Below are positions 1-64,000 of a DNA stretch of 64,000 nt, piece after piece. The stretch is from Anadara kagoshimensis (taxonomy: Eukaryota; Mollusca; Bivalvia; Arcoida; Arcidae), in the NCBI GenBank assembly GCA_021292105.1, contig CM037869.1:1258001-1322000 (forward strand), in the 5' to 3' direction. A program made the translations under genes and the position numbers. The notes beneath the pieces were generated by a model, which was given only the letters and a program-made list of their open reading frames with translations, was not told the origin of the DNA and ran no database searches. Within the stretch, counting starts at the first letter, position 1; each line of letters opens with the position of its first letter.

Positions 1-3
1 ATA

Positions 4-268
4 ACTGAAATTGTCATAAATGACTGGTTTTTAACAAAATTGTTGTAAATGCTGTTTATGCACACACGAGTTCAGGGTACATTCAGAAGTTCTGCGGGGC
101 GAGGTGTTTACTGAAATTGTCATAAATGACTGGTTTTTAAAAAAAATTGTTGTAAATGCTGTTTATGCACACACGAGTTCAGGGTACATTCAGAAGTTCT
201 TCGGGGCGAGGTGTTTACTGAAATTGTCATAAATGACTGGTTTTTAATAAAATTGTTGTAAATGCTCT
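4..268. repeat. 107-bp tandem repeat, about 2.5 copies
   Basis: Units beginning actgaaattgtcataaatg start at 4, 110 and 217, so the period is 106-107 bp. The third copy stops after about 50 bases. Copies differ by a few bases only. The array probably continues left of the window. No coding potential is seen. Confidence 0.9.
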
Positions 269-525
269 TTACCTGGGTCTCTTCATAGTGTTTTCGATGA
301 ATCCAAAAGTAGTAAAAGCTTATAGTCTATGCTGAATTTGTGGTCCTTGTCTTTGTCGCTTTGAGGGCATTGGCTTGGTAGGCAGCCGTTGTAGAAGTCC
401 AACATAAAGTTCACGTTCTTATATTGTAAGTATAACGTGAAGTAATATAATTATAACAAACTTTGTTTCGAATATAATAAAACGGTATTTCCGTATAATG
501 TCCAAAATGTACACAAAGTCACAAC

Positions 526-1154
526 TTACACTAGAAGGGGGTTTTACCGGAATAATTGCGAAATTCCGGAATAGTAAGACACTTTCCGTAATCTTTGCGA
601 AAATCCGGAATGTTTAGATCAATTCCGGAATTTTTAGACCAAATCCGAAATAATCGGACAAAATCCGGAATAATTGGTCAAAATCCGGAATAATAAGAAT
701 ATTTTTACGGTAAATTTTACGGATTCTAAAAATTCCGGCATGTGTCTGATTATTACGGTTACTTGTCTGATTAATCCGGTAAAAGACTGATTATTACGGT
801 AAAAATCTAATTATTCCGGCAAATGTCCAATTATTACGGTAAAAAAATTAAAAAAAATTATTATTTTTTAGAAAATTTCCCGTAATAATTGGACATTTGC
901 CGGAATAATTAGACTTTTCCGTAATAATCGGTCATTTTCCGGAATAATCAGACACTTACCGTAATTTTTAGATTACGGAAAACTTACCGTAACAAAATAG
1001 TCCAATTATTCCGGATTTTGCCTGATTATTCCGGATTTTACCGGTTTATTCCGGACTTTACCTGATTATTCCGGATCAATTTGGTTTATTCCGGATTTGG
1101 TCTGATTATTCCGGATTTTCGCAATTATTCCGGTAAAACCCCCTTCTAGTGTTA
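526..1154. mobile_element. CACTA-like non-autonomous transposon (MITE) with 3-bp TSD
   Basis: The termini are perfect inverted copies: CACTAGAAGGGGGTTTTACC from 529, and its reverse complement ending at 1151. Each end is flanked by TTA (526-528 and 1152-1154), a 3-bp target duplication. The inside is an imperfect palindrome of dozens of short ccggaataatt / aattattccgg motifs around an A/T-rich centre near 840-880. CACTA termini, 3-bp duplications and clustered subterminal motifs are the known signature of the EnSpm/CACTA superfamily. There is no transposase frame, so it would depend on an autonomous relative. Confidence 0.75.
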
Positions 1155-1900
1155 TAGAAATCTCACTAAATAAATGGTTCTAAACATCAGGCACTAAGTC
1201 GGAATCAGACTAGACTGCCGGAGCAGTGCAAAACTTTAGTGTACATAAACTTCTACTTCTTCTATACTATTGATCTGCAAAGGGAATCCCATATCGCAGA
1301 TAAAATTCCAGTCAGTCAAATCAAAGGAAATCGTGAGACTTAAACAATGGCGCTAAGTATTTACCCGGAGGTATTTACCCATGAGAACTAATACCGAAGT
1401 TAATTAATCCAGTCGAGATAAGTGTTAATGACTTACTTTTTAGAAAGCCGAGATTACCCATTGCAATTGGTTGTTTTGATAATACAAGTTTTCTGAAAAT
1501 GCCGAAAAGTATATATGGGTAATCTCAGGTGTCACTCATTAAATTGACACGCTGAATTAATCTTTATAACAATAATATAATTAATGAAAAAGGTACAAAC
1601 TGCAGAAAATCAAGAAACTAGATAAAAAATATTCATCATTTATCAAATATGTAAAAACAAAAGTTTTGCATTTTTATAAAATAATGCATTCAAAAGAAGC
1701 ACGTGACATATGTATGCATTTTTAGTTGTCATTTATTTTTCAATGAATAACATATTGTCATGTTATGTTTCAGATATTGTCACATAACCCATTTGTGGCT
1801 GGGTATCAATATTTTATAAATGTATGTCAAAAGTTTAAAAATGACATGCGAAAAATAATCAAATATTTTATAGTAGTGGTTGTTGTATCATTATATGCAG
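1155..1900. other. AT-rich non-coding stretch
   Basis: No supported gene. Around 1660-1710 there is a degraded trace of the MITE motif ending in agcacgtgacat, which is also seen at 12363 and 56381. Confidence 0.5.
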
Positions 1901-1916
1901 CTTATACGAAAGCCGC

Positions 1917-1990
1917 ATAACCAGCGATAGGGTATTCAATGCAACGCTGTTATAACCAGCGATAGGGTATTCAATGCATTGCTGTTATAT
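1917..1990. repeat. 35-bp tandem duplication
   Basis: The unit ccagcgatagggtattcaat starts at 1921 and again at 1956. The second copy runs into the short hairpin element that follows. Confidence 0.85.
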
Positions 1991-2045
1991 ACCATTTTTT
2001 ATGTATTTTATGATTAAATTTTCAAAAATGGAATATGACAATGTC
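1982..2045. mobile_element. Short hairpin MITE (atataccatttttt family)
   Basis: The palindrome tataccatttttt... to ...aaaaatggaatatgaca matches the units found as pairs at 16388, 42101 and 50268. This copy is single and diverged. Confidence 0.6.
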
Positions 2046-3075
2046 AAACACTACAAAACTATGGACAGTTAGAAGCTGTTCGTTAAGTAATCAATGTATG
2101 TACGTGTTTCTCCAATATAATAAGAGATGGTCGGGCCGCGGGGTAAACATTCCGTAGGTACTCTCCATGTTTTTAAAATCAAACACTCTCCATTTATATT
2201 TGGCTTGAAAGCTTACTTCTCAATTTGTGCTCAAATGCTACACGTTTGTTCCATCTACAACATTATTTGACCGAAATTTACTGTCTTGCCAAATCAAGTT
2301 AATAATTGGGACAGTTTACCAAGTCAAGTTGTTTTAGCACCAATGCTAAACAGTTTCAAAAGCAGGCTAAATAAATACTGGAAATATATGGACATTAAAT
2401 TCAATCCTGCCTGTTATTCCTTTTAATCTATACAGTTTTGTGCAGACAATAGAAGTTGAAAAAAGTACTGTGTCATATAGATAATTGCCATCCAACAAGC
2501 TACAACATATATTAGGTAACATTAAGGTTGGTCAATTAAGCTCTAAGCTTCCTTGGACCGGTATTCAGTAAGATTTAGAAAGCTTACGTGCCTATTTACG
2601 TCGGAGTAATTATTTAATAAAAATGCACACTAACTGCATCTTACCTGAATTCCAAACTATGTGCAGCCTTTAAATCAAAAACTCTCTCCATTTGCTATTT
2701 TCCTTTCCCAGTTATTAAGATATTTTTCAAGTTATTTACAAGTTTACAACCGTACGGAAAAAACTGGTTAAAGCTTATACATAAATAATTAAGTTGTCGG
2801 GAGTGATCAGTTCCGCATTGGAAGAGATCAAATTATCGCTTTCGTGCTAAAATTACTGGAGCGATTAGGACGATTAAACTGACTGATAAGCAGATCGATC
2901 TTTTGTCTTGTATGTTTGAAATTTCCTTTTAACGTGGGTAAGTTTTTTATATGTCACTGTAAACTGATTTTCCGGGACTGGAAAGACGCATGACCAGTGT
3001 GTCCTGAGAAATTACATACAATAAGGTATTTATATAACACAATGAAGTTATTAAGGAATTCCTTGAGGTGTCATT
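2046..3075. other. AT-rich non-coding stretch
   Basis: I see no exon with good splice sites and no recognisable repeat in this kilobase. Confidence 0.4.
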
Positions 3076-3079
3076 TTAT

Positions 3080-3165
3080 TTGTTTATTCAGTTTCTTGTT
3101 TATTTATTATTTATTCAGTTTCTTGTTTATTTATTATTTATTCAGTTTTTTGTTTATGTATTTAG
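3080..3165. repeat. 27-bp tandem repeat, three copies
   Basis: cagtttcttgtttatttatt starts at 3089, 3116 and 3143. The small frame at 2997-3254 with repeated FLFIYYL is this repeat read through, not a gene. Confidence 0.8.
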
Positions 3166-3248
3166 TATTTTGTGATATCATTAATTCTATTCTAATATTG
3201 ATATTACTAAATAAAATTAATGATATTGCGAATTCAAGATTTTTATAT

Positions 3249-3352
3249 CACTAATTCCTGATATTGTCATATTATGAATTTCTGAATTTTCTGAATAAAA
3301 TATTCAAAAATTTATAATATGACAACTTTTTAATATGACAATATCCCTACAT
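3249..3352. repeat. AT-rich inverted repeat
   Basis: gatattgtcatatta near 3257 is matched exactly by its reverse complement taatatgacaatatc near 3332. The region between and around is rich in related motifs (tatcactaattcc). A related, diverged block lies at about 16760-16860. This may be a decayed MITE, but no clean ends or target duplications are visible. Confidence 0.45.
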
Positions 3353-3717
3353 ATAACTAACTTTGAATTAATGATATAGTTCAATTTCTTTTTTATATCA
3401 CTAATTCCACATATCAATAATTCACTAATTCCGTTTGGCGATATCATAAAATATATAAAAAAACTGAATAGTGAAGGCGTGACCTGCAAAGTTATGACCA
3501 AGTACGAAAAGTTCGAACACTTTTATCAGCTTATTATCAATGACGTTGGAAACAAATTCCCATATAAGGTATAAACTGACATTCTAGTATAATGAAATTT
3601 TGAGGCACCAAACTTCACGATTGTTTTACACGAATTGACTGTGGTTAGAATGTTTCAATTTGGTCTAATTTTTTAACACATCTGGATTGGCTAGATGGAA
3701 CTAGGAATTCGGATGTA

Positions 3718-3812
3718 AGACTAACTCCCGGTCCGCCATTGGTAAGGACAACGGTCCCTAAGTTTGACTAACTCCCGGTCCACCATTGGTAAGGACAACG
3801 GTCCCTAAGTCT
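3718..3812. repeat. 47-bp tandem duplication
   Basis: Two nearly identical units start with ctaactcccggtcc at 3721 and 3768 and end at about 3812. One base differs (gccatt versus accatt). Confidence 0.9.
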
Positions 3813-4470
3813 TGATATTTTGTTTATTTTACGACTGATTAAAGGTTTGTCATGTAAAAACAAATAATTCACTAACGATAAGGTATATTCAACATTAAAT
3901 TGTTAATATACAGTGATAAGAAAGTTTGTCTTAATACTGAATGTCTCCAAATACCCAGGGAACTTAATAAACTTTATCCAACTTTTATTACACAAGAACA
4001 ATAACCCATATCTCGCGCCTTTCATTTCGTTAAGAGTTATTAAGTTCCAAAAATTGGGTGGAGACATTTAAATTAACTTCCTTAATTAAGCCTTGGCCAG
4101 CCTGACCAATCAAATGTATTTATTTGTCCAGATCGGTACATTTTTAGTGCGCAAAGTTGCCATTTATGTCCTTTTTTCGTTGAGTGTTTGGTTTTGGTAC
4201 AATTGCCATACAAAAAGTCCAAATCTTCAGTACTTTTAATTTAAAAAACCGTCAAAATGGGGAACATCCGTCTTTTTTGACTTTTTCATTATATCCATCC
4301 GTTTATCTGTTTTTATGGTACAAATCCGTAAAAACGGACAGATCTGTCGAAATGGTCAGTCTGCTTGTCTTATATGGGCGCAGTTTGTAATCTTTGCACT
4401 GGGGTGTCATGTTAGTCAGCCCTGATGTCACCGTGACTGACAGTGTGTATTCAGGTGTCTGTTTTGTACT

Positions 4471-4790
4471 AGCACACACTCAGCGTGGCTTTAAGATGCT
4501 AGCTCGGCGAGACCAAAGTTACACTCAGCGTGGCCTTAAGATGCTAGCTCGCCGAGACCAAAGTTACGCTCAGCGTGGCTTTAAGATGCTAGCTCACCGA
4601 GACAACAGTTACACTCAGCATGGCTTTAAGATGCTAGCTCGTCGAGACCAAAGTTACACTCAGCGTGGCCTTAAGATGCTAGCTCGCCGAGACAACAGTT
4701 ACACTCAGCGTGGCCTTAAGATGCTAACTCGCCGAGGCAACACTTAAACTCAGCGTGGCCTTAAGATGCTAGCTCGCCGAGGCAACAGTT
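4471..4790. repeat. 45-bp minisatellite, seven copies, open in one frame
   Basis: The unit cactcagcgtggctttaaga repeats every 45 bp from about 4478. Because 45 is a multiple of three, the frame at 4394-4747 stays open and would encode a 15-residue repeat of the form TQRGxKMLARRDxSY. A TAA in the sixth-to-seventh unit ends it, and the last unit is read in another frame. No splice context, signal peptide or homology is recognised, so a minisatellite is the simpler reading. A polymorphic repeat protein cannot be excluded. Confidence 0.85.
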
Positions 4791-4942
4791 GCAGAGGTTG
4801 GTGTCTCACTAGTCACTTGAAAAGTTTTGGAAAATATTCAACAAGTCATCTCCGAGAATTATTCAAGACAAGAGTTGAAGTGGAACAGAAAGAAATGTTA
4901 AGAAATCCGAAAAAACCACAACATGCCCCCACCATATCATGT

Positions 4943-4956
4943 GGGGGGGGGGGGGG
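4943..4956 (+). repeat. Run of 14 G
   Basis: A mononucleotide G tract follows catatcatgt. It is slippage-prone and its length in the assembly may be unreliable. Confidence 0.9.
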
Positions 4957-5005
4957 TATTATTAGGGGATGTTGGATGTTGTTTGGGGACAATGGTCGTG
5001 TGTAA

Positions 5006-5780
5006 TGTTTATGGAGTTAAAAAGGTTTAATATAAGTATTAAACTTCCCGGTTTAAACTCAGCCCGTTTTGTAAACACTACCGAGAACACACACACATAC
5101 ATACTTGTTGCATTATGCACAACCGCCTTGATTTTTAAAGTCTATGTCCTTTGTGAAGTTTGCCGATTTACTTACACACAATTCATAGCTTTTATCATTT
5201 AAATTGCACCCAGTTTAATGTCAATATGCTGTGCTTCAATGTGTGACATAAATACTTCCTTTTCTTAAGTGCTTATGTATCAAACTTTTATATATAGTTC
5301 GTTTAACTTTTACAGAAAAAACTCGACTAAAATGGGATATTTAAATGACAATATTTTAATAAATACATCTGGATTACTCAGACGAATTTAAAATGCCTAT
5401 AAAGCTAAAACGTTTAACGTTTAATTTTGTTTATTTAAGCCAGGATTTCACGATTCATCGTTAAACATTTTTTTATTCTATTTTAAAGCATTATCCATGT
5501 TTGTTTTTAAGCAGGTACATATATATTTTCAGTCATAAAAAAGGTTAAGTCAACATTATAAGACTTTTATAGACAATCTTAACTACACAGACATTCAAGC
5601 TTAGATAATCCCTACAATATTTAGGACAGTGGCTAGAGGCGGATTAAGGGCACCTACATTGTCAAAAGTAATTTTTAAGATCAATATTTTTATGGTGAAA
5701 TATAAATTTTACATAAGGACAGGCTTTGTTTTTATTAAGATATAATATACTTATATCAATACATAAGTCCAAGTCAAGAA
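5006..5780. other. AT-rich non-coding stretch
   Basis: No exon or named repeat is recognised between the 45-bp minisatellite region and the SINE that follows. Confidence 0.4.
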
Positions 5781-5784
5781 TAAT

Positions 5785-5940
5785 TCACTTATATCCAGAC
5801 GTCGCCAGCTATATAGGCGAAGTGACAAGATTTTTACCATGCGGGCTCTTAAGTGTGACATAAGGCATCGGCCAGGATTCGAACATCGACCTCCTATAGA
5901 AGTAGCGAGCGTTTTACCAACTGAGCAACCGCAGTAGTAC
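5785..5940 (-). mobile_element. tRNA-derived SINE (minus strand)
   Basis: On the minus strand from about 5938 the sequence reads as a tRNA-like head. There is an A-box-like gttgctcagttggtaaaacg and, about 40 nt later, a B box gatgttcgaatcctggcc. A body follows and ends in the core ctggcgacgtctggatataa. The same core recurs near 12150, 48930 and 50820. No CCA-competent cloverleaf is evident, so this is a SINE and not a working tRNA gene. Confidence 0.75.
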
Positions 5941-6249
5941 TTATTTTATAAAATTATTTAAATCAAATATTATATATTAATAATTTAAACCCTGTCTCAT
6001 GTCTCATCGTAATTCTTAGTACAGTGGTATTTTATTTACTTGTGGCTATTTGTATGTTAAATTTACCTATTTCAAGTTTACGACCTTATAAATAAACGTA
6101 ACCTCACTATATATGATACATTTCAACAACAAGACTTGTGTTACCGAACCGTTATCAATCACATAGACAGAGACCAGGGCGATGATCCATTTTAAAATTC
6201 ATTTTGCATGGTTTACTGAACAAAACAGTTAATAGTAAATAGTACTCAC

Positions 6250-6458
6250 ACTTTATCGAACGACATGTCCGGCTGTCTGATTTTTGGCGTACTTGGCGGT
6301 GTTGTAAATTTTTCTTCATCCGATAACGTTTCGTCCTTCGTTACACCATTAGAAATAAAATATCTTGGAACTTTAGGAATTACTGGCGTCCTGTGAACAC
6401 AATTAGATACATAGCCACCGTTAATGTCAGACTCGAATTTAAATATACTACCCATCAT
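6250..6458 (-). CDS. First coding exon of an unrecognised minus-strand gene
   Basis: An open frame starts with two ATG codons at 6458-6453 and runs 69 codons plus two bases. It ends at a strong 5' splice site (AAAGT|GTGAGT, donor at 6249-6244), so the exon leaves in phase 2. The peptide is hydrophilic, has no signal peptide or membrane segment, and ends in an acidic, Pro/Thr-rich stretch containing DEEKFTTPPSTPK. It would suit a cytoplasmic N-terminus. The mixed composition and codon use differ from the surrounding AT-rich DNA. I do not recognise the family, and later exons must lie between 6244 and the left edge or beyond. A chance frame is possible, but the coincidence of ATG, length and donor favours a real exon. 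Confidence 0.5.
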
Positions 6459-6619
6459 TTATAAATTATATATCAAATATATACATGCATGGTTGATTAT
6501 GGTGTTTTTAGATACATGAACCGTGAAATAATACTGAATTCATACATACGTGACTTCTTATTTATACTGTCACATTTTCGCCATTTCTATGTTGTCTTGA
6601 TAAGTCAGAAGACACTTGG

Positions 6620-6627
6620 TGACGTCA
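6620..6627. promoter_or_regulatory. Possible CRE palindrome upstream of the 6458 start
   Basis: TGACGTCA, the full CREB/ATF-type palindrome, lies about 165 bp upstream of the minus-strand ATG at 6458. The position suits a proximal promoter element. This is inferred from one 8-bp match only. Confidence 0.3.
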
Positions 6628-6679
6628 CAAACCGGAACGTGAATTCTTTAACTCACAATTTTTCATTGTATAAGTAGTC

Positions 6680-7180
6680 TAAGTGTATATGTATATGTGT
6701 GTACCGTTTACAGGATTTAAATGGGTGTGAATTATTATCTGGATATATTTATCTCTCTTAACACGAGGAAAGGGGGCGAGGAGTATTTAAGGAAACCAGG
6801 GGACACCCCAAACATAAACATGAGCTGATGATATCATGATTCCACCTACCCATTGACACCTATAAACGATGTTTTGTTTTTATTTTATAAAGCCCCAACT
6901 CAAACCTCGTGACATTCAATATGCTGCATGTATACTTGTTAAAGTCCTAGTTTCTGCAACTATTGTGTTTGTATCATGTTGTATTCAATGTCGTTTTCAG
7001 TTTACATATTACATAATACTGTGCTCGAGTTAAAACCCTTCTAGTTGTTAGGAGTAATATAATCATTGTAATAATCGATAAAAAAGTCAAACAAAACTAT
7101 CCCCATCGCGATGCTTCAAATGACAGAATTAAAGACTTTCTTAAAGACATGAAACAATAACTTTTTTGAAGGATTCTTTA
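6680..7180. other. Non-coding stretch
   Basis: I see no gene or clear repeat between the putative promoter and the dispersed repeat at 7185. Confidence 0.4.
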
Positions 7181-7184
7181 TGCG

Positions 7185-7335
7185 TAGCTAGCTAAACAGG
7201 AGGTGCTTATCCTTCCGGAGCACCCAGCCTCACTTCCCTGGTGGAAGTTTACGTGTCTAACCTAACTTGTCAGTTCCAAAGTTTTTACTTTGCTTCTGGA
7301 TTGTGAATCGGACATGGATTAGTATGTTTCTTTTG
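7185..7335 (+). mobile_element. Dispersed repeat, 'caggaggtgctta' family, copy 1
   Basis: This holds gtagctagctaaacaggagg, then ttccggagcaccc, then acgtgtctaacctaacttgt and gcttctggattgtg. The same ordered motifs occur at 19680 (minus), 24250, 24870, 25550, 40325 (decayed), 48030 (minus, with expanded tail), 56190 (minus) and 61375 (minus). It is the most widely scattered family in the window. It has no protein-coding frame. Confidence 0.8.
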
Positions 7336-7587
7336 CTTAAAACAATCGCATGCATACTATCAAATCCTCAACAAGCAGGGGACAGTTGTTCGAAACCTGA
7401 TAAGTTTAATCAATTGAATAGCCAAAATTTAAATTTTGTATTATTTTAGATTATTTTGTATACTTAATGTTAAAATTTCGAAAATTCCATCAACTTAAAT
7501 CAAATTGTAATACAATTATTATTTTGGTTTTTTTATGTTTTATATTTCTGCTAATCATTGATTAAACTAAGCAAGCTTCGTATAATT

Positions 7588-7868
7588 TGACCAGGTAAGT
7601 GTGTTACATAACAAGTGAATTCAGACCAGGTAAGTGTGTTACATAACAAGTGAATTCAGACCAGGTAAGTGTGTTACATAACAAGTTAATTCAGACCAGG
7701 CAAGTGTGTTACATAACAAGTGAATTCAGACCAGGTAAGTGTGTTACATAACAAGTGAATTCAGACCAGGTAAGTGTGTTGCATAACAAGTGAATTCAGA
7801 CCAGGTAAGTGTGTTACATAAGTGAATTCAGACCAGGTAAGTGTGTTACATTACAAGTGAATTCAGAA
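7588..7868 (+). repeat. 35-bp minisatellite, eight copies, each with a splice-donor motif
   Basis: The unit ccaggtaagtgtgttacata recurs every 35 bp from 7591. One copy has lost 6 bp. Every unit contains CAGGTAAG(T), which matches the metazoan 5' splice-site consensus; one unit reads caggcaag. Confidence 0.95.
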
Positions 7869-8224
7869 CGCAATTAATAAACTGATTTGCTTTATGTTAA
7901 GTTTCTTATCTACAGCAGTTTCTACAGTTGAAAACAACTTGTTCTTTTAGAGAGCAATGCGGTTATGATTTGATGACCCGAACAAGAAATGAGATGTTGA
8001 ACATTTATATTTTGAATATTTTCAGATGCCTCCCCAGTATGGCTTTATGAACTGTTTTGCTGTATATACTAAGATAAAACATACAATGTTATACAGCCGA
8101 ATGACAACAGACGAAACAATCAAGATTAATTATTTGATTGAATGGGGTCCAAGTCAAGAACATTTCACAAGAATGTTAACCACAAAATGCAAAGTGAAAA
8201 AATGACCATTACAGTGTGTTCAGG

Positions 8225-8445
8225 GCAACGTGCAGGGGGCGGGTGCCTTAGCATGACCAATGGCCAATTAAAGACCGATTCCGAAGGACCCCGTGGTTGT
8301 TTATATCTAAAAGAACAGTCACTAAACCACTACCTGTTTTCAAGTCTTGGTCAGACTCGGACACGATTCGAACCAAGAACTCCCCCATACACAGCACAGA
8401 GTCTACCAATTGAGCTTCCGCACTACAAGAACACACCACCTGATC
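8225..8445 (-). mobile_element. tRNA-derived SINE (minus strand)
   Basis: On the minus strand from about 8430 the head reads gtgcggaagctcaattggta (A-box region). About 40 nt later comes cttggttcgaatcgtgtccg (B box), then a body containing gtctgaccaagactt. That body motif also follows a B box at 49940-49970, so the two are related. The open frames over this interval are the SINE read through. Confidence 0.7.
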
Positions 8446-8449
8446 TTGA

Positions 8450-9240
8450 CCATTAATTCTAGCGAGGTAACTCCTGTTAGTAAAGTGTTAATATAAGTAT
8501 ATCCGAGTTATCTTCCTTGGAACGCAACTATCCCATTAAAAACGGTATCCATGTATGCATTTTATTTTTAAAACATTTTAATTTTGAAAATCGGAGGCAA
8601 TTTTTACGATAAAATCAAAATGATGAAGAAAACAATAAATATTTAATTTTTCACTTTCAATATTTCCATCTTATCAACAAAGATTAAGATTTGTGTGACC
8701 TCGGTGCCAGAGTGGTTGAAAACTCCTCAAACCGCTTAGATATGGATATAGATCCTAGTGCTAAACAGTTTAATTTGCCGATTGTCGATGGGTTTTATTC
8801 ATTTATTTATTTATTTATTTTTTGGACGCTCGGGGTTTCTCCATTATCCATGAACTGGCAGTCTTGGTATAGCTGAAAGAATATTGACAGATGGGTGTAA
8901 AACTCCTTACTCTAGTCTAAGAATAAAGAGTTTTCTGCTCTGGTTTAAATTCATTTCATCAAAAGTTAACGAATATTAAATATAAACATACAAGGTTGTG
9001 GAAGTCTTCTGCAATATACGACCCAGCCCAGTCGAAAGTTTAACATTGAACTAAAGTATACGGTCATGCGCAACAAATACCGGTAGTACCATCCAGAGAA
9101 AATTCAAAAGAAGCATGACAGAATTCGAAGCAGAGCGCTCACCACGATGTAACAGTAATCAACCGAGTGTCTGAGGTATTGATAGCTTGTAGCCGAGGAG
9201 CTACCGAGAGATAGCTAGCAGCTGACAAATAGCTGTCAAG
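8450..9240. other. Non-coding stretch with a weak tRNA-like motif
   Basis: At 8697-8740 gacctcggtgccagagtggt resembles the 5' part of a Leu/Ser-type tRNA head, but no B box follows. It may be a decayed SINE. At 9025-9060 the motif gtcgaaagtttaaca recurs near 14402. Nothing else is recognised. Confidence 0.35.
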
Positions 9241-9242
9241 AT

Positions 9243-9302
9243 GTTGCTTACAATGGACAGAGATGGTCTGTCGCTTACAATGGACCGAGATGGCCTGTCG
9301 AT
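9243..9302. repeat. Short tandem duplication, about 30 bp
   Basis: gcttacaatggacagagatggtctgtc is followed at once by gcttacaatggaccgagatggcctgtc. Confidence 0.8.
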
Positions 9303-9483
9303 TCGGCACCAATTCATTAGCTTTGTATTAAATTTTCGACAGGTCTATACTGTAAAAAAATGTATACTGTATGTTTAAAAAGTTCAGGTATAGTGACTGG
9401 ACTTAATACATGTACTTACTTTGGTATTTTCCAGCCCGGTTTAAACCATGGAAAAGGAGGAATTTCTTTCATTTTCTTTCTGC

Positions 9484-9506
9484 AAATAAATAAATAAATA
9501 AATAAA
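9484..9506 (+). repeat. (AAAT)n microsatellite
   Basis: Five to six perfect tetranucleotide repeats. Confidence 0.9.
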
Positions 9507-9966
9507 CTTCAGAATGCATGCGAAAACATGTACATTTTAGTATGTTTGGTAAATACCATTGTTCTTCTCTAGTTTTGTGGTTTCTTTTTACTGTTCGAAC
9601 AACATGGACATTGTAGCCTTCAAGAACGTGTTCTCATACTACAGAAATAAAGTGAATTAGGATAATAAACAACCAAATGAAAACTAAACTAAAGATGTAA
9701 ACAATGAGCTCACTTCTCTAATAAATCATTGTTTACAATCATGAAGCGTATTCGTTTCGGTTGAGTTCGTATTCGTCATAAACACTGCTAAATTTGTTTA
9801 ACTGGGTCAGATAAATACAAAAAAAAATAAACAAATTGAATTTTGTAAACAGATATATGAACACATGGTTTATATAGAATCAAAAATATCTCTTTTATTT
9901 TCGATTGTCACAGGTTATGTTATAGCCTACGTCACACTCTAATTGTCGTAGATCGCAAAACATGTG

Positions 9967-10579
9967 TATAGGCACACAACATTGACCTGTCTGCTTGACC
10001 TTTCATCAGCATATTCATATAGGCGGATCCACTCAATACATGATCCAAGTTAATACCGAAGCTAGTCATTTCGTACTATAACCTTTTCGTACCCAAATTC
10101 ACCATTTCGTACCCAACTCGGTCTAATTCGTATCATGCCATATAACCATTTCGTACCCAAATAATTCCATTTCGTACCCAAATAATTCCATTTCGTAGCG
10201 TTGTAGTTTAATTCATGATACTACCATTTCGTTAAATTTATGATACGAAATTTACGGTACGAATTGGTAACACTTCGCTATGGTACGAAATTTATTAAGC
10301 TTTGCAATATGGTAAAATTGACTTGAGTGCATGATACGAAATGGTCAAAGATTATGGTACGAAATGAACATGGTACGAAATGGTATTTTATATGGTACGA
10401 AATCACTATAATTCGTTAATACATACATATGACATATGTACAGGTGCGTTCTATGAAGTGAGTTTATCTTATGATATATACAAAATCTCCACGTACTCCC
10501 TATACAGATAGATGCACTTGGTCCGCGATATATATTTAAATAAAAGGTCAAGCAGACAGGTCAAAGTTGTTTGCCTATA
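9967..10579. mobile_element. MITE with long terminal inverted repeats, about 613 bp
   Basis: The left end reads tataggcacacaacattgac and the right end is its near-exact reverse complement, finishing ggtcaaagttgtttgcctata at 10579. The inverted match covers about 40 bp (ggtcaagcagacaggtc internally). The inside holds many short ccatttcgtaccca / tggtacgaaatgg motifs pointing inward. TA at both outer edges suits a TA-targeting superfamily such as Tc1/mariner, but TA is also part of the terminal palindrome. A second, shorter member is at 39916-40166. Confidence 0.8.
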
Positions 10580-11230
10580 CTAAATCCGAGTGATATAGTT
10601 TCAAAATTTATTTAAAAACAATTCGGAAAGGAAATAATAAATGCTGAGTCAACTTTACGGACGGAACTGGTGCCTTATTCACCAAGTTAAAGGATATACG
10701 TGTAGTAATATACCTTAATAAAAACTTTAATTTATTCTACTATATAATACATTATTGCGGGTACTGCAAGTACAATAGACTCCCATCAGTCACGTTCTGG
10801 CGATGTCATTAGAAAAACATTAAAATCTAATGAAATGTTAGTTAAATGGTGCCATCGATTTTTTACTTTATTTTTTAATTTATTCTATTAAAACTCATAC
10901 TGCGAAAACTTAATATTTAGCAGACATAAATGATGCATTGAATTTTTAATGATTTACACTTGAATAGTAATTAAATATAAGTTGTCGTTTTTCTTATGAT
11001 TAAAAATATACCTTTTCCGTCATATACAACACCTAAAAGTAAATCGGAAATTCGCTTGAACACATAGTTTTAATGATATCGATTTGAACGGCACCATTTG
11101 CACAAATAATGTTTTTTTATGCTTATGTATAGTATAAAACATATATTCCCCGTGTTCCACAAATCGCTCCTCAAACTTTGAAAACTAACTACTGCCATGT
11201 CGATTTTGTTTTAATTTTTGAAAACATTAT
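10580..11230. other. AT-rich non-coding stretch
   Basis: No gene or repeat is recognised here. Confidence 0.4.
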
Positions 11231-11545
11231 AACAGTCCAACCTACCCTAAAGGCCACCTGTATATAAGGGCCACCTGCTTATATAGGCAGTAGAAATGAA
11301 TCCCAATTGTTCTTTATGCATATAATTTCAACCTGTATATAAGGGTCACCTGCTTATAAAGGCCAGTAGAATTTATCCCAATTGTTCTTTATTCATATTA
11401 TGTAAACCTGTATATAAAGCCACCTGCTTATAAAGGCCAGTAGAATTATATTCCATTTGTTCTTTATGCATATAATTTAAACCTGTATATAAAGGCCACT
11501 TTTACTGGTTCCCTTGGGTGGCCTTTATAGACAGGTTTTACTGTA
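11231..11545. mobile_element. MITE of the 'cctataaaggccacc' family, 315 bp
   Basis: The left end acagtccaacctaccctaaa and the right end tagacaggttttactgt are inverted copies bordered by TA (11231-11232, 11544-11545). The body is a diverged tandem repeat of about 85 bp with ggccacctgcttataaaggc and cccaattgttctttatgcat. Related segments lie at 42436-42590 and 44046-44345. Confidence 0.75.
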
Positions 11546-12061
11546 AATGAGGGAGAGGATTATTATTTATTATTTTCTAAACAAAGGTGTTGACAAAATT
11601 GTCAGTGCTAATTTTGATAAAATGCATTCAAAATAAGCACATAGCAATTAATTACGATGTGCTATTTTTGATTGCCTATATAGAATTCGAAATTATTCAT
11701 ATTTTGTCAACATGAGTATTAAAAATATGTTACTTTTAATAATAAAATTATAAATAAAACTTACGACATTACAGATAAGAATTCCCGGGAAATGTTCTTA
11801 CATGTTAACAGTCTTCTATAGAAGGTTGAACTAGGGGCGTCAGTATCCAAGTTAAGATATATGTTCACCAGTCAAAGACGATGGTATGCTTGTATGATTC
11901 AGTGGATTAACGTTTAGTTATAGTATAATAACTTAATGTTGTGTCTTTATAATCCTATGTGATGTCACTGGTGAATCTTTTGATGTAGTTTATAGTTGTA
12001 GGATGAGTATGTGTGAGTGGATGAGATCATGTGAAAAACAGTAGCAGAATCTGATTGATTT

Positions 12062-12106
12062 GTCCATTCATTCATTCATTCATTCATTCATTCATTCATT
12101 CATTCA
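12062..12106 (+). repeat. (CATT)n microsatellite
   Basis: About eleven units of cattcatt. The array directly abuts a SINE core fragment. Confidence 0.95.
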
Positions 12107-12175
12107 CTTGACGTCCCAGTCAACGTGTATTCGTTTATATCGAGTCAGCACCAGCTATAGGTGTTGTTAAAGAAA
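12107..12175 (-). mobile_element. SINE core fragment
   Basis: gacgtcccagtcaacgtg followed by ttatatcgagtcagcaccagctatagg matches the tail/core of the SINE at 50770-50990 (aacgtcccagtcaaa, ttatatcgagacgtcgccag). Only this end is preserved. Confidence 0.65.
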
Positions 12176-12362
12176 TTTATTCCAGTAAATATGCTCGTCG
12201 TTATTTTTTATTCAATCGAAACATCATCAGATATGTCAAGCTGAAAAACATACATCTTTGCAGTTCTAATGATGTGAAATATAGTTATGGTTATATGTCT
12301 ACTTCCAGTGAGTTTCTTAGAGCTCTTCCCAACACACAAACGGTCATTGATAGATACAGAAC

Positions 12363-12422
12363 TGTCACGTGCTGATTTTGAGATGCATTATTTTAAAAAC
12401 AATTCAAAATCAGCACGTGACA
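12363..12422. mobile_element. Minimal palindromic MITE, 60 bp
   Basis: tgtcacgtgctgattttgag and its reverse complement tcaaaatcagcacgtgaca flank an 18-20 bp centre containing gcattattttaa. Other members or fragments are at about 1670, 11625, 12940, 46470 and, as a head-to-tail pair, 56381-56503. Confidence 0.75.
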
Positions 12423-12719
12423 GAACGGATACTACTTTGACATGAAAAGAAAAACAACAGATATTACTACGATATATGTATTTTTTAACTTTACTTCTCC
12501 TTGATTGATATCGTGGCAGCTAATAAAGCTGCATAAGGTATTAAAAGCACAGAACCAATCCCTCTTATATATAATCTCTTACGAGTGATAGCGCAAAGTT
12601 GATTATGAAACTGTATCATTAAGTGCCAGTCTAGAGGTACCAAGTATCATAACGCATGGCAACTAAATAGCAAGCATTTGACAATATGTATTGTTTGATG
12701 TGTGTGTTCGGTATTATTG

Positions 12720-12845
12720 TTTCTTGTGTTTTACTATCGTGTGTTACTAGTATTTATGTCTTGTGTTTTACTATCGTGTGTTACTAGTATTTATGTCTTG
12801 TGTTTTACTATCGTGTGTTACTAGTATTTCTGTTTTGTGTTTTAA
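12720..12845 (+). repeat. 37-bp minisatellite, 3.3 copies
   Basis: tcttgtgttttactatcgtg repeats at 12722, 12759 and 12796. A decayed fourth copy follows. Confidence 0.9.
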
Positions 12846-13615
12846 TTCTGTATATGCCCCTTGTTCTTTTGGTGTTTTTGAGGTTATTTCTGTTATTACC
12901 AGGTACGTCATGCGTTACTTTTTAATTTTTGTGAAATAATGCATTCATAAGTGGCACGTGTCATTATTTTGTCATAATTTTCTGTGCCTGGAGTTTTCAA
13001 CGGCATCATCTCTACTGCTAAGCATGTTTTCTTAGTGTTCATTTGCTTTCTTATGCCCTGTTCTTGGTGGCTCTGACTATTGCCAAATGCATGTTATTTA
13101 GTTACAACTGTCCACATATAGTAACATCTCATTATTATTTATTTGATACAGTTAAATAGTTCTTGTAGAAGTCATATGAATATTTGTGGTTATTCAAATA
13201 CTGTTAAATTGTAAAAACATCTATTTATAGCCAGAGATCTGTATGCGTATTATAATTTGAGGTTTGGTGGGTAAAGTGGACCAATATCCGGTCACTGTGT
13301 TATATTGGTACAGAGTTTTATAACGCTCTTATCACGTCGGAAATATTCCCACATAATTCAAACCATGTACTTATATATAATTATAGTTAATATATATTAT
13401 TACTAGTAGACTCTAGACTCAAATATGTTTGATTTTTATATGAACATATTGTAATAGAACGGGTCATATGTGTACAACTAGTGCAAATGGAGTGAAATGA
13501 AGCATTGGTGTTACACGCCTAAGTCAAGATTGTTTCACTTGTATTTTATGAAAAAGGTCAGGGTCAATTTTAATATGGTATACATGTAGGAAGCCGGATT
13601 GTTCGGAGAAAACAG
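12846..13615. other. Non-coding stretch
   Basis: A fragment at 12935-12985 (aataatgcattcataagtgg then cacgtgtcat) belongs to the 60-bp MITE family. No gene is supported. Confidence 0.4.
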
Positions 13616-13619
13616 CTGA

Positions 13620-13745
13620 TCTTCGGTAAGCGAATCAACAAACTTTCAGACGCTAGGATCTGTACAGAGTGGGATTCAGACCTATATTGAGATGCTGTGA
13701 TCCGTTAGCATGGACATTGAACCACTTGACCATCGAGGCCCCAAT
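13620..13745 (-). mobile_element. tRNA-like SINE head (minus strand)
   Basis: The minus strand reads ggggcctcgatggtcaagtg (A-box part) and, after about 45 nt, taggtctgaatcccactctg (B box). The spacing suits a tRNA-derived promoter. The head does not resemble those at 5785 or 8225 closely, so it may be a different SINE family or a decayed tRNA pseudogene. Confidence 0.55.
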
Positions 13746-13819
13746 TGCAAATTTAGTGCTCAAGATGAAAATATATGTGGTCTGGAGCGATTTTACGTGT
13801 TTTTATAAGCAAATTGTGA

Positions 13820-14140
13820 TTTTAATAAAATGACAGGATATTTGTTGTGGATGAAGGCGCTCACGTTTATGTACAGTGTTTGGTCTCAGGAAATGAGAAC
13901 AATATTTGTCTTTTAATTAGATTCCTATAATAAACAGTATAGGGTAGCCAGGCTTAACACGGCCAACATAGGCATTTATCGCGAAGACCGTTTTAGTTAA
14001 ATGAAATGACAAGGTACTAGTTGTGGAGGAAGGCGCTCACGTTACTGTGTTTGATCTCAAGAAATGAGAGCAATATATCTTTGATTAAATTCTTTTAATA
14101 CAGTATAGGATATCAAAGCTTAACACTGCCTACATGATGG
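13820..14140 (+). repeat. Diverged tandem duplication, about 160 bp
   Basis: The blocks at about 13826-13970 and 14003-14135 share ggaaggcgctcacgtt-type and ctcaagaaatgagagcaata-type segments in the same order, with many substitutions and small gaps. Confidence 0.65.
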
Positions 14141-15265
14141 TCGTTTTGGATTTTAATGAGCAAGTGTTTTGACCTAGTATTCAAGTGCTATCGAGATAAT
14201 TCTGGATGTATGTACTTGTGTAAGCTAGGTTTCTAACTGACTGTTACAACAAAAAGATTAAGTAAAAAGTCCTATTTTATGTTACAGCCATCTGGATAAA
14301 TTAAGTTGACATAACGTGATTAAACGAAACAAGTCGTAAGATAAAACACACATGTCCCCTTTAGCTAACAACGGCACTTCCTAACATACACTACAACCCT
14401 GTCGAAAGTTTAACACTTAGCTAACGCATTAGTAAAATACATGTCGACCCCTCGTTAGCTATGTATCTCGGCAGCTTTACGGCAGATACTTTTTTCCTCG
14501 GGGAGTTTCCCAGCCATTTGCTAGTCATACCTCTGCCACTTTAAAGCCGAGCTTAGATTCCTTTTTGTTAGCTTGGTGGTAAACTATTGACAAGCCTGCA
14601 ATGTACTTCCTAAAACATATCTACAAACTAGCCGATATCATTAATTAATAATTGTGTGGTAACGCCTGTCGTCTTACGTAACAAGTTAAATATTCAAACT
14701 GTGTACGTCATTAAGGTGCTTTTTTGACATGACGAAAACCAGGTTTTGTACCCGTGACCCGGACGTCTAGTATTTCTGTTAATGAGCAGGCATTGTTGCG
14801 GTTCAGCTGCTCATGTCGTGCCTAGGTACGACCCTCTAGTATCACAAAACAATAATATTTTTAGTATAGTATCAATGACGTGCTCAGTTTAATTAGAGGA
14901 CCAGATTGTGGACCAAGGCGTCTGGTATATTTACTGAACAGCATTTCTCTCGAAGATTTTGGTGCGGCTAAAATATAAAACTTAAAGTTGAAAGTTAAAA
15001 ACAATGTCAAGCTTGGGTATGAAAGGCTAGACCGTATACTCATGACCCGCAATTATTTTGGTCTAAATTCAATATAATACTAGTAGCGTGTAACGAATAA
15101 ATTTGGAAATGTCAATATACTGTTTAGAATTCTAATTCAATTAATTACTCAATACATATGATATACGGGTTATTGCAATTTAGATGAAAAGGATATGTTG
15201 ACCTTGAAAGTTCACCAGAATTATACCAAGACCACAAAAGTGCGGTTAAGGTTTCTTCGATTGTA
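14141..15265. other. Non-coding stretch
   Basis: gtcgaaagtttaacacttag at about 14402 matches a motif near 9035. Otherwise nothing is recognised, and no exon with paired splice sites was found. Confidence 0.4.
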
Positions 15266-15270
15266 TATAG

Positions 15271-16281
15271 GCTATATGGGTAAGATGTTAGAATAAAGAA
15301 AAAGCATGGTATGTACATCTATTGCTATATGGGTAAGATGTTAGCATTAAGAAAAAGCATGGTATGTACATCTATTGCTATATGGGTAAGATGTTAGCAT
15401 TAAGAAAAAGCATGGTATGTACATCTATTGCTATATGGGTAAGATGTTAGCATTAAGAAAAAGCATGGTATGTACATCTATTGCTATATGGGTAAGATGT
15501 TAGCATTAAGAAAAAGCATGGTATGTACATCTATTGCTATATGGGTAAGATGTTAGCATTAAGAAAAAGCATGGTATGTACATCTATTGCTATATGGGTA
15601 AGATGTTAGCATTAAGAAAAAGCATGGTATGTACATCTATTGCTATATGGGTAAGATGTTAGCATTAAGAAAAAGCATGGTATGTACATCTATTGCTATA
15701 TGGGTAAGATGTTAGCATTAAGAAAAAGCATGGTATGTACATCTATTGCTATATGGGTAAGATGTTAGCATTAAGAAAAAAGCATGGTATGTACATCTAT
15801 TGCTATATGGGTAAGATGTTAGCATTAAGAAAAAGCATGGTATGTACATCTATTGCTATATGGGTAAGATGTTAGCATTAAGAAAAAGCATGGTATGTAC
15901 ATCTATTGCTATATGGGTAAGATGTTAGCATTAAGAAAAAGCATGGTATGTACATCTATTGCTATATGGGTAAGATGTTAGCATTAAGAAAAAGCATGGT
16001 ATGTACATCTATTGCTATATGGGTAAGATGTTAGCATTAAGAAAAAGCATGGTATGTACATCTATTGCTATATGGGTAAGATGTTAGCATTAAGAAAAAG
16101 CATGGTATGTACATCTATTGCTATATGGGTAAGATGTTAGCATTAAGAAAAAGCATGGTATGTACATCTATTGCTATATGGGTAAGATGTTAGCATTAAG
16201 AAAAAGCATGGTATGTACATCTATTGCTATATGGGTAAGATGTTAGCATTAAGAAAAAGCATGGTATGTACATCTATTGCA
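15271..16281 (+). repeat. 53-bp minisatellite, 19 nearly identical copies
   Basis: The unit gctatatgggtaagatgtta is repeated every 53 bp from 15271 to about 16280. The first unit differs at two bases (gaataaag) and one central unit has an extra A. The rest appear identical, which points to recent expansion or active homogenisation. Each unit holds ATGGGTAAGATG, a weaker donor-like motif. Confidence 0.97.
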
Positions 16282-16387
16282 TTAAAACTTTTGCTAATCA
16301 ATCATAATAAGCTGGCTCAAGTATATAGTTGTGGGCAAACAACTGAAGTTTAAGGGTGCTATAGTGCCATTTTGGTATGTTTCACTT

Positions 16388-16510
16388 GTTCAGATGCCAT
16401 ATACCATTTCTTGCATTTAATCATAATTGCATTAAAAATGGTATATGACTATTAACTACTGTCATATACCATTTTTTGAATGTATTTTATGAAAAAAATG
16501 GTACACGATA
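16388..16510. mobile_element. Paired hairpin MITE (atataccatttttt family)
   Basis: Two palindromes lie head to tail. The first runs from gccatataccatttc to aaaatggtatatgac. The second runs from gtcatataccattttttgaa to aaaaaaatggtacacga. The same two-unit arrangement is seen at 42101-42218 and 50268-50413. Confidence 0.75.
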
Positions 16511-19160
16511 CAGAGATACAACAACATTGTACAATATGCATAATGTTGTCCATGAACGTATGACTTTTATTAGTCAATCCCATTTTGTCTGATGAAATGA
16601 TCACTAATACTGTTGAAATCATGTACTACTTTACATTTTTACAATGTATGGTGTGTTTATGTGACAATACAATCTGCTTATGCATGCGTCATGTTTGTTA
16701 AGGTTTTCACTTTCTTTCAAACATACATATTTATATGACAGGAAATACACTCGTTTTGCCATATTGATAGATTTTCAATTTTCTGAATGAAATATTAAAA
16801 TTATTATACGACAATTTATAAATATTTCATTCAGAACATTAAACCATTTATAAAATGATGGTTTAGTGCGAAAATTTCAGCAAAAGTTGTGATAGTGTAA
16901 ATAATTTCAATATAATAGACTTTTATTATATCAGTTTTCAATGGCTTGCTTGGTTGGATGCTTCTATTTGCGTCAAGATACTATAAAATTCTATTAATTC
17001 GTGAATTCACTCAAGCTCATGTGGTGTGTGAATATGTCAAATTATGCACTTCTGAAGACTTGTACAAATGTTGCGAAAGAAGAGGTGTTGGTTTAATAAG
17101 ACAATAAGGCCTACTTTTATATTACATGTTCTTTTAAGCGACCCTCTGATTATAAAATATTCTAAAATGGTTAAGATCCCAAACGAGTTTTTAGATTTTA
17201 TTTTCACATAACTAGTAAATCCCGTTAGGTTGTCTTTTTATTTTTAATTCGTTCTAACCTAAAGGTGGTATATACATAGGATAGTACATACATAATATTT
17301 GGCAATTTGCGACACGCTTCTACATTGTTCAAATATGAATACATGAAAGCTCACTGTAGATGTTCATTGAATGATCAGAAAAACAGGATTGGTTATTGCT
17401 TTGTATTTATTTATTTATTTATTGTTTTGTTTAGGTTGATTTTAGGTTCAAAACATGTCATTCTTTTATGAACATTTTGTATTATTTTGATTCCACGTAC
17501 ACTCGTGTTAATTTCCATGTTTATCATGTATAGATAGCGTGATAACCCCCCCATCCGACTAAATAAAAACATGTAACCAATACCCCCCTTCTGAAGTAAC
17601 AACTGATCGACCCCTGTCACTGTGGTTATAAACCTTTAGTGTAGAACTTTTAAGTTTGATTTAAAAATAAAGACTCTTGTGTTGTAAACATCTTGTATAT
17701 TTGCCATACCATTGTTATAAAATTTTATTATTGTAATTTTATTTCATACAATAAATACCGTGATTATTTCAATGTCATTGTTCTAAGTTTGTTTGACCTA
17801 TGACCCACTTATATACATCGTCTTATTTCATTCTGGTGATGTTAAACTATCAAACAAAAAATCTTCCAAATTTCGGTGTATTTTTTCTGTTATGGGCTAT
17901 GAGTCGCCATTACAAAAATCAGCAATACACTAATTTACCTGTTATATAAAGTATATGCACATACGTTTAACGTACCGGTATATAGAGATGACAGAATTGT
18001 TACAAATTCAAGATTTCAGAAACCCTTACCTTTTCTCTGATGTTCTATCTGTAGTTCCGCTTGTTATGAATTCCATGTGTAAACTTCTGTTCTTAAATAT
18101 ATATCCAGAAATGTAATTTAATTAAATGTAATGTACAACACACAATGCGTATTTATGATTTATTTATGCATGCGGTGTCGGTTTCATTCTTAACCATTAA
18201 GACATTATGACACACCTCCGAGTTAGCGTGTGATATGAGGCGTATTAAGGAGACACCGAAACGCTTAAACAATGTAAGAGGATTAGAAAGTGAATTTAAA
18301 CTAATTTACTTTGGTTTGTTTAAATAATTTTAAAAGAAGTCCGGGTTCGTTATTTACCCAAATTGAAAAAGAATTATTTAAACCGTTAAAGTTTGAATTT
18401 TTTATTTTATTTAGACTTAACGAACGTTAAGATATGTGCTTTAAATAAATATCCTAATTGTGACATATTTGAAGTTTTTGAATGATCTGGATTTCCTCAA
18501 TGAGTGTTAATTACAGTGTGTATTTTTTGATGATGTATATATTTCACTGTTCCGGTAACAATACCCAACTATTATTGTCATATATAGTTCCTGGTTTAGT
18601 GTTGTCTTTTTATCATTGTTTTTATCATTTTGCTATTTTTAGCTTTTACAACTACAATGTGTTTAAATAGTAAACATTTTTTCTTAAATTGATAGTGGTG
18701 TGACCAATCGCGTGGTTAAATCTGTGGTTTATATTGAAACATTTACACTTTTTAACCAAAAATTTCAACTTTTTTAAGTATCGACGGATTACCCTCAAAT
18801 AAAATTATCTTTATTGGTTAGACAGCCACGCAATGGCCAATGAATAGTTAAATACCAGATTATGTTACTGGCTGGAATTTTATAAGGTAGGTTTATGAAA
18901 AAGGCGTTTGGAGAAATTCTTACCTCATCTCAAACATGAAATACATTCAAAATAGTAAGAGACGTGATACTGAAATACTTAAAAATATTAGATGTATACA
19001 GACTGTCAGAATTTACAATACAGTGTAACACATAACACAATCAGAAATACATTGGGCAGACATAGGACACTATTTACAATCTACTGTCAGCGCCAGTGAA
19101 TTACATGGATTTTTTTCCATGGAAAATCAAATAAATCTAAATAAAAATTTATATTATTGA
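16511..19160. other. Long AT-rich non-coding stretch
   Basis: No supported exon. A block at 16760-16870 resembles the AT-rich inverted repeat at 3249-3352. A short (TTTA)n run lies at 17405-17422. Confidence 0.4.
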
Positions 19161-19464
19161 CTTACTTGTGCCTAGTCGCAACTGAAAATCTGTATGCGCA
19201 TCTGCTATTGTCATAAAGGATTTCTGTAGAAAGGAAAATGTTGGCGCTATGGGGAGTTCATATGGCGAAAATGACGATGTATACACCGGAAATGATGTCC
19301 TTGGTGACGTCTTACGCCATATGCGCAACAGGCTAGGGTCCGTCATTTGTCTGTTTTTTCAACATGTTAAATCCATAGCGCCAAGGTCTTACTCTGTGCA
19401 GAAATATTCTACGCTAATCACAGATGCACATACAGATTTTCTGTTATGACTAGGTACAAGTAAG
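19161..19464. mobile_element. Foldback element, 304 bp
   Basis: cttacttgtgcctagtcgca at 19161 is mirrored by the reverse complement ending gactaggtacaagtaag at 19464. The inverted similarity continues inward for about 100 bp per arm (cgccaac/ttggcgct near the middle). TGA borders both ends and may be a 3-bp target duplication. The two open frames on opposite strands, ending in similar peptides with DAHTDF, are the two arms read through. Confidence 0.8.
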
Positions 19465-19675
19465 TGATTAATATATTATCAATTTTATTCAGATTTATTT
19501 GGTTTTCTACAGAAATAAAGCATTATTCACAACCAGACCGACACCGACAGTAAGTATAAACCATACATTCCCTCTATAGATCCACTGATTGTAGGCTTCG
19601 TCTGAAAACTGTATATCGATATAAGCCAAAAGAAACACACTTATCCAAAAAGCAATCTCAAAGCAACATAAAGCT
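19465..19675. other. Non-coding stretch
   Basis: Nothing is recognised between the foldback element and the next dispersed repeat. Confidence 0.35.
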
Positions 19676-19679
19676 TTGA

Positions 19680-19890
19680 AATTTACAAGTTAGCTTAAAC
19701 ACGTGAACTTCCACCAGGGAAGTAAGGCCGGGTGTTCCGAAAGGTAAGAAAATCCTGTTAGCTACACCCCCCACGTTTGTAATCAAATTTAGTAAAAAAA
19801 AAAAAAAAAAAAGAACATGGAACTATAGGACGTCAAATATATCCAGGGCAATCCTGGACACAGAGTCATCAAACTTATCAACAATACTGT
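19680..19890 (-). mobile_element. Dispersed repeat, 'caggaggtgctta' family (minus), with poly-A tract
   Basis: acacgtgaacttccaccagg, ggtgttccgaaaggtaag and tgttagctacacc are reverse complements of the family motifs. An 18-19 A tract follows at 19796. Then tatatccagggcaatcctgg matches the reverse complement of 24185-24215 (attgccctggatata), so the family extends beyond its conserved head. Confidence 0.7.
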
Positions 19891-21240
19891 GATGACGGCC
19901 ATAAAACTTTTTGAGGGACTTGATAAGCCTACAAACTAACTCCATGTTTTATTACACTGTGGCAGCTTTAATTTTAAAGAAGTTATGAAATTACAAAAAA
20001 TCTAATAAACGATAATAATAAACGATAAGCCTGGTTTTCGCTTGGCGCACCTCATATATTGTTAGATTTAACATTGCACTACCGCATTAATACAAGCAAT
20101 ACTTTTATTGTTTTTATTCATTCTTTATTATAATACTCAAAACAATAGTACACCCTTTCTGTCACCAATTCACCAATAATTTACATTTATAACTATCAAA
20201 CACGTACATACAGCGGTTCATATTCAAATAACATAAATAAATTAAGAAAGGACATAAATGTAATTTTACATGTACAATACAAGAGCTGAAATCATCTGAA
20301 GAACACAACCATTTACATTGAATCACAATACAATACAATACAACACAACATAACCTTCCACAGTTCAACATCTTGTAAGTCTCGTAAGAAAAGACTTCAT
20401 TATATAACTAACTTAAAGTCAAGGCGATACATTCCTTATTTTCAATACTTTCTTATCAACAAAAACTAAAATCTTAAAATGTTTGCACCACAACCGCAAT
20501 GCTTTACGCTGAGACATTAGCAATGCAACCTACACTGCATAAGACGGCCTATTTTTACGATCAAATTTTAAACAGTTTTTACCTAGGACATGTTAAGCTT
20601 TGGATATTAATCTATATTGGTGCGAGTTGCTGAGTATAGCTTGGTCCTGAGCGTTATTTTATTCATGCAGATAATTAAGTGAGTGTTACATCGACTCAAG
20701 GAACAGCCAACCAACAGGTCACAAACAAACAACCCATTAACAAATTAAATATATGATTTGTTATTCTCAGGAAAGGTTCGGGTAAACTGATTTTAGTCAT
20801 GTTAAAATTCAAATTATCAGCATGTTCACGTGATGTACTGTCCAATAATACACACAAAACTCGTCATGCATTTTCAAACAGTTATTCACTCGGTGATACC
20901 TCCACCTCGTGATTTATTCCGCCGCATCTTATATTTCGGTCCGTGCATTATTGGAAATAAAGCACGTTTAGTTTTATTCTTTCTTAAGCAAAATATATAT
21001 ATCTGCGCTTAATATGTCGACTTTGGAATTACTAGTATAAACAAACCATGGGTGATTGACCTCTAATGAAGAGAAACTACCTGTGAATGACCATGGTCCT
21101 AGAATTATGGTGACGTCAGTCGTTCACGTAATAAGACAATGACCTATAGGTAAATGGCTACATCTCTTCGTTTATCTCTTAACAATCTAAACGTTTCTAT
21201 AAATGTAACACGTTTTGAAGTACCACAATCAATTTCTTTT
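19891..21240. other. Non-coding stretch
   Basis: AT-rich, with short acaataca repeats at about 20325-20350. No exon is supported. Confidence 0.4.
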
Positions 21241-21246
21241 ATGTTT

Positions 21247-21525
21247 TTATACCCCCCAAACTAGTTTGCGGGGGTATATAGGAATCACCATGTCTGTCTG
21301 TCCGTCTGCATGTCTGTCCGTGTAAAATCGTGTCCGGGCCATATCTCATCAATGCTTTGGAAGACTCTCATGCAACTTCACATGAATAATCTTCATAGTC
21401 CAGAGGTGTGTCATGACCTTGAAAAAGGTCATATCAAAAAGGTCAAGGTCACGGGAAAACTTATAATATAAGGGACGGGGGTATTTGGCTCTCAATGCCG
21501 TCAAGGGACAGTTCTAGCTGTGTTT
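21247..21525 (+). mobile_element. Hairpin-headed dispersed element ('gcgggggtatata')
   Basis: It begins with the hairpin ataccccccaaactagtttg / cgggggtatata, then a ctgtctgtccgtctg pyrimidine stretch and a body with ggtcaaggtcacgg. The same head (ataccccccgcttaaaaagt, gggggtatatag, gtccgtccgtcc) is at 61052. Such elements are common in marine invertebrate genomes as far as I recall; I cannot name the superfamily. Confidence 0.65.
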
Positions 21526-21664
21526 TTTCTTTTATGAGTCTACCTCAATTTACCGGTAAACACCTTCATAATGCCAAATCCAGACTATTTTACTGTGTAC
21601 TAGTATTTCCCATCACGTGTCCCTGTTGAGGTTTCAATCCGGCCCCTCCGGGTGATAGTAGTAA

Positions 21665-22490
21665 GTAACCGACAATCAGGCTCAGATCCGACACATAGGA
21701 CACACCGACAATCAGGCTTAGATCCGACACATAGGACACACCGACAATCAGGCTTAGATCCGACATATAGGGCACACCGACAATCTGGTGCAGATTCGAC
21801 ACATAGGACACACCGACAATCAGGCTCAGATCCGACACATAGGACACACCGACAAACAGGCTTAGATCCGACATAAAGGGCACACCGACAATCTGGTGCA
21901 GATTCGACACATAGGACACACCGACAATCAGGCTCAGATCCGACATATAGGGCACACCGACAATCTGGTGCAGATCCGACACATAGGACACACCGACAAT
22001 CAGGCTCAGATCCGACACATAGGACACACCGACAATCAGGCTCAGATCCGACACATAGGACACACCGACAATCAGGCTTAGATCCGACACATAGGACACA
22101 CCGACAATCAGGCTTAGATCCGACATATAGGGCACACCGACAATCTGGTGCAGATTCGACACATAGGACACACCGACAATCAGGCTCAGATCCGACACAT
22201 AGGACACACCGACAATCAGGCTTAGATCCGACATATAGGGCACACCGACAATCTGGTGCAGATTCGACACATAGGACACACCGACAATCAGGCTCAGATC
22301 CGACATATAGGGCACACCGACAATCTGGTGCAGATCCGACACATAGGACACACCGACAATCAGGCTCAGATCCGACACATAGGACACACCGACAATCAGG
22401 CTCAGATCCGACACATAGGACACACCGACAATCAGGCTTAGATCCGACATATAAGGCACACCGACAATCAGGCTCAGATCCGACACATAT
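21665..22490. repeat. 36-bp minisatellite, about 23 copies, with a 360-bp higher-order repeat
   Basis: The unit gacaatcaggctcagatccg plus acacataggacacacc repeats every 36 bp. Variants (aatctggtgcagattcg, atatagggc) recur in the same order 360 bp apart: 21896-22081 matches 22256-22441. Ten units were therefore duplicated as a block. Because 36 is a multiple of three, several frames on both strands stay open (up to about 300 codons). These are artefacts of the period. The array lies about 600 bp beyond the stop codon of the 23094 gene. Confidence 0.95.
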
Positions 22491-22642
22491 ACAATTCAAA
22501 TAAGTGAACAACAACAGGCAATGTAATTCTTATATATAATCCAAAAAACTTTGTTTTCCTCTTTAACGGCGGGTTTGACGATTTGTCATTGCTGAAAAGT
22601 ATGAAATAACACAATCAAATCCGCTTCAACTAATCTCGTCCA

Positions 22643-22847
22643 ACAATGTGGTTCGCCGCTGTACCACGTGATCAATACCTCTTCACGTTTGTGCGAAACA
22701 TTTTGGAAAACGTCAACGTCACAAATTCCCGGAATGACGTCCTTTTCACGGGAAAACTTCATGTTATGCGATTCCATATCCATTGGAAATAAGTGTTCCG
22801 CACAGACGATTTAGGGTATCACGTGGTACAGCGGCGAACGCCATTGT
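22643..22847. mobile_element. MITE with 'gttcgccgctgtaccacgtga' ends, 205 bp
   Basis: acaatgtggttcgccgctgt at the left is the inverted partner of acagcggcgaacgccattgt at the right. Inner stems (taccacgtgat / atcacgtggta) extend the match. A second, more diverged copy is at 59936-60135 and shares the centre ttccatatccattggaaata. Confidence 0.85.
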
Positions 22848-23093
22848 AATAGAACAAAAATCCTTCGACAATCACATGATGGTTACATCAGATTGTCTCT
22901 GAATCCTCATAACACTTGACAAAATAAGAAACCATTCATAAACGTACCGGTCCATGTCGTAATCACAATGTCCAAATCAAAGTAAAAACTTTGAAAAACT
23001 AGCAAATTAATGTTTTGTATCATCAGATTTCCATAGAATCTTCAAAACCCTTTACAACTGAAAGTTTTATCAAATTTTCTCAGCTCCAGAAGA
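22848..23093 (-). other. 3' flank of the mucin-like gene
   Basis: Region just downstream of the stop codon on the minus strand. A fragment at 22945-23010 (ccggtccatgtcgtaatcac, caaagtaaaaactttgaaaa) matches the tail of the caggaggtgctta dispersed repeat. I found no clear AATAAA in the sense direction. Confidence 0.4.
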
Positions 23094-23869
23094 TTAGTTC
23101 GTTCTGAGAAGATGTAAATAAAACACAAACTGTATAATATCTGGGAGTACTAATAAACTAAGAACTGTGACCAAGAAGGCAACACCAAAATATCCAACCA
23201 CTGTTGATGACGTTCTCTCATCTTGAACACTGATTTTCTCACGGATGGTTGACGATAACGTACTGGTGTTAAGCAGTAGTTCTTTGGTTATGTTTTTAAC
23301 ACTTTCCGTTATATATTGTTGTTGTTCTGTCTCGGATAAAGCATTCCATGTTTCTGCGGCTCGTAAACTTTCACAGCTACAAAGGCACATGTTTGACGGT
23401 TCTGTTGTACCTTGTTCTCTGGATGTTGTAGCAATTGTTGAGTCCAATTGTGTCGTCATTGGATGAGGTGTTGTTGTGTCAAATTGTGTCATCATAGGTT
23501 CAGATGTTGTTTCCGATTGTGTCGTCATAGGTTCAGATGTTGTTGTTTCCGATTGTGTCGTCATTGGCCCAGATATTGTTGTTTCCGATTGTGTTGTCAT
23601 AGGTTCAGATGTTGTATCATGTTTTGTTGTCTGTTCTTCTACTGTCGTTGTGTCCGTAGCAAATTCATGTGTTGTTTCGTGATCCATGGTTTCTAATACA
23701 GCTACACCACCCAGTGCTTGTGCTGGTGTTGTTGCCTGTATTGTAGATGTAGTCGATTCCATTTCCGCTTCCGTCTGTATTGTAGTTGTTGTCGAGTCCA
23801 TTTCCGCTTCCGTCTGTATTGTAGTTGTTGTCGAGTCCATTTCCGCTTCCGTGGTCACAACAGGATCTT
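23094..23869 (-). CDS. Last exon: Thr-rich stalk, CxCxC, transmembrane tail
   Basis: A clean exon of 776 nt follows the acceptor TTTATTATAG| and ends in a stop at 23096-23094. It enters one base into a codon. The first 160 residues are dominated by Thr, Ser and Glu, including three copies of a 13-residue unit (TEAEMDSTTTTIQ type) and four to five SEPMTTQSETT-type units, typical of an O-glycosylated mucin stalk. Then come CLCSC, a Trp-containing acidic helix, NIT and NTS N-glycosylation sites, DERTSS, and a hydrophobic segment of about 20 residues (VVGYFGVAFLVTVLSLLVL). The frame also runs 23 codons upstream into the intron to an ATG at 23939, so a short single-exon form cannot be excluded. 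Confidence 0.8.
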
Positions 23870-26800
23870 CTATAATAAATAATTTAAATCTGAGTATAAC
23901 AATTGTTATGACGTAAAACGCGTATTTGACAATAACCAAGGTAACAAGAAATTACACATGCTGAAACCAAGGCAACGTGACATAACGCATGCTGAAACCA
24001 AGGCACTTCGATTTAACAAAAGGTGTAACCAAGGCAACATGGTGGAACAAATAGTAGAACCAAGGCAACACAATACACACAAGGGAAATAAGACGCACGT
24101 GATAAAATATATTGAGAACAAACGTAAACGTAATAAAGTCGAAAACATCCAATTCATCACAGTATTGATAAGTTGGATTTCTCTGTGTCTAGGATTGCCC
24201 TGGATATATTTCACGTTCCATAGTTCCATGTTCCTTTCACTCATTTTAGATTACACACGTGGCGGGTGAAGCTACCTAAACAGGAGGTGCTTACCCTTCC
24301 TGAGCACCCGGCCTCACTTTCCTGGTGATAGTTCACGTGTCTAACCTAACTTGTCAGTTCCAGTATTTACTTTGCTTCTGGATTGTGATTCGGACATAGA
24401 TAAGTATGTTTGTTTTTGATCATATAAGTCTTATTAGCCCTAAACTTTGAGTTCTACCAGTGTTTCATAAAGTATCCATCTTTAGGGTATATGCCCATGC
24501 TCATTTCAACCAGTGCTTGATAAAGTATCCATCTTTAGAGTATAGCCCATGTTAATTTCAACCAGTGTTTCATAAAGTATCCATCTTTAGAGTATAGCCC
24601 ATGTTAATTTCGACGTAACTGGTCTTACAGCTTGATTAGAGGCATTCATTTAGTTTAATTTTTGTTCTAGAGAAGTTCAGGGTATTTTAGGTTAAAGAAT
24701 CTTGACTAGTTCGTAAAATCCCATTGCTCCACTCCTTTATCCTTGACGCAAGTTTATGACGTCACAAAAACACAAGGTGACTTATCAACAATATTATTGC
24801 ACTATATTTTATACAAACACCAAAAATGTGGTAAACGCTTTCACGTGTTCCTTTCTTACAATTTTAATTACACACGTGACGGGTGTAGCTAGCTTAACAG
24901 GAAACGCTTACACTTACGGAACACCTGACCTCACTTCCATGGTGGAAGATCACGTGTCTAACCTAACTTGTCAGTTCCAAAGTTTTTACTTTGCTTCTGG
25001 ATTTTGATTCGGACATGGATTAGTATGTTTGTTTTTGATCATATTAAGTCTTATTAGCCCTAAACTTTGATTTCCATCAGTGTTTCATATAGTATAATTT
25101 AGATGTAATTCAGCTTGATTAGAAGCATTCATTTAGTTTAACTTTTGTTCTAGAGAAGTTTAAGGTATTTTAAGTTAAAGAATCTTGACTAGTGCGTAAA
25201 ACTCCATTTCTCCACCCCTTCATCTTTAACGCAAGTTTATGGCGTCATGAAAAACACAAGGTGACCTACCAACACTATTATTGCACTATATTTTATACAA
25301 ACACCAAAAGGGGTAAACGTTAACAAAGAAAAAGTCTGAATTATCTTACCGTAATAAGCCCTCACTTTTAAATGTGGCACGATAATTAAAGGCCATGCTG
25401 AAATAAAGCATTAAAAGAATTATAGAGAATCGGTTGAAAAGACACAATTACAAGATGGGGGATTTTAAAGGAAAAGAAAAGTCTGTAAAGAAACATTTAA
25501 TAATACGCATTTCTTGATCATAGTTCAATGTTCCTTTCTTACAATTTTGATTACACACGTGGCGGGTGTAGCTAGCTAAACTGGAGGTGCTTACCCTTCC
25601 GGAGCACCCGACCTCACTTCCCTGGTCGAAGCTCCCGTGTCTAACCACCTGACTTGTTCAGTTTCAAAGTATTTACTTTGCTTCTGGATTGTGATTCGTA
25701 CATGGATTAGTGTGTTTGTTTTTGTTCATGAGCTTGATGAGAGAAAGAATATTTTTTTAAACTTATTACACGATATAACGTAAGTGATATCCGTTACTCC
25801 TACAGATTAATTATGTCCTTGTTTGCATTCAACAATCGACGACGTAAAATGAAATAATCACAAAAAAGTTTTGTACCCCTAATGATTGAACCCGTGTCTG
25901 AAACGAATACGATTGTTCCTGTCAGGATAGGGTAACTTACCATCATTTCCGCAACTTCGTCGACCAGGAAATTTTATATTGACTTACTATTGGTTTCAGC
26001 TAAGTCAAGATGTGTCATCTTGAATGTTGAGGGATAGGGGACACGGGAGGATAACGACCTTTCCCGGACAATATAACTGAGAAACCTTCTCATTATAAAT
26101 CTCTATATGTAGTGATCAAGCTTAGACAAAATGAGACATTAAAATCCATACGCCGATGTTAAGACCCTCTACAACCTGAGACATTGAAATCCATACGCCG
26201 ATGTTTAGACCCTCTACAACCTGAGACATTGATGTTAAGACCCTCTACAACCTGAGACATTGAAATCCATACGCCGATGTTAAGACACTCTACAACCTGA
26301 GACATTGAAATCCATACGCCGATGTTAAGACACTCTACAACCTGAGACATTGAAATCCATACGCCGATGTTAAGACCCTCTACAACCTCAACAACCTTTT
26401 TTGGACCAATAATACAAATAATAAACAACACTGACCTGAAACGTAGATTTTGTAATTTACTGTAGTAATTGGACAAGAAAATATAAATGTTATTGTGGCT
26501 GCTCGGATTATTGAAATATTATGTCTGACGCCATCACAACGTTCTGTAAATTCATTCTGTAAATAAAAGATAAAATATCAAAATAGTCCTTAAATAAGAT
26601 ATTCTTTTTCAAAATTTTATTCGATCCTTAATAAATCCGATATATATTTCAAATTCAAATCACATATACATTTTCTGAACATAAATGCAAATATTATCAT
26701 GTATATTATAATCGTAAAAATTGCCACTTGTGCTTTTTCCGGGGTATGTATATAGAAAGAAAAAAGTTCTATTTTTCGATAAAATCTTATAGTTTCTATA

Positions 26801-29800
26801 CAGGCTTGGTAAGAAGGTTGTATATTTTTCATGCTGCATGTATGGATATAGTATTTTGCTATAAGTAAACATGAGTTTACAACATTTAAATTAGAGTCGT
26901 TACTTTTTATACCAAAAGCAGGTTTTCCGTGGTATTTTCAATTTTTATATTGGTTTGTACTCTAATGTCTTCTAAAAGTTGATACCATATAGACTTTACA
27001 CATGAACATTCAATAAAGAGATGAGTAACTGTTTCCTTCGTTTCTGAACAAAATGTACACAATTCAGTTTCGTATAATTTACTCTGCATAAGTTTGATGT
27101 TTGTAAAGTAAATACCATGGTTGAGTTTAAATTAAAACGACCTTAGTTTTGTATCTTCTGTTATTCTAAATGGTATAATGTATATATAATTCCAATGTTC
27201 ATCTGTAAACTATAGATTCAGTTTAACTCTCCATCTTTCTTGCGAATTAGGCTTTTGATATATTTTGTTTATAAAAAGACGGTAGAAATGTTTTGTGATA
27301 TTTTCCGAAGTTTTTAATTATTGTATTAGCGGATGATGTACCTGAGGTATTGGACTTGCAATAGGATATTCCTTATTTTAAACCTGGCAAATTTTGGCAA
27401 CTGATTTCGAGACTACAAATCAACGCTTTTGACAAAACAATTACAAATGCTATAAATAAGTTTGCCGTGATCTAAAATGAAACATTAAATTTCAGAATAT
27501 CTTAAAAATTGGCGAAGTTATTGCGATTTCAAATTTTCCAGATTCACGTTAAGGAAAAGCTTAATAAAGAAATGAGTGTGAAACTGGAGCCAGTACGGTA
27601 AGCAGATACTTAATCGGACAAACCTAGTGAACATTGTGAGAAAGATACTATATTAAAAGTATTCAAAAAATTTATTACTAATATCTACATTGAATATTTT
27701 GCTTACACCATACCTAGAGAACATCTAACTGCTTTCTAAGGAATGGAAGCGATAGACGCTGCTACTACAAATGTCCACAGCTGAGACAAAGACAAAATAT
27801 ACAATATACTGTACATCGCGTGCGCCCGTAATTTAACATGTTAACATTGTATGTTACAGAGAAGTCTATCTTGTAGTTACAGTGATAACTGCTAGTGACG
27901 TCTACTTACCAGTGTGTGGTTGTATGTTACAGAGAAGTCTATCTTGTAGTTACAGTGATAACTGCTAGTGACGTCTACTTACCAGTGTGTGGTTGTATGT
28001 TACAGAGAAGTCTATCTTGTAGTTACAGTGATAACTGCTAGTGACGTCTACTTACCAGTGTGTGGTTGTATGTTACAGAGAAGTCTATCTTGTAGTCACA
28101 CTGATAACTGCTAGGGACGTCTACTTACCAGTGTGTGGTTGTATGTTACAGAGAAGTCTATCTTGTAGTCACACTGATAACTGCTAGTGACGTCTACTTA
28201 CCAGTGTGTGGTTGTATGTTACAGAGAAGTCTATCTTGTAGTTACAGTGATAACTGCTAGTGACGTCTACTTACCAGTGTGTAGTTGTATGTTACAGAGA
28301 AGTCTATCTTGTAGTTACAGTGATAACTGCTAGTGACGTCTACTTACCAGTGTGTAGTTGTATGTTACAGAGAAGTCTATCTTGTAGTCACACTGATAAC
28401 TGCTAGGGACGTCTACTTACCAGTGTGTAGTTGTATGTTACAGAGAAGTCTATCTTGTAGTCACACTGATAACTGCTAGGGACGTCTACTTACCAGTGTG
28501 TAGTTGTATGTTACAGAGAAGTCTATCTTGTAGTTACACTGATAACTGCTAGGGACGTCTACTTACCAGTGTGTGGTTGTATGTTACAGAGAAGTCTATC
28601 TTGTAGTCACACTGATAACTGCTAGGACGTCTACTTACCAGTGTGTAGTTGTATGTTACAGAGAAGTCTATCTTGTAGTACAGTGATAACTGCTAGTGAC
28701 GTCTACTTACCATGTGTAGTTGTATGTTACAGAGAAGTCTATCTTGTAGTCACACTGATAACTGCTAGGGACGTCTACTTACCAGTGTGTAGTTGTATGT
28801 TACAGAGAAGTCTATCTTGTAGTCACACTGATAACTGCTAGTGACGTCTACTTACCAGTGTGTGGTTGTATGTTACAGAGAAGTCTATCTTGTAGTAACA
28901 CTGATAACTGCTAGTGACGTCTACTTACCAGGGTTACTTTACACTGTTGTAGGATTATGTTGTGGTTGTATGTTACAGAGAAGACTATCTTGTAGTTACA
29001 TGATAACTGCTAGTGACGTCTACTTACCAGTGTGTAGTTGTATGTTACAGAGAAGACTATCTTGTAGTTACAATGATAACTGCTAGTGACGTCTACTTAC
29101 CAGTGTGTGGTTGTATGTTACAGAGAAGTCTATCTTGTAGTTACACTGATAACTGCTAGGGACGTCTACTTACCAGTGTGTGGTTGTATGTTACAGAGAA
29201 GTCTATCTTGTAGTTACACTGATAACTGCTAGGGACGTCTACTTACCAGTGTGTGGTTGTATGTTACAGAGAAGACTATCTTGTAGTCACACTGATAACT
29301 GCTATGGACGTCTACTTACCAGTGTGTAGTTGTATGTTACAGAGAAGTCTATCTTGTAGTTCACACTGATAACTGCTAGTGACGTCTACTTACCAGTGTG
29401 TGGTTGTATGTTACAGAGAAGTCTATCTTGTAGTACACTGATAACTGCTAGTGACGTCTACTTACCAGGGTGTGGTTGTATGTTACAGAGAAGACTATCT
29501 TGTAGTTACACTGATAACTGCTAGTGACGTCTACTTACCAGTGTGTAGTTGTATGTTACAGAGAAGACTATCTTGTAGTTACAATGATAACTGCTAGTGA
29601 CGTCTACTTACCAGTGTGTGGTTGTATGTTACAGACAAGACTATCTTGTAGTTACAGTGATAACTGCTAGTGACGTCTACTTACCAGTGTGTGGTTGTAT
29701 GTTACAGAGAAGTCTATCTTGTAGTCACACTGATAACTGCTATGGACGTCTACTTACCAGTGTGTAGTTGTATGTTACAGAGAAGTCTATCTTGTAGTCA

Positions 29801-32800
29801 CACTGATAACTGCTAGTGACGTCTACTTACCAGTGTGTGGTTGTATGTTACAGAGAAGTCTATCTTGTAGTAACACTGATAACTGCTAGTGACGTCTACT
29901 TACCAGGGTGTGGTTGTATGTTACAGAGAAGACTATCTTGTAGTTACACTGATAACTGCTAGTGACGTCTACTTACCAGTGTGTAGTTGTATGTTACAGA
30001 GAAGACTATCTTGTAGTTACAATGATAACTGCTAGTGACGTCTACTTACCAGTGTGTGGTTGTATGTTACAGAGAAGACTATCTTGTAGTTACAATGATA
30101 ACTGCTAGGGACGTCTACTTACCAGTGTGTGGTTGTATGTTACAGAGAAGACTATCTTGTAGTTACAATGATAACTGCTAGGGACGTCTACTTACCAGTG
30201 TGTGGTTGTATGTTACAGAGAAGACTATCTTGTAGTCACACTGATAACTGCTAGGGACGTCTACTTACCAGTGTGTGGTTGTATGTTACCGATAAGTCTA
30301 TCTTGTAGTTACACTGATAACTGCTAGGGACGTCTACTTATCAGTGTGTGGTTGTATGCTACAGAGAAGTCTATTTTGTAGTAACACTGATAACTGCTAG
30401 TGACGTCTACTTACCAGTGTGTGGTTGTATGTTACAGAGATGTCTATCTTGTAGTCACACTGATAACTGCTAGTGACGTCTACTTACCAGTGTGTGGTTG
30501 TATGTTACAGAGAAGACTATCTTGTAGTAACACTGATAACTGCTAGTGACGTCTACTTACCAGTGTGTAGTTGTATGTTACAGAGAAGTCTATCTTGTAA
30601 TTACACTGATAACTGCTAGTGACGTCTACTTACCAGTGTGTGGTTGTATGTTACAGAGAAGACTATCTTGTAATTACAGTGATAACTGCTAGTGACGTCT
30701 ACTTACCAGTGTGTGGTTGTATGTTACAGAGAAGTCTATCTTGTAGTAACACTGATAACTGCTAGTGACGTCTACTTACCAGTGTGTGGTTGTATGTTAC
30801 AGAGAAGTCTATCTTGTAGTAACACTGATAACTGCTAGTGACGTCTACTTACCAGTGTGTGGTTGTATGTTACAGAGAAGACTATCTTGTAGTAACACTG
30901 ATAACTGCTAGTGATGTCTACTTACCAGTGTGTGGTTGTATGTTACAGAAAAGACTATCTTGTAGTTACAGTGATAACTGCTAAGGACGTCTACTTACCA
31001 GTGTGTGGTTGTATGTTACAGAGAAGTCTATCTTGTAGTAACACTGATAACTGCTAGGGACGTCTACTTACCAGTGTGTGGTTGTATGTTACAGAGAAGT
31101 CTATCTTGTAGTAACACTGATAACTGCTAGGGACGTCTACTTACCAGTGTGTGGTTGTATGTTACAGAGAAGACTATCTTGTAGTTACACTGATAACTGC
31201 TAGGGACGTCTACTTACCAGTGTGTGGTTGTACGTTACAGAGAAGACTATCTTGTAGTTACACTGATAACTGCTAGGGACGTCTACTTACCAGTGTGTGG
31301 TTGTATGTTACAGAGAAGTCTATCTTGTAGTTACACTGATAACTGCTAGGGACGTCTACTTACCAGTGTGTGGTTGTATGTTACAGAGAAGTCTATCTTG
31401 TAGTAACACTGATAACTGCTAGGGACGTCTACTTACCAGTGTGTGGTTGTATGTTACAGAGAAGACTATCTTGTAGTTACACTGATAACTGCTAGTGACG
31501 TCTACTTACCAGTGTGTGGTTGTATGTTACAGAGAAGTCTATCTTGTAGTTACACTGATAACTGCTAGGGACGTCTACTTACCAGTGTGTGGTTGTATGT
31601 TACAGAGAAGTCTATCTTGTAGTTACACTGATAACTGCTAGGGACGTCTACTTACCAGTGTGTGGTTGTATGTTACAGAGAAGTCTATCTTGTAGTTACA
31701 CTGATAACTGCTAGTGACGTCTACTTACCAGTGTGTGGTTGTATGTTACAGAGAAGTCTATCTTGTAGTTACACTGATAACTGCTAGGGACGTCTACTTA
31801 CCAGTGTGTGGTTGTATGTTACAGAGAAGTCTATCTTGTAGTTACACTGATAACTGCTAGGGACGTCTACTTACCAGTGTGTGGTTGTATGTTACAGAGA
31901 AGACTATCTTGTAGTTACACTGATAACTGCTAGTGACGTCTACTTACCAGTGTGTGGTTGTATGTTACAGAGAAGTCTATCTTGTAGTTACACTGATAAC
32001 TGCTAGGGACGTCTACTTACCAGTGTGTGGTTGTATGTTACAGACAAGTCTATCTTGTAGTCACACTGATAACCGCTAGGGACGTCTACTTACCAGTGTG
32101 TGGTTGTATGTTACAGAGAAGTCTATCTTGTAGTCACACTGATAACTGCTAGGGACGTCTACTTACCAGTGTGTGGTTGTATGTTACAGAGAAGTCTATC
32201 TTGTAGTTACACTGATAACTGCTAGGGACGTCTACTTACCAGTGTGTGGTTGTATGTTACAGAGAAGTCTATCTTGTAGTTACACTGGTAACTGCTAGGG
32301 ACGTCTACTTACCAGTGTGTGGTTGTATGTTACAGAGAAGTCTATCTTGTAGTTACACTGATAACTGCTAGGGACGTCTACTTACCAGTGTGTGGTTGTA
32401 TGTTACAGAGAAGTCTATCTTGTAGTTACACTGATAACTGCTAGGGACGTCTACTTACCAGTGTGTGGTTGTATGTTACAGAGAAGTCTATCTTGTAGTT
32501 ACACTGATAACTGCTAGGGACGTCTACTTACCAGTGTGTGGTTGTATGTTACAGAGAAGTCTATCTTGTAGTTACACTGATAACTGCTAGTGACGTCTAC
32601 TTACCAGTGTGTGGTTGTATGTTACAGAGAAGTCTATCTTGTAGTTACACTGATAACTGCTAGGGACGTCTACTTACCAGTGTGTGGTTGTATGTTACAG
32701 AGAAGTCTATCTTGTAGTTACACTGATAACTGCTAGGGACGTCTACTTACCAGTGTGTGGTTGTATGTTACAGAGAAGACTATCTTGTAGTTACACTGAT

Positions 32801-35800
32801 AACTGCTAGTGACGTCTACTTACCAGTGTGTGGTTGTATGTTATAGAGAAGTCTATCTTGTAGTTACACTGATAACTGCTAGGGACGTCTACTTACCAGT
32901 GTGTGGTTGTATGTTACAGAGAAGTCTATCTTGTAGTAACACTGATAACTGCTAGGGACGTCTACTTACCAGTGTGTGGTTGTATGTTACAGATAAGTCT
33001 ATCTTGTAGTCACACTGGTAACTGCTAGGGACGTCTACTTACCAGTGTTTAGTTGTATGTTACAGAGAAGTCTATCTTGTAGTCACACTGATAACTGCTA
33101 GTGACGTCTACTTACCAGTGTGTGGTTGTATGTTACAGAGAAGTCTATCTTGTAGTAACACTGATAACTGCTAGGGACGTCTACTTACCAGTGTGTGGTT
33201 GTATGTTACAGAGAAGACTATCTTGTAGTTACACTGATAACTGCTAGGGACGTCTACTTACCAGTGTGTGGTTGTATGTTACAGAGAAGTCTATCTTGTA
33301 GTAACACTGATAACTGCTAGGGACGTCTACTTATCAGTGTGTGGTTGTATGTTACAGACAAGTCTATCTTGTAGTCACACTGATAACTCCTAGTGACGTC
33401 TACTTACCAGTGTGTGGTTGTATGTTACAGAGAAGACTATCTTGTAGTCACACTGATAATTATAACTGCTAGGGACGTCTACTTACCAGTGTGTGGTTGT
33501 ATGTTACAGAGAAGACTATCTTGTAGTCACACTGATAACTGCTAGTGACGTCTACTTACCAGTGTGTGGTTGTATGTTACAGAGAAGTCTATCTTGTAGT
33601 AACACTGATAACTGCTAGGGACGTCTACTTATCAGTGTGTGGTTGTATGTTACAGACAAGTCTATCTTGTAGTCACACTGATAACTCCTAGTGACGTCTA
33701 CTCACCAGTGTGTGGTTGTATGTTACAGAGAAGTCTATCTTGTAGTTACACTGATAACTGCTAGGGACGTCTACTTACCAGTGTGTAGTTGTATGTTACA
33801 GAGAAGTCTATCTTGTAGTCACACTGATAACTGCTAGGGACGTCTACTTACCAGTGTGTGGTTGTATGTTACAGAGAAGACTATCTTGTAGTCACACTGA
33901 TAACTGCTAGGGACGTCTACTTACCAGTGTGTGGTTGTATGTTACAGATAAGTCTATCTTGTAGTCACACTGATAACTGCTAGGGACGTCTACTTACCAG
34001 TGTGTGGTTGTATGTGACAGAGAAGTCTATCTTGTATTTACACTGATAACTGCTAGTGACGTCTACTTACCAGTGTGTAGTTGGATGTTACTGATAAATC
34101 TATCTTGAAGTTACACTGATAACTGCTATGGACGTCTACTTACCAGTGTGTGGTTGTATGTTACAGAGAAGTCTATCTTGTAGTTACACTGATAACTGCT
34201 AGGGACGTCTACTTACCAGTGTGTAGTTGTATGTTACAGAGAAGTCTATCTTGTAGTTACACTGATAACTGCTAGTGACGTCTACTTACCAGTGTGTAGT
34301 TGTATCTTATAGAGAAGACTATCTTGTAGTCACACTGATAACTGCTAGGGACGTCTACTTACCAGTGTGTAGTTGTATGTGACAGAGAAGACTATCTTGT
34401 AGTAACACTGATAACTGCTAGGGACGTCTACTTACCAGTGTGTGGTTGTATGTTACAGAGAAGACTATCTTGTAGTTACACTGATAACTGCTAGGGACGT
34501 CTACTTACCAGTGTGTGGTTGTACGTTACAGAGAAGACTATCTTGTAGTTACACTGATAACTGCTAGGGACGTCTACTTACCAGTGTGTGGTTGTATGTT
34601 ACAGAGAAGTCTATCTTGTAGTTACACTGATAACTGCTAGGGACGTCTACTTACCAGTGTGTGGTTGTATGTTACAGAGAAGTCTATCTTGTAGTAACAC
34701 TGATAACTGCTAGGGACGTCTACTTACCAGTGTGTGGTTGTATGTTACAGAGAAGACTATCTTGTAGTTATACTGATAACTGCTAGTGACGTCTACTTAC
34801 CAGTGTGTGGTTGTATGTTACAGAGAAGTCTATCTTGTAGTTACACTGATAACTGCTAGGGACGTCTACTTACCAGTGTGTGGTTGTATGTTACAGAGAA
34901 GTCTATCTTGTAGTTACACTGATAACTGCTAGGGACGTCTACTTACCAGTGTGTGGTTGTATGTTACAGAGAAGTCTATCTTGTAGTTACACTGATAACT
35001 GCTAGTGACGTCTACTTACCAGTGTGTGGTTGTATGTTACAGAGAAGTCTATCTTGTAGTTACACTGATAACTGCTAGGGACGTCTACTTACCAGTGTGT
35101 GGTTGTATGTTACAGAGAAGTCTATCTTGTAGTTACACTGATAACTGCTAGGGACGTCTACTTACCAGTGTGTGGTTGTATGTTACAGAGAAGACTATCT
35201 TGTAGTTACACTGATAACTGCTAGTGACGTCTACTTACCAGTGTGTGGTTGTATGTTACAGAGAAGTCTATCTTGTAGTAACACTGATAACTGCTAGGGA
35301 CGTCTACTTACCAGTGTGTGGTTGTATGTTACAGAGAAGACTATCTTGTAGTTATACTGATAACTGCTAGTGACGTCTACTTACCAGTGTGTGGTTGTAT
35401 GTTACAGAGAAGTCTATCTTGTAGTTACACTGATAACTGCTAGGGACGTCTACTTACCAGTGTGTGGTTGTATGTTACAGAGAAGTCTATCTTGTAGTTA
35501 CACTGATAACTGCTAGGGACGTCTACTTACCAGTGTGTGGTTGTATGTTACAGAGAAGTCTATCTTGTAGTTACACTGATAACTGCTAGTGACGTCTACT
35601 TACCAGTGTGTGGTTGTATGTTACAGAGAAGTCTATCTTGTAGTTACACTGATAACTGCTAGGGACGTCTACTTACCAGTGTGTGGTTGTATGTTACAGA
35701 GAAGTCTATCTTGTAGTTACACTGATAACTGCTAGGGACGTCTACTTACCAGTGTGTGGTTGTATGTTACAGAGAAGACTATCTTGTAGTTACACTGATA

Positions 35801-38800
35801 ACTGCTAGTGACGTCTACTTACCAGTGTGTGGTTGTATGTTACAGAGAAGTCTATCTTGTAGTTACACTGATAACTGCTAGGGACGTCTACTTACCAGTG
35901 TGTGGTTGTATGTTACAGACAAGTCTATCTTTTAGTCACACTGATAACCGCTAGGGACGTCTACTTACCAGTGTGTGGTTGTATGTTACAGAGAAGTCTA
36001 TCTTGTAGTCACACTGATAACTGCTAGGGACGTCTACTTACCAGTGTTTAGTTGTATGTTACAGAGAAGTCTATCTTGTAGTCACACTGATAACTGCTAG
36101 TGACGTCTACTTACCAGTGTGTGGTTGTATGTTACAGAGAAGTCTATCTTGTAGTAACACTGATAACTGCTAGGGACGTCTACTTACCAGTGTGTGGTTG
36201 TATGTTACAGAGAAGTCTATCTTGTAGTTACATTATAACTGCTAGGGACGTCTACTTACCAGTGTGTGGTTGTATGTTACAGAGAAGTCTATCTTGTAGT
36301 CACACTGATAACTGCTAGGGACGTCTACTTACCAGTGTGTGGTTGTATGTTACAGATAAGTCTATCTTGTAGTCACACTGGTAACTGCTAGGGACGTCTA
36401 CTCACCAGTGTGTGGTTGTATGTTACAGACAAGTCTATCTTGTAGTCACACTGATAACTGCTAGGGACGTCTACTTACCAGTGTGTGGTTGTATGTTACA
36501 GATAAGACTATCTTGTAGTCACACTGATAACTGCTAGGGACGTCTACTTACCAGTGTGTGGTTGTATGTTACAGAGAAGACTATCTTGTAGTTACACTGA
36601 TAACCGCTAGGGACGTCTACTTACCAGTGTGTGGTTGTATGTTACAGAGAAGACTATCTTGTAGTTACACTGATAACTGCTAGGGACGTCTACTTACCAG
36701 TGTGTGGTTGTATGTTACAGAGAAGTCTATCTTGTAGTCACACTGATAACTGCTAGCGACGTCTACTTACCAGTGTGTAGTTATATGTTACAGAGAAGTC
36801 TATCTTGTAGTCACACTGATAACTGCTAGGGACGTCTACTTACCAGTGTGTAGTTATATGTTACAGAGAAGTCTATCTTGTAGTCACACTGATAACTGCT
36901 AGGGACGTCTACTTACCAGTGTGTGGTTGTATGTTACAGAGAAGTCTATCTTGTAGTTACACTGATAACTGCTAGGGACGTCTACTTACCAGTGTGTGGT
37001 TGTATGATACAGAGAAGTCTATCTTGTAGTTACACTGATAACTGCTAGGGAAGTCTACTTATCAGTGTGTAGTTGTATGTTACAGAGAAGTCTATCTTGT
37101 AGTTACACTGATAACTGCTAGGGACGTCTACTTACCAGTGTGTGGTTGTATGTTACAGAGAAGTCTATCTTGTAGTTACAGTGATAACTGCTAGGGACGT
37201 CTACTTATCAGTGTGTGGTTGTATGTTACAGAGAAGTCTATCTTGTAGTTACAGTGATAACTGCTAGGGACGTCTACTTATCAGTGTGTAGTTGTATGTT
37301 ACAGAGAAGTCTATCTTGTAGTCACACTGATAACTGCTAGGGACGTCTACTTACTAGTGTGTGGTTGTATGTTACAGAGAAGTCTATCTTGTAGTTACAC
37401 TGATAACTGCTAGTGACGTCTACTTACCAGTGTGTGGTTGTATGTTACAGAGAAGTCTATCTTGTAGTTACACTGATAACTGCTAGTGACGTCTACTTAC
37501 CAGTGTGTGGTTGTATGTTATAGAGAAGACTATCTTGTAGTCACACTGATAACTGCTAGGGACGTCTACTTACCAGTGTGTGGTTGTATGTTACAGAGAA
37601 GACTATCTTGTAGTCACACTGATAACTGCTAGGGACGTCTACTTACCAGTGTGTGGTTGTATGTTACAGAGAAGTCTATCTTGTAGTTACACTGATAACT
37701 GCTAGTGACGTCTACTTAACAGTGTGTGGTTGTATGTTACAGAGAAGTCTATCTTGTAGTTACACTGATAACTGCTAGGGACGTCTACTTACCAGTGTGT
37801 GGTTGTATGTTACAGAGAAGTCTATCTTGTAGTTACAATGATAACTGCTAGGGACGTCTACTTACCAGTGTGTGGTTGTATGTTACAGAGAAGTCTATCT
37901 TTTAGTTACACTGATAACTGCTAGGGACGTCTACTTATCAGTGTGTGGTTGTATGTTACAGAGAAGTCTATCTTGTAGTTACACTGATAACTGCTAGGGA
38001 CGTCTACTTACCAGTGTGTGGTTGTATGTGACAGAGAAGTCTATCTTGTAGTTACACTGATAACTGCTAGGGACGTCTACTTACCAGTGTGTGGTTGTAT
38101 GTTACAGAGAAGTCTATCTTGTAGTTACACTGATAACTGCTAGTGACGTCTACGTACCAGTGTGTGGTTGTATGTTACAGAGAAGACTATCTTGTAGTCA
38201 CACTGATAACTGCTAGGGACGTCTACTTACCAGTGTGTGGTTGTATGTTACAGAGAAGTCTATCTTGTAGTTACACTGATAACTGCTAGTGACGTCTACT
38301 TACCAGTGTGTGGTTGTATGTTACAGAGCAATCTATCTTGTAGTTACACTGATAACTGCTAGGGACGTCTACTTACCAGTGTGTAGTTGTATGTGACAGA
38401 GAAGATTATCTTGTAGTTACACTGATAACTGCTAGGGACGTCTACTTACCAGTGTGTAGTTGTATGTTACAGAGAAGTCTATCTTGTAGTTACACTGATA
38501 ACTGCTAGGGACGTCTACTTACCAGTGTGTGGTTGTATGTTACAGACAAGTCTATCTTGTAGTTACACTGATAACTGCTAGGGACGTCTACTTACCAGTG
38601 TGTGGTTGTATGTTACAGAGAAGTCTATCTTGTAGTTACACTGATAACTGCTAGGGACGCTTACTTACCAGTGTGTGGTTGTATGTTACAGAGAAGTCTA
38701 TCTTGTAGTTACACTGATAACTGCTAGGGACGTCTACTTACCAGTGTGTGGTTGTATGTTACAGAGAAGTCTATCTTGTAGTCACACTGATAACTGCTAG

Positions 38801-39690
38801 GGACGTGTACTTATCAGTGTGTAGTTGTATGTTACAGAGAAGTCTATCTTGTAGTTACACTGATAACTGCTAGGGACGTCTACTTACCAGTGTGTGGTTG
38901 TATGTTACAGAGAAGTCTATCTTGTAGTTACACTGATAACTGCTAGGGACGTCTACTTACCAGTGTGTGGTTGTATGTTACAGACAAGTCTATCTTGTAG
39001 TTACAGTGATAACTGCTAGGGACGTCTACTTACCAGTGTGTGGTTGTATGTTACAGACAAGTCTATCTTGTAGTTACACTGATAACTGCTAGGGACGTCT
39101 ACTTACCAGTGTGTGGTTGTATGTTACAGAGAAGTCTATCTTGTAGTCACACTGATAACTGCTAGGGACGTCTACTTATCAGTGTGTAGTTGTATGTTAC
39201 AGAGAAGTCTATCTTGTAGTTACATTGATAACTGCTAGGGACGTCTACTTACCCGTGTGTGGTTGTATGTTACAGAGAAGACTATCTTGTAGTAACACTG
39301 ATAACTGCTAGGGACGTCTACTTACCAGTGTGTAGTTGTATGTTATAGAGAAGCCAATCTTGTAGCCACACTGATGATTATAACTGCAAGTGGCGTCTAC
39401 GGATACAGCGTGTACATATACTGGATTTGATATATTGAGTGGAACCTTTAAAGAAAATATTATAATAAAGGTGTCAAAATGAGATACATGTGTGTTGATT
39501 TCTGTGTAAAGTAGCAGAACTCTAACAAAACACAGCTCGGTACGTTTATTTGATTACAAAGGCATTGTTATATTTTTTGTTTGAAATCGAATTTTAAAAT
39601 AATAATAATAATAATAATTGTATTTGAAGTAGAATTTGAAAAAGTATATAATAATAACATCTGTTGAAATAGAATTTGAAAAAAAATATT

Positions 39691-39742
<52 letters not shown>

Positions 39743-41287
39743 TCAAATAAAAAATTACTGGAGACGAGAAGGGTCAACAAAAATAAAAAATATAACTGGT
39801 GCGCACGAGATACTAACTTGTCCGCACAAGTTAGTAACTCGTGCGCTGAAGTTATATTTTTTATTTTTAGACTTCTCGTCTTCCGTAAAAAATACATAAT
39901 ATATAAATCCGATGTTACAGGCAAACAACATTGACCTGTCCGCTTGACCTTTAATTTAAATATTAATTATGGACGAGTACATATAAGTTATAGGTATAAG
40001 GCGTGTATATTTTGTCCATATGATGTAAAATCTAACCATTGGCAATTTAATGCAATGTGTATATGTATTAACTGTAAATCCTTACGTTACCTATGTATTG
40101 GTTGGATCCTCCTATATGAAGATTTCTAATGAAAGGTCAACCAGGCAGGTCAATGTTGTTTACCTATTTAGAAAATATTTACCATGGTTACTACTCACAT
40201 GTAGATAATTACTAGGAAACAATGACTGTACACTGTCCTCTTTATATAGAACTGTTTCCAGTCCAAAATTGTATGTATCTGAAAATATTAAATATAAAAT
40301 AAGCCCAGTCATATTGATAGTAGTATTCTTCCGGAGCATCCGGCCTTACTTTCCAGGCCAAAGATGTTCCGCGTGCTTATTAACATTTTCCGGTTTTCAA
40401 AGTTTTTACTTTCCCAATAACAGGTTCTAGTGTTTGTTTATAGTAATCAAAGTAACAGTATTCTTGCATTGAAAGCGTGCGACACATTTTATATGGAAAC
40501 CCGGTTTGATGTTCTAGAATTTTATGCAAAAAATAAAACTAAACTTATTATGTTCAATGTTTGTAAGAGATATATTATGAAAATAGAATACTTTTCAAAA
40601 CACATACTTCAAAAAATTCAAAGTGTGATACCTAATAAGACAATTCAAACCTGTCTATACAGACAAACGGTACAGGTGTCTTTATAGACAGGTGGTTCTT
40701 ATATACAGCTACAAACAACATAGATAAAGAACAGGTTGGATATTGTACTCTCAGAAGAATTTTTAAAATACATTGGCCACAGAAGGTCGCAAATGAAGAA
40801 GTAAGAACAAGAGTCAGAGCAGAAAAAAATCAAAATCACAATAAAAACTAGAAAAACCGTGAGCCACAAGCTCACAAAAAATGGGCCTATAGAATGTAAA
40901 TTTAAGACAGGTTTGACTGTACTTACTCTACAAATAATATGGGGATGATAACATTTATGATACCCATGTCAATATAAATTCTACATTCTACATTACTACA
41001 TGTCACTTAAACTGAAGAAAAAATGAACAAAATACTTACCACTATTTTTCCAGATGTATTGAGGATAGCTGTCAGTTGTCATAACTGTTACATATCCGTA
41101 TTGTGTAGTGTACAAATGAGCAAACCAAACCTTATCATCTCTTACTGGTTGTCCTGGGGAATAGTTCGATATAAACAACACTTCTCCTTTCCTGAAAAAA
41201 TACCGAAATTAACGACATTATAATAAGTATTTTCAATCATGGTTGAAAATTAGCATTGGAATGTTTCATGAACTTTTGATATCACAG

Positions 41288-41322
<35 letters not shown>

Positions 41323-44300
41323 TGTGGTTGAGTGTTCTTAAGCGAGCACACAAACACTCTCACCGCCAACGTTAGAATCACACTCGTCCAGATTTTAGTG
41401 TATTAGGGTTTTTTCAGTTCCCTTGACAAAGGTCGGTAGTTCTATCGCGGTATTCCTACACCATTCTTAAACCGACTGCATCGATATAAGTGAAATACCT
41501 TTGACTGTATAGTAACTATCACCCACTTTACTCACTCAGATATAACTAATTATGCTTTCCCTGGAATTTATTTTAAACTTTTTATCCACGCTATATCACT
41601 AATAGTTCACAATATCAGATTACATGTAACAGACCATATATCACAATATTGTTAATAACTATGATGTCTCTGTATCTAAATTTTCCCTGACATATATTTG
41701 ATGTTCCACGATCCTTTTACTCGCGGTTTCGATTTTGTGACTGACTAAATAGGATATGCTAGATGAACACCCGGTCTCACTTTCCTGGTTTAACTAAATT
41801 TGAAAGTTTTCAAAGAAGATTTGCTTTGCAGCAATGTAATGTCTATGCTACACTGTATAAAAACTTTGGTAAAGGATTATAATGCATACTGGTTTTTTAT
41901 ATTGTGTGTTTGTTTTTAATTTGATAGGATAAATAGTTTATTTTGTACGTCGTAGATTGGACAAAAACCACTTCCTGAATAGCAGGCTATGAAGTCAGAT
42001 AGAGGACCACTATAGTTGCCAAAGAAACCCTTGTCTGGCGCCACAGTTGTATTTGTAATATACAAAACGGATATTACCCGGACCTGACAAGTGGTGTCTG
42101 TGTCATATACCATTTTTTGAATTTAATCATAAAATACATTCAAAAAATGGTATATGACAATAGACAATATACCATTTTTTTAATGTATTTTATGATTAAA
42201 TTCAAATGGTATATGACATTTGAATGTATAAACTCCATAACAGAGGAAAGACCTCTGCAACTTAAACACATGCACGTGGCAACAGTCAACACAACCAAGA
42301 ACACAACACAAAATAAAATGTAATAATAAAAACATACAAAAACACAAAATAATACAAATAAAAGGCAAATACAATGGGTGCAATGGAAATTGGATATTAT
42401 TACAGAGGTTATGGGATACATGTATTTTCTTCTAAATACAGTCAATTTTGTATATAAGGGCCATCAAAGGGAATCAGCAAAATGGTCTTTGTAGGCAGAT
42501 AACGCCTATATACAGGTTCGAATAGCTTGAATAAAGAACAATGGGGATAAAGGATGATACCCAAAACGCCGAGCTATCCGCCTATAGGATTCAAAATTTA
42601 AAAGTATGTTGAATACATATTGATAGTGAAAAAACCTAAAGCTAATATCATTATGCAAAAGTTTATATGGTTAAATTCTCAGTAAAATATTGCATTATAT
42701 GTTTAACACACATAATTCATGGGGTTTGTCTAAACTTATTTCATTTTAATAAAATGTATATTTTACGGTTTTTTTTCTTTTTTATCTTACTTTGTGTTAG
42801 AATATAAATGCCATATTATTTATTTCTACCACAAATAACATAATAGAAAGAAAGACAAGCACGCGTATTTGTTTTATACATACAATATAAATCCAGTTTA
42901 AGGCCACGTGTCATTTCCCGTGTGTTTCGTGTACGATGAACACGTACTAGTAAACAAAATGCAAAAAAACATTAAACTGTTCTAAGTGCAATCATCGCAC
43001 GAAGAAGGCCATAGACGAAAAGTCGGGGTAGGTTTCATATGTGATGAATGTCACTAGCTGGACAAGACTGAATATCATGAACCTGCGATTGGTCGAATAG
43101 ACTTGAAATCTGAATGTATAGACCTACCCATTTTGAGGTGCGGCAAATAAATTGCCATTTGCTTTATTTTCAAAGAAAAAGTTTCGCCATGAAACTTGCA
43201 CCAATTCAGGCAAGAACTGACATTTTCGTCAGACAAGGTATCTTTGTACCATCTGGTGTTCGCATATCTAGACAAAATATAAAACCTTCAGTAATCTTTG
43301 ATGCTTCAAAGATGAAAAAAGTTTCATCAAGTCTACATACAACGGAAATCACCGAATTATTGAACAATCTCCAAATAAGAATATTTTATAGTAAAAGTAA
43401 AGAAATTTATTTCGATTATACAAATGACCTTTCTGATGATGACATCATCTTGTAACAAAGGTTATATCAGTAAAGTCCACAACACTGAGGGCTAAAAGCT
43501 TTGCGTTAGGACTGCTCTTGACAAAGCTTCAAACTGGTCTTTACCATGAAAACTTAGCAACACTATGTTGTCTGAAAAATGCTCCACAGGTGTCAAGCAT
43601 TTTCTCTGAAGCATGGGTGGTTCTAACAACAGTTTCCTGAATACCTTCTATCACTGATTTCATCTAAACACAAATATGACGGCTTAAATCGAAGTATTCT
43701 GCTATGAAATCACACTGACAATAGTCACAACGTATACGCATTATGACGCAAAACATAACAAGTCATTGTGACACTAACCCGAGTTTTGTTTTTGTGCTGG
43801 CAAAGTAATGACAATTTCTGACAGTCAGTATCGCTACACTTTGGTGCAGAAAACAAACATCTAAACTATATAGACAACTAACCAACCAGTAAAATCAGCT
43901 TCCACACACGTCATTATAAAAAAGGAAAAATGTTATTCATATGCAACGTATATATTTACACAGAGATTTATTTGCACTTGGCCTCGAAGTAGTGACGGGT
44001 ATAGAGGCCTGAAAAGGGTGTAACCTAGTTTCTTGCGTATATATTCCTATAGGCGGATAGCTCGGCGTTTTGGGAATCATTCTTTTTACTGGCCTTTAAA
44101 AGCAGGTGGTCCTTATATACAGGTTGTCATAAAGGCAGGTTCGACTGCATAGAGTTATATCCCCAATGGTAATACACTCCAACCTGCCTTAAAGGCCACC
44201 TCAATATACGGGCCACCTGCCTATAAAGGCCAGTAGAATTGTATCCAAATCGTTCTTAATTCATATTATTTGAACCTGTATATAAAGGCCACCTGTCCAT

Positions 44301-44474
44301 AAAGTTCACTTTTACTGATTCCCTTGGATAGTCTTTATAGACCGGTGAATTTTTCGGGGTAACTTTTTTTATATTTATTTTTTCATTCACATTCATCATA
44401 CTTTAACAATAAAATTCTAACATACATGTATATATACATATATAATTCAATATAATATTACATAACTGAGTGCG

Positions 44475-44554
<80 letters not shown>

Positions 44555-45683
44555 ATTTTACATTGGTGGTTGAATAGTTTTAAAGTCATTCAGTACAATG
44601 TAACGTCGATGTCAAGACATGATAAATATTACAATTTTGTGGAATTGCTGCCATTCTTTCAAGATTATTTCTGCTCGTAGCGATGGTTTTTTTTCGTAGT
44701 AACTGGTGTCTTTATAATTAATCACTAGAACTTTGGACTAGATGGTAGTTACAATAGGTGACATAAATATATCAGAATATATACAAAGTGTGTTAAAAGG
44801 ATAAAAATATTTGTACAATGTTGATGAATGTAAGAAATCTATATATCAAATAATTATTTATGTACAGACACAATACATTGATGAATTTTGTTTAAAACTG
44901 CATTGGTATCATTGCATAACTTTTTAATAATTGCTGTATAGACGTGTGAAATTACAATATTAAACTTCACATGTAAAATCGAGCGGACAGTTAAAGTTTC
45001 CTGTTAATTCAGCACCAAATTCAACAACAGAACAATATGACGGATGGAGTTTAAACAGTCTACTGCGTATGCAAAAAAGATAAACACGTGTATGCATTAA
45101 CATAGGAAATACAAGTATCTTGCTAATATTGATTTAAACAAAAATTGGTAAAAATACGGATGGATTTTGAGGAGTTTTGTCAATATGTGAAAAGATCGCA
45201 TGCATTAAACACGGGAAATAAAAAAAAAACTGAAGCATAATGTGTCTTGCTAATTTTGATATAAAACAAACATCAAAATCACGGATTTACAATGCAAATA
45301 AAAAATCCGATAAATATGTCTTCAATTACTGACTGTATCATATTCAAGTTGTCTTTTTGTAGAACAACTGTATGAATAAATGCACCGAACATATACAACT
45401 AAAAATAATACGCTTATAAGTAAGTTCATTACGAAAAATCCCAATTTAAAAAACTGAAGTTAAATAAAACTAAGCAGTGCAGTAACCCTAACAACCACGA
45501 ACACGTCAGAAATAAATTTTATAATTAGAAATTATAATTATATTTTAAAAGATGTACATATATCACATCGAAAAAGAAATAGCAATAGGTAAAAATAAGT
45601 TAGAAAATTTTCAAAGAGAATGGCAACACATCCACCATATTATATAGAATACAAAGAACAATCTTGTAATAATAGTGTGAAAA

Positions 45684-45730
<47 letters not shown>

Positions 45731-47337
45731 CTGTTCAATATATATGCTCATCAAAATGTATGTATCGTTGTATTATCGTTAGTTTTTGTGTTAAATACTA
45801 AGTATATATTGAATACGAAATAAACAAAATAAATATATAAAAAAAATTATAATTAGAAAGTAAATATAGAGCCATTTAAGTATTGTTTTTAAAACATGTT
45901 GGGGGTTATAAAGTAATAAACAAGATAGTAGAACACCAACGATAGATTATAACAGTCCGTCTTTTCATTTGTTGTGGAAGAAAAGCGCATTTTGTCATTG
46001 TCAAGTTTCTATTACTTTCACAATTCATTGGATCTATCGTTTCAGGAAAGAGAGATGATACGAAAAGCGACAATTTTGTTGCAAACTTTCTAAAATGGTA
46101 AGAATGGCATTGGAAAAATGTGAAAACTGAAAATAAAATGTTCTTCCGCAAAAAATGAAACGTGACGGCTGATATGGGTCTTTGTACTTATAACATCTAA
46201 GTAATATAAACACTGCGTAGGCTATAAAACTCTTGACTAAAAAGATCTAGTGGCGTCGTTACAACTTTTGTGGCGACAAATACAAACATAGGAAGAACCG
46301 AAACAATACCATTTGAAATAAAGTTTGATGAAAAACTTATTCTACCTAGACTTTTTTGTTTGTTGAACATTATTAATTTTTCTATATTTCAGCTTTGGAA
46401 ATACATCGATTGAAAATTGATTTCACAATGACAATATCTTGGTTAATGGTCTTTATAGCATTATTTTGATAAAAATTCAAAATCAGCACGTGACAGCAAT
46501 ATCATTGCAACAGAAACAATAACGGAGGTATTCCACCATTCTCAAAATTAGAGTGAAATGTTAGATCAAATGAATGACCCAAATATGGTGAAAATGTGAA
46601 CAAGGTTTGAGTTTAATCTTCAATATTCTTTCAGTCTTTTAGTTACTGTTATGAATATACGCCTTGGAGAACAACTTTTATTTTCAATACTCCGTATGAC
46701 CATATTTAGGAATAAACGTTGACGAGACTGATATATCATACCTTAGTAGAATGCTCATCGATGACAAACCATCTCTGATTCTCTCCGTGGTTAGCCAAGA
46801 ACTTGTGTCATAGGTAGCTCCATCTGTTTCCAAGTATTTAAGCATGAGGTAGCCACCATAGCCACTTGAATATGGCCCAAAAGCAATCTGAATAAACATG
46901 ATGACAAGAGAGTGTCTGATAACACCTTATAGATTTACGAAATCAGAAAAACATTGTTTTGTTCATAATCAGGGACTAATATTCCATTTTATACATTTTA
47001 CATGATATTACATTCTTATTATAAAAAAAAACAAACATACCAGTCCATGTCCAAATGGCAAACACAAACGGACAGTAAAAACCTAATTTAAAGTAACATC
47101 TGGTAAATTAAGATAACAACGGGTTAACTCCCAACTAGGAGTTAAAACACTACAAGTAGATGTCCAGTTTTATAACTGAAATAGCTTTATTTCTTCATAA
47201 TAAATCTGTTGAAAAATATTGTAATCTCTAAGAGTTCATCATCATCATGGCATCATCATCATCATCATCATATCATCATCATGACGTCATCATCATCATC
47301 ATCATCATCATCGTGACATCATATCATCATCATGACG

Positions 47338-47378
<41 letters not shown>

Positions 47379-47413
47379 GTCATCATCATCATGACATCAT
47401 ATCATGACATCAT

Positions 47414-47475
<62 letters not shown>

Positions 47476-47513
47476 TATCACCACCATCATCATCATCATC
47501 ATCATCATCATGA

Positions 47514-47558
<45 letters not shown>

Positions 47559-47712
47559 GACATCATCATAATCATCATCATCATTATCATGACGACATCA
47601 TCATCATCATCATCATGACATCATCATCATCATCATCATCATCATTATCATGACATCATAATCATCAACATGACATTATCATCATCATCATCATCATCAT
47701 CATGACATCATC

Positions 47713-47788
<76 letters not shown>

Positions 47789-50700
47789 GTGTTTAGCCTG
47801 AATTGTGGGAGGTATTTTAAAGCAGTCACGTTGTGCAGGTTTTGTTTTGAACGCAGCACGTTGCAGTGGATCTAGATTATTACCGATGACGGAGATGAAA
47901 CATTCCAATTGTCGATTTTATTACTCCGGAAGTGTTCTCCACCGGCGTAACTAGAATTGTACCATACATCTTCAAACCCTAACTGACTGTGGCTGGTATG
48001 GTAAACCAGAGCCTCCCAACTTCCGCCTACAAAATATAACAAGTCAACCACATAAATACTGGGCTATGTTCAAATCAAATTCCAAAAGTCACCCACAAAC
48101 ATATTGCTCCTTGTCCATTGCAAACATAACGGTCTATGTCCAAATCACCATTTTAAAAGTCAATCATAAACAAGCTGGTCTATCCTAATCACAATACCAA
48201 ATGTTGGCAAAACTCAAACACAAACATACCTTTCCATGTACAAATCGAAATCCCGAAAGTAAACCACAAACATATTGCTCCTTGTCCAAAAAGTCAACCA
48301 TAAACTTACCGATCCATGTCCAAATCACAATACCAAAACTCAAACACAAACATACCGTTCCACGTACAAATCACAATACTAAACTCAAACACAAACATAC
48401 CGTTCCACGTACAAATCACAATACTAAACTCAAACACAAACATACCGTTCCACGTACAAATCACAATACCAAAACTCAAACACAAACATACCGTTCCACG
48501 TACAAATCACAATACTAAACTCAAACACAAACATACCGATCAATGTCCAAATCAAAATCACAAAAGTCAACCACAAATATACTGGTCTTTTAGTCTAAAT
48601 CACAATCCCAAAAGCAAAGTAAAAACTTCGAAAAATGGCATATTTAGTTCAACACATGAACTTTCACTTTTTTAAGTGAGGTCGGGTGCCCCGGAAGGAT
48701 TGGCGCGTCCTTTAAATGTGCAGATCAATGAATAACTGACAAACAAGTTGTCGTTAAGTTAGCTGTAAAGAGGCCGAAATGTGTTAAAAAGAGGCGCTCT
48801 ATATTATCAAATTTGTTCTTGAAGACTCAAACACTTCGGAACCCCTCCAAAGTAGAACAAAATCCAGTCGTGATGATCGGATGAAAGTAGTATAACGTTA
48901 AGAATATTTCACTTATATCTAGACGTCACCAGCTATAGGTGAAGTGACAGACATTGCGATATTTGCATTGCGCTAGGGGCAATGTGTTAGGGGTTGTGGG
49001 ACCCCTATATGTAGTAATTACCACAAATGTAGTAACGGTCACAAATGTAATAAAATTGTGTCACATATGTAGTAACGAACCACAAATGTAGTAAGGTTTG
49101 TCACATATGTGGAAGCGCGTGGCCTAGTGGTTAAGGCGTTGTACTCATGATTCGAAGGCCGTGGGTTCGATCCCTGGACCGGGCGATGTGTTGTGTCCTT
49201 GAGCAAGACACTTAATTTCACGTTGTTCCAGTTCACTCAGCTGAAAAATAAATGAGTACCAGCAAAATCCTGGGGGTTAACCCTGCGATGGACCGGCGTC
49301 CCATTCAGGGGAGAGTCTTGTACTCTCAGTCGCTTAACGCCACAGAAACCGGGATAAGCTCCGGCCTGATGGGCCTAATGGCTCGGGACAGACTTTAACT
49401 TTAACTTTTTTTTGTCACATATGTAGTAAATGTTGGTCACAAATGTAGCAAAATTTTACCACAAATGTAGCAACAAAATTTTACCACAAATTTTCCACAA
49501 ATGTAGTAAAATTTAAAAAATGATAAAATATTTTTTTTCAAAATTGGTAATATCTAGGCTAGTGTTAATTAATGACAAGCACTGGTGTCTCTGTCAGGTA
49601 ATTTAAGGTATATCTGTCGGGTAATTTAAGGAATGGAACCCCAAACCCATATTATGCCTCGGTTTCAACCATGTTTAGCCAGAGTCAAATGCAAGTCGAT
49701 TTTTAAGTTCTAAGCTACTCATAACGATGTGGAATGACACGGTTCATGTTCATGTTAACAGTCATTTTCAGCTCTGACAAGGCTACTACAAGGATGTCCC
49801 GAGATGAATTTCACGTCCCCAGTACATTTATTAGTCGCCGCTTCGAAGAGATTTTTTTGGTCATACCCCAATCTTTGACGGGTTGAGTTCTCTTTATTTG
49901 TTATGGTTTGTTTGTTATTCCACTTCCAGGAAGGTTCGTAGGTTCTCAACCCGGGCAGGGTCTGACCAAGACTTAATAATGGTATTTTAAAATGAAAGCC
50001 ATTAGGGTAATTTGGAAAAGACCCTAAAACCAGGTGTGCCGCGTTAAGAACCCTAGCACATTCCATTGCACTCCATGGGTAAAACTTTCTGCCACTTTGC
50101 ATATAGCTGGTGAAGCCTTGATATAAGTAAAACATTTATTCAATTAACGGATCGATACTCCTGCAAATTACATGACGTCGGATCGACATTGAGATTTGTA
50201 TATTTATCAAGTCTTAAAAACGTGTAACTTTTGTACAAATCAAAATAGACAGTTTGTAGTGCTTCAATTAATCATAAAATGCATTCAAAAATGGTATTTT
50301 TGTCATGTACCATTTTTTGAATTTAATCATAAAATACATTCAAAAAATGGTATATGACAATAATATCATTTTTGAATGCATTTTATGATTAAATTCAAAA
50401 ATGGTATATGACAGAGTGATCAGATGACTTCGTGTGCGCGTGTTGGTGGGGTGAAGGGGGGGGGGGGGCTTATAACTAGACAATAACAAAATACAAAATA
50501 AAAAATTCTGATAATGGCTAAAGTATGAGAACCATCACTTAAAACCCACCCATAGCAATGCAAATTAAAAAATAATAAGCTAAGAATTAAGAAACAAAAT
50601 AAAACAATCTGAGTTTTTTAAAACTTCCGTTTAATTTAAACCGCAGACAAAAAAGAAAACCTTAAAGAAGTACCAAACTATGATCTCTTTCTAGCGGATT

Positions 50701-51099
50701 GGGTACGCAACTAGCCTGCGAGAAGTGCACTTAAACACTAAGCAGGGTACAAAAGTTGAGAGTTGATAAATGGTGTTTAACGTCCCAGTCAAAAATATTT
50801 CACTTATATCGAGACGTCGCCAGCTATAGACGAAGGTGCAGAAATTTTGCATGTGCGTTGCGCTGATGGCATTATACAGCAGGGTGTTTAGCGTGCCAAG
50901 CCCACCGTGACACGGGACCTCGTTTTTTTAAGTTCCCATCCGAAAGAACCGTGACTTTTATCCGTAATGCCGAGTGCTTTGCGAAGAACAAGATACACCA
51001 TATATGATTACAGACGTTCTATTTTACAGACTAACACATCTTATAAAATGCAGTTCATATACTTCAATAACGATATTTACCAAGTATTGTAAATGCAAC

Positions 51100-51158
<59 letters not shown>

Positions 51159-53191
51159 TCATAAAAATCAGCAAATATTACAAAAACCTTTGTGAGGTTG
51201 CTCCCACATATTGAACAAAATCAAGTGTAGTCATCGTAAAAACATAAATTTCAGCGAAGCAAAATGAAACTTGAACTTGATCTGTAAGACATTATGGTAG
51301 ACCTACATGCCAAATCAGTTCAATATGTGCAAGCTATTACGAAAAAACTGCAGAAAACTGTTACTAGTATTTCAATCAAATTATCAAAGACAATTGCAAA
51401 GGATCGGATTCGTAGTAAAACAAAACGTTAACTTGATCTACAACTCATTGTGGTTGACTCCCATTTAAAAACTCTAGTATCTGAAAGTGTTTAGGAAACA
51501 ATGCGGAAAACTTATAATTGACTGGGACCGACCAACAGCATTATACTTCCTACATCTTAAGTGTCATGGAGTTTAATAATAAATACATGTACCCTACTAA
51601 AATCTGCCAAAATACAGAAAAACCAGAAATTTAAGTTTAAAAACTGGATTTTACATGTACTTTACAAACCGAAGTATAATGAAAATAAGAGACCAATTGG
51701 CATTATCGCTCATCGCATTATACAAAACATAGCCCTTACAAGGATTATCAGATACTAGTAGTTATTTATTACATTTATATCTGAATTACTATTACAGGTT
51801 ATGCTAATCATTTTGTAATGTGCCGATTTATGCGACACTAATTGTTTTCAAGTAAATAGAAAAAAAAACCTTGCAAAATTAACAATTAATACATATATTT
51901 TCTTTGGCATTTAATAAAGTCACTTATATCGGAATCAGAGCCATTTTTATCGATATAGAATTCCCTTCTATCGGGTTAAAAGTCACTTCTAACGCGTTAA
52001 AAGTCACTTCTATCGGAACAACAGTCGCTTCTATCAGGTAAGAACGTACCTTAAATGTTGGTTTCTAACGTTCAGATTTCGAAATTTTTGTTACTACATA
52101 TAGCGGTTTTCATTTACTACATTTGTGGTAACAAAAATTGTTACTACATTTGTGGTAACGGTCGTTCCTACATTTGTGGTTCGTTACTACATATGTGACA
52201 CAATTTAATTACATTTGTGACCGTTACTACATTTGTGGTAGTTACTACATAGAGGGGTCCCACAGGGGTTCTTCAACGCGCCCCGCCTGCTGTAAAACAG
52301 GGCTCTTCCGAAAGACCCTGTGACCCGGTGACTTTCATTTCTAGAGTCCGAGTCACTGACCCGGTGACTTTCATTTCTAAAGTCCGAGTGCTTGGCAAAA
52401 GAACAATTACAGTCAATTTCCAAGTCTTTGTCGGACACCGGTCGGTGTTCGAATCCACGATCCCAGCCCGCCCCACCCCCACCCCCTCCTCCTATACACA
52501 GAGAGTACACTACTCAGCTACGGTAAAGGGGAATCTCTGTCTCTTCGAAATATTTCTGTATTGTCGAACACTTCCATTTTGAACTTAATACAAAAAGTAT
52601 AAACAATCTTAGTAAGGAAAAGATCTAGTGCCGGGTAAAAACACAAAATCGTAACTAAATGTAAAAATGCGTTTGATTTAATTTGTTAAGTTAATTAATC
52701 CAAGTACGAAAACCAATTTGTAAGCTAAAACTAAATGAAATGACAAGTAAGTAAAAAAAAATAAAATAAAACTATATGTTAGCTGACACTAGATTGTAGT
52801 TCTCAATTTTTATTCCTTTCCAAAATATAATTGAAATGAAAATAGGTTAAAATAAATAACAATTAAAAATTAATATAAATTAAAGGATTTGAAAAAATAA
52901 AAATAGTTGTAAAAACAGTGACAATGTATCAAATGAAAATCACAATTATACACGTTGATGAAGGGAGTGAAATGGTCATCATGACATCCAATATGACAAT
53001 AGGAATAAATAAAAGGAGAAAATATGTAATTTTAATAACAACAAATCTAAACAATTGACAATATACGTCTTAAAGTTGACGAGTTTTCCACTAAAAGCAA
53101 AAGAAATAATTTCAAAAAATATATCTATGAAATGCTACTCACCATTCGTAAGTTTTAACAAGAGGTAAAGTATAACCCCAAACTGTATCAT
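23094..53191 (-). CDS. Seven-exon gene for a mucin-like single-pass surface protein (reconstructed)
   Basis: I join exons 53191-53143, 48026-47884, 46887-46742, 41191-41040, 40278-40183, 25397-25350 and 23869-23094. Each has AG/GT borders and the phases agree throughout (1,0,2,1,1,1). The total is 1410 nt, giving 469 residues. Predicted order: signal peptide (about 1-17), a globular ectodomain to about 211 with N-glycosylation sites, a Thr/Ser/Glu-rich stalk (213-371), a CxCxC motif (Cys 373, 375, 377), a conserved-looking juxtamembrane segment, one membrane span (about 435-454) and a short tail. This suits a type I cell-surface or shed receptor. From memory, several bivalve surface proteins end in a similar Thr-rich, CxCxC and membrane module; that is recollection, not a search. 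The weakest points are the 40183 donor and the 48-nt sixth exon. Confidence 0.55.
23940..24240. repeat. Degenerate 'aaccaaggcaac' repeat region
   Basis: ctgaaaccaaggcaacgtga-type units recur about every 28-35 bp between 23958 and 24075. The open frames on both strands over this region have no splice or composition support and are treated as chance. Confidence 0.5.
24244..25320 (+). repeat. Segmental tandem duplication headed by the dispersed repeat
   Basis: Copy 1 (about 24244-24860) and copy 2 (about 24865-25316) share acacacgtg.cgggtgtagc, the caggaggtgctta block, then gatcatataagtcttattag, ttctagagaagttcaggg, tcttgactagt, and acacaaggtgacttatcaac in the same order. Copy 1 also has an internal triplication of about 52 bp (cagtgtttcataaagtatcc at 24458, 24511, 24563) that copy 2 lacks. 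A third, partial copy of the head is at 25525-25720. Confidence 0.8.
25350..25397 (-). CDS. Putative sixth exon (48 nt)
   Basis: Bordered by acceptor TTTATTTCAG| and donor TTACG|GTAAGA. Read in phase 1 it encodes WPLIIVPHLKVRAYY and hands one base to the last exon, restoring a Glu codon. One other frame is also open, so the support is phase agreement plus good splice signals. It is separated from the previous predicted exon by a 14.8-kb intron that contains the satellite. Confidence 0.4.
25525..25720 (+). mobile_element. Dispersed repeat, 'caggaggtgctta' family, third local copy
   Basis: ttacacacgtggcgggtgta, gtagctagctaaactggagg, ttccggagcacccgacctca and gcttctggattgtgattcg are all present in family order. 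It begins shortly after atgttcctttcttacaattt, a flank shared with the 24865 copy. Confidence 0.75.
25721..26130. other. Non-coding stretch
   Basis: A minus-strand donor-like ATGATG|GTAAGT sits at about 25933-25940 but has no convincing exon body. Nothing else is recognised. Confidence 0.35.
26130..26390. repeat. 45-bp minisatellite, about 5.5 copies
   Basis: gagacattgaaatccatacg plus ccgatgttaagaccctctacaacct repeats every 45 bp. One unit lost about 17 bp near 26225. The minus-strand open frame with 15-residue repeats (VVECLNIGVWISMSQ) is a consequence of the 45-bp period. Confidence 0.9.
26890..27350 (-). pseudogene. LINE reverse-transcriptase C-terminal remnant (zf-RVT)
   Basis: Read on the minus strand, 27089-26907 encodes LYETELCTFCSETKETVTHL and then FIECSCVKSIWYQLLE. 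This is the CxFC...ET..HLF..C....W pattern of the zinc-binding tail (zf-RVT) of non-LTR retrotransposon ORF2. Upstream in the same frame, broken by stops, are FYRLFINKIYQKPNSQERWR and then TDEHWNYIYIIPFRITEDTK, which resembles the L1/Tx1-type region before the finger. At least two in-frame stops make it dead. Clade assignment is tentative. Confidence 0.8.
27360..27848. other. Non-coding stretch before the satellite
   Basis: AT-rich, with no feature recognised. The satellite starts abruptly at 27849 after acatgttaacatt. Confidence 0.4.
27849..39405. repeat. 73-bp satellite array, about 158 copies (11.5 kb)
   Basis: The unit gtgtgtggttgtatgttaca, gagaagtctatcttgtagtt, acactgataactgctaggga, cgtctacttacca is repeated head to tail with almost no length change. 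A few sites toggle between two states (gtct/gact; ttac/taac/tcac; tagg/tagt; gtgtgg/gtgtag). Blocks of units recur: an 8-unit (584-bp) block at 34668-35251 is followed by the same state pattern at 35252-35835, and a 12-unit pattern at 31228-32100 matches 34522-36000. An unrelated insertion of about 30 bp lies near 28933. The last unit (39330-39405) is strongly diverged. On the minus strand each unit reads CACTG|GTAAGTAGACG. The array lies in the predicted fifth intron of the mucin-like gene. Short open frames inside it are artefacts. Confidence 0.97.
39594..39740 (+). repeat. (AAT)n microsatellites, two blocks
   Basis: aataataat runs at 39598-39618 and 39692-39740, separated by two copies of gaaatagaatttgaaaaa-type sequence. 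They give Ile-rich frames on the minus strand that are not genes. Confidence 0.9.
39755..39887. mobile_element. Foldback element with 60-bp arms ('gtgcgcacgag')
   Basis: ttactggagacgagaagggt at the left is inverted at the right (cttctcgtcttccgtaa). Internal stems aaaaataaaaaatataac and gcgcacgagatactaacttgt pair with their reverse complements around a 4-base centre. The whole segment would fold into one long hairpin. Confidence 0.8.
39916..40166. mobile_element. MITE, short member of the 9967-10579 family (251 bp)
   Basis: The ends caggcaaacaacattgacct and aggtcaatgttgtttaccta are inverted copies flanked by TA. Internal gacctttaatttaaatat and cttcatataggaggatcc (reverse strand) match the two different subterminal arms of the larger copy. 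It lies 17 bp from the predicted donor at 40183. Confidence 0.8.
40183..40278 (-). CDS. Fifth exon of the mucin-like gene
   Basis: Acceptor AATATTTTCAG| at 40279. The reading frame continues from the preceding exon (Asp codon split 1/2) through TYNFGLETVLYKEDSVQSLF. Two donors are possible. CTACAT|GTGAGT at 40199 is stronger but leaves phase 0. CCATG|GTAAAT at 40183 leaves phase 1 and fits the next exon. I chose the latter for phase; both may be used. A MITE ends only 17 bp downstream. Confidence 0.55.
40325..40425 (+). mobile_element. Decayed dispersed repeat ('caggaggtgctta' family)
   Basis: ttcttccggagcatccggcc, cttactttccagg and caaagtttttactttcc keep the family order with many changes. 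Confidence 0.5.
40426..41030. other. Intronic stretch with repeat fragments
   Basis: aacctgtctatacagacaaa and tttatagacaggtggttctt (40645-40705) are fragments of the cctataaaggccacc MITE family. ccgtgagccacaagctcac (about 40857-40876) is the inverted end seen at about 61287 in the hairpin-headed element. The 85-codon frame at 40430 has no support. Confidence 0.5.
41040..41191 (-). CDS. Fourth exon of the mucin-like gene
   Basis: A textbook exon with acceptor TATTTTTTCAG|G and donor AATAGTG|GTAAGT. It encodes 50 residues, including KGEVLFISNYSPGQPV and VWFAHLYTTQYGYVTVM, rich in Tyr, Val and Thr like a beta-sandwich extracellular fold. It completes the Arg codon left by the third exon. A run of 34 G on the sense strand sits about 98 nt upstream of its 3' splice site. 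Confidence 0.75.
41289..41322 (+). repeat. Run of 34 C
   Basis: An uninterrupted C tract on the plus strand (G on the sense strand of the surrounding gene) lies 98 bp upstream of an exon's 3' splice site. Length in the assembly may be unreliable. Confidence 0.9.
41735..41850 (+). mobile_element. Decayed dispersed repeat ('caggaggtgctta' family)
   Basis: aggatatgctagatgaacac, ccggtctcactttcctgg and gttttcaaagaagatttgc follow the family order loosely. Confidence 0.45.
42101..42218. mobile_element. Paired hairpin MITE (atataccatttttt family)
   Basis: tgtcatataccattttttga, aatttaatcataaaatacat and caaaaaatggtatatgaca make the first palindrome. After caatagac a second begins, ending aaatggtatatgaca at 42218. 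It is nearly identical to the pair at 50268-50413 but differs between its two halves. Confidence 0.85.
42436..42590. mobile_element. Fragment of the 'cctataaaggccacc' family with 'gccgagctatccgcctatagg' end
   Basis: tacagtcaattttgtatata, gggccatcaaagggaatcag and cgcctatatacaggttcgaa, followed by aaaacgccgagctatccgcc and tataggattc. The latter is inverted at 44046-44075 (ttcctataggcggatagctc, ggcgttttggga). The two copies therefore face each other about 1.45 kb apart. Confidence 0.65.
42600..44040. other. Intronic stretch between inverted MITE fragments
   Basis: Apart from the doubtful frame at 43114, I see no recognisable feature. The interval is less AT-rich between 43000 and 43900 than its surroundings. 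Confidence 0.35.
43114..43455 (+). CDS. Unrecognised 113-codon open frame, doubtful
   Basis: This is the longest non-repetitive open frame of mixed composition in the intron of the mucin-like gene (opposite strand). The peptide includes FVRQGIFVPSGVRI and ends DLSDDDIIL. I recognise no domain, signal or membrane segment. It lies between two inverted copies of a MITE-family fragment (42436-42590 and 44046-44150), so it could be cargo of a composite element. It may equally be chance. Confidence 0.2.
   Translation: MYRPTHFEVRQINCHLLYFQRKSFAMKLAPIQARTDIFVRQGIFVPSGVRISRQNIKPSVIFDASKMKKVSSSLHTTEITELLNNLQIRIFYSKSKEIYFDYTNDLSDDDIIL
44046..44350. mobile_element. Two adjacent 'cctataaaggccacc' family copies
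   Basis: 44046-44150 carries actggcctttaaaagcaggt and ccttatatacaggtt, with gcaggttcgactgca at its edge. From 44188, ctccaacctgccttaaaggc, ccacctgcctataaaggcca and ggatagtctttatagaccgg repeat the layout of the intact element at 11231. Confidence 0.65.
44479..44553 (+). repeat. (GT)n(GA)n compound microsatellite
   Basis: About seven GT followed by about thirty GA dinucleotides. Arg-Glu frames over it are artefacts. Confidence 0.97.
44560..46735. other. AT-rich intron of the mucin-like gene
   Basis: No exon is supported here. It contains the (CT)n tract at 45687 and a 60-bp MITE half at about 46466-46497 (aattcaaaatcagcacgtga). Confidence 0.4.
45687..45725 (+). repeat. (CT)n microsatellite
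   Basis: About nineteen perfect TC dinucleotides. Confidence 0.97.
46742..46887 (-). CDS. Third exon of the mucin-like gene
   Basis: Acceptor GTTTATTCAG| and donor CTACTAAG|GTATGA enclose 48 codons plus two bases. The peptide contains GPYSSGYGGYLMLKYLE and TSSWLTTERIRDG. It starts in phase 0, matching the second exon, and leaves in phase 2, matching the fourth. There is no stop in frame. Confidence 0.7.
47035..47150 (-). mobile_element. Fragment of the dispersed repeat tail
   Basis: aaacataccagtccatgtcc, aaatggcaaacacaaacgg and taaaaacctaatttaaag resemble the tail of the caggaggtgctta family in minus orientation. Confidence 0.5.
47237..47790 (+). repeat. (ATC)n then (TTA)n microsatellite complex, 550 bp
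   Basis: Long atc runs interrupted by atgacatcat and atgacgtcat, then about 80 bp of tta. It fills most of the predicted second intron (46888-47883). Ser-rich and His-rich frames over it are not genes. Confidence 0.97.
47884..48026 (-). CDS. Second exon of the mucin-like gene
   Basis: Acceptor ATATTTTGTAG| and donor TCATCG|GTAATA enclose 143 nt. The peptide begins GSWEALVYHTSHSQLG, continues FEDVWYNSSYAGG and ends NWNVSSPSS. It has two N-glycosylation sequons (NSS, NVS). A TAG lies just past the donor in the same frame, as expected for an intron. The motif W-x-x-LVYHTS resembles the start of an ectodomain I have seen in molluscan secreted proteins, but I cannot name it. Confidence 0.7.
48030..48715 (-). 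mobile_element. Dispersed repeat with expanded minisatellite tail
   Basis: The right end carries the family head in reverse (gaactttcacttttttaagt, aggtcgggtgccccggaag). To its left are ten or more tandem units of about 46 bp, each with caaacataccgttccacgta and caaatcacaataccaaaact. The most regular ones lie at 48330-48540. In other family copies the tail exists as one unit (caaacatgccagtccatgtc at 56205), so this copy has amplified its own tail. Confidence 0.75.
48895..48995 (-). mobile_element. Left half of a SINE split by a 3.27-kb insertion
   Basis: ttcacttatatctagacgtc and accagctataggtgaagtg match the core of the SINEs at 5785 and 50770. The copy stops at ttaggggtt, where the inverted-repeat element begins, and resumes at 52264. 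Confidence 0.75.
49105..49410 (+). mobile_element. Well-preserved tRNA-derived SINE, nested in the left arm
   Basis: Head: agcgcgtggcctagtggtta (A box) and ccgtgggttcgatccctgga (B box), correctly spaced. The body has gtgtccttgagcaagacact, ctgcgatggaccggcgtccc, ctctcagtcgcttaacgcca and aaccgggataagctccggcc, ending ctttaactttaac before a T-rich run. Body motifs of this kind look like the widely shared central domains of metazoan SINEs. It interrupts the cacatatgt motif array, with gtcacatatgt on both sides. Unlike the other SINEs here, it looks nearly intact. Confidence 0.85.
49925..50090 (+). mobile_element. SINE fragment related to the 8225 copy
   Basis: cgtaggttctcaacccggg (B-box-like) followed by gtctgaccaagacttaataa and gccattagggtaatttggaa. 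The gtctgaccaagactt segment is shared with the minus-strand SINE at 8225. The 126-codon minus frame across it is not supported as a gene. Confidence 0.5.
50268..50413. mobile_element. Paired hairpin MITE (atataccatttttt family)
   Basis: One and a half to two palindromes: tgtcatgtaccattttttga to caaaaaatggtatatgaca, then atcatttttgaatgcatttt to aaaaatggtatatgacag. A further half unit precedes them. Confidence 0.8.
50456..50468 (+). repeat. Run of 13 G
   Basis: G tract following tggtggggtgaa. Confidence 0.85.
50770..50990 (-). mobile_element. SINE body copy inside the 3.27-kb element
   Basis: gtttaacgtcccagtcaaaa, ttatatcgagacgtcgccag, ctatagacgaaggtgcag, ccaccgtgacacgggacctc, ttcccatccgaaagaaccgt and atgccgagtgctttgcgaag. 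This is the best-preserved body of the family split at 48895/52264. The tRNA head expected on its right is missing. Confidence 0.7.
51097..51158 (+). repeat. (GA)n microsatellite
   Basis: gagaga tract with small ggag interruptions. The Arg-Glu frame over it is an artefact. Confidence 0.95.
51240..51530. repeat. Diverged duplicate of about 140 bp
   Basis: aaacttgaacttgatctgta / attatggtagacctac and aacgttaacttgatctacaa / cattgtggttgactccc are two related units in the same order, each followed by a gcagaaaact / gcggaaaact motif. Confidence 0.55.
51930..52050 (+). repeat. Short 'aaaagtcacttctatcgg' repeats
   Basis: About five imperfect copies of a 20-bp motif lie just inside the right arm of the 3.27-kb element. 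Confidence 0.7.
52264..52530 (-). mobile_element. Right half of the split SINE, with tRNA-like head
   Basis: It resumes with aggggttcttcaacgcgccc, then ttccgaaagaccctgtgac. An internal 37-bp duplication (gtgacccggtgactttcatt twice) and ccgagtgcttggcaaaagaa follow. At the right, gtgttcgaatccacgatccc and actactcagctacggt look like B- and A-box regions of a minus-strand tRNA head. With 48895-48995 it makes one SINE. Confidence 0.65.
52531..53140. other. AT-rich part of the first intron
   Basis: No repeat or exon is recognised up to the donor at 53142. Confidence 0.4.
53143..53191 (-). CDS. First coding exon: signal peptide
   Basis: ATG at 53191-53189 opens a 16-codon stretch reading MIQFGVILYLLLKLTN plus one base. 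It ends at donor GAATG|GTGAGT. The hydrophobic core (FGVILYLLL) suits a signal peptide. The phase (one base left) is exactly what the second exon at 48026 needs, and cleavage would fall near the junction Gly-Gly. The untranslated leader is short or spliced further upstream. A Py-rich minisatellite begins about 145 bp upstream of the ATG. Confidence 0.65.
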
Positions 53192-53334
53192 GGTATATAA
53201 GAATTAACTGTGTAATACATATATACATGTAATATAAGTCAAGTTAATATTGATGGAGTTTTGTATGGCGTTCTGTAACGGCCAAAATTTTCGATTTGAA
53301 CGCGAAGAAGCGATTGAGTAAAAACACGGCGAAG

Positions 53335-54125
53335 GAGTGATTGTGCCTCCCCTTCTTCGCCATCATATCTTTCCTCTTTTACGTCATCGTAACTTAGTGC
53401 CTTTCCTTTTTCGCCATCGTAACTTCCCTCTTTCGCCTTTACGTCATCGTAACTTTCACATCGTATTCTGCGCTTCATCATCACCGTATCTTCGCTCCTT
53501 TCGCCATCGCATTTTTCCTCCTTCCTTATTGTATCTTCGCTTCTTCGCCGTCGTATCTTCGCTCCTTCGCCATCGCAATAACCCTCCTTTCTTTCACTGT
53601 CGTATTTTCCCTCCTTCCCCATCGTATCTTCCCTCCTTCCCCCGTCGTATTTTCCCTCCTTCCCCGTCGTATTTTCCCTCCTTCACCGTCGTATTTTCCC
53701 TCCTTCACCGTCGTATTTTCACTCCTTCCCCGTCGCATTTTCCCTCCTTCCCCATCATATCTTCGTTCATTCGCCATCGTATTTTCACTCCTTCTCCCAT
53801 CGTATTTTCCCTTCTTTCAGATTCGTATCTTTGCTCCTTCCCCTTCGCATCTTCGCTCTTTTTGCAGTCGTATCTTCGTTCTTTCGTCATCGTATCTGCT
53901 CATTCGCCATCGTATTTTCACTCCTTCTCCCATCGTATTTTCCCTTCTTCCCCATGGTATCTTTGCTCCTTCCCCTTCGCATCTTCGTTCTTTTGCAGTC
54001 GTATCTTAGCTCCTTTGCCATCGTATCTTTGCTCATTCCCCTTCGCATCTTCGTTCTTTTTGTAGTCGTATCTTTGCGCCTTCGCCATCGTATCTTTGCT
54101 CTTTCGCCATCGGGTTTTCGTTGCT
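53335..54125. repeat. 22-bp minisatellite with strong strand skew, about 36 diverged copies
   Basis: The unit gtcgtattttccctccttcc repeats every 21-24 bp and is clearest at 53600-53760. The plus strand is almost free of G outside tcg, while the minus strand is purine-rich. Variants (ccatcgtatcttcgctcctt, catcttcgttcttttgcagt) form a longer pattern at 53810-54110. Frames of 60-240 codons appear on both strands and are artefacts. It starts about 145 bp upstream of the predicted signal-peptide exon at 53191. Confidence 0.92.
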
Positions 54126-56185
54126 TCGGATAGTGCAAATTTGGTCCTAACAGTACACCATATTACTTACTTAGGAGTGCCTTAACAATGACAGTAATAG
54201 AGAACAATGCCAAAAAATTGATACAATATTTACTGACAGAGTTTATGTTTATGATGTAGACTAAACGGATTGTTTGTTCTGGAAAAATATATATTGGGGT
54301 TTGTAAACTGAAGCATGAAGCGTTTAAACAATGCATAAAGGCAATGTCCTTAACTCTTTTGTGTTTCAACTGCCTCCCATTGTAGTATTTTATCCGCAAT
54401 TAAAATGGAATCTAAACATTTCGACAAGTTTTAAATTGGAAAATTAGGTCATATATATATATACAATATTGAGTTTAGTAAGCATCTCTACTTTATATTG
54501 GTAATGGATAAACAATGTTCATGTTGTTAAACAGAACACGGCGTTTTTATTAAACCATTGAACTGTCTAGAAAAGGCGTATATAGTGCTATAACATCCTT
54601 TGCCGTGCAAAACAAACTGAATAACGCGCGATCGCAGGTCAAATGTTATATTTACATTTCGCAATTTTTGAAAATTTTGTTTTTGTTTTTGAAACCTCGA
54701 AATAAATTTAAAACACTGTCATGATTGCTGGAACAGCCAATCAATGACGTCACGGGGATAGGCGTGAGCAAGATATGAGTGACGGTCGGTCACATCAGCA
54801 AATATAACTTCATTTGGTCTTAAAACAGAGTTTAATACAATCAAACATCATAAATGTAAATATTAAATTTTGAACTAAGTAATGGACCATGTTATGTCTA
54901 AATTTATTGATTCAACTCCTGGAGAGTTTTTGACTGCGTATTGTTTTATCTAAAAGTCGGATTTGTCAATAGTGTTTTATTTTAATTTAAGAGAAAAATA
55001 TAACCAATTAAGTCATTGTTAAGGTTGTCTGAAAATTATTAATGGGATGTCTGACGTAAAACAAAACAAAAGCATTGACTTTATTTTTTTCACACAAAAA
55101 GCGTTAGTGCTCAAGAACTTGGAATTAATTCAGAATGCGTGTACTTCAAATTCTTGTAAATTTAAAAACACAAATGTTTGATTATTTATAACATTATTTT
55201 TAATCGAGTTTAGGTTACCTAGATAATTTTTGTTTGTCCTAAGATGTGTGTCATCGATCAGTGCTATAGTGGTGAATGCCTTCTCTAGAACAACGCAAAG
55301 GCCCAAAGTTTTAATCAAACTTGGATCAAATTATTTTCACACGTATGAAATCTGATAATCTTTTTAACAAATTATTGACAAATTACTTTCAAATTTGGCA
55401 TACATGATTGAAAAGTCAAAGATATCAAAGTTGATATAAATCGTGATTTAATGTCTAAGTTGACACGTCAATGATGACATACCTGATTGACAACTCAAAA
55501 TTTTCAATTTGGTCATAAATGATTGAAAAGTCAAAGCTTATGCAAATCGTGATTGAATGTCAAAGTTTTCAAATTTGGTATACATGACGGGCAAGTCAAA
55601 GTTGGTCAGTAAAATTACCAATTACCGTTGATATACTTAGTGGTTCACTTAATTTATTACTATGAATTCTGATAATAACATTTACATATTTCAGTTGTTC
55701 AATATCTTCAAGTTCAGATTATAAATACTTGTTAAACTACCAGTCCCTTGGTTCTTTAATTTTTTCCTTATTATTTTCTCCCAAGAGAAGTGCATAAAGC
55801 GTTTCCTATATTTTTTGTTCGCCGATTTTCCACAGAACCAAATCTTTATGAAATGTTATAGAAACAATTTTTGTGTTGAGTAGATTACCATTGGATATAT
55901 TCGTATTTTGATGTTACACATGGTTGGGAAAACATACTAGGATTTCAGAGTTGGGGTTCGTTTGGGAACACTTTTGAAACGGCATCAAAATTTCAATTGA
56001 ATGCGAATTTAGCATGTTTACAAACACTATTCAAATTTCAGCAGTGATAAATGTAACGTGTTGGTTGTAATGTATTGTATTTGTGTATTACATTTGATTT
56101 ATTTTACTTATATCAAACCTCTAGGTTCTGGAATGAGTGAAGCGTGGATACCAGATTGGAGTACCCAAAAAACCCAACGGCCCTC
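54126..56185. other. Non-coding stretch
   Basis: No exon is supported. Between 55385 and 55610 a loose repeat of about 90 bp (catacatgattgaaaagtca, aaatcgtgattgaatgtca) occurs three times. cgcgcgatcgcaggtc at about 54627 is a small GC-rich island. Confidence 0.4.
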
Positions 56186-56189
56186 GGGA

Positions 56190-56345
56190 ATCAAACATGC
56201 CAGTCCATGTCCAAATAATAGTCCCAAAATCAAAGTAAATACTTTGAAAACTTGCAAATTAAGTTAAAAGTTAAACACATAAACTTCCATCAGGAGCTCC
56301 AAATGTGTAAGCATATCCTGTTCAGCAAGTGAGTAAATCATTATG
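56190..56345 (-). mobile_element. Dispersed repeat, 'caggaggtgctta' family (minus)
   Basis: catgccagtccatgtccaaa, caaagtaaatactttgaaaa, cataaacttccatcaggagc and gtaagcatatcctgttcagc follow the family order in reverse. The tail is a single unit. Confidence 0.7.
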
Positions 56346-56380
56346 GCTTCCCACGCTAGGGATCTGTAAAATTGACATTC

Positions 56381-56503
56381 TGTCATGTGCTGATATCGGT
56401 TTTTTATTGAAATAATGCATTCAAAATCAGCACATGACAACTGTTGTCATGTGCTGATTTTGAATGCATTATTTTAATGAAAATTCAAAATCAGTACATG
56501 ACA
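56381..56503. mobile_element. Paired 60-bp MITE
   Basis: Two head-to-tail palindromes. tgtcatgtgctgatatcgg runs to aaaatcagcacatgacaa; then tgtcatgtgctgattttgaa runs to caaaatcagtacatgaca. The 12363 element is a single unit of the same family. Confidence 0.85.
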
Positions 56504-56889
56504 ACTCTAACCTAGCTGAGAGCTTAGAGGATCAACAACCTTCATTATTTCAGTTTTATTTGTTCTTTTGGGAGTGCTAAATCCCCTATGATATGTCTAT
56601 CGGCTGATATTTGATCGGGGGAATTCTATTTTATCAGTATGTCCATTGGTAAAACTATCATGTGCTAAAATTTAAATATCTATGTCATATGAATTTTTGA
56701 ATACTTTATTTAACTAATAAAGAAATACACGTAACAAAATGTGAGAGGTTAGTTCCTGCCATTAATGCAGATAATTTCTTTAAACAATTAAGATCAAAAA
56801 GAAACATCAAGCCCACAGTATTCGACAATTGTATTTCGGACAATCGAGTAGACAAAAGTGTGATAAAAAATTCAAAAAGCTACCAACTA

Positions 56890-57030
56890 CAAAGAGTAAG
56901 CACGTATCAATTTAGGAACTTATTTTTATTATTAAAACAGTACTTGACTGGAACCATCTAGAAGAGGAAATTGTACATGCCAAAACAGTAGAGGTCTTCC
57001 AACACGCCCTCCAAAATCGCTGCTAACAAC
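56890..57030 (+). pseudogene. Non-LTR retrotransposon C-terminal remnant
   Basis: From 56938 the plus strand encodes KTVLDWNHLEEEIVHAKTVE then VFQHALQNRC and a stop. This is the familiar end of many LINE ORF2 proteins (pattern RT-x-DWN-L-x-x-x-IV-x-A-x-S/T-x-x-x-F). A frame slip just upstream joins it to YQFRNLFLLL, so the copy is dead. An acaccaagcagcacgctaac duplication follows. Confidence 0.6.
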
Positions 57031-57432
57031 ACCAAGCAGCACGCTAACAACACCAAGCAGCACTCTCTCTACCGTTGATCAAATAACCAGAATTGGATCC
57101 ACCAACAGATATAGAGATACAGATACAAACGTAAAAAAGAACAAACACAACTATTCATGTTATATATTTTTATTCAAATATTAAACTAAATTAATTTTCC
57201 AATATTAAATTTACAAAAATATTTGTTATTTTACTTCTATAATAGATAAAATATTAACAATCATACACACAAGTAAAACATTCAAACTCAAAAAATATGT
57301 GCATGACCAATGGGACTCTCCAATATACACATCCTTATAGCGGTTTTAAACATTTGAAACACACATTTTAAACCATATATGAATTTACAATGAATGGAAT
57401 GTCCGATCTAAATAATAAAGGGTAAATCAATC

Positions 57433-57475
57433 AGTCACCCCAACTTATATTGGACTGGTATAAGTTGGGGTGACT
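57433..57475. repeat. Perfect 17-bp hairpin
   Basis: agtcaccccaacttata and its exact reverse complement are separated by nine bases (ttggactgg). The stem is GC-richer than its AT-rich setting. It could be a small foldback relic or a structured RNA; the loop and stem length are too short for a typical pre-miRNA. Confidence 0.6.
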
Positions 57476-57490
57476 TAATATTACATTTTC

Positions 57491-57492
<2 letters not shown>

Positions 57493-57531
<39 letters not shown>
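57493..57531 (+). repeat. (AC)n microsatellite
   Basis: About nineteen AC dinucleotides. Confidence 0.97.
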
Positions 57532-57532
<1 letters not shown>

Positions 57533-57534
57533 CA

Positions 57535-59930
57535 GATTACTTCTTAAAGAAGGGCAACAGAATATCACCAAAACCATTTCTAAGCTATGAAGAGTTATTT
57601 CCCTTTGTTGGCAAAAATTTAATTTATTTAACAGAAGTTAAAATGCCACCAAAGTGATAAACTATGTGTAACAAATGTTTATACCATTATTATGTTCATG
57701 TGTTACTAATCAATGTGTTAATATTGCATCACAATTTCAGTGACATTCACAACACAACACAACACGAGCCTAGAAGCCTTGGTAGACTGAACTAGATTCT
57801 AAAGTAGAACTTTATTTTCTAAGTAAAATATTTTAATGTGATATTTATACAACCAATATTTTTATTAGTACATAGTCATTATATACACCTTAAATACAAT
57901 AATGTATGAAGAACTGAATGTATGTTTATACCAGACAGAGCAGTGAGATTGTACATCCCGTAACACAAAACTAAATTCTGTCAAATAAAATATACTACAT
58001 GTATATCATTGTGTACAACTTGAGGTTCATTATATTTATTTTGGGTGAAACAGAACCTTGTGTTAGCAGCTACTGGTTAGTGAGACAATAAAACGGAAAT
58101 ATTTCACATCATAAAACTAAGAGAATTAGACTTATCAGTTCATATATCATGTACATGTACTATTAGGTCGGTGTGGTCTAAAGTTTACAAATCACTACCA
58201 AAGATCCCCTTTCATAAGGTAGGTTTATACTTTCAATATATTTGATCAAAGTTGCTTTGAAAGTTGTTTAAACTATCAAAAAGTAGGATCAAATGTTTTG
58301 ACTAAGTTTTAAAAACCATGATCCAATTGAAAACCCACCTTTTTTATTTTTATTTTTTTTACAATTTTAATAAATTTAGCCATTACAAATCAAATGAAAC
58401 TAGGTCAAGCCTCTAAGCGACATACCTGCAGGAAATATAGATTAGGCAGCTTATGAAAGCTATATTATAATGCTCAAGTGAAAGGTGTGAAATTAGAAGA
58501 TGCTTCTTATGGAAAACTTAGATGATGTAAACATATAATCAAATATAACCTTACCTAGTTCAGTTTTTTATAAAACATTTTAATCAAAGTTTTATGTAAA
58601 TCTAGTTTTAAGCTCTAACAAATATACAGAAAACAAACTTTAATGAAAAATTTCAAATTTAAAAAAAAATTAAAAGTCACACACTGATTAATAAAAAACA
58701 TAATATGTGAAGATTCAAATCTTAAATGTTTTAAATAGCTGCCATGTTACTCCTTAATCAAATCACAATGAAGTTGCATTAGAAAATAACTTAATTAAAC
58801 AGAACACAGAGCTGTTCAGCGAGATGAAAAAAGGGAGCAAAAATTTTAAGTTATTTTTAAATAATTCAAGAAGCTGTTGTCGTAAACGAGAGAGCCTGCC
58901 ATCTCTGGTCTAGTGGACCATAAACATAACCAATAATTTAAATGAAATATCTTGCATCTATAAATTGTTTTCATTAGAAAAATGTCTTTTTTATGTAGCT
59001 GGCTTATCAAAATGAAGTTCTGAAATAATCTAAGGGACTTGAAAATATGGTGATGATAAACAAAGTGTCAATGATATTGAGAGGCATTCTAATGAAGTTT
59101 TATTGTAACATAGTCAGTTCTTTTGAGATTTTTGGCTATGGATACCACTTCTTAGGCTTCAACGAAACAATTTATAAAATAAGATAAAATGGAATATTAT
59201 GTACATAAAATAGAACAAAAGGATTCATCAATGTTTGTGTGGAAGTATTGAACATTGCCCATGATTTGGTTTCTGTCTAAACCGTCAGAATATGAACTTT
59301 TTTACAGAAAAACACCAACAATTTTAAATTAATATAGTTCTGATGAGATCAAGTCTGCACAAATGTCCGATATAATACACATTTGATCTTGACCTATATA
59401 TTGACTTCTGTATCTTTGTACCAGGTTTCTGTTTGTGTCTTGATGAACATTTTTCATTTTAAGAGGACATATATATTATAGTGAATTTAAAACTGAACAT
59501 TTGATGCAAATCTTTGTTTACAAATCATGTTTGTATGTTGAAAATGAGTGAAAAAAAAGAATCCTTCATCAGTAAGTGTAGAGCTCATTCTGGACAGGAA
59601 AATATCCATCCTTGTCTGAGATACCTCTATCTCACACTGTTATGGGTGCAAGATTCTATGAATACCGTACCAGTATACTATGTCCAAAAACACCCAAATG
59701 GACAAAACGTTTAATCCCTATATTGAAGATTATGATGAAAATAGTTTTAATGGAAGCTAATTCATACCTTGAATTTTTTAAATCATTCTTCTTTAAATAT
59801 CTTAAAAGACTTATTGCCTGTATTAAGAGACACATACAACAGGTCTGCTTGAAAACATCTGTAGAATAAAACCCACATAAAAGCTTTCATTTGTGCTTCT
59901 TTTATAAAGTTGCAAATTACCTTAACACCC
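57535..59930. other. AT-rich stretch downstream of the kinase-like gene
   Basis: No gene or named repeat. The small frames at 59514-59869 lack splice or composition support. Part of this may be 3' untranslated sequence of the minus-strand gene ending at 60314, with a possible sense AATAAA at about 58034. Confidence 0.35.
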
Positions 59931-59935
59931 ATGAC

Positions 59936-60135
59936 ACAATGGAGTTCGCCACTGCACCATTGTACCACATGATCAATACCTCTTAACGTTTTGGAAAATG
60001 TTAACGTAACAAATTTCCCGGAATAACATCATTTTTATGGGAAACATCATCTTTCACGATTCCATATCCATTGGAAATAAGTGTTACGCACAAACATTAG
60101 AGGTTATCACGTGGTACACTGGCGAACCCCATTGT
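59936..60135. mobile_element. MITE, second copy of the 22643 family (200 bp)
   Basis: acaatggagttcgccactgc at the left and gtggtacactggcgaacccc / attgt at the right are inverted. The centre tccatatccattggaaataa is shared exactly with the 22643 copy. A few bases are duplicated near the left end (accattgtacca). Confidence 0.85.
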
Positions 60136-60313
60136 TTTCTTAAAATATTATCCAACTGTGATTTTAATCCAACAGATTAAACTTATCTTTTTAAAAAACA
60201 TTAAAAACTTTACAACAAATTTTTAATTTAAAAAAAAATAATGGTCACAGAAGATATGGCACAAGCTCCTCAACATTTTATGGGGAAAGCTATTAGTTTT
60301 AAAATCTAAAACA

Positions 60314-60681
60314 TTATATTCTCTCTCCCTTTTCTAAATCATGTTCACTCTTCACATTACGGAGTTGATTCAGTGCTTCCAATATCTGATCCTTGGCTTT
60401 TATCCTGCCCTGAGACTTATGGGGATGGACACATTCATTTAACAAAGTCTCCAAATCAAAGTCATCTCGAGCGTAATTGGGCATGTCATGTAAAAGTCCA
60501 TTGGGCATGCCCATTCCAGGTTCACTTGCATATTTCGACAAAATGTTAAGGCAAGCTGCATAATAATTGTGGTCCGAGTTTACATGGTTACATAAATCAT
60601 CTTTTGAGAATATCAAACAATTTGAATCATCACATTTTTCAAACTCACTCTCATGAAGGTCATCCCATTTTTTTGGTTTAA
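60314..60681 (-). CDS. Last exon of the DIPK2A-like gene
   Basis: Acceptor TTATTATTTCAG| at 60682. The exon enters one base into a codon, completing Val with the G left by the previous exon. It encodes KPKKWDDLHESEFEKC, then CLIFSKDDLCNHVNSDHNYY, then GLLHDMP and LETLLNECVHPHKSQGR, and stops after EKGERI. The block WD..ESEF..C....CL.FSK..LC.....DHNYYA.C.N.LS is the signature tail of DIPK2A as I recall it. A MITE sits about 180 bp past the stop. Confidence 0.8.
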
Positions 60682-63645
60682 CTGAAATAATAAAAACAGT
60701 AATTATGTATTATAAAAACCAAAGAGCTGTCAAATAAAAGGCATGTTTTATCTAGCATATTTATTATTTCCCTTGCATATCTAACCAAAACCTTGAACAC
60801 TAAATGCAAATAATCACGAAAAAATTTAAATATACAATATAATATTAGCTTTTCCAACTAGACTTGAGGTTGGTGATAAGGATTTACTACAAAGTACAAT
60901 AAAACATGTTTACAATGAAGCCCTGGGGACTCTTTTTTAACTTCAATATAAAGCCATTTTGTTATATTGTGATTAATAGACTTATATAGTGTAGCAAAGG
61001 GCCTAATACTTGATTTTGTACTATCCATGTATTCAGTGTAAGCATATTTGTTATACCCCCCGCTTAAAAAGTGGGGGTATATAGTGATAGGGGTGTCCGT
61101 CCGTCCGTCCCTCCGTTACACCTTAGAGTACCTATCTCTTATCCGCAACTCCTCCTAAACCCTTCAATGGATTTTCATGAACCTCTCACACAATCTTTGT
61201 GATATAATGTAGATGTGCACCTCCTATTTAAAAATTTGATCCGATGGATTTTTTTATGTGGGGGGAGCAGGGGGTATTTTTTGTGAGCTTGTGGCTCACA
61301 GTTTTTCTGGTTATATTTGTGTTTTACTGTTTATGACAAGTACAGAAACATATATATAAATCTAAAACTAACAAACCAGTCCAGGTCAAAATCACAATCC
61401 ACAGCTAAACAAAAACTTTGAAACTGGCAAATTAAGTTAAAAATGTGAATTTTAAAAGGGAAGTGAGATCTGGTGGTCTAGAAGGGTAAGCACATCATGT
61501 TTATCTGAGTACATCCATCACATGTGTAATCAAACGTGAGAATGAAAGGAACATACAACAAACATTTATACAACATATTTTGTGTGTGTGTGTGTGTGTT
61601 GTGTGTGTGTGTGTGTGTGCGTGTGTGTGTGTGTGTGTTCTCTACTAATTCCAATCACCATGTTTTACAGTATTGAGTTTATAGTATATTGTGAAACTAC
61701 CTGCTATATATGTTATTCAGAAATCATGACAATGTTACTGTGAAACTACCTGCTATTATGTTATTCAGAAATCATGACAATGTTACTATTTCTGTTATCA
61801 TTATACACTGTGTTTCCATTTCTTATGACATACTAAGATGATTTAATATAATTGTAATAATTGTGCGATACATTGATTGTATATACATCATCAACTTCTG
61901 CCAATAAAATAATAAAAGTGTAATGGTCAAATGTGGAACTTTTAATTTAGATTTTAAATTTGTATGAACATGGAACATTTTGACCAGGTATAACTTTGTA
62001 TCTACGCAGGGTATCGGGTATTATTATCTACTACACCTAATGTATACAAAGCACATGTTGTGTCTAAAGTGAATTGAAGTGTATACATAGCATATGTTAT
62101 GTTTAAAGTGAATTGAGGTTAAGAAGTACATGCTATAGAAGTTATTTAAAGTTATAAGTGATATCAAGGCATATATTACGTCAATCTCTCTATCTCCATC
62201 TGAATATGAAGTGCAATGATGTACAAAATATTTGGAATAAAGAATGCTAATACTGTAAATTGATGTTGTCCTTCATAAAGAACTTTACTCAAGTGCAAAA
62301 TACAGTTTAGACTGTATAAAAGTTTAAAAAACAGCATATTTACCTATATCATTATGTAATGACTTTCTGTCTACAACAATGATGTTTTCCATATCTATAA
62401 CAGTCACTTTACCAGAGCTATCCACAGCAAAGTTCTCATAACTCAAATCTGTCCAGTATAAAGCAAAATCACCCCCAGTATTGGTCAGTTTGTCAGCCAT
62501 CTGTAATATCTGATAGGCTAAATCTGCCTACAAAGTATAAATAAACTTCATAAATATACAATTCTGGATTTCATTTCCATCATAAATGTGCAATAGAGGA
62601 GTTTAACATTGTTTAATACGCATACGCAAGGCCCGTGACCTTACGAGATTGAACACGATTGAACGTGATTTGCAATCGAGGGGGCAGTCTTAATAATGGT
62701 CTAAGCTGGTAACGCTTTTAAATGGTTAAACATTGCCGTAAATGGGATATATTTATAAATATATATTTCATGTGACAAAACTTTTTCTTACTAATACTTT
62801 TTCTTACTAATAAATTTATATTTTCTTTTAGTCAAATACATTAATTATTTAATATTTTAGAAATTAAAACTATCAAGAATTAAAAACAACAGTTAAAATT
62901 AAAAGATGATAAAAATGAATAAACCAAATTAAAGAAGTATAATTAATATATTTTGTTTAGCATTTTAAACTTTAAAAATACAATAAAATGGTTATGTTTG
63001 CTATATAGACAAAGATATGATACTAATAATAGGCAGTCTATAGCTAGAAAAACAGTCTTGAATACATACAAGTTACCAGTTGTTCTTTTCTTGAAATAGT
63101 ATCAAAACTTATAAAGTTTACGCCGATGTGGGAGAAAATTGAATCGATATATTTTGTATACATATATATAATTGCCTTTGACAGAATTACATTTAAATAA
63201 TTTTAATTAATTAAACGAACCCAAAATTATGATGTACTTATGGTGATTACAATTACATTTTATTCTTTCCCTGACTCAATATTTGCTCCAAGAAATATGA
63301 TGCTTCTCATATCTACATGTTACATTGCTGTTTATTAAAAAGTTTCTCATTGATGAATTGTTTATCCCGTAATGTATTACCAAGATAATGGTGTTGAAGT
63401 CTTAATCTGATAATTAGTATTCGTAATTCACATACCTCCGCACACCTGTCAACATTACTGGATGACTCAATACATGACACATATCGACAAACGACAAAGT
63501 CTACTCGACGCGTCGGAAAGAAACTTTGAACCCTTTTATGGTCACCATCCATCAATAACATTAAGAATTTACAAGTATTGTTTTTATCAGTTACACAAAC
63601 TTCATCAAACTTATTCAATATACAAGATAATATTAAACTTATAAA
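60314..63645 (-). CDS. DIPK2A (DIA1/C3orf58)-like divergent protein kinase, C-terminal 285 residues
   Basis: Exons 63645-63436, 63175-63077, 62524-62344 and 60681-60314 join in phases 0, 0, 1 and stay open to the stop at 60316-60314. The product aligns from memory along the C-terminal two thirds of vertebrate DIPK2A. That protein is a secretory-pathway (Golgi/secreted) member of the FAM69/DIPK atypical kinases. Recognisable blocks include ILAYQILQMADKLTN, DLSYENFAV (catalytic-loop Asp, residue 129 here), VIDMENIIVVD (metal-binding Asp, residue 147), SDHNYYAACLNILS and NGLLHDMP. Paired cysteines in the last exon suit a secreted fold. The N-terminal signal and glycine-loop region must lie further right. 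The last two exons are secure; the first two rest mainly on phase and splice signals. Confidence 0.7.
60720..61050. other. Intronic AT-rich stretch
   Basis: Within the large intron of the DIPK2A-like gene (60682-62343). Nothing is recognised. Confidence 0.4.
61052..61310 (+). mobile_element. Hairpin-headed dispersed element, second copy
   Basis: ttataccccccgcttaaaaa / gtgggggtatata hairpin, then gtccgtccgtccctccgtta. It ends tgagcttgtggctcacagtt and tttctgg. The end motif recurs inverted at about 40857. The head matches 21247, but the bodies differ. Confidence 0.65.
61370..61540 (-). mobile_element. Dispersed repeat, 'caggaggtgctta' family (minus)
   Basis: aacaaaccagtccaggtcaa, tcacaatccacagct, aaactttgaaactggcaaat and gaagggtaagcacatcatgt are in reverse family order. 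It sits right after the hairpin-headed element. Confidence 0.65.
61581..61640 (+). repeat. (GT)n microsatellite
   Basis: About 28 GT dinucleotides with three interruptions. Confidence 0.97.
61675..61795 (+). repeat. Short tandem duplication, about 55 bp
   Basis: gtgaaactacctgctatata / tgttattcagaaatcatgac is repeated once at about 61738, followed both times by aatgttact. Confidence 0.8.
62344..62524 (-). CDS. Kinase-core exon of the DIPK2A-like gene
   Basis: Acceptor TTTGTAGGCAG| and donor GATATAG|GTAAAT give 60 codons plus one base. It carries LTNTGGDFALYWTDLSYENF and GKVTVIDMENIIVVDRKS, equivalent to the catalytic-loop Asp region and the DFG-like Asp. A competing acceptor 4 nt upstream (TTTGTAG|) would shift the frame relative to the preceding exon, so I prefer GCAG|. 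Confidence 0.8.
62525..63070. other. Intronic stretch
   Basis: Between the second and third recognised exons of the DIPK2A-like gene. cattgtttaatacgcatacg and gattgaacgtgatttgcaat give a small GC-richer patch at 62610-62690. No feature is named. Confidence 0.35.
63077..63175 (-). CDS. Probable internal exon of the DIPK2A-like gene
   Basis: 33 codons, phase 0 at both ends, with donor CAACTG|GTAACT. The acceptor (TCTGTCAAAG|) is weak. The end, FISFDTISRKEQL, joined to ILAYQ in the next exon, matches the spacing of the corresponding human segment (…YFNAPWEKRVDLAWQ). That match is the main support. Confidence 0.5.
63436..63645 (-). CDS. Possible internal exon of the DIPK2A-like gene
   Basis: 70 codons, phase 0 at both ends, with acceptor TTCATTTATCAG| and donor GTGCGGAG|GTATGT. 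The peptide includes NKFDEVCVTDKNNTC and KRVQSFFPTRRVDFVVCRYV. Similarity to the family is weak (LQSFP-like segment followed by a Cys). A shorter version starting at 63500 in another frame is possible. Confidence 0.4.
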
Positions 63646-63759
63646 CTGATAAATGAAATGTATGAATGTTAGAGAATATTGTAAAAGTATTTAGAATGTG
63701 AATAAAAAAATATAAAATAGACTTTAACATTTAATATCTGTATGGTTTCAATAATTTTA

Positions 63760-63860
63760 TCCAATTTTTTTTTTTGGTCGTGATTTTTTTTTTTTTTTTT
63801 TTTTAATTTTATAAAATACATCTGTATTTTATGATTTCATAAAAAATGGCATATGAAATG
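63760..63860. repeat. Poly-T tracts and decayed hairpin MITE
   Basis: Two T runs (63769-63777, 63786-63805) are followed by aaaatacatctgtattttat and ataaaaaatggcatatgaaa, a diverged relative of the atataccatttttt MITE. Confidence 0.5.
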
Positions 63861-63968
63861 GTAAACGATTTATTACTTTTTAGAAAAAAATCCCTATTTA
63901 TTTCAAACATGTTAAACTTAAGTAACCAACCATTCCCATATAAAGTTACTTTCAAAAATAAAATTTAA

Positions 63969-64000
63969 AATAAATAAATAAATAAATAAATAAATAAATA
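63969..64000 (+). repeat. (AAAT)n microsatellite at the window edge
   Basis: Seven or more aata units continue past the right edge. Confidence 0.95.

Follow-up and report, generated by a model that had tools for sequence, protein, structure and literature searches.

A 73-bp tandem array rich in splice-donor motifs that appears to derive from an exon–intron junction of a mucin-like gene in Anadara kagoshimensis

The window analysed here is the whole 64,000-nucleotide stretch of Anadara kagoshimensis contig CM037869.1 from position 1,258,001 to 1,322,000 (assembly GCA_021292105.1), and all coordinates below are counted from its first base. Its minus strand carries a gene for which eight exons, running from 48026 to 23094, were predicted. 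Joined together, the exons give a single open frame of 527 amino acids with GT-AG boundaries at all seven introns (7/7), and the product of this gene model is apparently mucin-like and membrane-anchored. In the direction of the gene, the predicted exons found were exon 1 (47884-48026, the first found, with no start of the gene located), exon 2 (46742-46887), exon 3 (41040-41191), exon 4 (40199-40278), immediately upstream of the exon at the array edge, and exon 5 (39326-39445), from which a large tandem array runs on directly. Downstream of the array are predicted exons of 121 nt (26436-26556) and 48 nt (25350-25397) and a last exon (23094-23869) that would encode a Thr/Ser-rich mucin-like stretch, a C-terminal segment judged hydrophobic by eye, and the stop; skipping of the 121-nt exon would shift the frame. 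The initial annotation had placed the array in an intron of a minus-strand mucin-like gene, which this predicted model bears out, and was silent on exon 5, the apparent source of both the repeated unit and its donor.

Exon 5 comprises 120 nt, or 40 codons (VPLNISNPVYVHAVSVDATCSYNHQCGYKIGFSITYNYTL). Its acceptor reads TTTTCTTTAAAG/ and its donor CTG/GTAAGT (the slash marking the junction), within a 3' end of CACACTG/GTAAGT; by sequence and gene model, the exon's own GTAAGT (39320-39325) is the first of the array. The only frame open through the exon is the one that is needed, and its phase fits both neighbouring exons, making it very probable that 39445-39326 is a coding exon.

The gene's protein was searched against several databases. 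Pfam returned DUF7167 alone, with an E-value of 0.069, below the cut-off, and the best match in the PDB had an E-value of 0.37. Against the genome at E <= 0.001, only six of the gene's own exons were recovered (55 candidates scored). A search with 107 aa as query, run at E <= 10, recovered three exons of the gene, numerous array units and a handful of weak hits at other places, the best of these at E 0.21.

The array occupies ~11.5 kb inside the gene. Wrap-around alignment, spanning 39413 to 27847 on the minus strand, resolved a tandem array at 39404-27847 that consists of one divergent exon copy followed by 157 units of ~73 bp, hence 158 copies in all, the last unit being partial. Tandem Repeats Finder likewise reported a period of 73 at 27847-28931 (97% matches) and at 28961-39375 (96% matches), so that the ~158 head-to-tail units of 73 bp originally described are confirmed as 157 plus the divergent copy. 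Column counts showed the donor hexamer GTAAGT intact in 144 of the 157 units, in agreement with the sense-strand donor motifs first noted in the array, and its GT intact in 147; the nine-base CTGGTAAGT is present in 141. There are 136 exact occurrences of the 16-mer CACTGGTAAGTAGACG in the window, and the genome as a whole (1.115 Gb, 36 contigs, exact matches only) contains the same number, indicating that exact copies are found at this array alone.

Variation among the units is concentrated at columns 14, 28, 32, 45, 49 and 65, where column 1 is the G at position +1 of the donor. No variant is seen in 33 of the 73 columns, and the columns with one variant or none total 47. The initial annotation had described a near-constant donor among other positions that toggle; variation is indeed gathered at a few columns, but most columns are as good as invariant and the donor G itself varies in 10 of the 157 units. 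Units 51-58 are identical to units 59-66, a block copy which shows that the array grew by multi-unit blocks besides single units.

The exon offers a plausible source for the unit. Its end aligns with the unit, the divergent copy starting at 39404 being the last part of exon 39445-39326. Exon and unit share GTAGACG, and three of the four bases that precede it differ (ATCC in the exon, GTAA in the unit); identity over GTAGACG with mismatch before it is the reason for placing the breakpoint there. By this breakpoint, 69 positions of each unit seem to be exon-derived and four intron-derived. The exon copy differs from the unit consensus at 12 columns, three of which (1, 3 and 4) lie before the proposed breakpoint. 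At some of these columns the base of the exon is kept by a minority of the 157 units, namely at column 14 (A, 51 units), column 32 (G, 40 units) and column 65 (T, 28 units). Columns with at least three variants make up 6 of the 12 that differ from the exon, as against 7 of the other 61.

We therefore consider it highly likely that the array is a tandem expansion of the exon end together with its donor, followed by a loss of 6 nt and growth in unit number, with the donors inherited passively. A tandem duplication across the exon–intron junction would have copied the last 75 nt of exon 39445-39326 and the first four intron bases (GTAA), giving a founding unit of 79 bp that was then shortened by 6 nt to 73 bp. 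Unequal exchange or slippage would have expanded this unit to 157 units, and homogenisation would hold the copies alike. A donor would be found in nearly every unit because the founding segment included the exon's own, and accordingly the first donor seems to be that of the exon and the 143 other intact donors its copies. Unit 83 (33408-33486) is 79 bp long and contains a 6-bp stretch resembling that of the exon; among repeat matches to the exon peptide it scores highest (E 0.0025, one internal stop), and it may preserve the founding length. Against this history, the array breaks off within a unit at its far end, which hides the start of the original intron beyond GTAA. The array itself, the resemblance of its unit to the exon end, the lack of special donor conservation and the in-frame stop are read directly from the sequence, and from these features we infer the exon status, the order of events, the choice of donor and the effects on splicing.

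Part of the evidence can also be read in the opposite direction, with an older satellite whose edge was captured by the gene as an exon (exonisation). Because the length of exon 5 is divisible by three, the frame would be open without it as well, and a dispensable exon of 120 nt counts against an exon-first origin, as does the fact that at columns 12, 17, 33, 43 and 45, five of the nine differing columns past the breakpoint, the base of the exon is absent from every unit. An exon captured from a satellite would, moreover, sit where this one does, at the array edge, the place of greatest expected unit divergence, and would lack relatives: none were found in Pfam, in the PDB or in the genome at E <= 0.001, the 107-aa query adding only array units and weak places. 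Against exonisation, the repeat alignment does not reach the first 32 nt of the exon (45 nt by the proposed breakpoint), and the states of the exon persist as minorities within the array, which also contains the 79-bp form in unit 83. On balance we regard a satellite-first history as unlikely, and favour growth of the array from the exon end.

We next consider whether the donor is better conserved than the rest of the unit, having been singled out initially as an almost constant segment. Variant cells number 13 in GTAAGT, a count undercut by 35 of the 73 six-base windows; in column permutations, p was 0.54 when all variants were counted and 0.53 when kinds of change were. Its conservation is thus mid-rank and not above that of the unit at large. 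Similarly, 21 of the 73 nine-base windows are less variable than CTGGTAAGT. The 16-base stretch highlighted in the initial annotation is quieter, with 23 variant cells, lower counts in only 3 of 73 16-base windows and ties in 2 others, and the six lowest windows of this size all overlap the donor. This is nevertheless within chance: 19% of random 16-column sets are as quiet (p 0.19), and 98% of column permutations contain a window that is no more variable than the quietest one observed (21 variant cells). Quiet windows are common by chance because 47 of the 73 columns have no more than one variant. Selection on the donor is accordingly not supported by variant counts, by windows of six, nine and 16 bases or by permutations, although the 16-base stretch falls in the quietest region.

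These counts bear directly on the proposal that the donors are kept by selection as decoys, with U1 snRNP binding to them and blocking early polyadenylation or slowing splicing. Retention of GTAAGT in 144 of 157 units, and the position of the 16-base stretch in the quietest part of the unit, speak for such a role. The duplex with the U1 end has an energy of -10.7 kcal/mol for both the unit and the first donor, which is close to the strongest donor scored in the gene and ranks second among the seven scored. In addition, all AATAAA and ATTAAA hexamers of the intron follow just after the array, in a minus-strand stretch at 26616-27676 (first bases of AATAAA at 27676 and 26621, of ATTAAA at 27318), and neither hexamer occurs in the array. 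The same variant counts speak against the proposal, since the hexamer, the nine-base motif and the 16-base stretch are each matched by other windows or random column sets at the frequencies given above; the G at +1 is altered in 10 of 157 units, and there is no AATAAA, ATTAAA or TATAAA in the consensus unit that could be masked. Selection for decoys therefore appears very improbable.

Units with a dead donor are unevenly spread, with 7 among the first 40 (units 5, 10, 22, 25, 31, 32 and 34) and 3 among the other 117. Considering only changes of G to A at +1, the first 40 units contain 6 and the remaining 117 contain 3 (Fisher p 0.009); this is one of 15 such tests and counts related units. The excess near the exon is only a hint, attributable to chance or to selection against close decoys.

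On the reading that the array is an expanded exon end, the first donor would be authentic and define the 120-nt exon, a length usual for an exon, and the array would be removed as intron. Reading on past the first donor in the frame of the exon gives VSRRP and then a stop. Occasional use of a later donor would thereby add one or more units and end in VSRRP and the stop, resulting in a shortened ectodomain or in decay of the transcript, and a longer array may also favour skipping of the next exon, as in human ABCA7. Most splicing is likely to use the first donor, with retention of one unit or skipping of the next exon in some transcripts; the array itself is most probably a passive by-product and may cause aberrant splicing at a low level. 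A more elaborate role, in which array length acts as a splicing switch and longer arrays, through competition among identical donors and a lengthened intron, give a shortened ectodomain with a VSRRP tail or loss of the next exon, seems to us improbable; were it true, a fast-changing repeat would tune a mucin-like surface protein.

Splicing of the units as micro-exons is another reading. Exons of 45 nt, from an acceptor at column 28, or of 33 nt, from one at column 40, would insert CNYKIDFSVTYNHTL or IDFSVTYNHTL in frame and so make the ectodomain variable; the 40-nt micro-exon originally suggested after ACTACAAG would in fact be 33 nt long. Each of the two lengths is divisible by three and leaves the frame of the exon without a stop. 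Judged by pyrimidines alone (8 of 13 positions, the best of the unit's AG sites), the column-28 site is comparable with the gene's eight acceptors, which have 7 to 10. The AG sites of the unit, however, lack a T-rich tract and have other AGs close upstream, few positions vary as much as the G of the AG at column 28 (21 of 157 units), and splicing between adjacent units would leave introns of just 28-40 nt. We regard micro-exons as extremely unlikely and retain passive inheritance of the donor.

Other arrays with donor-like words were also surveyed. In the genome, the triple word GGTAAGT gave 8412 matches against 2962 for its reversed control and near 5800 for two permuted controls (AGTGATG, 5826, and its reverse, 5777), and CAGGTAAGT gave 936 against 179 for the reversed control; these are counts of matches and not of arrays, and the first ~100 places among the matches listed are filled by few arrays. 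As single words in a 200-kb sample, GGTAAGT was found 16 times, TGAATGG 28, AGTGATG 23 and GTAGTGA 22, and none of the 60 arrays of that sample contained GTAAGT. Within the window, GGTAAGT is present in 5 of 45 array entries, three of which are the target array itself, with 0.28 expected for all.

Several further arrays have features of their own. At 7589-7867 on the plus strand of the window, a 35-bp tandem unit is present in ~8 copies, seven of them with the donor consensus CAG/GTAAGTGTG, and no clear exon was found upstream. The plus strand also bears, at 15271-16280, a 53-bp unit in 19 copies (99% matches) with GG/GTAAGA in all 19; upstream of it, one frame is open for at least 39 codons, a candidate exon at most. 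A 36-bp repeat of ~23 copies lies on the minus strand at 21668-22489, with two minus-strand frames open from stop to stop over 301 and 309 codons. Elsewhere in the genome, the matches listed include an array (G000:C2:18961718-18964680, minus strand) whose unit has TTTCAG abutting GTAAGT, an arrangement that we take to resemble a recursive-splicing ratchet point.

The locus suggests that a large satellite-like array can arise from an exon–intron junction and thereby supply a gene with numerous identical donors. Given confirmation in RNA, it would offer a natural test of how the splicing machinery chooses among 144 such donors, and would parallel, in another organism, the disease-linked human ABCA7 repeat. 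A literature search found no paper combining all of the search terms, and a non-human case may be in print.

The IFI6 minisatellite with several splice donors, which Turri et al. are said to have described in 1995, is reportedly a short array of ~12-nt units that gives small in-frame isoforms; the array described here differs in its 73-nt units and in the stop after the first donor. The two are alike in that repeat units carry splice donors: two downstream repeat units of human IFI6 (6-16, G1P3) serve as splice donors and give rise to three mRNA species (PMC4526556). Duplicated exonic sequence is a further source of splice signals. A study of such tandem duplications mentions multiple 24-bp exonic duplicates in two fission-yeast genes (PMC4974935). 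In the usual model of intron gain, duplication of an exonic segment containing AGGT, which supplies both splice sites, yields a new intron. Compared with that model, the consensus unit here has no AGGT, its donor is CTG/GT and the array would enlarge an existing intron.

In human ABCA7, a 25-bp VNTR of intron 18 adjoins exon 18, whose canonical donor is the first GT of the repeat, and the largest allele measures 10,678 bp or ~427 units (PMC5954066). A cryptic donor one unit further on retains 25 bp, causing a frameshift and a premature stop; this one-unit retention is unchanged with length, whereas skipping of exon 19 rises with it (PMC5954066). The initial statement that no system of this kind has been described is contradicted by these accounts of an ABCA7 VNTR that takes in the exon 18 donor (PMC5954066) and of IFI6 repeat units that are themselves donors (PMC4526556). 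The present array resembles that of ABCA7 in adjoining an exon, here a predicted one, whose own donor is, at the level of sequence, the first of the repeat, and in repeating the donor in its units (GTAAGT in 144/157 and GT in 147/157). It differs from it in that the ABCA7 unit is 25 bp long, starts at the GT and is intronic, whereas 69 of 73 positions here seem exon-derived, and in that length variation and splicing of the ABCA7 repeat have been measured in people. The array can thus be regarded as being of the same kind as the ABCA7 and IFI6 cases, differing from them in a unit that would be mostly exon-derived.
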